DNA of 64,000 nucleotides from Chitinispirillum alkaliphilum. Lineage in GTDB: Bacteria; Fibrobacterota; Chitinivibrionia; Chitinivibrionales; Chitinispirillaceae. The notes beneath the pieces were generated by a model that saw only the letters and a list, made by a program, of their open reading frames with translations, was not told the origin of the DNA and searched no databases. The first letter of the stretch is position 1. Every line of letters begins with the position of its first letter. The translations under genes were made by a program, and so were the position numbers. Shown in pieces: positions 1 through 64,000 of this stretch. The DNA lies in assembly GCA_001045525.1 (NCBI GenBank), contig LDWW01000003.1:186001-250000 (forward strand), written 5' to 3'.

Positions 1-24
1 CCAAACCTGAGTACCAGGGAAAAT

Positions 25-2013
25 CTACTCTAGCTGTTGAATTCTCATTCTGATTAAGGGCGTAAGCGGTGGGGGGACGCTGAAATTCCTCAGCCCAAAA
101 CGCAGGAGCTTTAATAGAAGCCTGCTGTCTCCAGCTGATTCTCCACATAAAACGCAATCCACAGAGCGCTGAGAACATTTCCTTATTACTCTGGCTATCA
201 AAGGCAAACTCAAACTGAGACCCTGTGAATAGTAATTGCTCACCGCATAACTTTCACGGTCTGCTGCAGCAAGATACTGAACCAGATCATTTGTTCCGAT
301 ATTTACGAAATCGCTCTCCCTTAGAATTCTGTTAATATCCAAAACTGCTGCCGGAGTCTCAATCATCGCACCCAACGGGAGTGAATAATTTCCATAACCA
401 AGTTTTTGCTTCTCCTCATTAATTATGTAACGAACCCATTTCATATCATCGGCCACTGTAACCATGGGAACCAGAAGCCGGATATTGAACTGTTTGGAGA
501 GGCGAATGCATGCTCTTATCTGGGAACGAAGGATTTGCTGATGCCGAAACAGAAAACGAATACCCCGCAAACCAAGAAGTGAACAGTACTCCTGGTCCCG
601 GGGCATGTAAGGCAGGGTTTTGTCACCTCCGAAGTCTGCAAGTCTCAGTGTAACAGTTTGATTCTTAACAGGTTTAAGGTGATTGGTTAAGGTGGAGTAG
701 AGCTGCTCTTCAGACGGCAACTCTTTAGCATGCATATAGAGAGGTTCTATTCTGAAAAGACCAATCCCTTCGGATCCAAAACTCAGGGCATCACTAATCT
801 CCCTTTGTGTGGATACATTTGCAAAAACCCCGACGGTTTCATTTCTGAACTTGGTAGGGGTTTTTTGCGCTTTTCTAACCGTCTCAGATTTCCTTGATTC
901 CCTTGCTTTGAACAGATCTGAAAAATGTGACAGTTCTGACTCCGTTGGGTTAATTATTACAGTTCCGGTTTCACCGTCAACTATTACATCACTGTTTTGC
1001 ACTACACCGCTCCCTACAAGGGAGATCTGAGAAATTGAGGGTATCTGCATTGCCCTGGCAAGAAGAGCTGAATGGGAATTGATCCCTCCCTCTTCGGTAA
1101 CTATGGCGTGGGGGCGGCAATGAGTAAAATGTATTGTATCACTGGGCAGTAATCTTTTGGTAACGACTACAGCTCCAGGGGGAAGGGTGGAGAGTACGTT
1201 GTCCTCCATTCCAATCATTTTTTTTAGAATGCGATTGCGGATGTCGGTAAGATCAAACCGTTTTTCTGCAAGTATGTCATTGTCCGATGAAAAAAACTCC
1301 TGCACAAGTTCAGAGAACACGCGGCTAACTACCTGCTCTCCGTTAATTCTCTGATTGATGAGCTCGTTTCGCAACCGGTTAATCAGAGAACAATCGTTCA
1401 ATATCAAAGTGAATACATCAAAGATAGCTGCATGCCTGGAATCTACTTCGGTTTTGACAATATTGCTCAGCCTCTCTATTTCTTCTTTTACACTCCTGAT
1501 AGCGTTTTCGAGGCGCCTGAGCTCGTGAGGGATATCTTTTTCTGAAAGACTCCTTTTTTCCAGCTCCCCACTCAGTATGTCTCTGTAATAATAAACTCTC
1601 CCTATCCCTATACCATCAACAAGAGGTATACCCCGGAAGATAACTCTTTTTTTGCAAATGGAGGAAGAAACCTCCGGTATCGGCTCGGTTGCATCTGATA
1701 TCGGTGAATTTTTGATAAATGGTGAGTATCGGATTGAACTGTTTACATTTTCTATTTGAGACTCGAAATAATCGACAGCCGCAGTTTTTAAACTGACCGG
1801 GCGCCCAAGAAAGGCTGAGAGCTGTTTTTGATGATTCTGTATATCCAGAGCTTCACTGTCTGTTGCGCTTCTCACATCCTGCTGGCTGAGATTTTCGCTG
1901 TGCTCTGAAACACTGTTCTCAATTTTTGAACACAGGTGGCTGTAATTGCTCTTTTCAGAAGAATGGGAATCTGAAAACGGCTTTTTTGCGAATTCCTCTT
2001 TTTCTTTTTTCAT
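25..2013 (-). CDS. PTS enzyme I-like phosphotransferase (paralogue A) with a long N-terminal extension
   Basis: PEP-dependent protein phosphotransferase of the enzyme I/PtsP family; it would autophosphorylate on His from PEP and pass the phosphate to an HPr-type carrier. About 120 N-terminal residues are polar, low-complexity and match no domain I recognise (no GAF domain). The enzyme I N-domain follows, starting near FRGIPLVDGIGIG. The phospho-His loop is GGINSHSALLAR (His about residue 314; usual form GGxTSH). The C-terminal PEP-binding barrel shows GLFRIEPLYM, LADFGGDK, LGLRGIRFL, NIGTNDLVQYLAAADRE and the catalytic CGE. An ATG start is used; a GTG at 2043 would add ten residues and neither has a clear ribosome site. 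It lies back to back with a small gene at 2286. The residues needed for catalysis look present. No HPr or EII gene is in view, so the partner is unknown. Confidence 0.85.
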   Translation of the reverse strand: MKKEKEEFAKKPFSDSHSSEKSNYSHLCSKIENSVSEHSENLSQQDVRSATDSEALDIQNHQKQLSAFLGRPVSLKTAAVDYFESQIENVNSSIRYSPFIKNSPISDATEPIPEVSSSICKKRVIFRGIPLVDGIGIGRVYYYRDILSGELEKRSLSEKDIPHELRRLENAIRSVKEEIERLSNIVKTEVDSRHAAIFDVFTLILNDCSLINRLRNELINQRINGEQVVSRVFSELVQEFFSSDNDILAEKRFDLTDIRNRILKKMIGMEDNVLSTLPPGAVVVTKRLLPSDTIHFTHCRPHAIVTEEGGINSHSALLARAMQIPSISQISLVGSGVVQNSDVIVDGETGTVIINPTESELSHFSDLFKARESRKSETVRKAQKTPTKFRNETVGVFANVSTQREISDALSFGSEGIGLFRIEPLYMHAKELPSEEQLYSTLTNHLKPVKNQTVTLRLADFGGDKTLPYMPRDQEYCSLLGLRGIRFLFRHQQILRSQIRACIRLSKQFNIRLLVPMVTVADDMKWVRYIINEEKQKLGYGNYSLPLGAMIETPAAVLDINRILRESDFVNIGTNDLVQYLAAADRESYAVSNYYSQGLSLSLPLIARVIRKCSQRSVDCVLCGESAGDSRLLLKLLRFGLRNFSVPPPLTPLIRMRIQQLE

Positions 2014-2285
2014 CTGAAGTTCACATAAATGAGTGGTTAACACCGTGTGTTTTAAGGGCTAAAATAAATTCGACTCTGCAATCATAAAATTGTTTTCCGT
2101 CTTTAACAGCCTTATTTGCATGTGTTAGCTGCTGCTGCGTAATATTGCAAAACAATACCCTTTCAACAACAAAAACATTAAAAAATCCTTCACCAGATAT
2201 TTAATCCGTGTGTAACAAAAACCTATATTATTCAAAAACAGATAACCCAAAGCAATAAAACTCAATTTTTTCTGCAGGAGAGAAT

Positions 2286-2627
2286 ATGACATCATCTGCA
2301 AACAGTATCCTCAGAACACTTTATGGAAAAGCCTATGCCCAGCTGGAGAAAAAACGCAGGGACACAATGAACAGACCCTTAACCAGCAAGGAGATAACCT
2401 CTCTGCTTTCAATGAGTCATAGCAGAGAATCACTATACAAATCGATTGAAGAGCTTTACTCAGAGGAGTATCTTCAGGCCCTCAAAAACGGTGTTAACGG
2501 GGCGGATCTCGATAAGATCCCAAAGTACCGCTGTGCAACAGAAAAGGAAGCAAATCTCCTCTATTGCGATATCCATTCCACAGATGATCAGAAGGCAAAA
2601 TCCAGCAGCTCTTCAAATGGTGCATGA
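2286..2627 (+). CDS. Small hypothetical protein
   Basis: A 113-residue hydrophilic protein that I do not recognise. It has no signal peptide, membrane segment or metal motif. The N-terminal half is basic and helix-like (KRRDTMNRPLTSKEITSLLSM) and the tail is serine-rich. The start is well supported: AGGAG ends seven bases before the ATG. It is the only plus-strand gene between two minus-strand enzyme I-like genes and ends 15 bases from the end of the second one, convergently. A link to the phosphorelay is only a guess from position. Confidence 0.7.
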   Translation: MTSSANSILRTLYGKAYAQLEKKRRDTMNRPLTSKEITSLLSMSHSRESLYKSIEELYSEEYLQALKNGVNGADLDKIPKYRCATEKEANLLYCDIHSTDDQKAKSSSSSNGA

Positions 2628-2641
2628 TGTAACGTAACGTA

Positions 2642-4405
2642 TCAGACACCGTTCTGTTGTTTGGAGAATTTTTCCAGAAGCTCTGTGACTTTGAGATTGG
2701 TTTCGAGTTGCAGTGCTTTTCGGGATAGTTTTTTGAGATCGGAGTAGCGCCAGTTACTTAACGCTTCTTTGACAATTGGGATGGAGTTTGGTTGCATAGA
2801 GAGTGAAGAAATACCCGCACCCACCAGCAATGCCGCACTCATCGCTTCCCCGGCAGCTTCACCACACACCGATACCTCTTTCCCCATCAACATACCAGTT
2901 CTTGCAATGCTGCGTATAAGCCTTAGAATAACCGGATGTACACTCTGGCGATACTCTTCCAGATCACTGTCTTCACGGCTTGCGGCGAATGTATACTGAA
3001 TCAGGTCATTTGTTCCGATATTCACAAAATCAACTTTCGATAAAAATGAATGAATCGAGAGTGCAACAGAAGGAATTTCGACCATAATTCCCACCTTTAC
3101 TATTTCCCTCTCAACTTTCTGCTCTCTGCAGACCTGATTAATTATCTCCAGAGCTTTTTCCAGATCACTGGTAACGGAAATAAATGGAAGAGCGATTTTT
3201 ATCGGAGCAATTTTGCACAGTGGGATTATACTTGAGATATGATCCCGAAAGAGATCTTTGTTTTTTAGCAGATAACGAATTCCTCTGATACCAAGCTGTG
3301 GATTTTCCTCCTCGTAGGACTGCAAAAAGGGGAGAGACTTGTCGGCTCCCAGATCCAAAACACGGATTGTGAGGGGTTTATGATGAATGATACTGCTTAT
3401 TTTTTGGTAAAAATCGGTTTCTTCGTTTATCGTGGGGCGGTGTGCAAAAGACATATAAAAGAGTTCTGAGCGTAACAGCCCTACTCCTTCTGCCCCTAAA
3501 CTCACCGCAGCCTGGGCTTCCTTTACTGAACCGATATTGGCTTCGAGCTTAACCCGTCTGCCATCTTTCGTACGGCACGGTTTTGAAATCTGAGATTGTT
3601 GTAATTTAGGTCTGCTTCGGGAGACGAAATGTTCTCTTTTTTCTTTATAAGAAGAGAGTTCTGCTGCATCCGGATACACTATAACCTTACCGGTGTATCC
3701 ATCCACTATCACCGGGTCTCCGGAGCGAATAAGTGTACCGGCGCCGGGAGTTCGGATAATGGCAGGTATACCCATTGATTTGGAGATGACCGCTACATGA
3801 GAGAGTCTGCTGCCCTCCTCAATTATGATACCCTCTATTTTTTTGAAGTCTAACAGTGCCACATCTGAAGGGAGTAGTTTTTCGGAGACAAACACAACAG
3901 GTTTTTCAATCCGCTGCATGGGGTTTGTTCTTACGTGCTCAATCTCAAGGAGGTTTCTCAAGATGCGCTGATAGGCATCCTGGATATCCATAAATTTTGT
4001 GCGCAGTGCTTCATCGGTAATGGATCTGAATCGGGTTTCCAGTACCCGCATCTGGCTGGCGATTACATGTTCGATGTTCATTTTCTGCGCTGAGAGCAGC
4101 TGCTTGAGCTCTTCGAGAAAAGAGCGGTCCTCCAGGAGCTGGAGCTGGACTTTAAAGATATCATGAATCCCGGAGTTGTCCTTTTCTGAGAGACGCTGAA
4201 AGATTTGAATAAGTTGGTTTCTGCTTTTGGCGATGGCGTAATCAAGCCGGTTGAGTTCTTTTGAGATATCCTCAACCGGAAAGCTGTTCATCTCAAGGGC
4301 ATCAAGAGAGATTGGCTTATATTGAAGAGCATCCGCTATGGCAACACCAGGGGAGATACTCTCGCCATAAAGTTCACGTCTGGTTTTTTCTCGAAATCTG
4401 CTCAT
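2642..4405 (-). CDS. PTS enzyme I-like phosphotransferase (paralogue B)
   Basis: A 587-residue protein with the full enzyme I layout and the usual length of PtsI. The N-terminal swivelling/HPr-binding region covers roughly residues 1-220. The phospho-His loop is altered: EEGSRLSHVAVIS, with His203 kept but the usual GG(R/K)TSH changed to GSRLSH. The C-terminal barrel has GLLRSELFYM, VLDLGADKSLPF (usually DIGGDK), NPQLGIRGIRYL, VEIPSVAL, NIGTNDLIQYTFAASRE and VCGEAAGEA. All main PEP/Mg ligands are recognisable, so activity is plausible, with perhaps a different acceptor. A TAGGAG ribosome site precedes the ATG. Paralogue A lies 600 bp away on the same strand, but a plus-strand gene separates the two, so they are not one operon. 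Confidence 0.87.
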   Translation of the reverse strand: MSRFREKTRRELYGESISPGVAIADALQYKPISLDALEMNSFPVEDISKELNRLDYAIAKSRNQLIQIFQRLSEKDNSGIHDIFKVQLQLLEDRSFLEELKQLLSAQKMNIEHVIASQMRVLETRFRSITDEALRTKFMDIQDAYQRILRNLLEIEHVRTNPMQRIEKPVVFVSEKLLPSDVALLDFKKIEGIIIEEGSRLSHVAVISKSMGIPAIIRTPGAGTLIRSGDPVIVDGYTGKVIVYPDAAELSSYKEKREHFVSRSRPKLQQSQISKPCRTKDGRRVKLEANIGSVKEAQAAVSLGAEGVGLLRSELFYMSFAHRPTINEETDFYQKISSIIHHKPLTIRVLDLGADKSLPFLQSYEEENPQLGIRGIRYLLKNKDLFRDHISSIIPLCKIAPIKIALPFISVTSDLEKALEIINQVCREQKVEREIVKVGIMVEIPSVALSIHSFLSKVDFVNIGTNDLIQYTFAASREDSDLEEYRQSVHPVILRLIRSIARTGMLMGKEVSVCGEAAGEAMSAALLVGAGISSLSMQPNSIPIVKEALSNWRYSDLKKLSRKALQLETNLKVTELLEKFSKQQNGV

Positions 4406-4479
4406 ACTCCTAGACTCTTATTTTCTGTTTAAAAGTGGGATCTTTCTTACCCTAAAGAACCGATACAAAACACTTGTGC

Positions 4480-5247
4480 TTAAAGCCATTTTCCCTCTAT
4501 CAGTGGTTTTACCGGAAAGTCCCTGACCCTAAGCTGCAGATCGGAAAAAATATCAGCAGACTTTGCCGTCTCCTTTAAAGGGTGAAGGATTTTTCCACTT
4601 CCCGCTTCAGTTTCTTCCCGAAAGAGTGCAAAGCGGGTCTGTTCGTAATCGAGGAGGCGATGGATTTGTGTATGGGTGATTCTCTGGTTTTCCATGGGTT
4701 TTTGAAGATACTCGGGATAGACGGGGGAGACCTGTGGTTCGGGATCTTCAGGGTCGGTTCCGTAGTAGGGGTTGTACACTCCGAAGAGAAAATCTCCCTT
4801 GTTGTCTATGCCAAGCTGTGTGGTTATCTGAGATTCCCCGGAGGGGAGTTCCAGTACGTAGAGGAGGTGAATCTGTTTCTCTTTTGCAATAAGGGTGTAT
4901 ATCCCCTCTCCGCATGCCCGTGCTTTTGGGTTTTGCTGTTCGGGAACTCCGTGTACAAACTTTTTTCTCTCATCCAGTTCATGAACTATTCCCTGAGGTT
5001 TGTCATCCACTTTTACCACTTCACCGGTAATCATATTGAAATGCTCTCCGCTGAGGGGAAGTTTAGGTTTATCCAGGGAGAGAAGACGAAGTGTTTTGGA
5101 AGCCAAGGGGTGGAGAACGATGTAGAGGTTTTCAATATCTTCTGCACTTCTAACCTCCGTTAGATGGGGACGGTAGAAAAAGTAAATGTGTCCATCCTCC
5201 TGTCCTATAAAGCTCTCTCTGATTATGTCTTTGTCTTCTCTGCTCAT
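4480..5247 (-). CDS. Conserved hypothetical cytoplasmic protein
   Basis: A 255-residue soluble protein, acidic and rich in Glu/Lys, with no signal peptide or membrane helix. I cannot assign a family. It looks like a compact alpha/beta protein, with FIGQEDGHIYFFYRPHL near the N-terminus, a central IHLLYVLELPSGE strand and a distinctive FLFGVYNPYYGTDPEDPEPQVSPVYPEYLQ segment. A GGAGG ribosome site lies six bases before the ATG. It is on the same strand as enzyme I paralogue B, 74 bases upstream of it, so the two may be co-transcribed. Long open frames on the opposite strand over this gene are shadows. Confidence 0.7.
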   Translation of the reverse strand: MSREDKDIIRESFIGQEDGHIYFFYRPHLTEVRSAEDIENLYIVLHPLASKTLRLLSLDKPKLPLSGEHFNMITGEVVKVDDKPQGIVHELDERKKFVHGVPEQQNPKARACGEGIYTLIAKEKQIHLLYVLELPSGESQITTQLGIDNKGDFLFGVYNPYYGTDPEDPEPQVSPVYPEYLQKPMENQRITHTQIHRLLDYEQTRFALFREETEAGSGKILHPLKETAKSADIFSDLQLRVRDFPVKPLIEGKWL

Positions 5248-5419
5248 TGCGCCTCCGGAAAGATGATGTGTTTTGCAGATATTTTCCTTTCTTCAAGACT
5301 TGTAGAGTAGCAATAGTTGTTCCTTGCTCTCTTTTTATGGCACAGAGTTAGAATGTATAATGGGAGAGATCTTTTTTTTTCAGTTTGGGCACACTTTTCC
5401 TACCGGGAGTTGAACACAA

Positions 5420-5956
5420 ATGGAGAAGATCGAAATTCAGCTTATTCCCACATCTCCCAATCTGGGAGATGAACTGCTTGCCTTTCTCTCTGAGCACCTC
5501 CAGTCCACCCTTGGGGCTGCGGTTACAACCGGCCCCCTTATAGTACTTCCATCCAGTATGATTGACCGCCAAAGAGGACAATACGACGGAGAAGCAATCC
5601 TCAGGCTGCTCAGGGAATACCCCGATTCCTCTGTCTATAAGCTGGCTCTTGTGGATGAGGATTGTTACGGAGAGGGGGTAAAATACCTTTTCGGTGAATC
5701 GATGCTCAGGGGACACGAGCTTTTTGTGGCACTGCCCAGACTGAAAGAGACTTTCTACGGAAGGGAGGAAAACCGGGAGCTCTTTTTCGAGCGGGTTTTG
5801 AAGCAGGCAGTTCATGAGATGGGGCATGCTCTGGGGCTTTTACATTGTCCAAATCAATCCTGTGTTATGTATCTCTCTTCAGCTCTGCAGCACACAGACC
5901 GAAAAGGGGGCACATTTTGCCCAAGATGTATTTCAATTCTAAAAGAAAACGAGTAG
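5420..5956 (+). CDS. amzA: Archaemetzincin-family zinc metalloprotease
   Basis: A 178-residue predicted zinc peptidase, close to the usual archaemetzincin size. The signature HEMGHALGLLHC begins at His132 and gives three zinc ligands (His132, His136, His142) and the general base Glu133. The Met-turn follows as CVMYLSS. A second structural zinc site is expected from Cys143, Cys148, Cys167 and Cys170 (the CPRC pair), as is typical for this family. There is no signal peptide, so it should act in the cytoplasm. Its physiological substrate is unknown in bacteria. GGGAG lies about eleven bases before the ATG. The next gene, a cupin, follows 89 bases later with its own strong ribosome site. Confidence 0.9.
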   Translation: MEKIEIQLIPTSPNLGDELLAFLSEHLQSTLGAAVTTGPLIVLPSSMIDRQRGQYDGEAILRLLREYPDSSVYKLALVDEDCYGEGVKYLFGESMLRGHELFVALPRLKETFYGREENRELFFERVLKQAVHEMGHALGLLHCPNQSCVMYLSSALQHTDRKGGTFCPRCISILKENE

Positions 5957-6045
5957 AAAAGGAGAAAGGAACAGAACTTGCTCTAAAATCAGAGACAATT
6001 CCAAACCCTTTTTCCTGATAAACTCACAAAGCCGGAGGAGAAAAG

Positions 6046-6360
6046 ATGGATCATGTGTATGTAAGAGCAGAAGAACAATTTAAGGTACTTGCTGGTTCTG
6101 AACGTTCGCAGGCTGCTATCATGGTCGTAAAAGCGGGGCAGACAACAGGGAGTCTGGACAATATGCACCTTAGCAGTGATCAGTGGCTATATGTGATGCA
6201 GGGCTCAGGAAAAGCTGTTGTGGAGGGAATCGATATAGAGCTTAAGCCGGGAATGCTTCTTTTGATAGAAGCTGGTGAGGTACATGAGATTTTTGCAAGT
6301 GAAGAGGAAAATCTCGAAACACTAAACATTTATGCTCCCCCGGAATATCCTCTCGATTAG
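6046..6360 (+). CDS. Small cupin-domain protein
   Basis: A 104-residue single-domain cupin. The two conserved motifs are recognisable: the first around residues 40-60 (DQWLYVMQGSGKAVVEG) and the second near residues 67-80 (LKPGMLLLIEAGEVHEIFA). The first motif lacks the usual HxH pair (it reads HLSSDQWLYV), while the second keeps one His, so metal binding is uncertain. Enzymatic or sugar/ligand-binding roles are both possible. GGAGGAG sits six bases before the ATG. It ends five bases from the convergent desulfhydrase gene. Confidence 0.8.
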   Translation: MDHVYVRAEEQFKVLAGSERSQAAIMVVKAGQTTGSLDNMHLSSDQWLYVMQGSGKAVVEGIDIELKPGMLLLIEAGEVHEIFASEEENLETLNIYAPPEYPLD

Positions 6361-6365
6361 TTTCG

Positions 6366-7466
6366 CTAAGCTCTGTCTGAGGATTTAAAGTAGGCACTCA
6401 GCCCGGGGGGAAGATGGTGGTAATCGCCTTCTCTTAGCTCCCAAGGAAGAGTACGGGAATTCTTGGTATGCCAGAAGAGAATGTTTTTCTCCGGGACTTT
6501 GCCTTTGAGGTAAGAGACTAATCCGGAAAATGCTTTGCCTGTGTATACCATATCAAGACTTATTTGCTCTGAATCCAGGAGCTCGGCCTTTACCCTCTTT
6601 GCCTCTAGTGTGGTTTCCCCGTAATCAGAGCCAAATTGAGAGTGATCTATCGATATATCACCATCCTTTAGATGTATAATGGGAAAAGACGGGGATAAAT
6701 CATGGAGAAGCTGGTTAGTTGAGACGAAAAGAGCTTCCAGCTCTCCCTCATTTGCCACAAATGAAGGCACAACTCTAACTCCTGTAAGGGGAATCTGAAG
6801 GCCTGCGGCCCTGAGCCCTAAAAGTAAACCTGCTGCAGTGCCCATAGTACCAATAGCAACGAATATCCTCTCCGGACAGGGGATAACATCTTCCCTTATC
6901 TGTTCTGCAAGTTCAAGTCCGGCATTTACAAAACCCACTGTGCCCAGAGCTGATGAGCCACCTGCAGGAATTACGTAACTTCTGCTCTCCTTGCTGCGGC
7001 CGTTCTCCTCCTGAAGACAACGGGACAGTGTGTTCCAGGAGTTTAAATATTTAATTTGGGCTCCACAGGATAGGTCTGCAATCAGATTTTCCCGAACAGC
7101 GGGGCTGTTTGGCTGGTCACAAAGCAGAAGAGTTGTCTTGAATCCTGCCAACTTACTGTAAATCGCACTTGCCAGTGCATGGTTTGAGCCTGCAGCTCCG
7201 GAAGTGACGATTCGCTCTGAGTTCTGAGCTTTTGCCTGGCCGATCAGGAATTCGAGTTTGCGGATCTTATTGCCGCCATAAATTGTTCCGCTCAGATCAT
7301 CTCGTTTTATAAAAATTTCAGTGTTTTCATGATTGCGGGAAAAGTTTTTCAGATGCTTCAATGGGGTTGGGTAAGTGCTTATTGAGTAAAACGGAAGTTT
7401 TCCAACCAAACCGGGGAAATATCTGAAAACGGGAAGCTGCATTTTGTCACTTTTTTTCAGGCTCAT
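6366..7466 (-). CDS. PLP-dependent ACC deaminase / D-cysteine desulfhydrase family enzyme
   Basis: A 366-residue fold-type II PLP enzyme. The PLP lysine lies in YGGNKIRKLEFL, followed by the SGAAGSNHALASA substrate/cofactor loop, a glycine-rich phosphate-binding stretch (AIGTMGTAAGLLLG) and the C-terminal YTGKAFSGL motif. Members either open 1-aminocyclopropane-1-carboxylate or remove sulfide from D-cysteine and related amino acids; sequence alone does not separate these. It is a little longer than the usual 330 residues owing to the N-terminus. The upstream zinc-ribbon gene ends one base before this start, so the pair is probably co-transcribed. Confidence 0.85.
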   Translation of the reverse strand: MSLKKSDKMQLPVFRYFPGLVGKLPFYSISTYPTPLKHLKNFSRNHENTEIFIKRDDLSGTIYGGNKIRKLEFLIGQAKAQNSERIVTSGAAGSNHALASAIYSKLAGFKTTLLLCDQPNSPAVRENLIADLSCGAQIKYLNSWNTLSRCLQEENGRSKESRSYVIPAGGSSALGTVGFVNAGLELAEQIREDVIPCPERIFVAIGTMGTAAGLLLGLRAAGLQIPLTGVRVVPSFVANEGELEALFVSTNQLLHDLSPSFPIIHLKDGDISIDHSQFGSDYGETTLEAKRVKAELLDSEQISLDMVYTGKAFSGLVSYLKGKVPEKNILFWHTKNSRTLPWELREGDYHHLPPGLSAYFKSSDRA

Positions 7467-7467
7467 A

Positions 7468-7839
7468 TTATGTGTACCACTGGGCAGAGCATCTGTTACA
7501 GCGCCAGATTGTTACCCCATAATAGAATATTTTTTGAAAAGGATTGTTTTTTTTAACTCTGGTTATATCTGTTGAACTGCACGCAGGACAGGTGGTTGTG
7601 AGTAAGTGGAGACGCTCGGAGCGCTTGCGGGCTGCATTCTCTTTGAACATATCAATTACCACTTTTGAAACTTCTACATCTGAAGGATCTATCTGCACCT
7701 GATAATTTGAGATGCCACCAAAAATTCTGGGCAGTCCCTGTCTTTTTATTGTAGATGTAATTCCAGCCTCATCGAGCTGGACTTTGAGCTCATGAGCCTC
7801 ATTTTGATCAAGATATTTCATTATGGGTTTTGAAAGCAT
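7468..7839 (-). CDS. DUF2007-like protein with C-terminal zinc ribbon
   Basis: A 123-residue protein. The first about 75 residues resemble the DUF2007 'putative signal transducing protein' domain (a ferredoxin-like fold often fused to zinc ribbons), with the typical ending YQVQIDPSDVEVSKVVIDMF. The C-terminal part carries two CxxC knuckles, CPACSSTDI and CNRCSAQWYT, 29 residues apart, as expected for a zinc ribbon. The domain's function is not known. It is translated just ahead of the PLP enzyme with a one-base gap. Confidence 0.75.
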   Translation of the reverse strand: MLSKPIMKYLDQNEAHELKVQLDEAGITSTIKRQGLPRIFGGISNYQVQIDPSDVEVSKVVIDMFKENAARKRSERLHLLTTTCPACSSTDITRVKKNNPFQKIFYYGVTIWRCNRCSAQWYT

Positions 7840-8065
7840 GTAATAAAATCCCGTTACTATGGATTAGATCAGACAATTCTGAAGGTTACAGTATTACGTT
7901 AAGGTGATAAAATAATTGATAAAGCAATTTGTTATGCTATGAATCAAAATTATTATGGTTTTACTCCAAAATTTAACCTTACTATAGTCACAGGTGCCTT
8001 CATATTAATATATTATTATAGGTCTAATCTGTTTTCATTGGACATATTTATCCCTACCGAACTTA

Positions 8066-8082
8066 TGGCACGCTCCTTGCAT
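8066..8082 (+). promoter_or_regulatory. Sigma-54 (-24/-12) promoter of the thioredoxin operon
   Basis: TGGCACGCTCCTTGCAT matches the RpoN consensus TGGCACG-N4-TTGCA at every conserved base, with GG (8067-8068) and GC (8079-8080) separated by ten bases. The predicted transcript begins near 8092, leaving a leader of about 46 bases before trxA. The AT-rich 200 bp upstream is long enough for an enhancer-binding-protein site, but I see no clear dyad there. Confidence 0.8.
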
Positions 8083-8137
8083 CATTTTGCCAGAGGTAAA
8101 TATTCCGGTAGTTTAAACGTTAACAGGGGAGAGAAGT

Positions 8138-8449
8138 ATGGCCAGGGAGATTTCTGAAGCTACTTTCAAGCAGGATGTTCTGAATTCTGAATTGCCCGTT
8201 ATGGTTGATTTCTGGGCACCATGGTGTGGCCCTTGCAAAATTTTAGGTCCTATTATGGATAAAATCTCCCAAAAAATGGAGGGCAAGATCAGTGTTGTGA
8301 AAATCAATGTGGATGAAAACCAGCAAATCGCTTCCCAGTATAGCATAACCGGAATACCAACAGTGATTTTGTTTAAAAACGGTAAAATAGACAGACAATT
8401 CGTAGGGGTACAGCCTGAGCAGGTCTATCTTGATGCGCTTAAGGATTAG
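8138..8449 (+). CDS. trxA: Thioredoxin
   Basis: A 103-residue classical thioredoxin of standard length. The redox motif WCGPC is at residues 29-33 in the context VDFWAPWCGPCKILGP. The cis-proline loop is GIPTVILFKNG and the C-terminal helix follows. It reduces protein disulfides in the cytoplasm. An AGGGGAGAG ribosome site precedes the ATG by about six bases. The downstream CoA-disulfide reductase starts 32 bases after the stop, so the two form a likely redox operon driven by the sigma-54 element at 8066. Confidence 0.97.
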   Translation: MAREISEATFKQDVLNSELPVMVDFWAPWCGPCKILGPIMDKISQKMEGKISVVKINVDENQQIASQYSITGIPTVILFKNGKIDRQFVGVQPEQVYLDALKD

Positions 8450-8481
8450 CGCTTTCTTTTATTAGTGAGGTTATAAATAGT

Positions 8482-10443
8482 TTGAATTTCCAAAGTAAAA
8501 AGATCGTGGTTGTGGGTGGGGTTGCCGGAGGCGCAAGTTTTGCCGCAAGAATGCGCAGATTGGACGAGTCGGCAAATATCGTTATGTTCGAAAGAGGTGA
8601 ATATATCTCTTTTGCAAATTGTGGGCTTCCTTACCATATCGGTGGCGATATATCACAGAGAAGTCAGCTGATTCTCCAGACCCCCGAAAGTTTCAACACC
8701 CGCTTCAATGTGGATGTAAGAACCAAAACCGAGGTGATTGGTGTAAACACTTCAAGGAAATGTGTAACATTTGTAAGTAATGGATCTGTCAGCGAAGAGG
8801 ACTACGATTACCTGATTCTTTCTCCGGGTGCGCTCCCCGTTGTGCCTGCAACAGAAGGAGTCGGTAATCACAGAGTGTTTACTCTCCGTACCATTCCAGA
8901 TACAGACAAAATCATTCGATTTATCCAAAATGGGAATATAGGTGACGCTCTTGTGGTCGGCGGGGGATTTATCGGGCTTGAGATGGCGGAGAATCTGCGG
9001 CAGAGGGGGCTTGAGGTAACTCTTGTTGAGGCATCGGATCAGCTTTTTTCTCCCATGGATCCGGAGATGGCTTACACTGTTAATCAGCACCTGAAAGCAA
9101 ACGGTGTAAAGGTTATTTTAGGAGATTCAGTTCAAAGTTTTTCTGAAACCGAGAATGGAAAATTCGCAGCATTGCTTCAGAGTGGTACTGCCGTTAAAAC
9201 TTCTCTGGTAATTTTGGCCATAGGAGTGAGACCAGACACTCAATTTCTGAGTGGTTCCGGTATACGTACAAATTCCCGGGGAGCTATCATTGTCAATGAT
9301 CAGCTCCAAACCAATGTTGAGCAGGTGTTTGCACTTGGGGATGCTGTGGAGATAACTCAGTTGGTATCCGGAGCACGGGTTACCATACCGCTGGCTGGTC
9401 CTGCAAACCGGCAGGGGAGAATTGTTGCTGATAATATCGCGGGGTTCGATTCAAAATACAGAGGTACTCAGGCAACTTCAATCTGCAAAATGTTCGATTT
9501 GACCGCTGCTGTAACAGGATTGAATGAAAAAACCGCTAAAGCTGCAGAACTGCAGTTTTTAAAATCATACACCCATTCTGCAAATCATGCCTCCTATTAC
9601 CCGGGGGCATCATTGATGTCAGTAAAACTGATTTTTTCACCCGAAGATGGGGTGATTCTGGGAGGACAAGTTACCGGAAAAGAAGGGGTGGACAAGAGAG
9701 TTGATCTGCTTGCCACTGCTGTAAGAAACCGCCTCACTATCTATGATCTTGCAGACTCTGAACTTGCCTATGCACCTCCCTACGGAAGTGCCAAGGACCC
9801 TTTAAATATTGCTGGTTTCGTTGCTCAGAATATTCTTAATCACATCTCACCGGTGTGTTATTCCGAACAGGTAAAGCATCTGTTCCAAAACGGTTATCAG
9901 ATTCTGGATGTAAGAACAAAAAGAGAGTTCGGGCACGGAAGAATAGAAGGGGCTTTGAACATTCCTATCGATGAGCTCAGGAACAGGCTCAATGAACTGG
10001 ATGGTAAAAGGCCTGTTTTGGTATATTGCCAGGTTGGTCTGAGGGGGCATTTGGGTGTAAGAATACTGTTGCAGAACCGATTCAGGGCTGTTAATCTCTC
10101 TGGAGGATACAAAACATACAAAGCATATCAGGAAAGTCTTGGAAAAGAAAGCATAATAACTCTTAAGACAACTGAGAAAAAAACAGAACCTGTGATCATA
10201 AACGCATGTGGTCTACAGTGCCCCCAACCTGTTAATAAACTTGGAGAGGCAATTGGAGAAGCTGAAGAGGGGGAGATTGTTGAAATCTTGGCAAATGATC
10301 AGGCGTTTGCTTCCAACCTATCCTCATGGTGTGCAAAGACGGGAAATCTGCTTATCTCTCTTGCTGCTGAAAAGGGAGTTTACAATGCTGCTGTTCAAAA
10401 AAGAACTGTGACAAAAGAATCTGGTTCCGAAGAACGAAAATGA
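8482..10443 (+). CDS. CoA-disulfide reductase / rhodanese / TusA fusion
   Basis: A 653-residue three-part protein. Residues 1 to about 450 form a flavin- and pyridine-nucleotide-dependent disulfide reductase: FAD motif VVGGVAGGASFAARMR, the single active-site Cys47 in SFANCGLPYHIGG, NAD(P)-binding VVGGGFIGLEMAENL, and the dimerisation domain. Residues about 465-555 are a rhodanese domain with catalytic Cys516 (YCQVGLRG). Residues about 570-640 are a TusA/SirA domain with Cys580 in GLQCPQP. Similar CoADR-rhodanese enzymes reduce CoA persulfides, polysulfide or CoA disulfide, and TusA carries persulfide sulfur. The start codon is TTG, with GTGAGG eleven bases upstream. Operon with thioredoxin suggests a coupled thiol/persulfide system in the cytoplasm. 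Confidence 0.9.
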   Translation: MNFQSKKIVVVGGVAGGASFAARMRRLDESANIVMFERGEYISFANCGLPYHIGGDISQRSQLILQTPESFNTRFNVDVRTKTEVIGVNTSRKCVTFVSNGSVSEEDYDYLILSPGALPVVPATEGVGNHRVFTLRTIPDTDKIIRFIQNGNIGDALVVGGGFIGLEMAENLRQRGLEVTLVEASDQLFSPMDPEMAYTVNQHLKANGVKVILGDSVQSFSETENGKFAALLQSGTAVKTSLVILAIGVRPDTQFLSGSGIRTNSRGAIIVNDQLQTNVEQVFALGDAVEITQLVSGARVTIPLAGPANRQGRIVADNIAGFDSKYRGTQATSICKMFDLTAAVTGLNEKTAKAAELQFLKSYTHSANHASYYPGASLMSVKLIFSPEDGVILGGQVTGKEGVDKRVDLLATAVRNRLTIYDLADSELAYAPPYGSAKDPLNIAGFVAQNILNHISPVCYSEQVKHLFQNGYQILDVRTKREFGHGRIEGALNIPIDELRNRLNELDGKRPVLVYCQVGLRGHLGVRILLQNRFRAVNLSGGYKTYKAYQESLGKESIITLKTTEKKTEPVIINACGLQCPQPVNKLGEAIGEAEEGEIVEILANDQAFASNLSSWCAKTGNLLISLAAEKGVYNAAVQKRTVTKESGSEERK

Positions 10444-10591
10444 TATTGAATATACAGGTCCTCAATCCAATACGGTTAGGCGGATTTGTTAAAACCTGTT
10501 TCTGCAAAAAACATCTCATACTGTCTTAACAACAAATTCAGTTTGTAAGCGGCAAATAAGAAACTTATTCTCTGACAGAAATGTAGTTTGA

Positions 10592-10804
10592 AATTTCCGG
10601 ATAGTAGTTGATTATTATATTATCTCTGGAGCGGTCGATCAACCGGCCGACAATTTTTATCTGGAGGCAGCAGATGCTGCAGGTGTTGCAAATGGCACAC
10701 TAACTATTACTCTAAAAGTAAAACATAGAGATCGGGGCTTATACCCTTTGCCAGGTCAGAAGAAACAGGTGAACCTAGCAGATTGCCAAATCCCTCCTGA
10801 ATAG
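10592..10804 (+). pseudogene. Possible gene remnant in a long intergenic gap
   Basis: A 70-codon open stretch without a normal start codon, lying between stops at 10589 and 10802 in the 450-bp gap after the CoADR gene. Its translation looks protein-like (VVDYYIISGAVDQPADNF, then NGTLTITLKVKHRDRG), reminiscent of a beta-sandwich tail, but I cannot name a family. An open stretch of this length can arise by chance in such DNA. The rest of 10444-10840 shows nothing I can identify. Confidence 0.25.
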
Positions 10805-10842
10805 TCAAACCCCATTCCCGATAAGGGATGTGCAGTGGAAAA

Positions 10843-10874
10843 AATGAGCTGTTTACCGCAATAAACAGCTCATT
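10843..10874 (-). terminator. Intrinsic terminator after the GH57 gene
   Basis: Perfect 13-bp inverted repeat (AATGAGCTGTTTA and its complement) around a 6-base loop. On the minus strand the stem is followed by a run of T. It lies 22 bases past the stop of the minus-strand GH57 gene and probably ends the glgA-GH57 transcript. Confidence 0.85.
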
Positions 10875-10896
10875 AAGTTTAGCTGATCCAAAGTTT

Positions 10897-12357
10897 TCAG
10901 AAATTGTTTTCGATTATTTCCATACCGCGTCTGCAGATTTCTTTAGCATAATCGGTCCATACACCCTGTCCCCAGTAACGATAGCAACTGGTTTGTGAAA
11001 CCAGTAGATGGTAAAGAGCGTTTCTGTAGTTATGGTCGTTTGGGGAGATGTTTTTACTTAGAACTTTTTCACTGAAAAGGGAGCTGAGCTTATCGATTGG
11101 GTCCATGACATCCTGATAACCCTGGACCCATGATATATCATTAGTCCAGCTTCCGCCTTCCATATGAAACCGGTCATCCTCTTTTTTGATCTCTTCGATA
11201 ACTTTATTCAGTTTTTCCGGGCCTGAGGCGTCTGTGAAACGATCCCAAATTCTTTTTTGCTGAATAGGTTGAACGACCGGGAAATCCTTTTCTGTGATCC
11301 CGATAGCAAAAAGGTGCTCAAGATACTCTGTTGCATTCATAAGGGGTGTTTCTGAATGACTTGCTTCTCTTACCACTTCCTGATACTTGGGTGGAAACTC
11401 ATTCATCATTACACCACCATTTTCCCCGTCTGCAATTTGAGTTACCAGAGGTGGAATCTGCTTACCGGCGAAATCCCATCTGGAGAGGCTTTTGGCTTCA
11501 TAGTAGGGTTGCATTTGGGCGACCAGTTTTGTGTCACTTCCCTGGGTTTTAATTATTGCAATGATGCTGGCTTCTTTACCGGAGCTGTTTTTACAAACCA
11601 GGCGATGAGGGATATGTCTTTGTTGCAATCCATCACCTGAAGGAAGCTCAACTGTATGTTCCTGAATGAGAACCCATTTATATCCACAATCTACGAGTGT
11701 TTTAACAAACTCATATGCTGTGTCAGGATGGTTAGGCAAAGCCATTTCAGAAGGAGAAAACCCTTTGACCCGTTGGAGAGCTTCAGTTCCGAAAACTGAT
11801 GCAAAATATTGTTGCCAGGCTTCTACATTGAGTCTGTAGTCCTGTACTGGTGTGGATGGTGCGACCGCATGTCCCCAGGGGCAACCCAGCCACTCAACCG
11901 CATGGTACATATCGGGATCGGTTGTTATTGTCTTGAGGGTATCTATAACATCGTTTTGCCCCATTTTACTTAATCCATATAAAAGCTCACCTGAATACTC
12001 AAGCATCGCCCTTGGCTCCTTGCCCTCATTCAGCAGCTGTGGTATGAATTCACCTATCCTTTTATAGCACCATGCGAACACCGGTGCATTGTGGTTATCA
12101 CCTATGCCCTGATTGTCCATCATATATTTAAGATTGCTTATCAGCTCTGCAGTCCTTAAGTCACTACCACCGGCTGGTATAAGCGGCTGTTGCATATGAA
12201 GTGCAATAGCGCATGCACTTTTTATGCTGTCGAAGGCAACTTTGCTCTGGGGCAGGTATGTTTGTTTATCTCTTGATTCTTCAATGGCTTTTTTAGACTC
12301 TTCTGATAATACAATATTGGGAATTCCATCTATTACTTCGGGTTGAGAAACAGACAT
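10897..12357 (-). CDS. Glycoside hydrolase family 57-like protein
   Basis: A 486-residue protein resembling GH57 retaining alpha-glucan enzymes. Features supporting this are an N-terminal ALHMQQPLIP segment (the HQP-type first motif), the central GFSPSEMALP segment corresponding to the nucleophile region GxxxxE, and DGENGGVMMNEFP for the acid-bearing DxE motif. GH57 includes alpha-amylases, amylopullulanases and branching enzymes; I cannot tell which. It has no signal peptide, so it should act on internal glucan. The glycogen synthase gene lies 24 bases upstream on the same strand, making a glycogen-handling pair; a strong terminator follows. Confidence 0.8.
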   Translation of the reverse strand: MSVSQPEVIDGIPNIVLSEESKKAIEESRDKQTYLPQSKVAFDSIKSACAIALHMQQPLIPAGGSDLRTAELISNLKYMMDNQGIGDNHNAPVFAWCYKRIGEFIPQLLNEGKEPRAMLEYSGELLYGLSKMGQNDVIDTLKTITTDPDMYHAVEWLGCPWGHAVAPSTPVQDYRLNVEAWQQYFASVFGTEALQRVKGFSPSEMALPNHPDTAYEFVKTLVDCGYKWVLIQEHTVELPSGDGLQQRHIPHRLVCKNSSGKEASIIAIIKTQGSDTKLVAQMQPYYEAKSLSRWDFAGKQIPPLVTQIADGENGGVMMNEFPPKYQEVVREASHSETPLMNATEYLEHLFAIGITEKDFPVVQPIQQKRIWDRFTDASGPEKLNKVIEEIKKEDDRFHMEGGSWTNDISWVQGYQDVMDPIDKLSSLFSEKVLSKNISPNDHNYRNALYHLLVSQTSCYRYWGQGVWTDYAKEICRRGMEIIENNF

Positions 12358-12381
12358 GGGTCTAACTCCTTTCGAATTGTA

Positions 12382-13848
12382 TTATTTGTGTCTTATGTAT
12401 TCGAAAATATTGAGATAATCTGTCCCGGGATGATTCCAGGAGTAATCACTTTTCATTCCGTTTATCATAAGTTGACGAAAATCTTCAGGAAAACTATAGT
12501 AAAGAGAAATCGCTCTGTTCATGGTGGACTCAATAGCGTAAGTGTCCATATCCTGAAACACAAATCCGTTTCGCTGCCATGACTCAGAGTAATCCTTATC
12601 GAATACGGTATTAACCAATCCTCCAACCCCCCTTACTATTGGCACTGTACCATATTTTAGTGATATTATCTGAGTGAGCCCACATGGTTCAAATGCGCTG
12701 GGTACAATCATCATATCGGCACCCGCATAGATAAGGTGTGCCAGTTCCTCGTTAAACCCAAGCTCAATGTGGCAGTCGGGACTTTCATTCAGCTGATTTT
12801 TGAGGTGTTGGAATTTGTGGTAAATGGCCTCATTTGAACAGGATCCCAGAAGTATAAACTGAGCTCCCCGGTTAAGGGAGTGAAATGCCGCATGGTATAC
12901 CAGGTCAAGTCCTTTTTGTTCATCCAGACGTCCTACATAGGCGATAATCGGTTTTATATCTTTTGTCATCCAGAATCTGTCTCTTAACGCTTCTTTGTTG
13001 TGGTATTTTTCCTGTACACTGTCGATATTATACTGGACTGGAATATAGGAGTCGATCTCCGGATTCCAGGTTTCATAGTCGATTCCGTTCAGTATTCCGC
13101 CAAATTTCTTCTCATGCTGGTAGAGAGTGTATCCCAGCCCATGTCCCTGTTCTGTGTAGCGGGCCTCATAGGCGTGTTGGGGTGAAACTGTTGTAACAAA
13201 ATTTGAGTATACAATACCACCTTTCATACAGTTTAAGGCCGAAGGGTTAAAGTTGTCTTGGAGTTTGTCCTGATGGTAATAATAATCTGCTCTGTTGAGG
13301 CCTGTGGAGGCAAGGATATCACTGCCAAACAAACCCTGATGTTTAAAATTATGGATTGTATAACACACTCTCTGATTCCACATACCAATATGCTGATATA
13401 TTTCAGCGAGCAAAACCGGTACCAGTCCGGTCTGCCAGTCATGGCAATGGATCACATCGGGGCGCTTGTTTGTCTTGAGCATAAACTCCAGTGCCGCTTT
13501 GTTGAAAAATGCAAACCGCTGGACATCATCACTACAACCATAATAGGTGTTACGGTTGAAATAGTTCTCGTTTGAATGTGGTTCGATAAAAAAGCACTTA
13601 TGCCCATGCACAAACCCAAACCATACAGTACAGTTTACGATTCCGTTATTCCAGGGGACTTCAAGGTTATGGTAGGTGGGAGTCAGACCCCAGATATGAT
13701 CATAACGCATACAGTCATATTTAGGTAATATGATCTCTACAGAATGTCCTCTGATGGACATCTCTCTTGAGAGGCCTGGTATTACATCTGCCAGACCACC
13801 AACTTTTGCTACAGGGGCCATTTCCGAGGCTAACTCAACGATATACAT
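12382..13848 (-). CDS. glgA: Glycogen synthase (ADP/UDP-glucose dependent, GT5)
   Basis: A 488-residue GT5 glycosyltransferase of normal length that elongates alpha-1,4-glucan. The N-terminal nucleotide-sugar motif KVGGLADVIPGL is at about residues 16-27, the second Rossmann domain begins around IAYVGRLDEQKGLDL, and the catalytic EPCGLTQ motif is near residue 395. AGGAGG lies close upstream of the ATG. It heads a probable two-gene unit with the GH57 gene. A UDP-glucose pyrophosphorylase gene at 24.2 kb could supply UDP-glucose; no ADP-glucose pyrophosphorylase is in the window. Confidence 0.95.
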   Translation of the reverse strand: MYIVELASEMAPVAKVGGLADVIPGLSREMSIRGHSVEIILPKYDCMRYDHIWGLTPTYHNLEVPWNNGIVNCTVWFGFVHGHKCFFIEPHSNENYFNRNTYYGCSDDVQRFAFFNKAALEFMLKTNKRPDVIHCHDWQTGLVPVLLAEIYQHIGMWNQRVCYTIHNFKHQGLFGSDILASTGLNRADYYYHQDKLQDNFNPSALNCMKGGIVYSNFVTTVSPQHAYEARYTEQGHGLGYTLYQHEKKFGGILNGIDYETWNPEIDSYIPVQYNIDSVQEKYHNKEALRDRFWMTKDIKPIIAYVGRLDEQKGLDLVYHAAFHSLNRGAQFILLGSCSNEAIYHKFQHLKNQLNESPDCHIELGFNEELAHLIYAGADMMIVPSAFEPCGLTQIISLKYGTVPIVRGVGGLVNTVFDKDYSESWQRNGFVFQDMDTYAIESTMNRAISLYYSFPEDFRQLMINGMKSDYSWNHPGTDYLNIFEYIRHK

Positions 13849-14047
13849 TCAGGATACCTCCTGTTTCTGTTATTTTGAGGTGTATTATTCCATCTCTTTT
13901 GGGGATTAAACATGGACTGCAATGCGGAAGTAAAGCAAATAACGCTCATAGTATCTTTTTTTCCGGATTCAAAGTTTGACATTAATTCGGTTTTGGTACT
14001 GCGTTATATATCTTGCTTAACAGATAAAATGATTTCAGATATCAAAA

Positions 14048-14203
14048 ATGTCCATAGTTATATTTAAAAAGAACAGATTCTGTTCTCTTGGAGAAAATTA
14101 TCTTACTGAAAAGATACAACCTGTCATGGATTGTGCGGTGAAAAAAAAGGTACATCTTGCCGGGCTTGACTCTGGAATGTACTTTGTTTATCTTCCATAT
14201 TAA
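14048..14203 (+). pseudogene. Short ORF resembling the tail of a secretion sorting domain
   Basis: A 51-codon frame with an ATG but no clear ribosome site, ending KKVHLAGLDSGMYFVYLPY. The final stretch looks like the C-terminal strand of type IX secretion or FlgD-like sorting domains, which usually end LxxLxxGxYFVxV. It is followed within 25 bases by a perfect intrinsic terminator on the same strand, as would be expected behind a real gene. I read it as the surviving 3' end of a lost secreted-protein gene, but a small functional ORF is possible. The rest of 13849-14285 shows no gene. Confidence 0.3.
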
Positions 14204-14227
14204 ATCACATAATTGAAAACTATCAGG

Positions 14228-14262
14228 TGAAGCCCGTATGAATTGTACGGGCTTCATTTTTT
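14228..14262 (+). terminator. Intrinsic terminator
   Basis: Perfect 11-bp stem TGAAGCCCGTA / TACGGGCTTCA with a 7-base loop, followed by six T. It sits before the hypothetical gene starting at 14286 and after the short ORF ending at 14203, so it ends whatever transcript comes from upstream. The ATG inside its loop (14238) is therefore not a likely start for the downstream gene. Confidence 0.8.
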
Positions 14263-14285
14263 ACTTTGAATCAGGAGTGACTATA

Positions 14286-14921
14286 ATGAGTAATTCTATG
14301 AGTAGATCTGTAGATACGGTAGTGTGGCAGGATTACAGAGCATCTGAAACTGCCATGGTTGTATTTTACCAAACTGATCCGGTTTCAGAATTGCCTATTC
14401 GTGAGGTGCCCGAGGAGTATCCAAGTGATATTCTCCCTGAACCAAATTACGAAACTGCCACCTATGGCTTTTATGGCTGCTCCAGAAGCAAAATCAGAAC
14501 AGCATTTATGAAATCAAAGATCAGATATCTTATATTTGTAACTAAATACGCCGGAACAAATCAGGATTACAAGGACAAGTTTTATATTACAGGGTATATC
14601 AGGGTAAATAAGACTGCTGATGTGAAAAAGCAACATATCCGTTACTGCTCAGATTTTTCCTGTCTTGATGAGCAGGGGTGTTATGCCCTGCGTGGAGATG
14701 AGCAGCGATTTGTATCCATTGAAGATGCTTTTGAGGTTACCCCTGAAGTGCTTAAATCATGGGACTTCAAGGCTCGATTGACTCGTCAGGCACGCATAAT
14801 GCTCGATGAGGAGAAGACACGGGATGTCATCGATTATCTCAAGGAAAAAGAGGATAAAACTGAGCTATACATTGAAGAAACCGCTCGGCTTCAGCCCAGA
14901 AACAGTGAAGAGAGCGAATAG
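14286..14921 (+). CDS. Hypothetical protein of unknown family
   Basis: A 211-residue soluble protein that I do not recognise. The N-terminal third is variable and acidic. A core around residues 70-150 (SKIRYLIFVTKYAG ... KFYITGYIRVNK ... CYALRGDEQRFVSIEDAFEVTPE) has the alternating strand pattern of small PUA/EVE-like nucleic-acid-binding folds, but this is only an impression. The C-terminus is a charged helix (LTRQARIMLDEEKTRDVIDYLKEKED). The start is the ATG with CAGGAG eight to nine bases upstream; an in-frame ATG at 14238 falls in a terminator loop. It lies 21 bases before purD and may be co-transcribed with it. Confidence 0.65.
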   Translation: MSNSMSRSVDTVVWQDYRASETAMVVFYQTDPVSELPIREVPEEYPSDILPEPNYETATYGFYGCSRSKIRTAFMKSKIRYLIFVTKYAGTNQDYKDKFYITGYIRVNKTADVKKQHIRYCSDFSCLDEQGCYALRGDEQRFVSIEDAFEVTPEVLKSWDFKARLTRQARIMLDEEKTRDVIDYLKEKEDKTELYIEETARLQPRNSEESE

Positions 14922-14942
14922 AAGTAGTAAGGAGAGTACAAC

Positions 14943-16259
14943 GTGGATTTTATGAATTCGGTTCTTATTGTAGGCGGCGGGGGAAGAGAGCATGCTATTT
15001 TAAAAGCTCTCTTAAGATCTGACAGACCAATGTGTATGTATGCATACCCTGGAAATCCAGGTATGGAGAAAGATGGATGCATGCTTGTAAACAAAAAAGT
15101 CAATAATTGGGATGAACTCGCTGACTGGGCGCAGGAAAATGAGATTGATTTAACAGTCGTGGGACCAGAAATACCTCTGACCGAGGGAATTGTGGACTCC
15201 TTCAGCAAAAAGGGTTTGACTATTTTTGGCCCCACTAAAAATGCTGCCAGAATCGAAGGAAGTAAGGCTTTCTCTAAAGACCTGATGAAAAAGTACTCTA
15301 TTCCTACTGCTGACTATGAGTTATTCACCACTAAAGAAGAGGCTCTTGAGTATCTCCGGGAGCAAGGTGTGCCCAGGGTAATCAAAGTCAGCGGGCTTGC
15401 TGCGGGAAAAGGCGCAATCGTCTGCGACACCATGGAGCAGGCTCATACCGCTCTTGAGGAAATATTCGACTCAAAAACGTTTGGGGATGCCGGTCAAACC
15501 GTAGTGATAGAGGAAAAAATGGTTGGCGAGGAAGCTTCTGTGTTTGTCCTTACAGACGGAATCAATTACAAGATCCTTCCGGTGTCTCAGGATCATAAAG
15601 CGATCGGGGACAGGGATAAGGGACCGAATACGGGAGGAATGGGTGCATATGCACCTGCACCGTTAGTTGACCAGCAGATGCTCTCAAAAATAGAAATGGA
15701 TATCATAGTCCCGACAATCAGCGCAATGAATCAGGAAGGGTGTCGTTACAAAGGATTATTGTATGTTGGGGTGATGATAACAGAAAGTGGTCCCAAGGTG
15801 GTGGAGTACAACTGCAGGTTTGGTGATCCGGAAACTCAGGCTGTGCTTCCGCTGGTTAAGTGTGACTGGTATGAGGTGTTTAAAGCCTGTGCAAAGGGAT
15901 CTTTGGCCAAAGTTAAATGGGAAATAAACCCCGGTTACTGTGTTGCTGTTGTACTGGCAAGTAAAGGTTATCCGGGATCATATGAAAAGGGAAAAAATAT
16001 CACCGGTATAGAAAATGCTGAGCGCTCAATGAGCAATATCGATGTCTACCATGCGGGAACCGCTCTGGATGAGAACGAGCGAGTGTTGACCAGTGGGGGA
16101 AGGGTGCTTGCGGTAAGTGCCTGGGCCGAAAATCTAATCGATGCCATAGGTATGGCGTATGAGGGAGTTGCTGAGATAGAATTCGAGGGGAAAACTTTCA
16201 GAAGAGATATCGCTGCAAAAGGGCTTGCAAGGATTAAGCGAGCAACAAACGCTGTTTAA
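14943..16259 (+). CDS. purD: Phosphoribosylamine--glycine ligase
   Basis: A 438-residue ATP-grasp enzyme that joins glycine to 5-phosphoribosylamine in de novo purine synthesis. The N-domain starts VLIVGGGGREHAIL, the ATP-grasp core includes KVSGLAAGKGAIVC and SQDHKAIGDRDKGPNTGGMGAYAPAP, and the metal-binding end is VVEYNCRFGDPETQ. The length is normal. Translation starts at GTG, with AAGGAG eight bases upstream; the next ATG, four codons on, is too far from that site. A terminator follows. Confidence 0.96.
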   Translation: MDFMNSVLIVGGGGREHAILKALLRSDRPMCMYAYPGNPGMEKDGCMLVNKKVNNWDELADWAQENEIDLTVVGPEIPLTEGIVDSFSKKGLTIFGPTKNAARIEGSKAFSKDLMKKYSIPTADYELFTTKEEALEYLREQGVPRVIKVSGLAAGKGAIVCDTMEQAHTALEEIFDSKTFGDAGQTVVIEEKMVGEEASVFVLTDGINYKILPVSQDHKAIGDRDKGPNTGGMGAYAPAPLVDQQMLSKIEMDIIVPTISAMNQEGCRYKGLLYVGVMITESGPKVVEYNCRFGDPETQAVLPLVKCDWYEVFKACAKGSLAKVKWEINPGYCVAVVLASKGYPGSYEKGKNITGIENAERSMSNIDVYHAGTALDENERVLTSGGRVLAVSAWAENLIDAIGMAYEGVAEIEFEGKTFRRDIAAKGLARIKRATNAV

Positions 16260-16286
16260 CTTTACCGCGGATGCCTGTTTAATTAT

Positions 16287-16330
16287 ACTGTTGAGAGGAG
16301 TGCTGATGTTTTCTTCTCAACAGTTTTTTT
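16287..16330 (+). terminator. Intrinsic terminator after purD
   Basis: A 10-bp stem ACTGTTGAGA / TCTCAACAGT enclosing an 18-base loop that can pair further, followed by seven T. It lies 28 bases past the purD stop. Confidence 0.75.
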
Positions 16331-16407
16331 ATATGTTTTGTCGAAGTATAACTCTGGCCTTATAATCTGTTTTGCGACCGATACAGGGAATTTCCACTCT
16401 TTTTAAT

Positions 16408-17064
16408 TCAATTTTCCGATCGGATCTGCGCTATTTCTATCGTGGTTTTCTCCTGATTGACTTTAGCTGTTTTGATTACACTACAATCATACCCCTGCGA
16501 TTTGATCCGATTTTTAAATTGGTTCCAAGGTTTTCTGCATGGGTCGGCGATAACAGCCACCCCCTGCGGGTGTAAAAGAGACTTGATTGCTGAAACAACC
16601 GGCTCTATCCATCGGGCTTCGTAGAGAATGTCTGAAGCCACAATCATATCACAGCTTCTGGGTTTCAGGGGGAGGTTTCTCCAGTCACAACAAATCACAG
16701 CTGAACACCCTCCGTTTGCCAGAACATTTCTCAATGCGTATTTACATGCGATGGGTGAGATATCCATCGAGACAGGTTTTTTCACCTTCGAGGCCAATAT
16801 TGCAGTGATATGACCCAGGCCACAACCCAGTTCAGTAATTCTGGTATCTGCCGGGACCTCAAGTGAGTCGATATATTCAAATAGCACAGTCGAGCTTGGC
16901 CATAGCTCTGCCCAGTATGGAAGGAAACGATCCCTTTCATATTGGTCCTCAGAAATTGTACTGAGTACATCGTTTGGGTTTTGTGGTTGCAGAAAACGAA
17001 AAGTTTTCTCTGAATTACCGGGAGCTTCAAGCTGAAACTCACTTGTTTTGAAGAGAAGGTCCAT
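16408..17064 (-). CDS. Class I SAM-dependent methyltransferase (methyltransferase-16-like)
   Basis: A 218-residue protein with a Rossmann methyltransferase core. The SAM motif I is ITELGCGLGHITAIL, the acidic motif II region is SMDISPIACKYALRN, and motif IV is VASDILYEARW. The preceding PYWAELWPSSTVLFEYI segment is typical of the METTL21/lysine-methyltransferase-like family, which modifies proteins; the bacterial target is unknown. It ends convergently with purD about 150 bp away and diverges from archease. Confidence 0.85.
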   Translation of the reverse strand: MDLLFKTSEFQLEAPGNSEKTFRFLQPQNPNDVLSTISEDQYERDRFLPYWAELWPSSTVLFEYIDSLEVPADTRITELGCGLGHITAILASKVKKPVSMDISPIACKYALRNVLANGGCSAVICCDWRNLPLKPRSCDMIVASDILYEARWIEPVVSAIKSLLHPQGVAVIADPCRKPWNQFKNRIKSQGYDCSVIKTAKVNQEKTTIEIAQIRSEN

Positions 17065-17219
17065 ATGAATAAATCCTTTGTGATTAGAGAAGATAAAATA
17101 AGATGTAACAATTCAGCATTCAAACTTAAAGTTAGGGTTTTGATGCTAAATTTTGTGCTCTAAAATTGCTCTACACAGATTATAGTGGATGAACTAAACA
17201 GAAAACCAGGAGGCCGTCC

Positions 17220-17648
17220 GTGTCTTATGAGTATTTGGAAAACATTACCTCAGATGCTGCTTTCCGTGCATGGGGGAGTGATATAAATGAGTTGTTTAAG
17301 TCTGCCTCTGATGCCTTGGTTGGAGTAATGCTTGAGGATCCTGAACTGATAGAGCCCCGGCAGGAGCAGAGGGTTAAACTTGAGAGTGATTCTTTAGAGA
17401 TGCTTTTATTTGATGTTCTCCAGGAATTGGTTTTTTTCAAGGATGCCTATACTATGATTTACAGGTATTCAGAGTGTAACATTCACAGGGATGGTGGGGT
17501 GTACCGATTCAGCGCCAGGGCGTACGGAGAGAGTTTCCAAAGACTTCGGGAGCACTTTAATGTAGATGTAAAAGGGGTAAGCATGCATCAGTTCTCTGTG
17601 CACAAAAAAAATGGTGGCTGGGAGGCAACGGTAGTAGTTGATATCTGA
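17220..17648 (+). CDS. Archease-family protein
   Basis: A 142-residue archease of family-typical length. The N-terminal TSDAAFRAWGSDINELFKSASDALVGVM, the central SLEMLLFDVLQELVFF, the GESFQRLREHFNVDVKGVSMHQFSV stretch and the terminal VVVDI match the family pattern. Archease promotes guanylylation and turnover of the RNA ligase RtcB in archaea, eukaryotes and some bacteria, using conserved acidic residues near both ends. No rtcB is present in this window. The start is GTG, with AGGAGG six bases upstream. Confidence 0.85.
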   Translation: MSYEYLENITSDAAFRAWGSDINELFKSASDALVGVMLEDPELIEPRQEQRVKLESDSLEMLLFDVLQELVFFKDAYTMIYRYSECNIHRDGGVYRFSARAYGESFQRLREHFNVDVKGVSMHQFSVHKKNGGWEATVVVDI

Positions 17649-17746
17649 AATCAGGCATGATATTTGAGTTTTTATAAAATGAGAAGAAAAAACAGTGGCA
17701 ACCTGTTTCAGAGGCGTGTGAAGATTACAAACTCAGGAGAACTGTT

Positions 17747-18412
17747 ATGGAATTTAAACCAGAAATAGATCAGGAAATAAAGATAGACTTACCCAAAGAG
17801 AACGTTGCACTTGAGGGTAATCTCTATATCCCCGAAAACGCTCAGGGGTTGGTACTTTTTGCTCATGGTAGTGGAAGCACCCGTCACAGTCCCAGAAATC
17901 GTTTTGTTGCTCAATATCTAAACTCCGGCTCCTATGCCACCCTTCTTTTTGATCTGCTTACCAGCTCAGAAGAAGCCCAGGACCTTATCAGTGCAAATCT
18001 TCGCTTCGATATCGACCTTCTCTCAAGCAGACTCTCAGGAGCAACCCAATGGGTTCTGAACCAACCTCAACTAAAAGAATATCCTATAGGATATTTTGGC
18101 GCAAGTACGGGGGCTGCTGCTGCGTTGGTTGCTTCTGTGGGAAGGCCAGAAGTTAAGGCTATTGTCTCCAGAGGAGGACGGGCTGATATGGCTGGATCTC
18201 TTCTCAGAGAAGTAACCGCCTCTACTCTTCTGATTGTGGGAGGGGAAGATCATCCAATCATTGACCTTAATCAGCGGGCTTTAAACGAATTGGGAACTGC
18301 TGCAAAGGAAATCCAAATTGTTAAAGGTGCAACTCATCTCTTCGAAGAAAAAGGTGCTCTGGATGAAGTCTCAAGGTTAGCTGTGGATTGGTTTATAAGG
18401 TATCTTCATTAA
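17747..18412 (+). CDS. Alpha/beta hydrolase (dienelactone-hydrolase-like)
   Basis: A 221-residue alpha/beta hydrolase. The oxyanion strand is LVLFAHGSGSTRHSPRN, the nucleophile elbow is GYFGASTGAAAAL (Ser), the acid lies in LLIVGGEDHPIIDL and the His in VKGATHLFEE, so a complete catalytic triad is visible. There is no signal peptide. The substrate is unknown; relatives cleave small esters or lactones. Its own ribosome site (AGGAG) precedes the ATG. Confidence 0.85.
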   Translation: MEFKPEIDQEIKIDLPKENVALEGNLYIPENAQGLVLFAHGSGSTRHSPRNRFVAQYLNSGSYATLLFDLLTSSEEAQDLISANLRFDIDLLSSRLSGATQWVLNQPQLKEYPIGYFGASTGAAAALVASVGRPEVKAIVSRGGRADMAGSLLREVTASTLLIVGGEDHPIIDLNQRALNELGTAAKEIQIVKGATHLFEEKGALDEVSRLAVDWFIRYLH

Positions 18413-18427
18413 TACTGTACTTCTATT

Positions 18428-18461
18428 CCCGGGTGACCGTCATATTAAATGTCAGCCCGGG
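18428..18461 (+). terminator. GC-rich hairpin after the hydrolase gene
   Basis: CCCGGGTGAC pairs with GTCAGCCCGGG, with one bulged base and a 13-base loop, 16 bases past the stop. The downstream T content is modest, so termination efficiency is uncertain. Confidence 0.5.
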
Positions 18462-18499
18462 TCTTATCTCACCTTATTTCCTCAACATCGTCACCTTTC

Positions 18500-18540
18500 T
18501 TGACACTCAGGCTTTCTCAATAGTATTGTTATCTTATAAT
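18500..18540 (+). promoter_or_regulatory. Candidate sigma-70-type promoter for the GT4 gene
   Basis: A consensus -35 TTGACA (18500) is followed after 18 bases by TATTGT (18524); a perfect TATAAT lies a little further on (18535) but is badly spaced for that -35. Either could start a transcript for the glycosyltransferase at 18578, whose ribosome site is weak. Confidence 0.4.
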
Positions 18541-18577
18541 CATTTGCGCCTAAACCCACTGATCTCTATTGCTGAAT

Positions 18578-19693
18578 ATGTTCAGAAAAACAAAAATCGG
18601 TATAGATTGCCGGCCTTTAGAAAACTCCTACTCACAAAGAGGTATTGGGACTGTAGTAAGAAATCTTCTCCTGAAGCTTCACTCTTCCCCGATTGCAAAA
18701 GAGATCGTTTTGTTTGGAACCTCAAAAAACTCTGTATTAAGCGGTTTTGATTACAAACGAATATTCAGGCCGTCATATCGGGAATGGGTATGGGAGCAAC
18801 TGTTATGGCCTTTAGATCTAAGCCTTTCGCCGTGTAAACTTTTTCATTCAATGGTGAGTCTTGGGCCGCTTCGCTCTGTCGCTCTGCCATACTTCTCTCC
18901 AATTAGAAGTATGGCTACGATCTATGATTTTAACTCGCTGAAATGTGATACTCTGGAACAAATCGATAAAACCCGGAGTTTTAAAATTCAGAAAAGTGCG
19001 CTCAAAAAACAGGATGCGATAGTTACATTCTCAGATTTTGTGAAAAACGAATTGATTGATCTTTTTAATATTGATGAAAAAAAAGTATCTGTTCTCTCTT
19101 TAGGTGTAGATGAAGATCTGAGGACCGTTTATGATTCTGATCGGTTCCCGAACCCTGCAACTGATTCTTACATCCTCTCTTTGGGAGAAACTGCAAACAA
19201 AAACATTCATACAGTCATCCGGGTATATGAAAAACTGGTTAATATTGGGTATGATGGTGAACTGAGGATTGTTGGCAGCTTTGATAAGCAGATCCCTGCG
19301 GTAAGGGAGTTATATAATGCTTCAAAACTCAGGGAACGAATTCATTTTCTCAGCAATATCGATACACCAGAGCTTGTGGCAAATTATTCCGGAGCTCAGT
19401 TATTCCTCTTTCCATCTCTTTGCGAGGGTTTTGGTTTTCCAGTTCTTGAGGCAATGTATTGTAATACACCGGTGGTTTGTTCCTTTGAAACATCTCTTAA
19501 AGAGGTTGGGGGCAACGCTCCTTTGTACAGAGCCGCTCTGGACGTGAATGGGTATGCAGAGGATTCATGGAATATTTTGTCAAATGCAGAACTTAGGGAG
19601 AAATGTGTAAGGGCTGGGCGCAGAAATGCAGAATCAAGATCATGGGTTGATGCTGTAGATCAGCTTATACAACTTTATGAAGTGTTCAGGTAA
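18578..19693 (+). CDS. Glycosyltransferase family 4
   Basis: A 371-residue GT-B glycosyltransferase. The N-domain begins KIGIDCRPLENSYSQRGIGTVVRNLL, the acceptor-to-donor domain junction reads YILSLGETANKNIHTVI, and the donor site has LFPSLCEGFGFPVLEAMYCNTPVVCS (the EX7E motif). It probably adds a hexose to a surface glycan or another acceptor. The ATG at 18578 is used; a TTG three codons earlier is possible and neither has a clear ribosome site. It is flanked by its own promoter-like region and by fapA, so no biosynthetic cluster identifies its pathway. Confidence 0.88.
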   Translation: MFRKTKIGIDCRPLENSYSQRGIGTVVRNLLLKLHSSPIAKEIVLFGTSKNSVLSGFDYKRIFRPSYREWVWEQLLWPLDLSLSPCKLFHSMVSLGPLRSVALPYFSPIRSMATIYDFNSLKCDTLEQIDKTRSFKIQKSALKKQDAIVTFSDFVKNELIDLFNIDEKKVSVLSLGVDEDLRTVYDSDRFPNPATDSYILSLGETANKNIHTVIRVYEKLVNIGYDGELRIVGSFDKQIPAVRELYNASKLRERIHFLSNIDTPELVANYSGAQLFLFPSLCEGFGFPVLEAMYCNTPVVCSFETSLKEVGGNAPLYRAALDVNGYAEDSWNILSNAELREKCVRAGRRNAESRSWVDAVDQLIQLYEVFR

Positions 19694-19699
19694 AAAAAA

Positions 19700-19729
19700 T
19701 TGTCAAATCTCTTAAACAAACTATATAAT
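19700..19729 (+). promoter_or_regulatory. Sigma-70-type promoter of the fapA-STAS unit
   Basis: TTGTCA (19700-19705), an 18-base spacer and a perfect TATAAT (19724-19729). Transcription would begin about 24 bases before the GTG start of fapA. Confidence 0.6.
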
Positions 19730-19759
19730 ATAAATATGAACCTAAACAGGAATTAAAGT

Positions 19760-21379
19760 GTGAGTAACCCGTTAAAAGAGTATTTCGAGGTTTCAGACCG
19801 TGATGATGGCGTTTATGTCAGGGTTGATCCGCTTAAGCCAGTTCCGGCCATTGATGAATTAAAGGAGAAAATAGGCAAGGAACTGGTGATCAACTGTGAT
19901 TTCGCGATCCTCAAAGGTATAATGGAAAGAAAAAATGGGGAATTTGAAAAACTCGGCCCACACTTTGAATATTATCAGCCTAAACTGGACCATCATATTC
20001 AGCTTGCTTCTTCGCCACTGAAAGTTGTTATCAAAATTGATCCTCAATGTATTCTGGATTTGTCTCTTACCGTTAATCAGCTAAGGAATTTTCTGTTTCT
20101 GAAGGGAATATGTTTTGGTGTTGATGAGGACATGTTAGAGAAAATAGTTGAAGAGAAAATTTTTGGGCAGGATGTGGAGGTTGCTCAAGCTAAAATGCCG
20201 GTGAGGGGGGAAGATGCGCTTATCGATTTTGTTGTGGACGTAAACCCACAGCTTAAACCTGAAATCAAAAATGACGGGTCTGTTGATTACAGAAATGTCA
20301 GAGCATTTACCCCTGTATCTGATGGACAGATACTTGTAAAAAAGACCATGGCTACTGCCGGTAAAGATGGTATATCGGTCACCGGTGAACCTATTCCTGC
20401 AGAACCGGGCTCCGACAAACCACTGCCCAAAGGGCGAAACACAGAAGTATCTGAGGATGGCACTGAACTGCTGTCTTTAAAAAATGGAATTGTTTGTGAA
20501 GAAAATGGTTTGGTGTGTGTAAAAGAAATACTTGCAATTCATGGTAATGTAGATTTCAGTGTTGGGAATATAAAACATAGTGGGGACGTTCAGATAAATG
20601 GGGATGTTCTCCCCGGGTTTTCAGTGGAAGCAAACGGGGACATTACAATTAAAGGTGAAATTGAATCTGCCCGAATTATCTCCAGAGAGGGTAGTGTTTT
20701 CATAGATAAAGGTGTTATTGGCAGGGGAGATACGCTGATTAGTGCACTGTCAGGGATTCATGTGTCGTTTGCACAAAATGCCACATTGAAAACAAATGGG
20801 AAGATAAGTATTGCAAAATACGCTCTGCACTGTGAATGCATCTGTGATTCTTTTGAAGGCGCACAGTGTAGTATAATTGGTGGTAGTGTCAAGGCAGAGA
20901 AAAGTATTAGTGCAAAACAGGCCGGAAGTGAGAAGGAAGTTAAGACAAAGTTAGTTCTCTATGATAAGATTAAGGAAGAAAATCTCGAAAAAATCAGACA
21001 AATAGAGGAGTTGGAATCAAAGCTGGTAAAGCAACTGGAACCGGTGGAGATTAATTTAAAGAGTAAAGCTGTAATTTTAAAAAAAAGTGGAAAAAATGTA
21101 TCTGACTATCAGCGCAAAGAAGTCAGAAAATGGGTGGATGCATATAATAAATTGACCCTTAAGATTAAATATGTGAGAGAGAAATTGGAAGAGATTAAAT
21201 CCGAAACTAAAGACTGGGTAGAATACAATGGTTTTGTGTATATAGCAGGCCAAATATTCCCTGGAGTTAAAATTGATGTTTTTGGAAAATCGATTCCACA
21301 AAAGCCTCCAATGTCAAACAAAAAAATCAGAATTGATGCAGGTGAGATAAATACAGAAGGAAAGAAACTCCATGACTGA
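19760..21379 (+). CDS. fapA: FapA family protein (DUF342, flagellar assembly protein A)
   Basis: A 539-residue FapA-type protein. After a variable N-terminal region comes the core DUF342 beta-helix of repeated short strands (for example GNVDFSVGNIKHSGDVQINGD and AKYALHCECICDSFEGAQCSIIGG), then a coiled coil at about 395-490 and a final conserved GVKIDVFGKS segment. FapA-like proteins are cytoplasmic and have been linked to cell shape, chemotaxis and flagellar assembly; the molecular role is unclear. The start is GTG, with ACAGGA upstream. The stop overlaps the STAS gene by eight bases, pointing to translational coupling. Confidence 0.85.
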   Translation: MSNPLKEYFEVSDRDDGVYVRVDPLKPVPAIDELKEKIGKELVINCDFAILKGIMERKNGEFEKLGPHFEYYQPKLDHHIQLASSPLKVVIKIDPQCILDLSLTVNQLRNFLFLKGICFGVDEDMLEKIVEEKIFGQDVEVAQAKMPVRGEDALIDFVVDVNPQLKPEIKNDGSVDYRNVRAFTPVSDGQILVKKTMATAGKDGISVTGEPIPAEPGSDKPLPKGRNTEVSEDGTELLSLKNGIVCEENGLVCVKEILAIHGNVDFSVGNIKHSGDVQINGDVLPGFSVEANGDITIKGEIESARIISREGSVFIDKGVIGRGDTLISALSGIHVSFAQNATLKTNGKISIAKYALHCECICDSFEGAQCSIIGGSVKAEKSISAKQAGSEKEVKTKLVLYDKIKEENLEKIRQIEELESKLVKQLEPVEINLKSKAVILKKSGKNVSDYQRKEVRKWVDAYNKLTLKIKYVREKLEEIKSETKDWVEYNGFVYIAGQIFPGVKIDVFGKSIPQKPPMSNKKIRIDAGEINTEGKKLHD

Positions 21380-22070
21380 AATTATTAAAGTAAAGAAACA
21401 TCTGGATTATTTGTGGGTATCCTTTCCGGATATACTTAATCTTGAGCATCATGGTGCGATTGAAAACCAGATCACAAGTTATATCAATGATGAAGAAAAA
21501 CGGATCGTTCTTGACTTTAGTAAAACTGGTGTGTTGTACTCATCAGGTTTAGGGCTGCTTATAAGGCTGCGTAGATTGGTGCATGAGGCTGGTGGTTGTT
21601 TGTATCTGGTGAATGTTCGTAAAGAGGTAATAAATCTGCTCTCCACTATGAATCTGGATAAGGTGTTCCAGATTTTTTCAACCGATGTGGAATTTGAGCT
21701 TTCACAGGATGATATACTGGATAGATATTTAAATCATCATGATTTGGAATTTCTCTTTACCTCTCAAATAGAATCTGGCATTTGCAGAATCATTTTCGGA
21801 GGAAGAATGATAACCGGCAGAGATTTCACCTCCTGCAAGGCCTTCGCACCCCGCTTGGGAGTTTCAGACTATGTATTTGATCTTCGGGGACTTGAACTAA
21901 TTGATAGTCAGGGTGTTGAGATTTTGATTTCACTTGCAAATAAGATAAAAGCTTCCCGGGGTGAATCCAGAGTTTTCGGGGCTTCAGAACTTGTCAGAGA
22001 GCTTATAGAAGCCTTTGACAGGGATGGACTGTTTGTTTTCTGTAAATCAGAGAAAGATGCGCTTGTTTAA
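21372..22070 (+). CDS. Tandem STAS-domain protein (anti-sigma antagonist-like)
   Basis: A 232-residue protein with two STAS domains. Domain 1 (about 1-110) has IVLDFSKTGVLYSSGLGLLIRLRRLV, with Ser-Ser at the usual phosphorylation position but Tyr in place of the usual Asp. Domain 2 (about 125-230) has YVFDLRGLELIDSQGVEILISL, with Asp-Ser kept. Such proteins act as phosphorylation-controlled binding switches, usually with a serine kinase/anti-sigma factor, which is not in the window. The eight-base overlap with fapA suggests that the two products work together. Confidence 0.85.
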   Translation: MTEIIKVKKHLDYLWVSFPDILNLEHHGAIENQITSYINDEEKRIVLDFSKTGVLYSSGLGLLIRLRRLVHEAGGCLYLVNVRKEVINLLSTMNLDKVFQIFSTDVEFELSQDDILDRYLNHHDLEFLFTSQIESGICRIIFGGRMITGRDFTSCKAFAPRLGVSDYVFDLRGLELIDSQGVEILISLANKIKASRGESRVFGASELVRELIEAFDRDGLFVFCKSEKDALV

Positions 22071-22096
22071 TTTACTTTTATAAAATAAAATAAACT

Positions 22097-23395
22097 TTAA
22101 AACTCTTCCTGCTCTGTAGAAGGCTTCTGAAGAGTTTCAATTTTCAACTTTTCTATTCTTTGATTGTCCATTTTCAAAACTGTTATTCGCAGACCATTAT
22201 AATCAAACTGCACATCTTCCTGTGGTATGTCTCCATACTCATGGTAAACAAGCCCTCCAAGAGTATTGTAATCAATATCCTCAAGCTCAAGATTGATCTC
22301 CAGCTCTTCACTGAGATCATGCAGGTCTATGTGAGGGTCTACAATGTAAGTGTTGGGAGAGATTTTGACAATCTCCTTTTCTTCTACATCGTATTCATCT
22401 TGTATATCTCCAACAATCTCCTCAAGAATATCTTCCATTGTAACCATTCCTGCAGTTCCGCCATATTCATCCACCACAATTGCAAGGTGGATATGCTTGA
22501 TCTTAAACTCCCTCATCAGGGTGTTGACCTTTTTTCCTATGGGAACGAAATGGGGCTTTTTTATCATATTAGACATATTCCAGGACTCGATATTGTTTTC
22601 TGAAAGCCAGCTAATGATATCTTTTGCATACAGGACACCAATAATATGATCTATTGACTCTCTATACACCGGGATTCTGGAATGCCCTTCTTCACGTATG
22701 ATTTTAAGAACCGCCTGCATCTCGGAATTTACGTCAAGCCCCTTTATATCTATTCTTGGAACCATTATCTCATCTACGGTCGTATCGCTCAAATCGAAAA
22801 TACTTCTGATCATTTCACGCTCTTCTTTGTTCAGACCTTCTGTTGTGTCTACAGAGGTCATTTTCGCCTTCTCCCTATCAGTAAGAAATGACAATTTCTC
22901 ATCATAGTTGAGCACTTGCAGAGCAAACCTGTGTATCGAAGTGAAAGAAGATACAAAGGGCAAAAACAGCCAGCTTAAAAGCCTGTAGGAGTAGTATGAA
23001 AACGGCAAATAGCTTCTGTACCATCTTAAGGCAAAGGCACGGGGTATTTGGTGTGCAAAAAGTTCAAGAATCACAACTGAAAAAAGAAGTGATATCAAAA
23101 ATCGTTCAACCTGTGGCAGATCAGGAAAAAGATAGCCAAGGTAACCAAAGCTTAATATGGCAAATGATGTATTGGCAAGCGTTTTTCCGAAGGATACATT
23201 TCCGCTTAAAAGTGCCCGTTTTTTGAGAATCTGTTCGATTCTTGATGTGTAAAAGCGAAGATGTTCATCTTCCGATGCTTGGGTTGTACGGTCAAGTGAT
23301 GTAAAAACAATTTTTACTATAGAAAAATATATGGATACTAAGAAACTGATAATTAGCCCTGTAATGTAAAATGTTACTGCTGGGTGGCTATACAA
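22097..23395 (-). CDS. CNNM/HlyC-CorC family membrane protein
   Basis: A 432-residue inner-membrane protein. The N-terminal DUF21/CNNM domain holds about four membrane segments (HPAVTFYITGLIISFLVSI, then others to residue about 165). A CBS pair follows at about 205-330 (MVPRIDIKGLDVNSEM, RIPVYRESIDHIIGVLYAKD, HLAIVVDEYGGTAGMVTMEDILEEIVGDIQDEYD), and a CorC/HlyC transporter-associated domain ends the protein. Homologues act in magnesium/cobalt homeostasis; older 'hemolysin' names are misleading. The upstream neighbour on the same strand is ybeY, the usual partner of corC-type genes in many bacteria. Confidence 0.92.
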   Translation of the reverse strand: MYSHPAVTFYITGLIISFLVSIYFSIVKIVFTSLDRTTQASEDEHLRFYTSRIEQILKKRALLSGNVSFGKTLANTSFAILSFGYLGYLFPDLPQVERFLISLLFSVVILELFAHQIPRAFALRWYRSYLPFSYYSYRLLSWLFLPFVSSFTSIHRFALQVLNYDEKLSFLTDREKAKMTSVDTTEGLNKEEREMIRSIFDLSDTTVDEIMVPRIDIKGLDVNSEMQAVLKIIREEGHSRIPVYRESIDHIIGVLYAKDIISWLSENNIESWNMSNMIKKPHFVPIGKKVNTLMREFKIKHIHLAIVVDEYGGTAGMVTMEDILEEIVGDIQDEYDVEEKEIVKISPNTYIVDPHIDLHDLSEELEINLELEDIDYNTLGGLVYHEYGDIPQEDVQFDYNGLRITVLKMDNQRIEKLKIETLQKPSTEQEEF

Positions 23396-23510
23396 AAAAA
23401 GACCTCCTTTTGATGGCTATACTGTTCAGGAGCTGTAAATTCTCCTGATCAAAGCCCTTAATCAGCTAATTGGGAGAAGTTTAATAAAATAATATTTGTC
23501 TTTGATACTT

Positions 23511-23921
23511 TCATTTACTGTGAAAGTATATATGTTCTTTGGCCTCCATAATATCTCTCTCCCTGCTATCCTCATGATCATAACCAATCAAGTGAAACAA
23601 GCCGTGGATAAATAGACGCAAAATCTCCTGATCATACCCGGTTTCATACCTGCGGCCCTGAACCAATGCTCTTTGCAGTGATATGTAGATCTCTCCAAGT
23701 AGATCAGGATCATTGAAGCTAAAGGAGAGTACATCGGTTGCTTTATCTTTTCCTCTGAACTGGTTATTGAGCTTACGGATTTTGTAATCGGAGCAGAGTA
23801 CAACGATTGTACCTTGTTCCTTAGATACATTCTCATCTTCATAGATATTTCCCGCAACTTTATGAAGGTCTGCTTTAGGGTATGGTAGACTTTTGTAGTC
23901 GTGAATTATCTGAAGATTCAG
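23511..23921 (-). CDS. ybeY: Endoribonuclease YbeY (rRNA maturation), CTG start
   Basis: A 136-residue UPF0054 metalloprotein needed for 16S rRNA 3'-end maturation and 70S quality control. The zinc signature HGLFHLIGYDHEDSRERDIM is intact (His106, His110, His116), preceded by KDKATDVLSFSFND and GEIYIS, which are family hallmarks. The frame contains no ATG, GTG or TTG between the upstream stop and the conserved region. The best start is CTG at 23921, with GGGAG six bases upstream; ATA or ATT codons four to five codons further in are alternatives. Because of this start it is easily missed. It lies 115 bp upstream of the CNNM gene on the same strand. Confidence 0.9.
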   Translation of the reverse strand: MNLQIIHDYKSLPYPKADLHKVAGNIYEDENVSKEQGTIVVLCSDYKIRKLNNQFRGKDKATDVLSFSFNDPDLLGEIYISLQRALVQGRRYETGYDQEILRLFIHGLFHLIGYDHEDSRERDIMEAKEHIYFHSK

Positions 23922-24247
23922 CCTGCTCTCCCTTTTTTGTTGTTATTTGTGATTGACTATATATAGAAATATCATATATATAAAATAAATAGTGTAAAAC
24001 AAATTTCACAGTTGCATAACAATTTTTTGGGGTTATTTTTATATATTTACAGGTAATCTGTATGAAAAATTACCCGCAAAAATGCTTTTGCTACATTTTT
24101 TTCCACAGTAGAATTTGCTAACCGAGAGTTCCCGAAGAATGGAGCAGCTCAGAAATGATGGGGTACTGGATCGATGAGCGCCTTGAAATACTTGTAAGAG
24201 AAAAACGGGGACGCTCGGATCTTGGCTTACCTTAAGTGGGTTTTACA
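23922..24247. other. Non-coding gap with a possible short gene remnant
   Basis: The 326 bp between ybeY and the UDP-glucose pyrophosphorylase gene are very AT-rich in the half near ybeY, where its promoter should lie (TATATATA tracts around 23960-23985). On the plus strand, 24122-24235 is an open stretch without an upstream start whose end reads MMGYWIDERLEILVREKRGR; it looks protein-like but is too short to identify. I see no RNA gene or repeat. Confidence 0.3.
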
Positions 24248-25648
24248 TTATTTGATAATGTTGGAATCCAGAGTTGTGTTATCCTGGATTATCAGAGTTT
24301 CAGATGTGGAGTTTGTTATTGTAATATCACCCACGATTTTAACGTTATTCCCAAAAACCACATCACCATTAATTTTAAACGAGTTACAATCGATTAGCGA
24401 GGGAGCACCGTAGGGGAAGCGCTGTTGTAGCTGATCTACCTGTGCGTAATACAGAGGATCGAGGGTAATGCTGGGATTGCCAGGTCCTCTGGCGGGGTTT
24501 ACAACTATTTTGCTTTCTTCTGTGACATCATAATAATCGGACCATAGTAGAAGAAGGTCTTCGCAACTTTTCACAGGTGCAAATCTTGATCTGGGTACTC
24601 TCAATGCAGCACTGTTTTCAAATATTGATATGGCAGAGCCCATTGCACTCTCCAATTGGTACACAAGAGGTGTTGTTTTGTCTCTTGGGTTGAGGTGCTT
24701 TGAGTTTGCAATCATGGGCAATTTTATTTGCTTGTCTTTTTTGAGCTGCTGCTTAAGGGCTGGTAGATTCAGCCATAGATTGTTTGTGTTGAAGAATTTG
24801 TGAAGATTTGTATCAGAAAACTTCAGGGTATCCTCTTTGGGGCATTGGGCGGATTCACGTAGAATGAGTTGGCCATCTTTGGTTTTTGCCAGGTGGCCAC
24901 CCTTTCTGTCCATGAAAGTCCGCTCTGTTACTTCCATTAAAAACGGAAATTTGTTTTCATGAAAATACCCCAAAATATTGGTGTCGAGTGAAGCTCCCAG
25001 GTTATCTATGTTGGAGATAAAGGCATAGTGATAACCTGATTCGATAAGTTTATCCAGAATGCCGGAAGTCGCCAGGGATGTGAAAATGTCACCATGGCCG
25101 GGTGGATTCCACTCCAATGCAGGGTTTTCGCTGTAGCATGCCGGTTTTAGTGTGGATTGAAGTACTTTTGGAAATTTATTCTGCAAAAAAGAAAGGGGAA
25201 AAGAGGTCGAGATATCGGAATATGATTCCAAAGCCTTCAAAGAATCAGCATCTGTTTTGAAGCTGTTCATCAGCAGCAAGGGAACAGAAAGAGAGTGTTT
25301 TTTGTTTAATGCTCTGATTTGAAGTGCAGTGATATCCAAAAAGGTAGACCCATTCTTTACCCCTATAAGTGATTTTGCCCTGTTTAGCCCCATGGTGGTT
25401 CCAAGCCCACCATTTAGTTTTAAAATTACGGCTTTATTCAGAACTTTTTCACCCACCGACTCATAGCGGTTTAGGGATCTAAGCTCATCAAGTTCATCTC
25501 TTTCAAGGGGTGAAATCTGCTGTTCAGGAATAATGCCGCTGCACCCCTTTGAAAGATCACTGTAATAAGAGATGAATGTGTCAATTACAAGAGGGGCAAG
25601 TCCCTCCTGTTTCATTTTCTCGATAAAGAGCTCTTTTTTGTTAATCAT
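24248..25648 (-). CDS. UTP--glucose-1-phosphate uridylyltransferase (eukaryotic UDPGP type)
   Basis: A 466-residue enzyme of the UDPGP family found in eukaryotes and some bacteria, unrelated in sequence to GalU. The nucleotide-binding signature LNGGLGTTMGLNRAKSLI is at about residues 75-92, followed by PLLLMNSFKTD, GHGDIFTSL and NIDNLGASLD. A C-terminal left-handed beta-helix (FKINGDVVFGNNVKIVGDITI) completes the fold. It makes UDP-glucose for glycan, and perhaps glycogen, synthesis. The start chosen (MINKKELF) lies 16 bases past greA; in-frame ATG and TTG codons upstream are also possible, the longest overlapping greA. It is probably co-transcribed with greA. Confidence 0.9.
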   Translation of the reverse strand: MINKKELFIEKMKQEGLAPLVIDTFISYYSDLSKGCSGIIPEQQISPLERDELDELRSLNRYESVGEKVLNKAVILKLNGGLGTTMGLNRAKSLIGVKNGSTFLDITALQIRALNKKHSLSVPLLLMNSFKTDADSLKALESYSDISTSFPLSFLQNKFPKVLQSTLKPACYSENPALEWNPPGHGDIFTSLATSGILDKLIESGYHYAFISNIDNLGASLDTNILGYFHENKFPFLMEVTERTFMDRKGGHLAKTKDGQLILRESAQCPKEDTLKFSDTNLHKFFNTNNLWLNLPALKQQLKKDKQIKLPMIANSKHLNPRDKTTPLVYQLESAMGSAISIFENSAALRVPRSRFAPVKSCEDLLLLWSDYYDVTEESKIVVNPARGPGNPSITLDPLYYAQVDQLQQRFPYGAPSLIDCNSFKINGDVVFGNNVKIVGDITITNSTSETLIIQDNTTLDSNIIK

Positions 25649-25664
25649 TTTCCTCATTAATATG

Positions 25665-26135
25665 TTATGTTGAAATTTTTTTGATTTCAAATTTCATGGT
25701 TCCACGAGGTGCCTGTGCTTCGATAATATCACCTACCTTATGACCAAGCAAAGCTGTTGCCACAGGAGAGTTTACTGAGATTTTCCCTGCTGCAGGATCC
25801 GCTTCCTCTGTGCCGGTTATGCTGTACTCAATCTCTTCCTCAAAATCGAAATCCCATAATAGCACTTTGGTTCCTATGATCACTTTATCAGTTGATACAG
25901 AATCCATGTTTACAATTACAGCCCCGGAAATCTTCATCTCAAGTTCACTGATTCTGATTTCATTCATCTGAAGAGCATGCTTTGCTGCTTCATACTCTGC
26001 GTTCTCTCTTAAATCACCATGAGAACGAGCCTGATCAAGTTGCTGTGCAATTTCTCTACGGCGTTTAGTTTTGAGGTATTCAAGGTCTGAAACCAGCTTC
26101 TGATACCCCTCTTCGGAAACATATGTTTTTTCCAT
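25665..26135 (-). CDS. greA: Transcription elongation factor GreA
   Basis: A 156-residue GreA of standard length, which rescues backtracked RNA polymerase by stimulating transcript cleavage. The N-terminal coiled coil (about 1-75) carries the tip motif DLRENAEYEAAK with the catalytic acidic pair. The C-terminal FKBP-like domain has ISVNSPVATALLGHKVGDI. CCGGAGG precedes the ATG. An intrinsic terminator lies in its leader, 28 bases upstream (26163-26208). Confidence 0.96.
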   Translation of the reverse strand: MEKTYVSEEGYQKLVSDLEYLKTKRRREIAQQLDQARSHGDLRENAEYEAAKHALQMNEIRISELEMKISGAVIVNMDSVSTDKVIIGTKVLLWDFDFEEEIEYSITGTEEADPAAGKISVNSPVATALLGHKVGDIIEAQAPRGTMKFEIKKIST

Positions 26136-26162
26136 AGTTAACCTCCGGATTGTGGAGAGGAC

Positions 26163-26208
26163 AAAAAAAAAGCCTCCCTCACCAATCTCTATAAATTAGT
26201 GAAAAAGC
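26163..26208 (-). terminator. Intrinsic terminator in the greA leader (possible attenuator)
   Basis: On the minus strand a 14-pair stem with G-U pairs and one bulge (arms 26208-26195 and 26186-26172, 8-base loop) is followed by nine T. No minus-strand gene lies upstream (larE diverges from here), so the structure can only act on transcripts heading into greA. A promoter-like TTGAAT-16 bp-TAAAAT (26243 to 26216) sits just ahead of it. Confidence 0.65.
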
Positions 26209-26292
26209 CATAAGTATTTTATTTCGGAAATGTATATATTCAAATTACATCAAGTTTCATCTAAATGCAAAAACTAAGAGTAAAAGGGTAAT

Positions 26293-27087
26293 ATGAAAGA
26301 AAAAATCGCTAACCTAAAAAAGATAATCTCTGATTGTGAGTCTGTAGTTATCGCCTTTTCGGGCGGAGTAGACAGCACAATGCTTGCTGCTGTAACAGCT
26401 GATGTATTACCGAAAGAAAATATTCTCCTCATAACAGCAAATACTTCCACCTTTGCAAAAAAAGAGCTTCTGGAATCAAAACAGATTGCAACAACTCTTG
26501 GCTTGCGTCAGGAGATTATAGGATTTGAGGAGTTGGATGTAAAAGAGTTCTCAGATAATTCGCCTGAACGTTGCTATTATTGTAAGCGGGAATTGTTTTG
26601 CAGAATAAAAAAGATTGCAAGGGAACGAGGGCATAATGTGGTGTTTGAAGGTAGTAATAAGGATGATCTTGCCGATTACCGTCCGGGCCTGCGTGCGGTT
26701 GATGAAAATGGTATCAGATCCCCCTTAAGGGAGGCTCAGCTGACTAAGGATGAAATACGTCAGATATCCGCAGAGATGTCTTTGGCAACAGCTTCAAAAC
26801 CAGCTATGGCCTGCCTTGCCTCCCGGTTTCCATATGGAGAGAAAATCACAAAAGAAAAGCTCCAAAGAGTAGGCTTCGCAGAGGAAAAAATCGCCTCTCT
26901 CGGTTTCAGACAATTCAGAGTCAGAAGCCACAATGATCTTGCACGGGTTGAAGTCGAACCTTCAGAGATGAACTGTGCATGGGAAAAGAGAGATGAAATT
27001 GCGCTGATATGTAAAAAGGCAGGCTTTATATACAGCGCACTTGATTTTACCGGATATCGTAGCGGTGCAATGAATGAAGTCTTGTAG
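26293..27087 (+). CDS. larE: LarE-type sulfur transferase (ATP pyrophosphatase)
   Basis: A 264-residue member of the LarE/NAD-synthase-like PP-loop family. The PP-loop is VIAFSGGVDSTML (about residues 18-30); SPERCYYCKRELF and the MACLASRFPYGEKIT segment, with the Cys that donates sulfur in LarE, are conserved. LarE makes the thiocarboxylate groups of the nickel-pincer cofactor of lactate racemase. larB, larC and larA are absent here, so a role outside lactate racemisation is possible. It diverges from greA and has its own AAAAGGG-type ribosome site. Confidence 0.88.
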   Translation: MKEKIANLKKIISDCESVVIAFSGGVDSTMLAAVTADVLPKENILLITANTSTFAKKELLESKQIATTLGLRQEIIGFEELDVKEFSDNSPERCYYCKRELFCRIKKIARERGHNVVFEGSNKDDLADYRPGLRAVDENGIRSPLREAQLTKDEIRQISAEMSLATASKPAMACLASRFPYGEKITKEKLQRVGFAEEKIASLGFRQFRVRSHNDLARVEVEPSEMNCAWEKRDEIALICKKAGFIYSALDFTGYRSGAMNEVL

Positions 27088-27105
27088 GAATAATCTCACT
27101 GAAAA

Positions 27106-27145
27106 AATAAAGGCCCTGCATATGATGCAGAGCCTTTATTTTTAA
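27106..27145. terminator. Bidirectional intrinsic terminator between larE and the DUF2723 gene
   Basis: AATAAAGGC.CTGCAT pairs with ATGCAG.GCCTTTATT (one C-A mismatch, 3-base loop), with A before and T after, so it can serve both convergent genes. Confidence 0.8.
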
Positions 27146-27162
27146 ATATTTCACCTTTTTTG

Positions 27163-29751
27163 CTAATCGACAATCTGAGGTATCAACTCCGTTTCAAGCT
27201 CTTCACCTGAAAATTCAAAGTCTTCGTCTACATTGAGGGTTTGATTTGCCTCAAGTCGATTTTTTGCCTGATTTAGCATCCTTTTGAAAGTTGCGTTATC
27301 AGGGTCTCTCTCCAGAGCTTCCTTCATTTTTTCAATGGCAAGCTCTTCTCGGTTACCGAGCATATAAAGCTCGTGTCTTAGTACACTCAGACGCCACTCC
27401 CACGGAAACAATTCAAGGCAAAGGTCTACAAACTCTATTGCCGACTCAAGGCGTAATTCACGCATTTGGCTTAGCGTTTCAAGCTCCTGGGCATGTTCCT
27501 CAGGCTCACTTTCCTTGAGCTTTTGAATACTATCGTCAAGTATCCTGATCTCCTCGTGAAATTGCGAGCTTGTGTTGGCAAGAAACATCAGATAACTTGA
27601 GGCTGTTCTATATGATGTTGAGGTAAGTAAGGTTGCTTCTTCGCCCAGACTTCTGAATTGATACACGTTGTTCAGGAGATATCTGGTGCGTTCGATATCA
27701 ACCTTCATATTTTCTTTGGAAACAGGTTCGGGCACAACACGATGCACAAACCCCTGTGTTTTAAGATAGGGCTCCAACCCTATAAGATTGTTCCTACCAA
27801 CAGACATGGAAATGTAAATCGGTTTTTTCCATGCGTTTGCGTCAATTATGTGCAGAAGCATCCTGTCCTGAATCCGCAAATGATTGTGTACCTGAAATCC
27901 CGGAAATTCAACCGTGATACCTGCTCTTCTCAGAGAAATGTTGGTACTCCGGGCATAAGGGTTTTGAATAAATTTTAAACTGTCAATTTCCTCATCTGTA
28001 AACCTGATCGGTACTTTTGGCTCAAGATCCTTAATTTGTTTAATATACCACCCTGTATTGAGAAGACTCAGATTAACCACCCGTACATCGGTGCGGATAC
28101 CGTACGCTTCCTGAAGTGCCCACAGGGGATAGGTATCATTGTCTCCTGTGGTGATGAGTATCCCGTTTTCTTCACAGCTCATAAGAAGATTATAGGCATA
28201 ATCAAACGCTACCCAGTCATTGCTCCTGTTGTTCAGGGAGTAGTTGGTTGTAAGTGGTATAGCGGGTGAAGCTATCAGCAGCAATGCGCAAACCGGGGCC
28301 AGTGTTGAGCGCATCATCTGGTCTTTTGAAGAGAAAAGTTTGTGAAGCAAACATGATGCTGCTATACCGATCCACATACCAAAAAACATAAATCCTGCGG
28401 TGAAAAAGTAATCACGAATCCTAACTTCACGATGAACTAAGGGCATAGAACCTGGCCGGCCAGCTTCAATCCACTGCTCATACATAGCTCTCTCAGGGCG
28501 TGTCCCGTCAGCAAAATTCATGTAAAAAACCATGCCTATGGTGGTAACCATAACAAGAGAAATCAGGAAAATGGCAATCGGACGGTTTTTCTTGAAAAGA
28601 TAGTACCAACCGTACAGCATTAAAAATGTTGGAAGAAGGTAGGTAAGCAGCTTGCTCATACCCGCACCAAAACCATTTTTAAAGAAACTTACTGCTGTGT
28701 CATATTCACCAAGTCTGAAAAATTGTGTAAGGTGGAAACCTCCATATCCCATATGTTCATCAATACCAAACTGCGTTCCCAGAGCACCACGACGCCAGAA
28801 CATACGACGCAACATGCTTTCATTGCCATACTGTCTCCGCTCCAGAAAATCTATAAGTGTATCCAGATTATCGGGATGATTCATGTTGATTATTGGTTCT
28901 AAGGCAGAGCGTATTGGAATAAAGGTATGTACGGAGTATCCAAGGATTGCAAAAAATCCCATCCAGAAGCAAAGGCGCCATTTGTACTGATGTTCGCCAC
29001 CGCCCACAAATGCCATTAATGCCAGAGTGATGGTGACCACAGGACCCACGACAATAAAACTGGAAAGACTATGAAGCACTGAGGCCATGAGTAATCCTGT
29101 TGTCCAAAGCCTCCAGTCATATCTTTTCTCCTCATCCACAAGTATCATAAAAAGAAAAGCAGAAGGGAGTACTACCATGGTATACATATGAATCGATATT
29201 CCAAGAAAGGCAAGGAATGTTACAAGCACAAGAATTCGGTCGCGAAGGGGGTTAGTGCTCTGATGCCACACAAGCATCAGCCATGTACAGATCGCTATCA
29301 CAAGCATTGAAACATTATAAACAGATGTCTCTACCGCGCTGAACCAGAATGTATAACCAAATACTGCAAAAAGAGCTGCAGTGATTCCACCTGTATACAC
29401 CGTGATTTTTTTATTCAGAGAATCAGGTATACCTGTAAAACTGATGATTACCCTTACGGCTGCCAGATAAATAAATACAGCAGTCATGGCACTGGCCAAA
29501 ACGATAGTTAAGTTCATTCTGTAACCAACATCATCAAAAAACTGGAATGCCATGCTGGAAACACGCATGAGAAGAACAAAAAAAGGATTGCCCGGTGGGT
29601 GAGCAATTCCAAGTGAGTGCCCCGCGGCAATATACTCTCCACAATCCCAGAAAGCCACAGTCGGGGCTACTGTAGTAAAGAACGCAATGAAGGCAGCAAC
29701 GAAAACGCCGATTGCTATGATTCGATTCAATTTTGAATGTGCCTGTTCCAC
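27163..29751 (-). CDS. DUF2723 polytopic membrane protein with C-terminal helical repeats
   Basis: An 862-residue protein of the DUF2723 family, which is related to GT-C glycosyltransferases such as protein O-mannosyltransferases. The first about 500 residues hold more than ten hydrophobic segments, starting IIAIGVFVAAFIAFFTTVAPTVAFWDCGEYIAAGHSLGIAHPPG, where the conserved acidic WDCGEYI and HPPGNP loop correspond to the catalytic external loop of GT-C enzymes. The soluble part (about 510-862) ends in TPR-like helices (EKMKEALERDPDNATFKRML). It is likely a lipid-linked sugar transferase of the inner membrane; the acceptor is unknown. It is a single gene with its own terminator. Confidence 0.85.
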   Translation of the reverse strand: MEQAHSKLNRIIAIGVFVAAFIAFFTTVAPTVAFWDCGEYIAAGHSLGIAHPPGNPFFVLLMRVSSMAFQFFDDVGYRMNLTIVLASAMTAVFIYLAAVRVIISFTGIPDSLNKKITVYTGGITAALFAVFGYTFWFSAVETSVYNVSMLVIAICTWLMLVWHQSTNPLRDRILVLVTFLAFLGISIHMYTMVVLPSAFLFMILVDEEKRYDWRLWTTGLLMASVLHSLSSFIVVGPVVTITLALMAFVGGGEHQYKWRLCFWMGFFAILGYSVHTFIPIRSALEPIINMNHPDNLDTLIDFLERRQYGNESMLRRMFWRRGALGTQFGIDEHMGYGGFHLTQFFRLGEYDTAVSFFKNGFGAGMSKLLTYLLPTFLMLYGWYYLFKKNRPIAIFLISLVMVTTIGMVFYMNFADGTRPERAMYEQWIEAGRPGSMPLVHREVRIRDYFFTAGFMFFGMWIGIAASCLLHKLFSSKDQMMRSTLAPVCALLLIASPAIPLTTNYSLNNRSNDWVAFDYAYNLLMSCEENGILITTGDNDTYPLWALQEAYGIRTDVRVVNLSLLNTGWYIKQIKDLEPKVPIRFTDEEIDSLKFIQNPYARSTNISLRRAGITVEFPGFQVHNHLRIQDRMLLHIIDANAWKKPIYISMSVGRNNLIGLEPYLKTQGFVHRVVPEPVSKENMKVDIERTRYLLNNVYQFRSLGEEATLLTSTSYRTASSYLMFLANTSSQFHEEIRILDDSIQKLKESEPEEHAQELETLSQMRELRLESAIEFVDLCLELFPWEWRLSVLRHELYMLGNREELAIEKMKEALERDPDNATFKRMLNQAKNRLEANQTLNVDEDFEFSGEELETELIPQIVD

Positions 29752-30026
29752 GAAAAGATCCTTTCCCAGTTGATAATATGGGGGTTAGAGAAAAAGTTGC
29801 TTAGGAAAATACTGCGGTTTAGACCAGAGCGTCAATATGCAAATACGCAAATGGAATTCTTTTATTATTTCTTAATTATCAAAATTCGCTTTGATTTTAG
29901 AAATAAATGAATAATATTCAATATTTATTGTGCAAGTACAAAATAGTATGTTTAGTAGTTTTTTAGTTTTTTGGTTAAAATGCAAATGAGTTTGTTCCAT
30001 ATTTTCAAATCAGGAGAACATTGTAG

Positions 30027-31703
30027 ATGTCAGAGAAGTTTATCTATTACATGAACCGACTAAACAAAATTCATCCTCCAAACAAAGAAGTGCTTAAGGA
30101 CATATCGCTCTCTTTTTACTATGGTGCAAAAATTGGAATCATTGGTGTGAATGGGTCCGGTAAAAGTACGCTTCTTAAAATTATGGCAGGACTGGATACC
30201 GATATACAGGGTGAAGCATGGTTGGAGAAGGGCAGAACAGTGGGTTACCTTCCACAGGAACCACAGCTTGATGAGAGTCTTGATGTTTTGGGGAATGTGG
30301 AGCTGGCTGTTAAGGATACACGTAAACTTCTTGAAGACTTTGAAGATATCTCTGCAAAATTTGCCGAGCCAATGAGTGATGACGAGATGGATAAGCTTCT
30401 GGATAAACAAGCTAAACTTCAGGACCGCATTGATGCGGTGGATGCCTGGGAGCTGGACAGACAGCTTGAAATTGCAATGGATGCACTTAGGTTGCCTCCG
30501 GGTGATGCAAAACCGGCAAACCTGTCCGGAGGAGAAAAAAGAAGGGTGGCACTGTGCAAACTGCTTTTGCAAAAACCTGATCTTTTACTACTGGATGAGC
30601 CCACAAACCATCTCGATGCAGAATCCGTGGCATGGCTTGAACGTCACCTTAAGGAATACGCCGGATCTGTGATTCTGGTAACCCATGACCGCTATTTCCT
30701 GGATAATGTTGTACAGTGGATTCTTGAACTGGACAGAGGCAGAGGTATTCCATGGAAAGGAAACTATGCTTCATGGCTTGAGCAGAGAACTGAGCGCATG
30801 GCCACAGAAGAAAAGGAGATGAGTAATCGTCAGAAAAGATTAAAACAGGAACTTCAGTGGGTTAGGATGTCACAGAAGGCTCGTCAGGCAAAAGGGAAAG
30901 CTCGTCTTAACGCTTATGAGGAGTTGCGCTCTATTGAAGCTCCTGAAGAGCTCAGGGCTGCAAGTATAGTTATTCCTCACGGACCGCGTCTGGGGAATGT
31001 GGTGATTGAGGCAAACGATCTCTCCAAAGCATATGGAGATAATCTTTTATTTGAAAATCTTAATTTTAGCCTGCCACGCGCTGGTATTGTGGGCATCATC
31101 GGGCCCAACGGTGCCGGTAAAACCACTCTCATGAACATAATTATGGGTAAGGAAAAGGCCGATTCTGGTAGCCTTTCGATCGGGGATACTGTTTCACTCA
31201 GTTATGTGGATCAGGTTAGGGACGCATTGGATGGAGATAAGACTGTTTTTGAAGAGATCACTTCCGGTAAGGATAGTATTGCTCTGGGCAATGCTGAAGT
31301 CAATTCGCGTGCCTATGTTGGAAAGTTCAATTTCTCCGGCTCTGATCAGCAGAAAAAAGTTAAAACCCTCTCAGGGGGAGAGCGCAACAGGGTACATCTC
31401 GCAAAAATGCTTCAGATTGGTGGGAATGTGCTTCTGATGGACGAACCTACCAATGATCTGGATGTGGAAACACTTCAGGCTCTGGAGGTGTCTATAAGTG
31501 ATTTCTCCGGATGTGTTGTGGTGGTTACTCATGATCGTTGGTTTCTGGACAGAATCGCTACTCACATTCTTGCATTTGAAGGAGACAGCAGCGTTGTATG
31601 GCATGAAGGTAACTATCAGAGCTATGAGGAAAACAAACGGAAGCGCCTGGGTATAGAGGCAGATCAACCTCACAGAATTAAGTATAAACCTTTACACCGG
31701 TAA
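30027..31703 (+). CDS. ettA: ABC-F translational throttle EttA
   Basis: A 558-residue soluble tandem ATPase of EttA length. Both Walker A motifs (GVNGSGKST at about 47, GPNGAGKTT near residue 360), both signature motifs (LSGGEKRRVALCKLL and LSGGERNRVHLAKML) and both Walker B motifs (LLLLDEPTNHLD, VLLMDEPTNDLD) are intact. The arm region and the linker (RQAKGKARLNAYEELRS) are present. EttA binds the ribosomal E site and gates entry into elongation according to the ATP/ADP ratio. CAGGAG is upstream of the ATG. A small DUF4404-like gene follows. Confidence 0.94.
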   Translation: MSEKFIYYMNRLNKIHPPNKEVLKDISLSFYYGAKIGIIGVNGSGKSTLLKIMAGLDTDIQGEAWLEKGRTVGYLPQEPQLDESLDVLGNVELAVKDTRKLLEDFEDISAKFAEPMSDDEMDKLLDKQAKLQDRIDAVDAWELDRQLEIAMDALRLPPGDAKPANLSGGEKRRVALCKLLLQKPDLLLLDEPTNHLDAESVAWLERHLKEYAGSVILVTHDRYFLDNVVQWILELDRGRGIPWKGNYASWLEQRTERMATEEKEMSNRQKRLKQELQWVRMSQKARQAKGKARLNAYEELRSIEAPEELRAASIVIPHGPRLGNVVIEANDLSKAYGDNLLFENLNFSLPRAGIVGIIGPNGAGKTTLMNIIMGKEKADSGSLSIGDTVSLSYVDQVRDALDGDKTVFEEITSGKDSIALGNAEVNSRAYVGKFNFSGSDQQKKVKTLSGGERNRVHLAKMLQIGGNVLLMDEPTNDLDVETLQALEVSISDFSGCVVVVTHDRWFLDRIATHILAFEGDSSVVWHEGNYQSYEENKRKRLGIEADQPHRIKYKPLHR

Positions 31704-31719
31704 TGAGGGAGTGATTAAA

Positions 31720-32052
31720 ATGGTTGAAGAAACACTGAATCGAATAGAACAGGAAATCGTTGAAAATGACCTGTTGGATGATCAGAAAAAACAGGAACTC
31801 AGAGATCTTTTAGCCCAGTTAAGGGTGGAAATCCTAAAGCTCAATACCACAAACAGCTCAGAGGCTGCCAGTATAGCAAATTATGCCGAAACCTCTTTCA
31901 GAGAAGCTATCCGCAGGGAAAAATCCACTGAATTGCTTCGGCATAGCGTGGAAGGATTGTCTATTTCTGCAAGGAAATTTGAGATCACACACCCAACGCT
32001 TACTGGAATTATTAATAATATTGGACAGACTTTGGTGAATATTGGGATTTAG
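31720..32052 (+). CDS. DUF4404-like small helical protein
   Basis: A 110-residue alpha-helical protein: amphipathic helices in the first 50 residues (EETLNRIEQEIVENDLL, KKQELRDLLAQLRVEI) and a conserved ending FEITHPTLTGIINNIGQTLVNIGI, typical of the DUF4404 group. The function is unknown. The ATG at 31720 is preferred because GAGGG lies about ten bases before it; a GTG three codons upstream is too close to that site. It follows ettA by 16 bases. Confidence 0.75.
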   Translation: MVEETLNRIEQEIVENDLLDDQKKQELRDLLAQLRVEILKLNTTNSSEAASIANYAETSFREAIRREKSTELLRHSVEGLSISARKFEITHPTLTGIINNIGQTLVNIGI

Positions 32053-32070
32053 TTTGGGAGAGCGTTTAAA

Positions 32071-32158
32071 CGGAGGGGAGAGGATTCGAACCTCCGGTAG
32101 GGTTGCCCCTACGCAGGTTTAGCAAACCTGTGCCTTAAGCCGACTCGGCCACCCCTCC
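32071..32158 (-). tRNA. tRNA-Ser(GCU)
   Basis: An 88-base class II tRNA. Acceptor stem GGAGGGG/CCCCTCC with G discriminator, D-arm GGCCGAGTCGGCTTAAGGC, anticodon stem-loop CAGGTTTGCTAAACCTG reading GCT (serine AGC/AGU), a long variable arm (GTAGGGGCAACCCTAC) and T-arm GGAGGTTCGAATCCTC. The 3' CCA is not encoded. Confidence 0.97.
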
Positions 32159-32450
32159 TTAAACGGGAAATAAATATAACTCTTTTCTCTGTTACTTACA
32201 AGTATTAAATTGTAATTCTCTTCAATTTTTTTAAATGCAGTAAGTATTTATGGTTTAGGGCTTTTACATTATAACGGAAAGTTGTATTTTTTTATACCAT
32301 AATTTTGCTTTAAAATGTATAATATGTATATATGAAAGCAGCAGGTGTGTGCACAATCCGTATCATAAGTAATTTTTCTTTTAAAAAAAACAGGCATTTA
32401 CAGAGCATTTTCACGATTTTCATATCTCTGCTACGGACCAAAGAATAAAT

Positions 32451-34859
32451 ATGAACAGTAATAATCTCCGAGAAACCTTCTACAGATATCTACGATACTT
32501 CCTTGCAAAAGATGAATCTACTGCTACTGTGCATGACAAATATATGGCACTCTCCTATGCCGTAAGAAGTGAACTTGTTGATCACTGGATAGAAACCCAG
32601 AAACAGTATAAGCTAAAATCTCCAAGAAGGGTTTATTACCTTTCAATGGAATATATCTTTGGCAAAAGCCTTCAGCAGAATATCATTAACCTTGAGATCA
32701 ACAATCCTATCGAATCAACCATTCAGTCCTTAGGGTTTTCGGTTGATAACCTTTTTAAGCAGGAAGATGATTTTGAATTGGGAAACAACGGAAAAGGCAG
32801 GTCTTCAGCCTGTTTTCTTGAATCTTCTGCTACACTGAATCTTCCTGTAATGGGGTATGGACTACGCTACGATTATGCTCAGTACAGACAGGAGATCATC
32901 AATGGTTCGCAGGTTGAAAAACCCTTTGACTGGCTTCATCGCGGACATCCCTGGGAAATAGTACGGCCAGAATATTCCTGTACCGTTCAGTTTGGGGGGA
33001 GTTGTCACAGAAAAGATGAAGCCCAACCATTAGGGCCCTATGAATGGAATGGCGAAGAACTGGTTCATGCTATACCATATGATATTCCAATAGCGGGATA
33101 CTGCAACAGCACTGTGAACACCCTGAGATTATGGTCTGCCAGAGCTGATGAGGAATTTCTGCCAGATTATTCCAACCATGGTGACTATGTACGTGCTATC
33201 AATGATAAAAACAGATCAGGGCAAATCACTCAGATTCTTTTCCCTGAAGAGGATGTCAGAAGAGCTCATGACATGCGATTAAGACAGCAGTACTTTTTTG
33301 TCAGTGCTGCCCTTCAGGATATTATACGCAGATATAAAATTATCGATGGTGATCTGAGAAAACTTGCTACCAAAATGGCTATTCAGATCAATGGCAGCAG
33401 ATGTGCTCTGGCAATACCGGAATTGATGCGTATTCTGATTGATCAGGAAAATATGCAATGGGAAGAGGCCTGGAATATAACCAAAAAAGTTTTCGCCTAT
33501 ACCAGTAATTCCGTAAACCGTGACTACCTTGAAACCTGGCCGGTGTATAAGATCGCTCAAATACTGCCAAGAATTATGCAGATAATATTTGATATAAACC
33601 AGGTCCATCTTGATGAGGTCAGAGCTAACCGTGGAGACCAAAGTAATCTGCTTAGAGAGCTTTCCCTTATCGAAGAGGGTGAAGTTAAAAAAGTACATTT
33701 TGCAGATCTGGCTGTCACTGGATCTTTTTCAACAAATGGAACCTCCCGGGTTCACACTGATATTCTGACAAGAAAAATTTTCCCCCACTTCTCAGATTAT
33801 TTTCCGGAGCGTTTTAGCTGCAAAACAAATGGTATTGCCCACAGACGTTGGCTTTTGAATGCGAATAAACCACTTTCTAACTTCATAAAGCGACATATTG
33901 GCAAATCATGGATCTATGATTCAGAAAAATTATCAGAACTGGAAAAATTAGCCTCTGATGAAAAGTGTATAGGGGAGCTCGCCCAAATAAAAAGCAGCAA
34001 CAAACGTAAACTTACAGGGAGCATAAAGGAAAAAACAGGCGTAATTTTAGATGATACTATGCTTTTTGATGTTCACGTTAAATCTGTCCATACGGGAAGA
34101 CGACAGGATCTTCATATCCTGCATATTTTGCACAGGTATCTCAGGGCAAAAGCGGGTGAGGAGATCACCACTCCCCGGGCATATGTTTTTGCAGGCAAAG
34201 CTTCGCCTTCAGACTTTCTGGCTAAGCAGATTATTCATCTGATAAACATTACCGCTGAACTTATAAACAATGACCCTCAGGTCAGTGATGTTATGAAAGT
34301 GGTTTTCATACCCGATTTTGGAATGAGCTGGGCAGAGCAGATAGTCCCCGCAACGGATCTTTCTGAACAGATTTCAAGTCCTGAATATGAAGCATCAGGA
34401 ACATTCAATATGAAGTTTGCATTCAATGGGGCAATTACCATTGCAAGCCGAAGTGGATCAAATATCGAACTTCTCGAAAAAATCGGTGAAGATAACCTGT
34501 TTGTCTTCGGAAAGAGTTTTGAAGATATCAAAAACAACCACTACAACAATCCTTCTGATGTATTGAATTCAAACAACAGTCTAAAAGAGGTGTTTTCTTT
34601 TCTTGAAGGACATCTGCCGTCAGTGTCAGGTGGGCATGAGATATATCCGTTAATATCAAATATCTGTGATTCTGACAGACAGTATGTAATTCGGGATTTT
34701 GATGAGTACACTGAAACTCAAAGAAAAATAGATCTTCTTTATCAAAACAAAACTGAATGGTTCCGTAAATCTCTTCTAAATATTGCCAGAGTTGGCTGGT
34801 TTTCAAGTGACAGACTGGTCAGGGAGTATGCCCGGGATGTTTGGAAAGTCTCTGTATGA
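32451..34859 (+). CDS. Glycogen/alpha-glucan phosphorylase homologue with altered active site
   Basis: An 802-residue protein of full GT35 length and order, ending with the normal C-terminal fold (YARDVWKVSV). The PLP lysine is kept (NMKFA, Lys655). Several motifs that are nearly invariant in active phosphorylases differ. The glycine loop GNGGLGR is GNNGKGR (about residues 111-117). NDTHP is NGSRC (about 314). The phosphate/PLP-contact motif KRIHEYKRQ is KSVHTGRRQ (544-552). GSHAVNG is GSFSTNG, and TxDGAN(V)E is SRSGSNIE. Either it has an altered reaction or it is a PLP-binding pseudoenzyme used for regulation. It overlaps the downstream enzyme I-like gene by four bases (ATGA), so the two are translated together. 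No strong ribosome site is visible before the ATG. Confidence 0.85.
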   Translation: MNSNNLRETFYRYLRYFLAKDESTATVHDKYMALSYAVRSELVDHWIETQKQYKLKSPRRVYYLSMEYIFGKSLQQNIINLEINNPIESTIQSLGFSVDNLFKQEDDFELGNNGKGRSSACFLESSATLNLPVMGYGLRYDYAQYRQEIINGSQVEKPFDWLHRGHPWEIVRPEYSCTVQFGGSCHRKDEAQPLGPYEWNGEELVHAIPYDIPIAGYCNSTVNTLRLWSARADEEFLPDYSNHGDYVRAINDKNRSGQITQILFPEEDVRRAHDMRLRQQYFFVSAALQDIIRRYKIIDGDLRKLATKMAIQINGSRCALAIPELMRILIDQENMQWEEAWNITKKVFAYTSNSVNRDYLETWPVYKIAQILPRIMQIIFDINQVHLDEVRANRGDQSNLLRELSLIEEGEVKKVHFADLAVTGSFSTNGTSRVHTDILTRKIFPHFSDYFPERFSCKTNGIAHRRWLLNANKPLSNFIKRHIGKSWIYDSEKLSELEKLASDEKCIGELAQIKSSNKRKLTGSIKEKTGVILDDTMLFDVHVKSVHTGRRQDLHILHILHRYLRAKAGEEITTPRAYVFAGKASPSDFLAKQIIHLINITAELINNDPQVSDVMKVVFIPDFGMSWAEQIVPATDLSEQISSPEYEASGTFNMKFAFNGAITIASRSGSNIELLEKIGEDNLFVFGKSFEDIKNNHYNNPSDVLNSNNSLKEVFSFLEGHLPSVSGGHEIYPLISNICDSDRQYVIRDFDEYTETQRKIDLLYQNKTEWFRKSLLNIARVGWFSSDRLVREYARDVWKVSV

Positions 34860-36610
34860 AAAAAACAAATGAACTAAAGGGTATTTCAGTTGTATCCGGA
34901 TGGGGAATAGGGAAGGCCTACTTTGTAGGACGTGCTGTTCAAAACTCCTCAGCAGTGACCATCTCGCGCCAGGATGTTGGTAACGAGATTATTCGTTTTG
35001 GGGAAATACGGGAAGAAGCAAAGAAAGACTATCGCCAGTTAATTCAAGAACAAAATAATGGGGCCACACTTGATATCTCCATATTAAACATCTATGAACA
35101 TATTCTCGATGACCCTGCGTTTATCGGACAGGTGGTTGAGACCATAACAACCCGTCTTTATGATCTTGAAAGTTCTATAAGACTTGTATCCAACGATTTC
35201 ATCAAAAGGTTTGAGTCTGCAGGAACTTCTTACTTTAGAGAAAGATCGAGCGATATGGTGGAGGTGTGTGAGAAACTGATCTCCTGCATACACCAGGATA
35301 ATGGAAGAGCCCGATCCTTTATTGAGCCGGTTGTGATGGTTGTAATGAGGACATTTACACCTACTGATATCCTCTCCTATGATAAATCTCAGATCCAGGC
35401 CATTATTACCACAAGTGGTGGTAAGACCTCTCATGCGGCTATTCTGGCACGTTCATATTCAATACCGGTGATTTCAGGTATTCGTAATATTGCAAACAGC
35501 ATCCACCCAGGGGATCAGGTTCTTGTGGATGCGGATAAAGCAACTGTATATGTACGGCCAACAGCAGCGGTTACAAGCAAATACAGGCATTTACAAGCAG
35601 ACGATGACAAGATTACCAGACTCAAAACCAAATGGCGAAAACCTGTTTACACAAAAGACGGGGTAAAACTGGAGGTGCTTGCCAATATTTCTCTTCCCGA
35701 TGATATTGACGAAGCTGTTGAGTATGGGGCTGATGGAATCGGACTGGTCAGAACTGAGTATATTCTCTCAAATAGAAAAGAAATGCCTTCTGAAGATGTT
35801 CAGTTGTCCTATTATGAAGAGATATTTAGAAAAAGTAAAGAAAAACCATGTGTTATAAGATTAATGGATATAGGTGGGGATAAAATTCCGCAGTTTTTCG
35901 AAATGCCTCAGGAGTTTAATCCATTTATGGGGTGGAGAGCAATACGTATATTTCTGGATTGTAAAGATATCTTTATCACACAAATCCGAGCAATACTTAA
36001 AGCTGGTAAAGGGCATAATTACTCTATTATGGTACCCATGGTTACTACTTTGCAGGAGTGGCTTGCAGCCAAAAACCTGATCAGGGAAGTCGCCTCAGAA
36101 CTGAATATGGATATGCCTAAATGCGGAATACTTTTCGAAGTACCTCTTTCTATTCTGGAAATGAACACATTTATGAAAGAGATCGATTTCGCTTCAATAG
36201 GTACTAATGACCTTATACAGTATCTCAGCGCCGCAGACAGAAATAATTCAAAAGTAAACTATCTCTATAACCCGATTGAGCCTGCTTTTCTGCGTATTAT
36301 AAGGACCGCCATAAAAACCGCAAATGACAATGGTATGCCTCTTTCAATCTGCGGGGAAATGGCTGGTAACCCCCACCACACGCTTTTACTCATGGGGCTT
36401 GGGTTACGCCGTTTCAGTGTAATACCTCGTAATATACCAATCATTAAAGAGATTATCTCTCAGATCAGTTTGATTGAAGCCGTAGAACATATCTCTCATA
36501 TCGATGCCATTGAAACTACTAAAAACATGGCGAGCTGGCTTACTGCTTCAAATCAGCGTATGCTTGGTGATGCCCTTGACAGATATCCTTCTTTGGAAGA
36601 TATGCTCTGA
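34856..36610 (+). CDS. PTS enzyme I-like phosphotransferase (paralogue C), coupled to the phosphorylase gene
   Basis: A 584-residue enzyme I. This is the most canonical of the three paralogues: phospho-His loop SGGKTSHAAILARSYSIPVIS (His193), GLVRTEY, RLMDIGGDK, NPFMGWRAIRIF, the EVPLSILEMN stretch, ASIGTNDLIQYLSAADR and ICGEMAGNP are all present. The ATG overlaps the stop of the phosphorylase homologue (ATGA), which is the basis for choosing it over a TTG at 34841. It should accept phosphate from PEP and pass it to an HPr-like protein, not encoded here. Coupling to a glycogen phosphorylase homologue suggests a role linking the PEP pool to storage-glucan metabolism. It ends eight bases from the convergent folE. 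Confidence 0.9.
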   Translation: MKKTNELKGISVVSGWGIGKAYFVGRAVQNSSAVTISRQDVGNEIIRFGEIREEAKKDYRQLIQEQNNGATLDISILNIYEHILDDPAFIGQVVETITTRLYDLESSIRLVSNDFIKRFESAGTSYFRERSSDMVEVCEKLISCIHQDNGRARSFIEPVVMVVMRTFTPTDILSYDKSQIQAIITTSGGKTSHAAILARSYSIPVISGIRNIANSIHPGDQVLVDADKATVYVRPTAAVTSKYRHLQADDDKITRLKTKWRKPVYTKDGVKLEVLANISLPDDIDEAVEYGADGIGLVRTEYILSNRKEMPSEDVQLSYYEEIFRKSKEKPCVIRLMDIGGDKIPQFFEMPQEFNPFMGWRAIRIFLDCKDIFITQIRAILKAGKGHNYSIMVPMVTTLQEWLAAKNLIREVASELNMDMPKCGILFEVPLSILEMNTFMKEIDFASIGTNDLIQYLSAADRNNSKVNYLYNPIEPAFLRIIRTAIKTANDNGMPLSICGEMAGNPHHTLLLMGLGLRRFSVIPRNIPIIKEIISQISLIEAVEHISHIDAIETTKNMASWLTASNQRMLGDALDRYPSLEDML

Positions 36611-36618
36611 TTTCTCTC

Positions 36619-37200
36619 TCAGCTACGCTCCATACCAATCAGTCTCAGAAACTCATTTCTTGTGCTGTTTTCATCCCTGAAACTGCCAAGCATAGCAGAG
36701 GTTATCATTTTGGAATTCTGCTTTGAAACCCCACGCATCATCATACACAGGTGCTGCGCTTCGATTACAACTCCTACTCCTTCTGCTCCTATCGGCTCCA
36801 TTATTGAACTTGCGATCTGCTGGGTGAGGCGTTCCTGTACCTGAAGTCTTCTGGCGAAACAATCAACAAGTCTTGCAAGTTTACTTACACCATAAACCTT
36901 GTTCTGTGCTATATAACCTATATGACATTTGCCAACGAACGGCAACATATGATGCTCACACATACTGTACACTTCGATATCTCTTACGATTATCATGTGA
37001 TTGCATTCTTCTGTGAAGATTGCTTTTTTTATTATATCTTCAGGCTTTTGAGAGTAACCCTGCATAAGGTATTCATATGATTGGCATACCCTGGCTGGTG
37101 TATCAATTAACCCCTCACGATTCGGATTTTCTCCTACAGCTTCAAGTATCACTCTCACAGCATCTTCAATTTGTTTACTTTTGTATTTTTTTACATTCAC
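36619..37200 (-). CDS. folE: GTP cyclohydrolase I
   Basis: A 193-residue FolE of standard length, catalysing the first step from GTP to 7,8-dihydroneopterin triphosphate for folate/tetrahydrobiopterin or queuosine-type precursors. The zinc and catalytic motif is [18 protein letters not shown]; the C-terminal [14 protein letters not shown] carries another conserved Cys ligand. PARV near residue 36 is also typical. Confidence 0.96.
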
Positions 37201-37481
37201 TTACGGTGCTCCTTAACCCAGAGAGATAGTAAAATAAGAGTTGTCAGGAAATAAGAATTTTATAAGAATAAGCATATTTAGTATCAGAGATAAAATATAT
37301 CCGGCTCTGCACTGATTTAAACACCAAGTTTATTCTGTTGGGTGGGTATTCTTGCACATTTGAATTTTCCTATCCACTCAGCTCTGTTGTATATTTCATC
37401 TTTGAGGGCAAATTTGTCATTAGTCCTGTAATCATTAGTATATTTATACCAGTATAATCGCCTTTATCCGGAGGAATAATC

Positions 37482-38459
37482 TTGAAAGACAGTATAAAAA
37501 AAGGATCGTCCTATAAGAAAGCGATACTCTTATTGGTTGTTTTAATTATGATATCCGTTCTTTATTATCGGGTTAATCAGAGCGGGTTTATCTCAGGGCT
37601 TGCCGGGTATCTTAATGTGGAATTTGAAAGTTACCGTAATTTAATCCAGTTCGAAGAAGAAGAGAAAGGTCAGATCAGGGGAAAGCTAGCCGGGTTATGG
37701 GAGTTTTCTCAAGGTGATCCTGATAGTGATGCGGTATCAAAAGTCGAACGTCTGGAACTCAATGAGAATGGGATTGTATGGCATGTGATTCACTGGACTC
37801 TGAATCTGCCTTCAGGGGAACAGGTAAATATTGCTCAGGGGAGACATGGTTACTATGAGCCTTTTTCATTCAGTCATGATGAGAGTGTGATATATTGTGA
37901 AGCCTGGGTGATACGTCAGGCTTTTGCAAATGAAAAGGACACCTGCTATGGAGAGAGTCAGGTACTGGAGATGTGGGAGTTCGATATTAGAGATGATGTG
38001 CTTGAGTTTAATAAGAGGGATTTCGCCGCTTATACCGGTGAGCTTAGAGAGTTCTTTCCACAGGTAGAGATAGTGGATGTAATTAATCAGTTTGATCTCG
38101 CTTCATGTCGTCGCATCACTGACATCTCGACTCTTGCAAAGAGAGTTTTAAGCCAGAAATTGGAAATGGACGTCAAAAAAGATGATTCAAAAACTATAGA
38201 GGATATGATCAGAACCTACTATGAACCTATAGTAATAGAGGAAATGGTACGTACATACAAAACCGTATCTGTTCCGGACAGTGCAGAATTAACTATAACT
38301 GTCACTCCGGAAGGCAGGGTCTCAAATGTAAGAAACAATAACCGTAAGCTCACAGCAGTGCGGTTCAATGATGCACTGATCAGAGAAATAGGTACCTGGA
38401 GATTTCCGGCTTCTGATAAGGAACAGAGAATCAATCATACAATCCGGTTCAGATTATGA
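37482..38459 (+). CDS. Membrane-anchored protein with TonB-C-like ending
   Basis: A 325-residue protein with one N-terminal membrane segment (AILLLVVLIMISVLYYRV, about residues 14-31) and a periplasmic remainder. The last about 65 residues (SAELTITVTPEGRVSNVRNNN ... GTWRFPASDKEQRINHTIRFRL) resemble the TonB/AgmX C-terminal domain, in which a conserved strand pattern ends with W.FP. The middle part (about 60-200) is unknown. The start is TTG, with a strong CGGAGG seven bases upstream. The ogt gene begins one base after its stop. Confidence 0.75.
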   Translation: MKDSIKKGSSYKKAILLLVVLIMISVLYYRVNQSGFISGLAGYLNVEFESYRNLIQFEEEEKGQIRGKLAGLWEFSQGDPDSDAVSKVERLELNENGIVWHVIHWTLNLPSGEQVNIAQGRHGYYEPFSFSHDESVIYCEAWVIRQAFANEKDTCYGESQVLEMWEFDIRDDVLEFNKRDFAAYTGELREFFPQVEIVDVINQFDLASCRRITDISTLAKRVLSQKLEMDVKKDDSKTIEDMIRTYYEPIVIEEMVRTYKTVSVPDSAELTITVTPEGRVSNVRNNNRKLTAVRFNDALIREIGTWRFPASDKEQRINHTIRFRL

Positions 38460-38460
38460 T

Positions 38461-38985
38461 ATGTTTGGTCAATTTGTCTATAGGTACATTACCCATACAT
38501 TGGTATCTGTTAAGGTTTGCGGGATTCTGAAATCCGGGGAGATGAACATAATTTCCGTTCAGCTTAACCCCAGGGACAAACCAGACTCAGACAATGTGCA
38601 GTCCGCAGAAATAGATAACTGGGCCGGCTACATTGAAGAGTTCCTTAACGGAGATCGGAAAGCTTTTCCAAAACCGATTCCGCTCTTGAAAAAAAGTCTG
38701 ACCCCATTTCAAAATAGAGTTCTTGATGCAGCAAGCAAAATAGAGTGGGGGAGTACAATCTCATACAGTGAGCTTGCGGCCCAGGCAGGAAATGAAAAAG
38801 CAGTGCGGGCAGCAGCTTCTGTTATGGCCTCTAATCCGCTCCCTCTAATTATACCCTGTCACCGGGTAATCAGAAGTGACGGATCAATAGGAGGGTATAT
38901 GAGACAGACCATTGGAAAAACTATTAGTCTGAAAAAAAAACTTCTGGAAAGAGAAAAAAGTAATCAAATACCTTTGTGTAAATGA
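38461..38985 (+). CDS. ogt: Methylated-DNA--protein-cysteine methyltransferase
   Basis: A 174-residue O6-alkylguanine repair protein. The acceptor cysteine lies in LIIPCHRVIRSDGSIGGY, and the DNA-binding helix in ISYSELAAQAGNEKAVRAAASVMASNP. It removes alkyl groups from O6-guanine by suicide transfer. The ATG immediately follows the stop of the previous gene; an internal ATG at 38542 could also serve, and neither has a good ribosome site. It ends three bases from convergent pdxA. Confidence 0.92.
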   Translation: MFGQFVYRYITHTLVSVKVCGILKSGEMNIISVQLNPRDKPDSDNVQSAEIDNWAGYIEEFLNGDRKAFPKPIPLLKKSLTPFQNRVLDAASKIEWGSTISYSELAAQAGNEKAVRAAASVMASNPLPLIIPCHRVIRSDGSIGGYMRQTIGKTISLKKKLLEREKSNQIPLCK

Positions 38986-38988
38986 ATC

Positions 38989-39969
38989 TTAGTTTCGGTA
39001 TTGTTGAAGTTTTAGTGCGGTTTCGATAGCTTTTATCAAACTCTCTTCGGATGCAATTCCTTTTCCGGCAATATCAAAAGCAGTTCCGTGTCCCACTGAA
39101 GTTCTTATAATCGGTAAACCAATGGTGATATTAACTCCGTTATGGAAATTACGTGACTTCAGTGCGACAAATCCATGATCGTGGAGCATCGACACCACTC
39201 CATGGAACTCTCCTGAGAAAGCTCTCATAAAAACAGTATCCGGTGGAAGAGGGCCCCTCACAGAAACACCTTCATTCTTTGCTTTGTGTATGGCTGGTTG
39301 TATCGATTCCGTTTCTTCACTTCCAAAAAGACCGTTTTCTCCAGCATGGGGGTTGAGACCTCCCACAGCAATAACGGGATCTGGTATGCCGATACCTTTT
39401 AAATATTCACATAACAGCCTTATTGTTGTGTAAACACGTTGCGTTGTCACCCTCTCTATCGCTTCGCGTAATGAACAGTGGGTAGTGACATGTGCAACTG
39501 CCACACTATCCAATTGAAACACCATTGAAAAATTATCTGTACGGGTGTAGTGAGCAAAGATTTCCGTATGGCCCTGAAACGGTATCCCAGCCATCTTAAG
39601 CGATTCTTTATTGATAGGATTTGTTATAACACCGCTTGCTTCACCGTTAAGTGAGAGCTCAATTGATTTCCTGATATACCGATAGGCGGCATCTGCACAG
39701 TTGCTTTGAGGTTTTCCGATACAAAAAGAATCCGGAGTGATACTTTCTTGATCTATTACATTAATTGCCCCACTAACGGCATCTTTTGGAGTTTCTACAG
39801 GATTGAAATTTTGAGATAACCCCAGAGATCGGGACGTTTTTTGTAATACAGAGATATCACCCAGAACCGACAAATTACCGTTAAAATCAGGTTTCTTTGT
39901 GAGCGCTTTAATTGTAATTTCCGGGCCGATCCCTGCGGGATCTCCCATGGTGATTATTAAGTTTTTCAA
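38989..39969 (-). CDS. pdxA: 4-hydroxythreonine-4-phosphate dehydrogenase
   Basis: A 326-residue PdxA of normal length, NAD-dependent, in the DXP-dependent pyridoxal phosphate pathway. It begins IITMGDPAGIGPEI. Metal-binding histidines occur in PFQGHTEIFA, VTTHCSLREAI and MLHDHGFVALK, and GVNITIGLPIIRTSVGHGTAFDIAGKG closes the active site. Confidence 0.95.
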   Translation of the reverse strand: MKNLIITMGDPAGIGPEITIKALTKKPDFNGNLSVLGDISVLQKTSRSLGLSQNFNPVETPKDAVSGAINVIDQESITPDSFCIGKPQSNCADAAYRYIRKSIELSLNGEASGVITNPINKESLKMAGIPFQGHTEIFAHYTRTDNFSMVFQLDSVAVAHVTTHCSLREAIERVTTQRVYTTIRLLCEYLKGIGIPDPVIAVGGLNPHAGENGLFGSEETESIQPAIHKAKNEGVSVRGPLPPDTVFMRAFSGEFHGVVSMLHDHGFVALKSRNFHNGVNITIGLPIIRTSVGHGTAFDIAGKGIASEESLIKAIETALKLQQYRN

Positions 39970-40039
39970 AAGGAAACAATCCAGTGTATAAGATTAAAAA
40001 GGGATAAACTTTTTTTCTCCGGAAACCGATATATTTACT

Positions 40040-40369
40040 ATGAATGAGATAAAGAGAAAACTGATAAATCAGGCTGTTGAGCGCTACACAAGTATTTTCC
40101 CCTGTACCAGGGCAAACGATTTAAACGAATGCTTTACGATTGAGGATAATGTTGTTATGTTTTGGTTCAACACAGAAGATAAAACAACTCATATTCTTAC
40201 CGCAACAGTTCCGCAGATTTAATATTATGTAATAGATAAAGATTTCGAAGATTTGAGCTTTTTATTCAAAGAAAATGATAGTGATTCTGAAAATCGGACC
40301 TTAGAAGATATGCAGGTACAGCAGACTGCAAGAAAATTGGCAAAGTTTTCAGGATTTGCCTTTTCTTAA
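40040..40369 (+). pseudogene. Small gene interrupted by an in-frame stop codon
   Basis: Two open segments in exactly the same frame, 60 and 48 codons, are separated only by one TAA at 40220. The first reads MNEIKRKLINQAVERYTSIF ... FNTEDKTTHILTATVPQI, and the second YYVIDKDFEDLSFLFKENDS ... [12 protein letters not shown]. Both look like normal soluble protein and together give a 108-residue product plus the stop position. A single C-to-T change (CAA to TAA) would explain it; a sequencing error or two separate small genes are the alternatives. The family is unknown. Its 3' end overlaps the end of csrA on the other strand by about 20 bases. Confidence 0.6.
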
Positions 40370-40585
40370 GACGTTAGCAATATTTTCAAGGCTTTGCTCC
40401 TGAGCGGTTGAAGCGGCTTTGTTTTCTTTTTGAATCTTCTCGTATATTTCTTCACGATTGACTGCGATTTTTTTGGGCGCTTCTATTCCAAGTTTAACGT
40501 TACGCCCATCCATATCAACAATTTTAACAACGATATCATCGCCAATGCGAATAGATTCACCTAATTTACGGGTTAGGACAAGCAT
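40349..40585 (-). CDS. csrA: Carbon storage regulator CsrA
   Basis: A 78-residue CsrA with the standard core [24 protein letters not shown] and [19 protein letters not shown], plus a longer, Gln/Ser-containing tail than the 61-residue E. coli form. It binds GGA motifs in mRNA leaders and blocks translation. fliW, the gene of its protein antagonist, ends two bases upstream. The flagellin leader at 42033-42135 is the obvious target. Confidence 0.96.
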
Positions 40586-40587
40586 GG

Positions 40588-41007
40588 TTATTGTTTCCTC
40601 ATAATGGGTTCCTGCGTAGTATATCGGTCATCATCGGTAATAATCTGTTTACCGATTCGCTTGTTTTTATTGATTACAAGAGGGCCGACAAGATTTGCAG
40701 TTGATTCAAGAGGGTTTTCTCGGATGGTAACGATACTGTATAAAACCACATCTTCCGGTTTTTCAATTTGTAGCTCTTCAAGCTGCTCCTTAACCAGTTT
40801 AGGAGAATACTGTGGAGAGAAAAGCAGTGGATTGATGATTGCGAATCGCAATCTTGAACCATCAACACATACAAGCCACTCAAAAGGCTCATACTCCGGA
40901 ATCGAAACAATCACATATTCTTTGTTTTTTTCAAACCCCGGTATACCCGAAGGAAACACTATAATGTCACCTTTTGAGTAAACAAGATTTTTAAAGAAAT
41001 CACTCAT
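40588..41007 (-). CDS. fliW: Flagellar assembly factor FliW
   Basis: A 139-residue FliW. Family landmarks are the N-terminal [17 protein letters not shown], the [24 protein letters not shown] segment and the [19 protein letters not shown]-terminus. FliW binds CsrA allosterically and is itself titrated by unassembled flagellin, coupling flagellin translation to export. Gene order flagellin-fliW-csrA supports the assignment. The upstream region has a TTGACT-type -35 and an inverted repeat TTTGTTCAAACAAA, but no certain promoter. Confidence 0.95.
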
Positions 41008-41136
41008 ATTACAGTTGGCTCCGGAAAATGTCTTGTCATCTTATAAATAAAATCGTTATTTGTTTGAACAAAGTCAAATGTGTAGTGCAAAATCATGTTG
41101 TAGAGAATATAGATAATGGAGCCATATTCCTCTCAT

Positions 41137-41168
41137 CTCCCCGTTTGAGAAAACCAAAAAACGGGGAG
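41137..41168 (-). terminator. Hairpin downstream of flagellin
   Basis: A 10-bp GC-rich stem CTCCCCGTTT / AAACGGGGAG with a 12-base loop, 20 bases past the flagellin stop. The T-run after the stem on the minus strand is poor, so it may stabilise the mRNA 3' end as much as terminate. Confidence 0.6.
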
Positions 41169-41186
41169 TGATTCGGAATACAGATC

Positions 41187-42032
41187 TTATCCAATCAGGC
41201 TCAAGACACTTTGGGGGACCATGTTTGCCTGAGCAAGCATTGCAGTTGAAGATTGGGTAAGGATCTGATTGCGAGTGAATTTTGTTGTTTCATAAGCAAA
41301 ATCAGCATCACGTATCACAGATTCTGCAGCCTGCATATTCTGCTCCTGGTTATCCTGATTGGTCAGCGCATGCTCCAGGCGGTTAACCATTCCTCCAAGC
41401 CTTGCTCTGAGCGAGTTTACGTCATTAAGCGCATCATCAAGAGTTTCAATAGCAGCAGTAGCATCGGCCTGGGATGTAACTACTAGGTTTGCTCCATCGA
41501 TACCCAGAGACGCCGTGTCAACAGGATCAATCATAAACTGCATCGTGTCTGCATCATTGTCGTTGTTGGGGCCTATATGAAGGACTCCACCCGGAAGCTG
41601 GCCCCAGGGGGCTTCACCATTGAGCAGTCTTTGGCTGTTATATTGTGTACCAGCTACAATACGGTCAATTTCCTCTTTTAGCTGATCGATTTCTATACCT
41701 ATATATTCCCGTTCGGTAACGGTAAGGGTATCAGTAGCTGCCTGGATTGAAAGTTCGCGCATACGTTGAAGCATTGAGTTTACTTCCACAAGGGCTCCTT
41801 CTGCGATGGAAAGAAGTGATATTCCATCCTGAATGTTACGTGAGCCCATATTGAGACCACGAACCTGAGTGCGGAGCTGCTCTGAAACACTCAAACCTGC
41901 AGCATCGTCAGCGGCACGATTAATACGTAGGCCGGTGGACAATTTTTCCAGAGATTTCTCAAGCCCTCTGTTCACACTGCGCAGAGCATTGCCGGTTATC
42001 ATTGCCGGCACATTGTTGTTGATGCGAGGCAT
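41187..42032 (-). CDS. fliC: Flagellin
   Basis: A 281-residue flagellin: N-terminal D0/D1 helices (ALRSVNRGLEKSLEKLSTGLRINRAADDAAGLSVSE), a short variable middle (about 150-205) and the conserved C-terminal helix ending STAMLAQANMVPQSVLSLIG. The small size indicates that it lacks elaborate D2/D3 domains. The start is the ATG with AGGAGGGG seven bases upstream; a further in-frame ATG ten codons earlier lies in the leader. It is expressed from the sigma-54 element at 42145-42162 and likely repressed by CsrA. Export would be through the flagellar type III apparatus. Confidence 0.95.
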   Translation of the reverse strand: MPRINNNVPAMITGNALRSVNRGLEKSLEKLSTGLRINRAADDAAGLSVSEQLRTQVRGLNMGSRNIQDGISLLSIAEGALVEVNSMLQRMRELSIQAATDTLTVTEREYIGIEIDQLKEEIDRIVAGTQYNSQRLLNGEAPWGQLPGGVLHIGPNNDNDADTMQFMIDPVDTASLGIDGANLVVTSQADATAAIETLDDALNDVNSLRARLGGMVNRLEHALTNQDNQEQNMQAAESVIRDADFAYETTKFTRNQILTQSSTAMLAQANMVPQSVLSLIG

Positions 42033-42135
42033 AGTACCCCTCCTTTTCGGTTGTGCTTCCATGCAGCCGGTTACATCCGAACTGCCTTCCCTGGGTCCTC
42101 CTGACCATGCCTGAGCTTCCTTGCCACTTTCGGAC
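42033..42135 (-). promoter_or_regulatory. Flagellin mRNA leader with seven GGA motifs (CsrA target)
   Basis: The about 100-base leader between the predicted sigma-54 transcript start and the flagellin ATG holds GGA at 42118-42120, 42099-42101, 42096-42098, 42088-42090, 42076-42078, 42058-42060 and 42041-42043. The last is in the ribosome site and one (TTCGGATGTA) closely matches the CsrA SELEX core. This fits CsrA repression relieved by FliW. Confidence 0.7.
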
Positions 42136-42144
42136 TTATGTTAT

Positions 42145-42162
42145 ATGCAATTGTGATGCCAA
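42145..42162 (-). promoter_or_regulatory. Sigma-54 promoter of flagellin
   Basis: On the minus strand TTGGCATCACAATTGCAT: GG and GC separated by exactly ten bases in a TGGCA...TTGCA context. The transcript would start near 42135, about 100 bases before the flagellin ATG. Confidence 0.78.
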
Positions 42163-42245
42163 GCTATAAATGTGCCCGAAACACCTGTTCTAAGTCGTTT
42201 TCCGTATAACCATCCCTGTGTGAAAGGGAAAATTTTTCCCCCTCA

Positions 42246-43454
42246 TCAGAGAAAATTTACCAGCGAAACCTGTATCACTCTGGATGCAGATTTAAGAGCG
42301 GCATTATACACATTTTCAGCTAAAGAAAATTTCATTATCGCCTCAGCCATATCTGTATCTTCAAGATTAGACAATAATTCCACCGTTGAAGCGGTTTGCT
42401 GCTCATTTCTCTCAAGTGTGGTTTCGAACCTGTTTACACGGGAGCCGTTTTTGGCCTGAGCAGAAAGGAGCGCATCCATCATCTCTGATATCTCATCTAT
42501 TGCGTTGCGAATCCCGTCTTGATCGTTGGTATGAAGAGACTCATTGAAACGTATCATCGTTCCAAGCATTGTATTGCCCGAGACCGGGTTACTGAAAACC
42601 TCTTCCATGGTGATGTTTATTGGCATGATGACACCATTTTCTATCTCTCTGAATACCTCGCCCTGGCCGGTGATGGGTTCTCCGTGGATGTTTTTACCAT
42701 GTGTTATGTGGTCAAAGCTGATGCTGAACTCACCCGGCTCATAATTGGGACTGCCGGGATCGACATTTACCAGTAAATCGGGATTGTTCAGAGTAATCTC
42801 GCCGGTTTGGTAATTGACACTGTAATCCACTCCCTCACTATAGGTGACACCCTGGGCACTGAGGTGAAAACTGCCAGGAAGAATGTTCCGCACAGGTGTA
42901 CCGCTGAAGCCTTCGAAGAGCTGAACGGTTGTCCCCTCTGCAGCTCCATCAGCCATAAAATAGGCCATTCGCATGTTGTTGTAATCCTGGGCGGTATTGG
43001 CTGAGGATTTCTCTACTATGAAAGGGGGAGTTTTAGTCTGAGTGCCATTAAAAACGTAATCACCCTTAAACTGAGTTAGTGCCAGGGCAATCATCTGTCT
43101 TGATAACTGGTTTACTTCCTGTTGAATATATGCTCGTTCGTTTTGCCCGATTGTATCGGTTGAGGCCTGGATTCCCAGCTCACGCATTCTTTGCATAAGA
43201 TCGTTCATGCTGTTCATAGCACTTTCACTTACACTCATATATCCTAGTCCATCTTTGATGTTTCTTTGGAACTGCCTGAGCTGTTTTTCGGAGGTACGCA
43301 GCTTTAAAGCATTGGCTACATCAACAGGATCATCTGAAGCACGGTGCAGACGTTTACCTGTAGATATCTGCTCCTGCAGTCTTGCCAGGTCACCATAGCG
43401 GTTGCCTATGACATTCTGCATGTTACGGTTGACTGTTTTAAATGTGGTCCTCAT
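42246..43454 (-). CDS. flgL: Flagellar hook-filament junction protein FlgL (HAP3)
   Basis: A 402-residue flagellin-like junction protein. The N-terminal helix region NVIGNRYGDLARLQEQISTGKRLHRASDDPVDVANALKLR and the C-terminal helix (SNLEDTDMAEAIMKFSLAENVYNAAL) are classic FlgL; the middle (about 150-310) is beta-rich. It joins FlgK to the filament. It lies 16 bases after flgK and is last of the flgJ-flgN-flgK-flgL unit. Confidence 0.94.
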   Translation of the reverse strand: MRTTFKTVNRNMQNVIGNRYGDLARLQEQISTGKRLHRASDDPVDVANALKLRTSEKQLRQFQRNIKDGLGYMSVSESAMNSMNDLMQRMRELGIQASTDTIGQNERAYIQQEVNQLSRQMIALALTQFKGDYVFNGTQTKTPPFIVEKSSANTAQDYNNMRMAYFMADGAAEGTTVQLFEGFSGTPVRNILPGSFHLSAQGVTYSEGVDYSVNYQTGEITLNNPDLLVNVDPGSPNYEPGEFSISFDHITHGKNIHGEPITGQGEVFREIENGVIMPINITMEEVFSNPVSGNTMLGTMIRFNESLHTNDQDGIRNAIDEISEMMDALLSAQAKNGSRVNRFETTLERNEQQTASTVELLSNLEDTDMAEAIMKFSLAENVYNAALKSASRVIQVSLVNFL

Positions 43455-43470
43455 GATGATATCCCTGTTA

Positions 43471-45153
43471 TTATATGTTCATGAGCACATCGAGCATACG
43501 GTCTGTGACCGAGATCAGGCGGGCTGCAGCCTGATAGGTGTGCTGGAAACGGATTAAATCAGCCATCTCCTCATCAAGAGAAACTCCCGAGATTGAGTCC
43601 TGATGCGATTCGTACTGTTCAACAAGAAAATTTCTGGTTTCAAGATTTGACCCAGCCTGGTTTCGGCTCAAACCCAGACGTCCTATCATGGAGCTGTAGA
43701 ACTCTCCGAAGGTTGAGGTTGAGTTGCCGATAGTATCAGGGTTCATGGTCATTTTTGTGCGTAAACCTGCGATGGCCAAAGCTGAGGAGTTATCGCCAGG
43801 ACCTTTTGAACCACCTGATCTGTACTGAAAATCTATACTCAAATCATCCCCGTCGTAGCCGCTATGGAGCATCTGAAAGGTTCCATTGACATAGTCGATA
43901 TGATAGTCTACACCTTCCCGAAGAACTGTACCGTTTGTGTTGCGCACTACTACTGTGTCACGAACAACATTTCTCGCAATCACCGGGGGATCGACGGCAG
44001 GGTCTCTCTGGAGCTGAAAAGGCTCGGCGCCATAATTATGCGTTCCTGCCGGGAGGTTGTTTGTGACGCCAGGCTGTGATTCACCACTTGAAGCAGCAGC
44101 AATATTTTGTACATCGCTCAGAACAGAGGCTGAAAGCCTTATGTCGCTTGCTCCTGTAACCGTGGGATCAAAAAATGACACGCCGCTGTAGCCCTTGAGT
44201 GTGTAGGCGTCTTTATGGATTTCATTTACATTCTCTGTAAGTGCAACTGCCAGTTGATCAAGCATTTTCTGGTATTCGGGGATAATTTGGTCCCTGCTGT
44301 CCAGAAGACCCTTGATCTGTCCTCCCTGGGGGGAGTAGATCCGTTTTGACTCGGCAAAACGGATCCCTACATCAACTATGGTGGATCCATCCGATTCCCT
44401 TGTAGATGCTGTTGTCATCTCAAGCTTCTGAAAATTAACAGGAGAGACAAGGATATTGCCACTTGTGGTAACGGTGATTTGTCCCTGGCTGTTTTCTGTT
44501 GTGGTGATGTCCACATATTTGGAGAGCTCTTTTAAAAGAAGATCCCTTCTGTCTCTGCTGTCGTTTGCATTCTGGTTTCCAATCTCAACAGCCCCTATTT
44601 CCATGTTGAGATTATAAATCTGCTCTGATATCTGATTGACTTTATTTACCCGCTCCCGGATCTCATCATTTCTGGTATTACGCAGGTCACGAAGCTCACC
44701 TGAGAGGTTATGGAATACGTTGGTTAGAATCTCTCCGTTGGTTTTGACCATCCTTCGTGCAGAGAGATCAGAGGGGTTATTTGCCAGATTCTGCCACGAG
44801 TCGAAGAACTGATCCATAAAACTTTGGATCCCAAGTTCCCCGGGTTCTGTAAAGATATTTTCTATTCCCTGAAAGGTATGATCGATCTCTTCAAAATAGC
44901 CCACTTCTCTGTTTTGATGTCTGATTTGCTGGTCTATGAAGGTGTTGCGCATGCGCTCGATGTTAATAACGCTAACACCCATTCCCATTTGACCAAATGA
45001 TGAGTCGTAACGGTAATCTGGGGAGAGGTTGAGTCGTTTTCGGGAATAACCTTCTACATCTGCATTGGATATATTCTGTCCCGCTACATTCATGGAGAGC
45101 TGGGAGGCATGCAGTGCCCGTGTGCCGATATTGAGAGCTGATAGAAGACTCAT
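43471..45153 (-). CDS. flgK: Flagellar hook-filament junction protein FlgK (HAP1)
   Basis: A 560-residue HAP1. The N-terminal rod/hook motif ALHASQLSMNVAGQNISNADVEGYSRKRLNL and the conserved C-terminal SGVSLDEEMADLIRFQHTYQAAARLISVTDRMLDVLMNI are present. The length is normal. The central part contains a repeat-like NGTVLREGVDYHIDYVNGTF segment that also occurs in diverged form in flgL (QGVTYSEGVDYSVNYQTGEI), suggesting a shared inserted domain. Confidence 0.95.
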   Translation of the reverse strand: MSLLSALNIGTRALHASQLSMNVAGQNISNADVEGYSRKRLNLSPDYRYDSSFGQMGMGVSVINIERMRNTFIDQQIRHQNREVGYFEEIDHTFQGIENIFTEPGELGIQSFMDQFFDSWQNLANNPSDLSARRMVKTNGEILTNVFHNLSGELRDLRNTRNDEIRERVNKVNQISEQIYNLNMEIGAVEIGNQNANDSRDRRDLLLKELSKYVDITTTENSQGQITVTTSGNILVSPVNFQKLEMTTASTRESDGSTIVDVGIRFAESKRIYSPQGGQIKGLLDSRDQIIPEYQKMLDQLAVALTENVNEIHKDAYTLKGYSGVSFFDPTVTGASDIRLSASVLSDVQNIAAASSGESQPGVTNNLPAGTHNYGAEPFQLQRDPAVDPPVIARNVVRDTVVVRNTNGTVLREGVDYHIDYVNGTFQMLHSGYDGDDLSIDFQYRSGGSKGPGDNSSALAIAGLRTKMTMNPDTIGNSTSTFGEFYSSMIGRLGLSRNQAGSNLETRNFLVEQYESHQDSISGVSLDEEMADLIRFQHTYQAAARLISVTDRMLDVLMNI

Positions 45154-45161
45154 AACTTTCC

Positions 45162-45665
45162 CTATATCACCTGATTGAAGATGGTTATTTCAGAATTTGA
45201 GGTTTTTTGGTCCCCTTTATGTCTGTAACCCTTGAAGCGCTGTGAAGACTGTTTAACCGTATCAAATGTGTAGTTCAGGGCATTGAGCGACTCTTCAAGC
45301 AAAATTTTGTTTGATTCATTTACCGCAGAGAGCTTCGTTATGAGCTCTTTGAGTTGTGAGGAGGCCTCTTCGAGAGCGCCTCTTGTTTTCTCCGGTGCAT
45401 GGTGAAGAACCGAACTGAGTTTTGCAGAATGGGCAATGTTATAATCCTGGCATAACCCGGAGTAGATTTCGATTCTTCGCTCCTCCATTTTCTCTAAACG
45501 GCAGATCTGCTCATCATATACGGTGGTGAAACTGCTGAGCTCCTGCTGGTTTCCGTTGCGGATAGAGGCATTAATCGACTCTGCCGAGTTGATAAGAGAG
45601 TGGTGGATCTCTTTTTCCTGCCTGAGAATCGCAACAATATCTTCAAAGTAATCTCTGTTTTCCAT
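45162..45665 (-). CDS. flgN: FlgN-like flagellar export chaperone
   Basis: A 167-residue all-helical protein in the position of flgN, directly ahead of flgK. FlgN holds FlgK and FlgL in an export-competent state in the cytoplasm. Sequence similarity in this family is weak; helix pattern, size and place in the operon carry the assignment. The start is the ATG with CCGGAGCAG upstream, one base after the flgJ stop; a longer frame would overlap flgJ. Confidence 0.8.
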   Translation of the reverse strand: MENRDYFEDIVAILRQEKEIHHSLINSAESINASIRNGNQQELSSFTTVYDEQICRLEKMEERRIEIYSGLCQDYNIAHSAKLSSVLHHAPEKTRGALEEASSQLKELITKLSAVNESNKILLEESLNALNYTFDTVKQSSQRFKGYRHKGDQKTSNSEITIFNQVI

Positions 45666-45666
45666 A

Positions 45667-46494
45667 CTATCTGCTCCGGTTCTGTGCCAGTCTGATTGAG
45701 TCATCCCGTAAGCTTAACACCGCTTTAACGTAATGTTGTGTTTCCCTGAAAGGGGGTATACCTTTATATCTTCTTACATTCCCCGGACCCGCATTGTAAG
45801 AGGCCAGGGCAAGCTTCTCATCACCATTAAACATATTGAGCATTTGCCTCAAATATCTCACTCCACCATCCACGTTTTGCTCAGGACAAAACGAATCTCT
45901 CACTCCAAGATCCCTTGCTGTTCCATCCATCAGCTGCATAAGACCTTTTGCACCAGCTCTTGATACTGCATAGGGGTTTCCCGATGATTCCCTGGCCAGC
46001 ACAGCTCTGACAAGGTGAGGATCGACCCCATGTTCGCGGGATTTATCCTCTATAAGCTCGTTCCACTTGTTTATTCTGGAAAGAAGTGCTTTTGAGTTGG
46101 TGGAAACTTCGGCTTTCTGAATAGAGATTTCCGGATTGGTTATTCTTTCTGCTGAGTGTTCTTTAGCCCATAGTGGTACTTTGAAAGAATTAACCACCGC
46201 AGAAGATGGGGGGGGGTGGGAATCCTGCTGATTCATCATCTCCTTATAAAGCATTTCGGCAAGACCAAGGGATGCATGCTTAGAGGTCATGGATGCATAT
46301 TCCTGATCAAGCATTTCTGTATAAATTTTCTCCCCCATACTAGAGGGAACAAGCGGGTTGTCTCCTACTGTTTCCCTCATTGCACGGAACATAATAGAGG
46401 TGAACATAGCCTCAAATTCCCGTGCCACAGCCTTTATTCGCTCAGGGCTGTTTGGGGTACTGTTTTCGAACTGTGAGACAGATGAACTTAACAT
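45667..46494 (-). CDS. flgJ: FlgJ-type rod-binding protein fused to a lytic transglycosylase (SLT)
   Basis: A 275-residue protein. Residues about 15-95 form the rod-binding domain of FlgJ (VAREFEAMFTSIMFRAMRETVG, DQEYASMTSKHASLGLAEMLYKEMM). Residues about 145-270 are a family 1 SLT transglycosylase, with catalytic Glu in VRAVLARESSGNPYAVSRAGAKGLMQLMDGTARDLG and the closing LASYNAGPGNVRRYKGIPPF. Enterobacterial FlgJ instead carries a GH73 glucosaminidase. It is expected to open peptidoglycan for the rod. The start is the ATG after AGAAAGGA; a longer frame would run through the sigma-54 promoter. Confidence 0.9.
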   Translation of the reverse strand: MLSSSVSQFENSTPNSPERIKAVAREFEAMFTSIMFRAMRETVGDNPLVPSSMGEKIYTEMLDQEYASMTSKHASLGLAEMLYKEMMNQQDSHPPPSSAVVNSFKVPLWAKEHSAERITNPEISIQKAEVSTNSKALLSRINKWNELIEDKSREHGVDPHLVRAVLARESSGNPYAVSRAGAKGLMQLMDGTARDLGVRDSFCPEQNVDGGVRYLRQMLNMFNGDEKLALASYNAGPGNVRRYKGIPPFRETQHYVKAVLSLRDDSIRLAQNRSR

Positions 46495-46526
46495 AATCAA
46501 TAAATCCTTTCTCCCGTGCTCACAAT

Positions 46527-46544
46527 ATGCAATAAATATGCCAA
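46527..46544 (-). promoter_or_regulatory. Sigma-54 promoter of the flgJ-flgN-flgK-flgL operon
   Basis: On the minus strand TTGGCATATTTATTGCAT, with GG and GC ten bases apart, 33 bases before the flgJ ATG (leader about 22 bases). It is almost the same sequence and layout as the flagellin element. Confidence 0.8.
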
Positions 46545-46805
46545 GGGGTATAAGTCGCTGTATCAGTGCCGGTTGCTCCACTTGTTACATATTCAGGGGA
46601 AATTAATGCCTATCGACCGGGTAGAATAATCCACTCAATAGCCACTATGGGCACTTTTATTCATGCACTGGGGCTTGATGTAAAAATCAGTTTGTGGATA
46701 TTGCCATGAGTGGTTCTTTCTGCTATATTTATACCTGCTTCAGAATATGACCCACACTTTCTTGGGTTTAAGTGGATGAGGCAGGTATTTTTTTAAGGAG
46801 AGTGC

Positions 46806-47174
46806 ATGATAAAAGTGTTAATAGCGGATGAAGATCTTGATTCGCATGAACTACTTAGCGATATCCTTCATATCAATTTCCATGAAGTAGAGGTAGAGAG
46901 AGCACATGACTGCAACAGCTTTCTAAACAAAATCTCTCAACCCGATATCAAGTACGACCTGATTCTCTACAGCTCTGTATTTCTAAAAGATCAGCCGGAA
47001 ATGCTTCTTCAGGTTAAAAATGAAAACCCTGATGCGTTTGCCAGAATTGTTCTTTTGGTTGATGCCCATGAAAGCCTGCCTGAAAATAGGGAGTTGAAAA
47101 ATTTGCCCAGTATCTCCAAACCATTCTCGCTTGATCACTTCGGTGAAGTGATCAGAAAAGTATTTGCTTCCTGA
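46806..47174 (+). CDS. Single-domain receiver lacking the phosphoacceptor Asp
   Basis: A 122-residue protein with a response-regulator fold pattern: VLIADEDLDSHELLSDIL supplies the acidic pocket and PSISKPF the conserved Lys. The phosphoacceptor strand reads YDLILYSSVF where DLVLLDxxMP is usual, so the Asp is gone, and the switch Thr position reads VLLVDAH. It may act as an unphosphorylated adaptor. AAGGAG precedes the ATG. TatD follows 32 bases later; flgJ diverges upstream. Confidence 0.75.
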   Translation: MIKVLIADEDLDSHELLSDILHINFHEVEVERAHDCNSFLNKISQPDIKYDLILYSSVFLKDQPEMLLQVKNENPDAFARIVLLVDAHESLPENRELKNLPSISKPFSLDHFGEVIRKVFAS

Positions 47175-47206
47175 GTTAAACTTAAAATCAAAAATAGTGT
47201 GGATCG

Positions 47207-47974
47207 ATGTACCTGTTCGACGCCCATTGTCATCTTCAGGATAAAAGAGTTTCAGAATTTACCCAGATCATCATTGATAATGCCCTGAATGCGGGTGTTG
47301 AGAGGATGGTTTGCTGCGGCTGTGAGCCTGAGGACTGGGCCAGGATAAGCTATCTTGCCCGTAAGTATCCTGAAATTGTACCATCGTATGGTGTACATCC
47401 CTGGTACAGTACAGAACTTTGCTCTGACTGGGCAGAGAAGCTGGAGTGTGCGCTGAAAGAGGACTGTACTTCAGGAGTAGGGGAGATCGGGCTGGATCAC
47501 ACTCTGGACCCTTCAACTTTCCCTTTGCAGAAAAAAAACTTTTCACTTCAGCTTGAAATCGCATCCCAGCTTAACAGACCAGTTTCTATCCATTGCCGTA
47601 AAGCATGGGGAGAGCTTTTTTCCGTCTTTAAGAGTATGAAATCGCTCCCCAGGGGGCTTATTCACTCTTATTCTGGATCTCCGGAACTGGTAAAGCAGCT
47701 GGAAAAACTTGGCTTTTTTATCTCTTTTTCCGGATCTGTATGTAATCCCAATAACAGAAAAGTTCAGAAATCAATAAAAACAGTTTCAAACCAACGACTT
47801 CTAATCGAAAGCGATTCTCCTGATAATATGCCTTATGGTTTGCGATCTGACTATAATCAGCCTGCGAATCTGATGTTAATTGCTAAGAGGGCTGCTTTTA
47901 TACTAAATGTACCACTTGAGATGCTGGTACACAGTACTTACCAAAACGCACTTAATCTCTTTACAAAAAATTGA
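47207..47974 (+). CDS. tatD: TatD-family metal-dependent hydrolase
   Basis: A 255-residue TIM-barrel nuclease. Metal ligands appear in FDAHCHLQD, the GEIGLDHTLD motif, SIHCRKAWGELF, LIHSYSG and LLIESDSPDNMP. TatD proteins are Mg-dependent 3'-5' DNA/RNA exonucleases or D-aminoacyl deacylase-like. Usual length. It is probably co-transcribed with the preceding receiver-like gene. Confidence 0.92.
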   Translation: MYLFDAHCHLQDKRVSEFTQIIIDNALNAGVERMVCCGCEPEDWARISYLARKYPEIVPSYGVHPWYSTELCSDWAEKLECALKEDCTSGVGEIGLDHTLDPSTFPLQKKNFSLQLEIASQLNRPVSIHCRKAWGELFSVFKSMKSLPRGLIHSYSGSPELVKQLEKLGFFISFSGSVCNPNNRKVQKSIKTVSNQRLLIESDSPDNMPYGLRSDYNQPANLMLIAKRAAFILNVPLEMLVHSTYQNALNLFTKN

Positions 47975-47995
47975 GCGATAAAAGTACAGGGTGTA

Positions 47996-48032
47996 ACAAA
48001 AGGGGAGACCACAATTCAACTGAGTCTCCCCT
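47996..48032 (-). terminator. Intrinsic terminator after the chitinase gene
   Basis: A 9-bp stem AGGGGAGAC / GTCTCCCCT with a 14-base loop; on the minus strand TTTTG follows. It lies 25 bases beyond the chitinase stop and may also serve tatD on the other strand. Confidence 0.7.
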
Positions 48033-48056
48033 GGGGTGTTAATAAACATTTGGGGG

Positions 48057-50183
48057 TTAGTTGCAATCCGCTACAAACTCCCATCCGAAGTGCCCGTGCG
48101 GACCAGATGGATCATAGAATGAAAACGCCACGTTTATACATCTGTATATTTTTCCATTATAGGTTCTGAGATCTCCTGTGGCATATTCGTTCCAGTTCTG
48201 TGACGAACTCCATGGCTCAATATCGCTGCACTCACCATCTCCTGTTCCATTGTCACCATCATTGTTATCCTGGTCATCGCCGTCTCCGTTGTCATCGGTC
48301 TCAGTTTGTCTGAAATAGGCAATGATACCGTTGTCGCTTTCCACATTCTCAAATGTGTAGGAAGATACTGCTCCCTTGTTGGCACCGTTAACCAGAACGT
48401 AATCAATTTCATATCCGCCGTTGGGGGTGATGTTAAATGTTCTGCTCTCACCCTGTTTGATATTTATGTTTCCGGCCGGGTAAATCGATCCATTGCCCTG
48501 AGCCTGTGCTGTTATGGTGTATTCAGGAACAGTTATTTCCCCTTTGTCTCCACATGGACCGATTTCTTCCCATACACCCCATTGGCCTGTGGTACCGGGC
48601 TCATCACCCTGTGTCCACCATCTGGCTCTCCAGCGATATCCATTGTGAGCAACAGTCTGTCCGCCTGTATATACAGAGCTGCGGCTCCATACCGGGCTGT
48701 CACAATCCCCACTGTCGTCGTCATTGTCATCTTCAACCGGTATCAGTCTGAAATGAGCAGATATGGATTGGTTGCTGCGGATATTTCTGAAAGTATATGA
48801 TGTCAACTCTCCCTGATTTGAGCCATTGATTGTGACGTAATCGATTTCATAACCGCTGTTTGGAGTGATTGTAAATGCTTTGCTTTCACCTTGATTAGCA
48901 GTTACAAGACCGCTGGGAGAAATGGTCCCGCCGGTGCCTGCTGAGGCGTTGATTGTGAACTGCTGAGGTGTTTGGGTGAAATAAGCTGTGATTGTTCCGT
49001 TCGTACCTATGTTGGTAAATGTATAGTTTGAGACCGCACCCTGATCTTCTCCGTTTACTGTAACACGTTCAATCTTGTATCCGGAATCGGGGGTAATGGA
49101 AAAACTTTTTGATGAGCCCTCGCTGACAGTTACTGAACCTGAAGGTGAAATGGTCCCGCCATTCTGTGCAGAAGCACTTATAGTGTAGGTCGCAGGGACA
49201 GAAGTGCCGCTTCCTTTGATCTGTTTAAGTTTATTCCACACAGAAGCAGTGCGCCAGGCATTGTTTGGCCTGCCACTGCCATCCGCCAGTGAGGCATCCC
49301 AAATACCTATGCCTACAGTTCCGTCCTGAAGAACCCAGGCGATCTGCTCCTCAACACTATTGCCCTGCCACTCTGAACCCGCGTAGGTAGGCATACCAAG
49401 CATTAATTTTGATGGGTCGTTAATAAGTGTTTTCTGGGTTGAATAGGAAGCCCATCCGGAAGCGCCTCTGCCGATCTCTTCGTAACCCATACTGGTGATT
49501 CCATCTACATAGGGTAAAAAATCATTCCAGCCATCTGAATTTGGATAGTTCCAGATATATGAGAATGTGGCAATAGTGAGTTCTTTGTCTATCTTTCGAA
49601 GCTCAGATGAAAGGTCTCTTATGAAACTCAAAAAATTAGCATGGGCACTGTTGCTTCCACCCGGCCATTCATAATCCACCTCTACTCCATCAAGACCAAG
49701 ACGTTTAACTTCTGAAACCAGAGTGTTAACATGAGTACGTCTTTTCGCAGGATCACTCATTATCGGACCGACAATATCCCAGTTCCAGGCTCCGTCATTG
49801 TTGTATACGCAAAGCATGACTTTGACATCCTTACCCCTGGCCCAATCAGTGAACACTCTTACGGTTGCATCGTTTGGGCGTTGCCATTCGTGATCCACAT
49901 ATTTTATACCACCGGTGGATGGAACTGGGCCCCAGAACTGAAGAGCCAAATGGGTTATGCCGTCTTCCATTTTAACACCACCGAAATCGATATTAAGCAT
50001 GTCTCTGCAAGCCTGCCAGTTATATGGAGGTACCCATGTTATTATATTCACCCGGGATGATGATGATGCCTCAATATTATCCGGTTTGCCTGCTTTTTCA
50101 GTTTGGGGCTCTACCACGTCAAGAGAACATTTTATGATAATCGGGATGCAAAGCAACGTTATCAAAATCAAGAATTTCTTCAT
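48057..50183 (-). CDS. Secreted GH18 chitinase with InlB-like repeats and CBM5/12 modules
   Basis: A 708-residue exported enzyme. Order: hydrophobic signal (KKFLILITLLCIPIIIKC, with a Cys at residue 19 that could be lipidated although Lys at -1 is unusual); GH18 barrel about 45-325 with LDGVEVDYEWPGG, keeping the catalytic Glu but with Glu for the first Asp of DxDxE; two bacterial InlB-B-like repeats (about 330-480, GTISPSGSVTV...GSSKSFSITPDSGY); an acidic linker; a CBM5/12 chitin-binding module (VYTGGQTVAHNGYRWRARWWT); a third repeat; an Asp/Gly-rich linker; and a second CBM5/12-like module at the end. It cleaves beta-1,4-GlcNAc polymers outside the cell. AGGAGG precedes the ATG. It is a monocistronic gene. 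Confidence 0.93.
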   Translation of the reverse strand: MKKFLILITLLCIPIIIKCSLDVVEPQTEKAGKPDNIEASSSSRVNIITWVPPYNWQACRDMLNIDFGGVKMEDGITHLALQFWGPVPSTGGIKYVDHEWQRPNDATVRVFTDWARGKDVKVMLCVYNNDGAWNWDIVGPIMSDPAKRRTHVNTLVSEVKRLGLDGVEVDYEWPGGSNSAHANFLSFIRDLSSELRKIDKELTIATFSYIWNYPNSDGWNDFLPYVDGITSMGYEEIGRGASGWASYSTQKTLINDPSKLMLGMPTYAGSEWQGNSVEEQIAWVLQDGTVGIGIWDASLADGSGRPNNAWRTASVWNKLKQIKGSGTSVPATYTISASAQNGGTISPSGSVTVSEGSSKSFSITPDSGYKIERVTVNGEDQGAVSNYTFTNIGTNGTITAYFTQTPQQFTINASAGTGGTISPSGLVTANQGESKAFTITPNSGYEIDYVTINGSNQGELTSYTFRNIRSNQSISAHFRLIPVEDDNDDDSGDCDSPVWSRSSVYTGGQTVAHNGYRWRARWWTQGDEPGTTGQWGVWEEIGPCGDKGEITVPEYTITAQAQGNGSIYPAGNINIKQGESRTFNITPNGGYEIDYVLVNGANKGAVSSYTFENVESDNGIIAYFRQTETDDNGDGDDQDNNDGDNGTGDGECSDIEPWSSSQNWNEYATGDLRTYNGKIYRCINVAFSFYDPSGPHGHFGWEFVADCN

Positions 50184-50542
50184 AAAACCTCCTCGTTAGT
50201 TGAATAAAAAAAGGAACAGACATACACATGCTGAATCACATGTGAAGTTTAAGGGGCATGTTACGATCTGTTTCCTTGGGAACTTTATGCATTAATATAA
50301 GGGAGGAAAAACAAAACACTTGATTTTTATTTTTTTAACTGGAGGTAGATTGTCAAGATTGTTTACATTAGGGATGAGGTCGGTCAGCTGGGTTTTTACG
50401 TACTGTAAAATTGATATGGTTTATCAATAAGCAGAAGTGGTGTTTCTGGGCCTTGTTTTAAATTGTGTAAACAAATGGGGAGAGATGATGTTTGTTTGAT
50501 ATGTGCAGTTTTGTGGTGGGTTGGTTTCAATGGTAATGAACC
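50184..50542. other. Chitinase upstream region, non-coding
   Basis: The 359 bp between the chitinase and the PAS-GGDEF-EAL gene (both minus strand) must contain the chitinase promoter. I see an AT-rich stretch with TATATTAATGCAT-like sequence on the minus strand near 50290-50305 but no confident -35/-10 or sigma-54 element, and no RNA gene or repeat. Confidence 0.5.
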
Positions 50543-52357
50543 TCAGGGTGTTTTGATTCTTTTATGGCATAAAAATTTTGCGTCTGTAAGGGATCTTTGC
50601 ACCAGCTCAGCTAATTTATTTGAATCTACAGGTGGACTGAAATAGTATCCCTGAACCTTTTCGCAATAATGGTTTTGAAGATAAAAAAGCTGCTCTTCAT
50701 CTTCGACTCCTTCTGCTACAACATCCAGGTTCATAATGTGTGCCAGTGCAATTACCGCATCGACGATTGCGGAGTCGTTTGGATCACCCGGGATATCCTT
50801 TACAAAAGACCTGTCGATTTTAAGTGTGTCTATTGGGAATTTCTTAAGATAGCTAAGAGAGGAATACCCGGTACCGAAATCATCAATGGCAATTTTTACC
50901 CCCATCGATTTTAATTCATCGAGAGTTTTTATGGTTATTTCAGGATTTTGCATCCCAAGACTTTCGGTGATTTCAAGCTCAAGAGATTGTGGGTCAAGGT
51001 GAGCGTTATCCAGTGCACTATTAACCACTGATATGAGATCCTGCTGTTGGAACTGTCTGGCTGAAAGATTGACTGAAATAATGAAGTCTCTTTTAAATTG
51101 TTGCTGCAAGCGTTTTATCTGATAACAGGCTGTTCTTAACACCCATTCTCCTATGGGCAAAATAAGACCTGTTTCCTCTGCTATTGGGATAAACTGAGCA
51201 GGTGAGATCATCCCAAGCTCGGGGTGTTTCCATCGTATAAGTGCCTCCAAACCGGAAATGCCTCCGTTTAGGATGTCGATCTGAGGCTGGTAGTATACAG
51301 TAAATTCATCTTTTTTCAGTGCTTTTCTTAGATTGTGTTCAAGGGTCAGTTGTTCGAAAGCCTTTGCATTCATATTTGGCATGTAGTGCTGGTAGTTGTT
51401 CATACCGATTTGCTTGGCTCTCTCCATTGCAGCTTCACCGTTTTTTAAAAGATTTTCAGAATTGTCCCCATCGTTTGGAAAGATACTTATGCCAATACTT
51501 GTGGTTACAAAAAGTTCATGATCGGGGAGTTGGAATGGCATTGAACAGGCTGCAAGGATTTTTTTTGCTACTTTGGCAGCATCCTGCTGGCGGGCGATTT
51601 CTTCTAGGATTATTGCAAATTCATCATCACCCAATCTGAAAACCGCATCAACATCCCTCAGACAATCTTTAAGGCGCTCAGAGATGGTTTGAAGAATTAT
51701 ATCTCCGGTCTGATACCCCAGAGTATCATTTATAAATTTAAATCTGTTAAGATCCATAAGCAAAAGTGCCATTATCTGGTTGTTTCGTCTGGCATGATTT
51801 ACCATAAATGAGAGACGGTCCTGTAGGAGCATTCTGTTTGGAAGACCGGTAAGAGAATCATAATAAGCGTGGTTTCTTATCTGTATGTTTTTGTTTATGT
51901 ATTTTGTTATATCTGTGAAAATACCTATATAATGTATTGATCCGTTGTTTTCATTGGCTATGGCCACGATGATAAGCCAACCTGGATATATCTCACCGTT
52001 TTTTCTCCGGTTCCAGATTTCCCCCTGCCATTTGCCCTCTCTTTTAAGGCTTGTCCAAAGTAGCTTGTAGAATTGCTCGTCATGGCGATCTGATTTTAGA
52101 AGAGAAATTTTTTTCCCGAGTACTTCTGAACTGTGGTAGCCGGTTATGTTGGTGAAACTGGGATTAACCGAAGTAACGATAGTTTCTGAGTCGGTTATCA
52201 CAATCCCTTCAGAAGCATTTTCAAAAAATGCTGTTGCGATTGTTTCATTGAGCTTCTTCCCAGAGGAGGGTTCGGAGCAGACTGAATTGTGGAGTTTATT
52301 ACATATTTTGTCCAACTCAGCAACTAACTGTTCTCGAGTTTTATTCGCGTATCTCAT
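50543..52357 (-). CDS. PAS-GGDEF-EAL cyclic di-GMP protein
   Basis: A 604-residue soluble protein. After a short helical N-terminus comes a PAS domain (about 40-160: SEGIVITDSETIVTSVNPSFTNITGY). A GGDEF domain follows (about 170-335) whose signature is RLGDDEFAII rather than GGDEF, then an intact EAL domain (about 345-595: GLEALIRWKHPELG, the ELEITES segment, DDFGTGYSSLSYLKKFPIDTLKIDRSFV). The altered GGDEF suggests that net activity is c-di-GMP hydrolysis, perhaps GTP-modulated. No membrane segment. Possible link to the switch between motility and attachment on chitin. Confidence 0.92.
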   Translation of the reverse strand: MRYANKTREQLVAELDKICNKLHNSVCSEPSSGKKLNETIATAFFENASEGIVITDSETIVTSVNPSFTNITGYHSSEVLGKKISLLKSDRHDEQFYKLLWTSLKREGKWQGEIWNRRKNGEIYPGWLIIVAIANENNGSIHYIGIFTDITKYINKNIQIRNHAYYDSLTGLPNRMLLQDRLSFMVNHARRNNQIMALLLMDLNRFKFINDTLGYQTGDIILQTISERLKDCLRDVDAVFRLGDDEFAIILEEIARQQDAAKVAKKILAACSMPFQLPDHELFVTTSIGISIFPNDGDNSENLLKNGEAAMERAKQIGMNNYQHYMPNMNAKAFEQLTLEHNLRKALKKDEFTVYYQPQIDILNGGISGLEALIRWKHPELGMISPAQFIPIAEETGLILPIGEWVLRTACYQIKRLQQQFKRDFIISVNLSARQFQQQDLISVVNSALDNAHLDPQSLELEITESLGMQNPEITIKTLDELKSMGVKIAIDDFGTGYSSLSYLKKFPIDTLKIDRSFVKDIPGDPNDSAIVDAVIALAHIMNLDVVAEGVEDEEQLFYLQNHYCEKVQGYYFSPPVDSNKLAELVQRSLTDAKFLCHKRIKTP

Positions 52358-52697
52358 AAATGGTGTCCTACTCTCAAAACAGTATTTTAAACCTGTTTTT
52401 GATTATATCTTTTTCGATTCATATTTTCTATATCTATCAAACACAGGTTTAAAACAGACGACTTTTTTTTATTGTAGCGTATTTTCTGCGGAATGACAAT
52501 GTTTTAGAGTGGTTCTGAATGTATTTTAACACCTATGTAATTGGAGGTCATACCAGATTATTGGGTCGGCTAAGGATAGAAACTCTATTTTTCATGTAGA
52601 TTCGGGAGATCAGAAGCAAATGTCTTTGATGATTGATGAGACCAGAAAAGAAACTGCAGAAAGTGAAATCAATAATAGTCATTGTGAAGGGAAAAAT

Positions 52698-54467
52698 GTG
52701 CATCAATATCGTACTCACAATTGCGGGCAGCTCCGTGCTGAAAATATAGGCGAATTTGTTCGTCTGAGCGGATGGATTCATAACAAAAGAGACCATGGCG
52801 GAGTGCTTTTCATTGATCTTAGGGACCATTTCGGCATTACCCAGGTTGTGATCTATCCCGATAAAGATTTTTTAAAAAAAGTAGCACATCTCACAAAAGA
52901 AACAGTTATCTGCTTTGAGGGAAAACTTGCCCAGAGGTCTGAGGAGAATATCAACAATAAAATCCCCACCGGAGAAGTGGAACTTGTCGCGGAGAATTTT
53001 ACGATTCTAAGTGAGAGTGATCACACTCCATTTAGCATTTTCCCCGAGGATCCCATTCCCGAAGAGATGCGCCTTGAATACCGCTTTCTTGACCTCAGAC
53101 GCAGTGTGCCTCACCACAACATAATGATCAGGTCAAAAGTTATTTCACACATCAGAAAGGTGATGACAGATCTTGGTTTTGATGAGTTTCAGACTCCGAT
53201 TCTCACCAGCTCATCCCCTGAGGGTGCGCGTGATTATCTGGTTCCTTCAAGGGTGCACCCAGGCCAGTTTTACGCATTACCACAGGCTCCTCAGCAGTTC
53301 AAGCAGCTGCTTATGGTTGCAGGATTTGATCGATACTTTCAGATAGCGCCATGTTTTAGGGATGAGGATGCCAGGGCTGACCGTTCACCAGGGGAGTTCT
53401 ATCAGCTCGATATAGAAATGTCATTTGTTACCCAGGAGGATATTTTTAAGGTCGTTGAAAAACTCCTCTATGACCTTTTTACAACTTTTTCCGATTGGAA
53501 TATAGATGATACTCCCTTCAAAAGAATTCCATATAAAGAGACCATGCTGAAATATGGAACAGATAAACCAGACCTTCGTATTCCTCTCGAAATACAGGAC
53601 GTTTCCGATTTTTTCCTTAACTCCGGATTTAAAATCTTTGCCAATACAGTTAAGGAAGGGGGAGTGGTCAGGGCTATTCCAGTGAAAGGTATCGCAGGTA
53701 AATCCAGAGCATTCTTTGACCGTATGGTTCAGTTCGCTCAATCTCTGGGATCACAGGGCTTGGCATATCTGGTATGGAACGATTCTAATGTTAAAGGACC
53801 GATTGCGAAATTTCTCGATGACCAGAGTATAGCTGAGCTTGCAGAGACGCTTCAGGTTGAAGATGGTGATGTGGTATTTTTTATCTGTAATGATGAGAAA
53901 AGAGCAAATAAAATTGCAGGAGAAATCCGCCTCCATTTGGGTAAAGAACTTGATATAGTAGAAAAGAAGGCGTATCGTTTTTGCTGGATAACCGACTATC
54001 CCATGTACGAATATGATGAAGATACCAAAAAGATAGACTTTTCTCACAATCCATTCTCCATGCCTCAGGGTGGTATGGAAGCACTTGAAAACAAGGATCC
54101 TCTTGAAATCAATGCTTTTCAGTACGATATCGTCTGTAATGGTATTGAATTGTCAAGCGGGGCTATCCGCAACCACCGTCCTGATATTATGTATAAAGCT
54201 TTTGAAATCGCAGGTTACACAAAAGAAGACGTTGATGACCGTTTCGGAGCACTGATTAAGGCATTTCGGTATGGAGCTCCTCCACACGGAGGTATCGCTC
54301 CCGGTGTGGATAGAATTGTAATGCTACTTACAGATGAGCCAAATCTCAGAGAAGTCGTTGCATTCCCTATGAATCAAAAGGCGCAGGACCTTATGATGAA
54401 TGCACCTTCAGAAGTATCTGACAAACAGCTCAAGGAGCTGCATATAAAACCTGTTCAGTTTAGCTGA
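52698..54467 (+). CDS. aspS: Aspartyl-tRNA synthetase
   Basis: A 589-residue bacterial-type class IIb synthetase. The anticodon-binding OB domain starts [23 protein letters not shown]; class II motif 2 is [24 protein letters not shown] and motif 3 is [19 protein letters not shown], with the GAD insertion between. The GTG start is preferred because AAGGG lies six bases upstream and the product then has the normal length; an upstream ATG at 52620 would add a 26-residue polar extension with a poorly spaced ribosome site. A 9-bp hairpin (CCTGTTCAG/CTGAACAGG) spans the stop codon. Confidence 0.93.
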
Positions 54468-54557
54468 ACAGGCAGTTCTCTTCCACTGACCGGGTAACTT
54501 GTATGATTAATGGTCCTTATTGTACAGATGAATTTTTCATCTGTGAGGGAGGTTTGA

Positions 54558-55817
54558 ATGTACAAAACTCACCGGATTTTTATCGCTCTCATTTTTGCAC
54601 TTCTGTTATCCAGTGCTGATGCCAAGCTTCTTATTCCAATGGATGATACTCAAACAGATCATCTTAAAGCCTATGGTGTTGTTTATGAGATGCTCGATGC
54701 TGGAGAGCGGGTATACTGGTTGTTGAACTACCGCGGGGGGGCTTTTCTGGCGCCCGGGGGAAACAATTTCAGAATAAATCTACGGACTGCAGGTGTTGAT
54801 TTCACAACGATCTCCTCTGAGGAATGGAACTCCATTCAACAAATCATCAAAGATAACAACATGGAGAAAGTTACACTGGAAGTTGCACCAAAAATTGCAG
54901 TATATACTCCTGCGGGCAAACTTCCCTGGGATGATGCTGTTACCCTTGCACTTACCTATGCGGACATACCGTATGATGAGGTATATGATAAAGAGGTTCT
55001 CTCCGGTAAATTAGATGACTACGACTGGCTTCACCTGCACCACGAAGATTTTACCGGACAATACAGTAAATTCCATGCTAGTTTCAGCAATGCCCCGTGG
55101 TATCAGAGACAGAGACTTGAGCTTGAGACTCTGGCAACGGATCTGGGATTTTCAAAGGTTAGTGATCTAAAGAAAGCTGTTGCTCTGACCATCAGGAGAT
55201 ATGTTGAAAATGGAGGCTTTCTTTTTGCTATGTGCAGTGCAACAAATACCCTTGAAATTGCTTTGGCTGCTCTGGGGACTGATATAGTTCATGACGTTTA
55301 CGATGGAGATGGTGTTGATCCCAACTACAGAGAAAAACTCAATTTTGATAACTGCATGGCTTTCCAAAATTTTGAAATAATCACAGACCCATACATAACT
55401 TCTTTTTGTAATATCGATGTTAACCAGGTAAATACTCCTAACCGTATACCTGCACAGGATTTCGTGCTATTTGAATTCAGTGCCAAACTTGACCCTGTTC
55501 CCACAATGCTTGTTCAGAATCACAGCTCCACAATCAAGGGGTATTTCGGCTTACTTACATCATTCAACAGAAATGTGTTAAAGAATGATATCATTATTTT
55601 GGGAGAAGTTCCTGGTACAAACATGGTGAAATATATTCATGGTGTTGTGGGGGAGGGACAGTTTGCATATCTGGGAGGGCATGATCCCGAAGATTATGCT
55701 CATGCTGTAGGCGATAAGCCAACCAATCTTGAGTTGCATAAAAATTCTCCGGGCTACAGACTGATACTCAACAATGTCCTTTTTCCTGCTGCTGAAAAAA
55801 AAGAACGGAAAACGTAG
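54558..55817 (+). CDS. Exported conserved protein (annotated 'asparagine synthetase B' in some Bacteroidota)
   Basis: A 419-residue protein with a Sec signal peptide (residues about 1-22, IFIALIFALLLSSADA). The mature start KLLIPMDDTQTDHLKAYGVVYEMLD and YWLLNYRGGAFLAPGG match a secreted family that is often labelled asparagine synthetase B; I see no glutaminase or synthetase motif, so that name is not supported. A Cys in FLFAMCSATNTLEIAL and the GGHDPEDYAHAVGD segment recall amidotransferase-like folds. Probably periplasmic or surface-exposed. A 9-bp hairpin (54524-54544) sits directly before its ribosome site GAGGGAGG and could affect translation. Confidence 0.75.
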   Translation: MYKTHRIFIALIFALLLSSADAKLLIPMDDTQTDHLKAYGVVYEMLDAGERVYWLLNYRGGAFLAPGGNNFRINLRTAGVDFTTISSEEWNSIQQIIKDNNMEKVTLEVAPKIAVYTPAGKLPWDDAVTLALTYADIPYDEVYDKEVLSGKLDDYDWLHLHHEDFTGQYSKFHASFSNAPWYQRQRLELETLATDLGFSKVSDLKKAVALTIRRYVENGGFLFAMCSATNTLEIALAALGTDIVHDVYDGDGVDPNYREKLNFDNCMAFQNFEIITDPYITSFCNIDVNQVNTPNRIPAQDFVLFEFSAKLDPVPTMLVQNHSSTIKGYFGLLTSFNRNVLKNDIIILGEVPGTNMVKYIHGVVGEGQFAYLGGHDPEDYAHAVGDKPTNLELHKNSPGYRLILNNVLFPAAEKKERKT

Positions 55818-55974
55818 AGCTGGATAAAAAAAGCAATACTCAACTGGTGCCTTTATTGATTTGGCGAATTCTGCCTTCACGATAACTTTTCTGACAGTTT
55901 TCTGCTTGGAAATGGTACTACTCCTCTTTCCGTTATCTTTTCCCTACATAAAATCTCCGCAAAAAAAACGTTAA

Positions 55975-55990
55975 CTTGATTCAGGTCAAG
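55975..55990 (+). promoter_or_regulatory. FNR/DNR-type operator upstream of the hemerythrin gene
   Basis: CTTGATTCAGGTCAAG matches the FNR/DNR palindrome TTGAT-N4-ATCAA with one mismatch. A TATCTT at 56012-56017 is placed so that the operator centre falls at about -41.5, the normal activating position. It implies induction by low oxygen or nitric oxide. Confidence 0.6.
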
Positions 55991-56054
55991 GTGATAGACC
56001 GGATATATACGTATCTTTTAAGGAACAGAAACCCATTGTGAAGAGGAGAGATAT

Positions 56055-56846
56055 ATGGAAAATATACTGAACAAAAATATACTGAATATTATTAAAGAAT
56101 ACCCCGAAATTGAAAAGGTCTTACTAAATTACGATATTGGATGCACAACATGCAGCATTGGTACATGTAAATTTAAGGATATCATTAGCATCCACAATCT
56201 CTCCATTGAGCAGGAAACAGCCCTGCTCGAAGCTGTTGCACAGATCATATACCCTGGTGAAAAGGTGATTATTTCTCGGATAGAACGTGTTGAAGTGTCA
56301 GATAAAGGAACAGTCCCTCCAATCAGAGACTTGGTTGAAGAACACAAATTGATAAAAAAGGTCATTGCAATGATACCTGTTTTATTGAATAAGGTGGATC
56401 TCAATTCCCGGGATAACCGTGACCTTTATTCTTCTGTGCTGGAATTTATAAGCAATTATGCAGATGCATTCCATCATGAGAAAGAGGAGAAAATTCTGTT
56501 TGGGTATTTTGATCAAAATTCTGATATTTTATCCACATTTCTGAAAGAACATGAAATTGGTAGAAACCATGTTCGTGAAGCCAAAAGAGGTGTTTCAAAT
56601 GGAAATATGAATCTTTTAAAGGAGCATCTTACAGCATACACTCAATTACTTAAAGAGCATATAAAAAAGGAAGATGAAATTCTCTTCCCATGGATGAACA
56701 GAAATTTAACTGATTCTCAAATCGGACAGCTGTTTGCTAAGTTCACACGTACTGACAAAAGTTTTGAAAATGTTATTTCTGTTCAGAAGTCGTTTGTTGA
56801 GAGAATAACAAAATTGCTGAATTTTTCAGCAGATGGGGATGTATAA
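56055..56846 (+). CDS. Hemerythrin-domain protein with N-terminal cysteine-rich domain
   Basis: A 263-residue protein. Residues 1 to about 70 form a small DUF1858/ScdA-N-like domain with a cysteine motif, YDIGCTTCSIGTCKFKD. Residues about 90-235 are a hemerythrin four-helix bundle with di-iron ligands in VEEHKLIKK, FHHEKEEKILF, LKEHEIGR and LKEHIKKEDEILFPWM. The arrangement recalls RIC/YtfE proteins that repair iron-sulfur clusters after nitric oxide stress, or oxygen/NO-sensing hemerythrins. AGAGGAGAG precedes the ATG, and an FNR-like operator lies about 65 bases upstream, consistent with that role. Confidence 0.85.
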   Translation: MENILNKNILNIIKEYPEIEKVLLNYDIGCTTCSIGTCKFKDIISIHNLSIEQETALLEAVAQIIYPGEKVIISRIERVEVSDKGTVPPIRDLVEEHKLIKKVIAMIPVLLNKVDLNSRDNRDLYSSVLEFISNYADAFHHEKEEKILFGYFDQNSDILSTFLKEHEIGRNHVREAKRGVSNGNMNLLKEHLTAYTQLLKEHIKKEDEILFPWMNRNLTDSQIGQLFAKFTRTDKSFENVISVQKSFVERITKLLNFSADGDV

Positions 56847-56882
56847 CGGATAGGTTTGACATAGGGAGAAAGGAGCTAATTT

Positions 56883-57140
56883 TTACAACACAAACTTGAT
56901 CTCCTCATGGTTTCCCAGTTCTCTGAAATATCTCTCCTGCTCATCATGGCTGAATACAATAAGTTTTACATTAAGGCTTATATATGTACCTTTGCTGCTG
57001 GAATTTGACTTTTTTATGGAAAATGTACCTGGCTGGATAATGGTATTCACAGCTTTTTCCATGGCCTGTGCATCTTTGCCGATGATTGTGTATGTCCACT
57101 CGGTTGGGTAGCTTATTTCCTGCTTGTTATTTTTGATCAT
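56883..57140 (-). CDS. DUF493 (YbeD-like) protein
   Basis: An 85-residue protein matching the ACT-like YbeD/DUF493 family: YPTEWTYTIIGKDAQAMEKAVNTI, then SSSKGTYISLNVKLIVFSHDEQERYFREL and a hydrophobic C-terminus IKFVL. The family is thought to be an allosteric regulatory domain, but its partners are poorly known. A single gene on the minus strand. Confidence 0.85.
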   Translation of the reverse strand: MIKNNKQEISYPTEWTYTIIGKDAQAMEKAVNTIIQPGTFSIKKSNSSSKGTYISLNVKLIVFSHDEQERYFRELGNHEEIKFVL

Positions 57141-57231
57141 AGAAATTGTATTCTCCGTTACTACAGTTTAAATGAAAATAATTCAAAGCCATCGATAACA
57201 GCAAAACAGAAAAGAGGAGGGGGGAGGAGGA

Positions 57232-57280
57232 GCCCGGGCAAAGATAGTCAGTTGTTTAGTAACATTATGCCCGGGCAAAG
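57232..57280. repeat. Short direct repeat of a palindromic GC block
   Basis: GCCCGGGCAAAG occurs at 57232-57243 and 57269-57280, 37 bases apart start to start; the 8-base GCCCGGGC is itself a palindrome, so the copies can also pair. It lies between the DUF493 and BaeRF3 genes. It may be a terminator-like structure for the BaeRF3 gene, though no T-run follows. Confidence 0.5.
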
Positions 57281-57285
57281 TAGTA

Positions 57286-58443
57286 TCAGAAACGTAAGAT
57301 TGCGGCCGCAGGAGAAGGTGCAACCACCTGTTCAGGTTTTATCATGAATACAACTCCACCTTTGAACATAGTATTTAGTGCTGCAGTTTCAAGGAGATCT
57401 TCATCTCCCGGTTGCTGGTTATCATGTATTTCAATTTCAGAAAGCTGTTCTTCCCTTATCTTACCCCACAGATGAGCTTTGCCATCGAGGATAAACAGAG
57501 TCTCAACCCTTCCATGAACCGCATCCGTTACAATTTCCTTCACATCTTCAACAATCATAGGACTCTCTTCACCTTTTAACTGCTTATAGAGCCTCGTAAG
57601 ACGTAGTTCTGTTTCTTCGAAATGAGGCAGAACTTCATTCCAGGCCAGACTATGAAGCTGGCTCAGGGGCATATTTTCAGGACTCTTTGGAATAGCCTGC
57701 TCAAGCAGGTAGGGATAGGTATTGGCCTCTCTGTAGATGGGGATATGTTGTTCGACACCCATGGTAATCAGGGGTGCTTTGCTTTTGTTTAGAATTTTCC
57801 TCACCGCATCATTTACTCTGTGAAAAAAATTGAGGATATTTACTTTTGTTTTATCGGTATGTCTTCCGTAGCCAAAGACCGTTACCGGGTTGTCACTTGT
57901 TTGACTTGGTCGGCTTGCGAACTGAACCTGTTTTTCAGAGGTATCAAAACCAAGGGTTTCATCAAGACCCATGGGCATAAGTTCTGATTCTACCTTTTCA
58001 AAAGAAAATCTGTTTCCCTTGTACAGGTGTGGACCCTTTATATCGAGGGTAAGCAGATAGAAAGTTGTGTCACCGCTTAACAGTGGTATGAGCGGTTTGA
58101 GGTGAAATTTGCTGCCTGCATGAGTTAGTTCCTCAAACTGATGAGGCAGACGGAAAAGGTCTGTGGATTGAGGGGTAATGAACATAGCAAGCCCGTCGCT
58201 GAGGTGTTGCCAGAAAAAACCGTTCAACAAAGTTTTGCGGGCAGGTTCAAGCATAGATTCTGCAACTGTGGGCCGGATGCCATAGTCTATGAGCTGTTGT
58301 TGTGCCTTAATGATGAGGTTTTTGAATCTAAGAGGATTTTGTTGCAATTCAAGACCAGCCCTGAATGTTGGCATGTATAGGGAAACACAGGTGTCTTCCA
58401 CGGAGTAGAGTCTCTTAAGTTGTTCTGTTGTGAAAATATCCAC
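57286..58443 (-). CDS. Bacterial archaeo-eukaryotic release-factor-like protein (BaeRF family 3)
   Basis: A 385-residue protein related to eukaryotic release factor 1-type proteins found in bacteria. The N-terminal VSLYMPTFRAGLELQQNPLRFKNLIIKAQQQL and the C-terminal ending GGVVFMIKPEQVVAPSPAAAILRF are characteristic of the BaeRF3 group. Such proteins are proposed to act on stalled ribosomes or ribosome-associated stress; experimental data are scarce. AGGAGG lies before the ATG. The YqjE-like pair diverges from it under a sigma-54 element. Confidence 0.8.
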   Translation of the reverse strand: MDIFTTEQLKRLYSVEDTCVSLYMPTFRAGLELQQNPLRFKNLIIKAQQQLIDYGIRPTVAESMLEPARKTLLNGFFWQHLSDGLAMFITPQSTDLFRLPHQFEELTHAGSKFHLKPLIPLLSGDTTFYLLTLDIKGPHLYKGNRFSFEKVESELMPMGLDETLGFDTSEKQVQFASRPSQTSDNPVTVFGYGRHTDKTKVNILNFFHRVNDAVRKILNKSKAPLITMGVEQHIPIYREANTYPYLLEQAIPKSPENMPLSQLHSLAWNEVLPHFEETELRLTRLYKQLKGEESPMIVEDVKEIVTDAVHGRVETLFILDGKAHLWGKIREEQLSEIEIHDNQQPGDEDLLETAALNTMFKGGVVFMIKPEQVVAPSPAAAILRF

Positions 58444-58528
58444 AAATCTCCTCCTGTTCTAAATGAAACACTTACCTTTTCATCTAATGTTAGAGCAAGA
58501 AAAATGCCTTTGAAAAAACAACGCAAAG

Positions 58529-58544
58529 TGGCACCCCGTTTGCA
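58529..58544 (+). promoter_or_regulatory. Sigma-54 promoter of the YqjE-like gene pair
   Basis: TGGCACCCCGTTTGCA: GG (58530-58531) and GC (58542-58543) are ten bases apart in a TGGCAC...TTGCA context. The transcript would start near 58555, about 31 bases before the TTG start codon. Confidence 0.75.
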
Positions 58545-58585
58545 GATTCTTCTGTGCAGAAAGCATTCCGTCAGGAGGCCAAAAA

Positions 58586-58993
58586 TTGAATAAAAAGGAT
58601 AAACAGGAAAAAAACGGTTCCACAGTGGAACTGTTCAGCAAAATAAAAAACCAGATTCTGCTGCTCATGAAAAAAGAGATCGCTTTGGTCAAAGCTGAGC
58701 TTAAGGCTGATGTAAAAAAAGAAATCAACACCGTTAAGGGACTCATACTTTCGGCTGTTCTTGCACTGCTTGCAATTTCAATGCTCCTTGTCACCGTGAT
58801 AATCCTGCTGGGTGCTCTGATACCACTGTGGCTTTCTGCTCTTATCGTGAGTGTGACTCTTTTACTGCTGGCGGCTCTAACCGGATACTTCTCATACAAT
58901 AAAAGACTTAAAGCTCCTCTTATAAGAACCAGAAAAACAATTCATACAGACATAGCTATTACAAAGGGTAAAATACATGGATCAAAGGCTTGA
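58586..58993 (+). CDS. YqjE-like (DUF1469, holin superfamily III) membrane protein
   Basis: A 135-residue protein: a charged amphipathic N-terminus (about 1-45), two closely spaced membrane helices (about 50-75 LILSAVLALLAISMLLVTVIILLGAL, and about 80-105), and a basic tail. This layout fits the DUF1469/YqjE group of envelope-stress-associated inner-membrane proteins, sometimes called phage holin-like; no phage genes are nearby. The start is TTG, with AGGAGG seven bases upstream. It overlaps the following gene by 17 bases. Confidence 0.8.
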   Translation: MNKKDKQEKNGSTVELFSKIKNQILLLMKKEIALVKAELKADVKKEINTVKGLILSAVLALLAISMLLVTVIILLGALIPLWLSALIVSVTLLLLAALTGYFSYNKRLKAPLIRTRKTIHTDIAITKGKIHGSKA

Positions 58994-59213
58994 AAACACA
59001 AACCCTGAAGAGCGCGTACAACAACTCCAGCAAGACATTGAAAATCTTCAGGATAACCTTGTTGAGCTAATCTCAGAGCTTCAGAGCAGAACAAAAAAGA
59101 TTTTTACCTACAAAAATCTGCTCAACAAAAAAACCATCCTGATTCTCCTTATCCTGATACTGCTTTCAGGGCTCGAAAACATCCTGAGCAAAAATCAGTG
59201 TTGCTGTGAATAG
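58977..59213 (+). CDS. Small tail-anchored protein
   Basis: A 78-residue protein with a coiled coil (about 12-45, QQLQQDIENLQDNLVELISELQ) and one membrane helix near the C-terminus (KTILILLILILLSGLENIL), ending CCCE. It resembles the YqjD/ElaB type in layout only. It overlaps the YqjE-like gene by 17 bases, so the two are translationally coupled. The three terminal cysteines are unusual and could be lipidated or bind metal. Confidence 0.7.
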   Translation: MDQRLENTNPEERVQQLQQDIENLQDNLVELISELQSRTKKIFTYKNLLNKKTILILLILILLSGLENILSKNQCCCE

Positions 59214-59621
59214 TTCCATAAAACCGGCAATTCCCCAAACCTCTTCTCTTATCCTCTGAAACTGTGTCCCCTCTCAATTACTGTTGTGAGTAGTTTCTGT
59301 GTGGACATTGAAGTCTACAGAATTTTCCCCCCACACATTTAACCTGTTCTCTTTATCAAATTACATGATTAATTTTTTTTTAACGAATAGAAAGGAACAA
59401 TCAAGCTCTTTACCTTTCACAGAAAACAGGGGGATAAAATGGTTCTATGCAAAGAAGAGTTTTGATTGAAGAACAGGACGGTAAATCTATCTGAAAAGCC
59501 TGCGATTCAACCAATCTGGTGATGAAAATCTTACCCCGGAGCCCAAAGAAACATACTCAATTTCTGACGTAATATCATATTGAGCGTTTCCCGGTTTGAG
59601 ATAAAATGCTCTTTGATAATC
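59214..59621. other. Intergenic region without recognised features
   Basis: The 408 bp between the tail-anchored protein and the convergent PRC-barrel gene show no ORF of more than a few codons with a ribosome site, no clear terminator and no RNA gene. A run of nine T lies near 59374. Confidence 0.5.
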
Positions 59622-60503
59622 TCAGTATTCCAGTGTGTCGTAAAACTCATAAAGTGTTTTTTCATACCCGTTTGAAATTGGTTTTCGGGGATCGTACGAA
59701 GGGCTGTTTAACATATCCTGTTGTTTGAGAGCGATGTGTATTCTTGACATTGCCCAGCTTATATCTTTAAGCCAGTGAAGAGACATAAGGGTGATGTTAC
59801 CGTTGGGTACTCCGCCTGTGTTTATAATCATGTATCGGGTGAGCCATTCAGAGTCTTCGATTACAAGATCAGATAAATTACCACATTCGCCATCACTGCT
59901 TTCCATCTTATACCCAACCAGATCACGAAAACTCCTCAGCTGAGTGCTGAATGTCATTTCCTGCTCATCAGTGGAAAATTCCATTTCACTGATCTCATCC
60001 TCATCAGGTTCTCTTGGGAAGGAGAACATATTTGTTTCAAGCATCATCTCCTCATCCTCCTCTTCTCCCACCCCTGGCTCACTGTCTTCTGTATCGACTT
60101 CCTCATCCCCCGGAAGCTCAGTTCCTTCAACATTGCTTTGTCCGTTTTTGCGTTGAGCTTCATCCAGGAGGGCATTTTCGCCCCAGTAAACAGGCCACTC
60201 ATAGTATCTCCTCAGTGCTACCTCATACTGTTTTGATATGGGAAGATCTGTTTGCAGCTCCGGACTGTTTAGGATCTTTGATTTTGTGAGGGAAACGGGA
60301 AGTGTCTTGTCTGCCCAGTTGGGTTCACCGGCAGAGAGCGGTGATATCAAAACGATCTGGTCTTCAATAAGCTCACTTATATTCACGACAAAATATCGCA
60401 GGTACCAATTTTGGTCATCGAAATAGATGTCGGTGATTTTACCGACATAGCCATCGATTGCCTGGAGTTGAAAACCGAGAAGATCATTTACTTTGCGCAG
60501 CAT
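59622..60503 (-). CDS. Protein with two PRC-barrel domains
   Basis: A 293-residue soluble protein with two PRC-barrel domains: the first at about residues 1-75 (VNDLLGFQLQAIDGYVGKITDIYFDDQNWYLRYFVV), the second at about 195-265 (FRDLVGYKMESSDGECGNLSDLVIEDSEWLTRYMII). A very acidic Glu/Asp linker (about 125-180) joins them. PRC barrels occur in RimM and in stress- or photosynthesis-related proteins; the role here is unknown. The start is the ATG with AGAGGTG upstream; an earlier in-frame ATG lacks one. Confidence 0.82.
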   Translation of the reverse strand: MLRKVNDLLGFQLQAIDGYVGKITDIYFDDQNWYLRYFVVNISELIEDQIVLISPLSAGEPNWADKTLPVSLTKSKILNSPELQTDLPISKQYEVALRRYYEWPVYWGENALLDEAQRKNGQSNVEGTELPGDEEVDTEDSEPGVGEEEDEEMMLETNMFSFPREPDEDEISEMEFSTDEQEMTFSTQLRSFRDLVGYKMESSDGECGNLSDLVIEDSEWLTRYMIINTGGVPNGNITLMSLHWLKDISWAMSRIHIALKQQDMLNSPSYDPRKPISNGYEKTLYEFYDTLEY

Positions 60504-60671
60504 CTCTACACCTCTTTTGTTATAAGATAAAGACCGGGGGGTTTTAACTGCCAATGTCATTCAAAGTTTGTGCCGTTTGGCGGGGTTTCTCACTCCTTTC
60601 CCATACTGGGAATTAATTTGGGAAAAATATTGCCGGGAGTGCTTGTTGAGGAGGTTTTGGGGCGTTTTAAT

Positions 60672-60688
60672 TTGGCACGGAATTTGTT
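60672..60688 (+). promoter_or_regulatory. Sigma-54-like promoter upstream of the RRM gene
   Basis: TTGGCACGGAATTTGTT: perfect TGGCACG at -24 and TTG at -12, but GT instead of GC at the -12 core. It lies 98 bases before the RRM gene start. Weaker than the other sigma-54 sites in the window. Confidence 0.45.
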
Positions 60689-60785
60689 TGTATAAAGAGT
60701 GCGCAAACAGAGAAGAAGATCTTCTTGCATTTATTACGCCTGTTTTTCAGGATTAAACTTTTCACCATTTTCAAAGGAATGTTGT

Positions 60786-61079
60786 ATGTCTCAGAAGCTT
60801 TACATTGGTAACCTCCCTTACAGAACAACCGAAAACGATATCAAAACCCTCTTCTCAAAGTACGAACCGATTCACTCTGTTGTGCTGATCTCCGACCGGG
60901 AAACCGGAAGGTCACGTGGTTTTGGGTTTATTGAACTTGAGCCCGAAAGTGCGGATGCGGCTATCAGTGAACTCGGTGACACTATTTTCGGTGGCAGAAA
61001 TCTAAGAATCAGCAAAGCACGGGACAGAGAGGAAAATGTCGGATCAATGCCACGATCTCACGCTTTCAACCGCAGTTGA
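60786..61079 (+). CDS. RRM-type RNA-binding protein
   Basis: A 97-residue protein consisting of one RNA recognition motif: RNP2 LYIGNL (residues 5-10) and RNP1 RGFGFIEL (about 45-52), with both conserved Phe. The short basic tail (RDREENVGSMPRSHAFNRS) is typical of bacterial cold- or stress-inducible RRM proteins (Rbp type). The ATG at 60786 is chosen because the RRM begins directly after it and AAGGAA precedes it. A terminator follows. Confidence 0.92.
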   Translation: MSQKLYIGNLPYRTTENDIKTLFSKYEPIHSVVLISDRETGRSRGFGFIELEPESADAAISELGDTIFGGRNLRISKARDREENVGSMPRSHAFNRS

Positions 61080-61132
61080 TTGAAGCTCTGTTTGCAGATC
61101 TGACACACCAGCCAACTAAGAATCTTCCCGGT

Positions 61133-61165
61133 GAGAAAAAAGGGGGGGGGGCTCCCTTTTTTCTC
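61133..61165 (+). terminator. Intrinsic terminator after the RRM gene
   Basis: A 12-bp stem GAGAAAAAAGGG / CCCTTTTTTCTC with a 9-base loop; the stem and loop include a run of ten G (61142-61151). Confidence 0.7.
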
Positions 61166-61268
61166 CTGTGGAATTTTTTTTTGCAGTATTTTGATTTCTG
61201 GTCCGGACTGTTTTGCTCTGCCTTTTTAAACCATTTTTTTTAGATGGAAATTCGTTGCCCGCGCAGAA

Positions 61269-61284
61269 TGGCATTTTCATTGCT
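61269..61284 (+). promoter_or_regulatory. Sigma-54 promoter of the glycosidase-like gene
   Basis: TGGCATTTTCATTGCT: GG (61270-61271) and GC (61282-61283) are ten bases apart. The transcript would start near 61295, leaving a short leader that still includes the ribosome site GGGAGGTG (about 61299-61306). Confidence 0.7.
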
Positions 61285-61310
61285 CCTTTTTTCGCAAAGG
61301 GAGGTGAAAA

Positions 61311-63572
61311 ATGTGGATAAAGTGGTTTCCATGGAAATTTGTTCTTAAGAGAGTTGCAAGAGCGCAGGGTTTTATAGATCCGGTGATGTTGATGTCCCGT
61401 TTCAGCCAGTTTGCCCAGCCTGCGGAGGTGTTGGCTCCGGTGGAGCTTTTAAGGGCAGGGGCGGTTCTTCATGCAAGGGGACTTATTAACAGTCAGGTAA
61501 TTCAGCACAATCTCGACTGGGTGTGGCCTTATTGGGCTGAGCGGCAGTTTGAACCGACTGATCCCTCCTTTGTTCCAAGGGCATTTTCAATTTCCCAGAT
61601 CAATCTCACCCACAGGAACTGGACCGCTGTTGGGGTGCCCGGGGTTTCAGAAACACCGGTTGTGGATCCGCGTGGTTTGGTGATGCCGTTTTATGATTCA
61701 TGGAGCATAGATGTGTGGATTATCGCTAAGGATGGGCGGCGGCTTATCCCCTCCAGGTCTGCAGAGGCAAAGCAGGAGGTTCGGTATGAAAACGGCTACA
61801 GGGTTGTGACACTTTTTGATCAGGATGGGATGAAACTTCGTACCAGTGTTGAGGTGGACCTTAGAAATGGTCTTCCGGTATGCAGGGTTGAGAGTGAGGG
61901 TAAATGCAGGGGAGGAGGTTACCTTGTGGTGTCTCTTCGGCCCTATAATCCCGAAGGGATCTCTTTTATACATAAGATCAAACTGATGCCTTCGGCAAAG
62001 GGGTGGCAAATAGACCGTAATCAGCAGGTGTGGTTTGACCAAAAACCCTCCTTTTACCGTTTCTCCAACTACCAGAGGGGGGATGTGTACCATTGGGTTG
62101 ATTCAAAAACAGAGGAGAGCAAAAAGATGGTGTCCTGTGATGTGGGGATGGCCACTGCACTTGCCGCCTACAGCATAGACTCACGGGGTGGGAGCGTTGC
62201 GGTTGATATACCGCTTTTCTCCGGAAAAACCGGTGAGAGAAAACTCCCCGTTAACCAGGGCAGCACTGAGCTTTGGGAAAAGGGGGTTAAGCAGGCTTCA
62301 AAGGTTCAGTTTGATGTAAACGGCTATGGCAGACTATATGAATTGGCTCTGAGGACCTTGATCCTTCACACTTCAGGAGAGTGTTATGCGGGCCCCTACA
62401 CCTATAAGAGGTTTTGGTTCAGAGACAGTGCTTTTATAGTTAATGCCCTTGTGTGCGCAGGGCTTAATGAGAGGGCGCGTAAAGTGATAGAGAGTTACTT
62501 TTCACGCCAGACTTCATCAGGTTATTTCCTCTCCCAGGATGGTGAATGGGATTCAAACGGGCAGGCCCTCTGGGCGATAATGCGCTACTGCATGCTGGGT
62601 AGGGAAAAACCTGCTCAGAACTGGCGGGAACCGATAATCAAGGCCTGTTCCTGGATTGCCGAGAAACGGAGAGAAACTCATATTCTTTCTCCCTTTGCGG
62701 GACTCATGCCTTCGGGGTTCAGCGCTGAGCATCTGGGGTTGAATGATCACTACTACTGGGATAATTTCTGGAGTGTAGCGGGTCTTGGTGCCGGAGCATA
62801 TCTGCTCAGGGAATTGGGTGATGAAAAGATGGCTGACAAGTTTATGGAGGAGAGAAAGGAGTATATGATCGCCATAGAGAGCTCTTTGGAGAAGGTAAAC
62901 GGGACCGGACGCGGACCCGCAATGCCGGCTTCTCCAAACCGCAGACTCGACAGCGGGTCGGTGGGTTCTCTTGCTGCAGGATATCCTCTTGAGCTGTGGG
63001 AGGAAAAAGATAAAAGGGTTACTGAAACGGCTGATTATCTCTATCAACACTGTCTTATAGACGATGCCTTCTATCACGATATAAGCCACTCCGGCATTAA
63101 CCCTTATCTGTCGCTTCACATCGCGCAGGTGATGCTCAGAGCGTCCAACCCCGCATTCTCAACAATAATGCATGCCATAAGCGATCTGGCTTCCCCAACC
63201 GGTCAGTGGCCTGAAGCAATTCACCCACAGCTTAAAACCGGCTGTATGGGGGATGGTCAGCACACGTGGGCGGCTGCGGAGTGGATAGTAATGGTCAGGA
63301 ACTGCTTCATTAGGGAGGAGAAAAATTCACTTATTCTCTGTCAGGGGATATTTCCCTCATATCTAAACCAGGGTAAAACCCTCTTCTTTGGGCCAGCACC
63401 AACCAAATTCGGCCCCTGCAGAGTTCAGGTCTCAAAAGAGGAGGGCAACGGCATCGTGGTTAAATGGTCGGGAGACTGGAGAGGTGAAGAGCCGGATATA
63501 GTGGTGGCACTGGCAGGTACAGAGGGGCATAAGGTTCAAAGGGGAGCGGGTTTTTTGCAACTGGAGAGTTAG
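61311..63572 (+). CDS. Large six-hairpin glycosidase-like protein
   Basis: A 753-residue cytoplasmic protein (no signal peptide). The C-terminal half (about 340-690) has the helix pattern of (alpha/alpha)6 glycosidases related to amylo-alpha-1,6-glucosidase and trehalase-type folds, with YTYKRFWFRDSAFIVNALVCAGL, LSQDGEWDSNGQALWAI, LNDHYYWDNFWSVAGL and the DLASPTGQWPEAIHP segment containing likely acidic catalytic residues. The N-terminal half is a beta-sandwich-like region. The exact activity is unknown; a glucan-debranching or oligosaccharide-cleaving role is plausible. It is followed two bases after the stop by a GT4 gene, forming a glycan-related operon behind a sigma-54 promoter. Confidence 0.7.
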   Translation: MWIKWFPWKFVLKRVARAQGFIDPVMLMSRFSQFAQPAEVLAPVELLRAGAVLHARGLINSQVIQHNLDWVWPYWAERQFEPTDPSFVPRAFSISQINLTHRNWTAVGVPGVSETPVVDPRGLVMPFYDSWSIDVWIIAKDGRRLIPSRSAEAKQEVRYENGYRVVTLFDQDGMKLRTSVEVDLRNGLPVCRVESEGKCRGGGYLVVSLRPYNPEGISFIHKIKLMPSAKGWQIDRNQQVWFDQKPSFYRFSNYQRGDVYHWVDSKTEESKKMVSCDVGMATALAAYSIDSRGGSVAVDIPLFSGKTGERKLPVNQGSTELWEKGVKQASKVQFDVNGYGRLYELALRTLILHTSGECYAGPYTYKRFWFRDSAFIVNALVCAGLNERARKVIESYFSRQTSSGYFLSQDGEWDSNGQALWAIMRYCMLGREKPAQNWREPIIKACSWIAEKRRETHILSPFAGLMPSGFSAEHLGLNDHYYWDNFWSVAGLGAGAYLLRELGDEKMADKFMEERKEYMIAIESSLEKVNGTGRGPAMPASPNRRLDSGSVGSLAAGYPLELWEEKDKRVTETADYLYQHCLIDDAFYHDISHSGINPYLSLHIAQVMLRASNPAFSTIMHAISDLASPTGQWPEAIHPQLKTGCMGDGQHTWAAAEWIVMVRNCFIREEKNSLILCQGIFPSYLNQGKTLFFGPAPTKFGPCRVQVSKEEGNGIVVKWSGDWRGEEPDIVVALAGTEGHKVQRGAGFLQLES

Positions 63573-63573
63573 T

Positions 63574-64000
63574 ATGAACATAATTATGCTTACCAATACA
63601 TTTCTCCCCTTTGTGGGAGGAGTGGAGAAATCGGTAGATTCTTTTTCAGCAGGTTTAAGGAAGTTGGGGCACAGGGTTAAAATTGTTGCCCCCAGTTACA
63701 AGGGTTATAACGAAACAGATGAGAATGTAATAAGGGTTCCTGCCCTTCAGCAGTTTAATGGTACCGATTTTTCGGTACAGTTACCTGTTCCAGGCATACT
63801 GAAAAGCAATCTCAAAACCTTTACTCCCCATATCGTTCATTCTCACCATCCGTATCTCTTGGGAGATACGGCTCTGAGGCTTGCAGCTCAGCTGAGAGTG
63901 CCTGTTGTGTTTACATTTCACACATATTATGAGCGCTACACTCACTATGTTCCCGGAAATTCGCCTGCACTGAGGAGATTTGTTCGTGCCCTGGCTACCG
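63574..64000 (+). CDS. Glycosyltransferase family 4, N-terminal part (cut by window end)
   Basis: The first 142 residues of a GT-B enzyme: MNIIMLTNTFLPFVGGVEKS with the typical FxPxxGGVE loop, then LRKLGHRVKIVAPS, PHIVHSHHPYLLGD and VVFTFHTYYERYTHYVPG. This resembles glycosyltransferases acting on lipid-linked sugars (GT4, alpha-glucosyl/mannosyl type). It starts two bases after the upstream stop, so it is co-transcribed with the glycosidase-like gene. The C-terminal donor domain lies outside the window. Confidence 0.88.
   Translation, partial: MNIIMLTNTFLPFVGGVEKSVDSFSAGLRKLGHRVKIVAPSYKGYNETDENVIRVPALQQFNGTDFSVQLPVPGILKSNLKTFTPHIVHSHHPYLLGDTALRLAAQLRVPVVFTFHTYYERYTHYVPGNSPALRRFVRALAT

Follow-up and report, generated by a model that had tools for sequence, protein, structure and literature searches.

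The window, that is, the whole 64,000-nucleotide stretch of Chitinispirillum alkaliphilum DNA analyzed here, encodes a full-length glycogen phosphorylase relative with a rewritten active site (GPX), and its gene is joined to that for an enzyme I (EI) of the PTS. The best explanation, to which we assign a probability of about one half, is that GPX is a dead or nearly dead phosphorylase paralogue that has been kept as a regulator of an EI-led, PTSNtr-like relay; this suggests that an old metabolic enzyme has been turned into a control part of a phosphate-signaling relay. Few enzymes have been studied as closely as glycogen phosphorylase, and a relative tied to EI throughout an order would illustrate the conversion of a metabolic enzyme into a signaling component.

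A phosphorylase paralogue with a remodeled pocket

The gpx gene (32451–34859, + strand, as are all features of the window given below) encodes 802 residues. An earlier reading of the letters alone (the sequence-only reading) had given this length and assigned the protein to GT35, and both hold: GPX matches TIGR02093 (896 bits) and PF00343 (831 bits), the latter over positions 2–713 of 713, that is, homology extends over the whole GT35 domain. The solved structures closest to it by sequence are those of the human phosphorylases. The AlphaFold2 model of the window GPX (pLDDT 80, pTM 0.81) matches phosphorylases over its full length; the top match in Foldseek is the complex of E. coli glycogen phosphorylase with HPr (PDB 9s8k, TM 0.92), but, because every phosphorylase structure scores almost as well, this match is no proof that GPX binds HPr. 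The host genome also encodes a canonical phosphorylase with every motif intact (C7:88694–91108), so GPX is a paralogue. A sequencing error or pseudogene is ruled out because the frame is uninterrupted by stops in any relative and the dN/dS values for unsaturated pairs are 0.04–0.14; gpx is under strong purifying selection.

We compared GPX with 23 canonical sequences using rabbit numbering; most counts refer to the 31 GPX sequences outside the divergent f7 family. The five altered motifs listed by the sequence-only reading are all present in the sequence and alignments. In GNNGKGR (32781–32801; rabbit 132–138), L136, found in 23/23 canonical sequences, is replaced by K (28/30 GPX). NGSRC (33390–33404) carries D339G (31/31), H341R (26/31), and P342C (29/31), and GSFSTNG (33720–33740) takes the place of canonical GSHAVNG in the alignment to human phosphorylases. 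The alignments also place R569S, E572T, Y573G, and K574R in KSVHTGRRQ (34080–34106) and T691S (31/31) and D693S in SRSGSNIE (34446–34469; canonical TxDGANVE). Three further segments are changed: the 280s gate, now EEDVRRA (33246–33266), with D283E (31/31), N284D, and a new R287 (31/31 GPX, 0/23 canonical); YTSNSV (33498–33515), in which H377 is replaced by N (H377 is retained in only 11/31 GPX); and the 610s loop, GKASPSDFLA (34194–34223), with Y613D (31/31). T378A is nearly fixed in the clade (30/31). The PLP lysine (K680, residue 655), which had been reported as kept, is indeed present in the window GPX, in EASGTFNMK (34389–34415), beside G677F.

Other positions drift. Position 569 is occupied by K, R, P, T, S, or N; at 568, K has mostly given way to R or G; and N484 and Y573 are retained in 16/31 and 11/31, respectively. 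The loss of R569 that had been singled out is real in the window GPX (S at 569); however, it is not the defining change, with Arg retained in 6 of 31 relatives. In the phosphate- and glucose-binding set, the window GPX retains K568 and N484 and has R569S, D339G, H377N, and Y573G; as judged from these residues, it does not have the conserved set required of an active GT35 phosphorylase. Of the residues that are invariant in canonical enzymes, 9/37 in the active site (a list chosen from general knowledge) are kept at ≥90% in GPX compared with 91/168 elsewhere (Fisher p = 0.001); by this comparison, active-site residues are preferentially lost. With catalytic residues lost under purifying selection, GPX fits the description of a pseudoenzyme; we predict a lack of activity, that is, GPX is probably catalytically inactive or nearly so.

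New positive charges have also become fixed (positions 136, 287, 341, and 692). The pocket is partly re-fixed instead of just decaying, and this suggests that it is a putative ligand site.

Lys680 (31/31), R309 and R292 (31/31 each), H571 (30/31), and E672 (28/31) are retained outside f7; with Lys680, H571, and E672 so widely kept, GPX may have residual or new chemistry. These residues, together with new ones that are fixed rather than random (K136, E283, G339, C342, and D613), are what would be expected if GPX were an enzyme of changed specificity, one whose pocket still holds PLP but has been adapted to a different substrate or donor. We consider this improbable: the phosphate and glucose binders (K568, R569, N484, H377, and Y573) vary freely among GPX members, and in f7 the PLP lysine is kept in only 2/5 members and replaced by Arg in 3/5, although linkage to EI is kept. 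The earlier proposal of a "modified enzyme" is less likely given this drift, whereas its companion, a "PLP-binding sensor," is a credible reading of most members but, with the lysine lost in part of f7, is not the whole story. All five f7 sequences match PF00343; the structure model for the most decayed of them (pLDDT 50) is too poor for use.

Distribution and pairing with enzyme I

Of 40 sampled genomes of the order Chitinispirillales (Fibrobacterota; an assignment based on named relatives), 39 encode GPX, and the one without it (G014) is 82% complete; the recurrence of GPX with substitutions of the same type across the order rules out an oddity specific to the window. In 110 other sampled Fibrobacterota, the GPX profile search did not recover GPX; it matched canonical phosphorylases, fragments, and remote homologues, and those placed on the tree all fall outside the GPX clade. 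A wider distribution was considered and set aside, as GPX was not recovered in f8–f14 genomes and the extra matches are fragments or weak remote matches, the latter probably to alpha-glucan-phosphorylase-type proteins. On the tree, GPX, including f7, is a single clade (SH-aLRT 100) with a long stem (1.27); thus, GPX arose once, before the Chitinispirillales diversified.

The gene downstream of gpx (34856–36610) encodes an intact EI of 584 residues with all three EI domains (PF05524, PF00391, and PF02896; TIGR01417, 446 bits). The codon for the phospho-acceptor histidine (35432–35434, in GGKTSHAAI) is conserved as H in 34/34 linked EIs, and that for the catalytic cysteine (36350–36352, in SICGEMAG) as C in 28/28 of those whose sequence covers this position; the earlier description of a canonical EI is therefore correct. 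The domains and catalytic residues are those required of a PTS enzyme I, and PEP-dependent phosphorylation of HPr is predicted. The stop codon of gpx (TGA, 34857–34859) and the start codon of EI (ATG, 34856–34858) overlap by four bases (ATGA, 34856–34859), as had been noted. The description of the pair as "translationally fused" is wrong; these are two proteins from overlapping genes, an arrangement of translational coupling.

EI follows gpx on the same strand in 33/33 other loci whose contig continues past gpx; with the window and two genomes in which the adjacency was read from coordinates (G010 and G035), the total is 36/36. The substitutions are thus not confined to one genome and the coupling is conserved, and the proposed link between a rewritten phosphorylase and a PEP-dependent relay is strongly supported. 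In the 33 other loci, the junctions are ATGA overlaps (17), TAATG (4), overlaps of at most 11 nt or gaps of at most 4 nt (7), and gaps of 24–112 nt (5), that is, the genes overlap or sit within 4 nt in 28/33. The GPX-linked EIs form one clade (support 100), separate from the other EIs tested.

Genes may stay adjacent simply because they are transcribed together. GPX might have a separate role in glucan binding or storage while EI does its ordinary work, the two being held together by inertia of gene order; the relaxed coupling in the five genomes with 24–112 nt gaps agrees with this, as does the weakness of GPX–EI co-evolution outside f7 after correction with RpoB (correlation 0.53, p = 0.001 with f7; 0.11, p = 0.27 without). 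Such an operon of convenience is, in our judgment, distinctly improbable: the genes flanking the pair vary between families while the pair itself persists, and it persists in 11 genomes (reduced or partial) in which no EI besides the GPX-linked one was detected. An uncorrected mirror-tree comparison of GPX and EI distances (r = 0.98) looked strong against canonical phosphorylase; with RpoB as the control it is mostly species-tree signal, and we set it aside as evidence for the pairing.

A candidate regulatory relay

The components of the relay can be listed from the genomes. The host encodes one HPr and has eight matches to the EI N-domain; a separate PtsP-like EI with a GAF domain (L117) is present; a domain search did not find a GAF domain in the GPX-linked EI. 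PTS_EIIC permeases (PF02378) are found in 0/41 genomes in a search in which positive controls matched and which did not cover the mannose-type EIIC family. EIIA_2 domains are present in 41/41 genomes; the cases examined are a free PtsN-like protein, a fusion to a Na+/H+ exchanger, and a fusion to a diadenylate cyclase domain. The host HPr gene adjoins an MlaD-like gene, with an apparent ribosome-hibernation factor gene (hpf) and rpoN slightly further away. Only f3 and the Fibrobacter-type genome G040 have an HPr kinase. Judged by gene content, this inventory points to a regulatory relay of the PTSNtr type with cation-antiporter and c-di-AMP outputs, rather than to the tie between storage glucan and the PEP pool that had been suggested.

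In PTSNtr (PtsP–PtsO–PtsN), the EI (PtsP) senses glutamine and 2-oxoglutarate via its GAF domain, and the system governs potassium homeostasis (PMC13104625). The relay described here is similar: PEP-driven without PTS_EIIC, with an HPr gene near rpoN and hpf, a PtsN-like EIIA, and a link to cation homeostasis. It differs in that the EI beside GPX lacks a GAF domain and a separate pseudophosphorylase is encoded alongside, and in that EIIA is fused to antiporters and diadenylate cyclase.

We propose that GPX, a phosphorylase paralogue that arose once before the Chitinispirillales radiated, has been retained as a regulator and is produced along with its own EI, the first component of a purely regulatory phosphorelay. 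Phosphate would pass from PEP to EI, then to HPr, and then to the EIIA domains. We infer that GPX most likely contacts EI or HPr and that a ligand in the remodeled pocket governs how much phosphate it lets into the relay. The ligand would probably be an anionic metabolite of sugar type, and PLP may serve as a structural cofactor; GPX would thereby take in trans the part that the GAF sensor domain plays in EINtr (PtsP). The full form of this proposal, in which GPX is a dedicated sensor subunit of EI and, throughout the order, cation antiport and c-di-AMP are under the control of a PEP-driven relay gated by the phosphorylase fold, is one that we hold only tentatively. If it is true, the GAF domain is joined by another kind of input to the regulatory PTS, a new PTS input module.

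The alternative contact is with HPr, through which GPX would tune the flow to the EIIA outputs; E. coli glycogen phosphorylase is bound and regulated by HPr (PMC11046441). The E. coli complex resembles the present case in that a phosphorylase-fold protein is tied to the PTS, and it is the best fold match for GPX; however, HPr there regulates an active phosphorylase, whereas in the present case the genetic tie is between EI and a paralogue that seems to be dead. The GPX–EI pair would make this known but little understood link between phosphorylase and HPr testable in evolution. Compared with the GT35 phosphorylases (GlgP, MalP, and rabbit PYGM), GPX shares the full-length fold, family membership, and, in most members, the PLP lysine; in contrast, its substrate, phosphate, and gate residues are replaced clade-wide, some members lack the lysine, and the host also holds an intact phosphorylase.

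In the open-access literature (subscription papers were not covered), we found neither a GT35 pseudoenzyme nor a phosphorylase–EI module, in agreement with the earlier reading, to which no such system was known; literature on the order itself (PMC4814513) mentions neither the PTS nor glycogen phosphorylase. The ingredients (pseudoenzymes, PTSNtr, and HPr–phosphorylase binding) are known; their combination appears to be new.

Pseudoenzyme paralogues are known to regulate partners, as in the trypanosome prozymes, and GPX resembles these in being a dead paralogue retained under selection near an active pathway; it differs in belonging to GT35. In the chief rival to regulation of the relay, GPX would be a prozyme that forms a heterodimer with its own cell's canonical phosphorylase and acts with EI/HPr to control the breakdown of glycogen. 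Phosphorylases are dimeric, most Chitinispirillales genomes carry both the canonical phosphorylase and GPX, HPr controls the E. coli enzyme, and several residues fixed specifically in GPX (R33, R36, R/K185, H187, R264, G273, and T276) lie in stretches that make up the dimer interface of the rabbit enzyme. We nevertheless think heterodimerization unlikely. Six GPX genomes have no canonical match, and three of these are 95–99% complete (G003, G008, and G016), although draft gaps could explain some; also, the gpx gene, never seen beside a canonical phosphorylase gene, adjoins that for EI.

Copy number and placement of enzyme I and HPr genes

The genome of C. alkaliphilum contains eight matches to the enzyme I (EI) N-domain versus only one to HPr. 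Two EI genes are located at the start of the window (28-2043 and 2642-4405, both on the minus strand), and five other places in the genome also bear EI N-domain matches. Most relatives have one or two HPr matches; one genome of the family, G007, has nine.

A Fibrobacter-type genome (G040, locus L099) has only one EI, which forms a contiguous cluster there with HPr and an MlaD-like gene. In the Chitinispirillales, HPr is still beside the MlaD-like gene, but EI is beside gpx, the gene of the probable pseudophosphorylase; it is as if EI had relocated.

EIIA_2 domain fusions

Elsewhere in the C. alkaliphilum genome (contig C7, L106:5049-6383), an N-terminal EIIA_2 is joined to a diadenylate cyclase (DAC) domain. 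A shortened relative, truncated at a contig end (L108:1-1023), pairs EIIA with a DacZ-like sensor domain. These proteins suggest that c-di-AMP synthesis is under PTS control; the literature searched yielded no paper connecting these subjects under the terms used.

Na+/H+ exchanger-type antiporters with a C-terminal EIIA_2 are encoded in C. alkaliphilum (L107:4072-6252) and in a second sampled genome, G029 (L112:3764-5827).

A tRNA gene upstream of gpx

A tRNA-Ser (GCT) gene (window 32071-32158, minus strand) lies between the DUF4404 gene and gpx.
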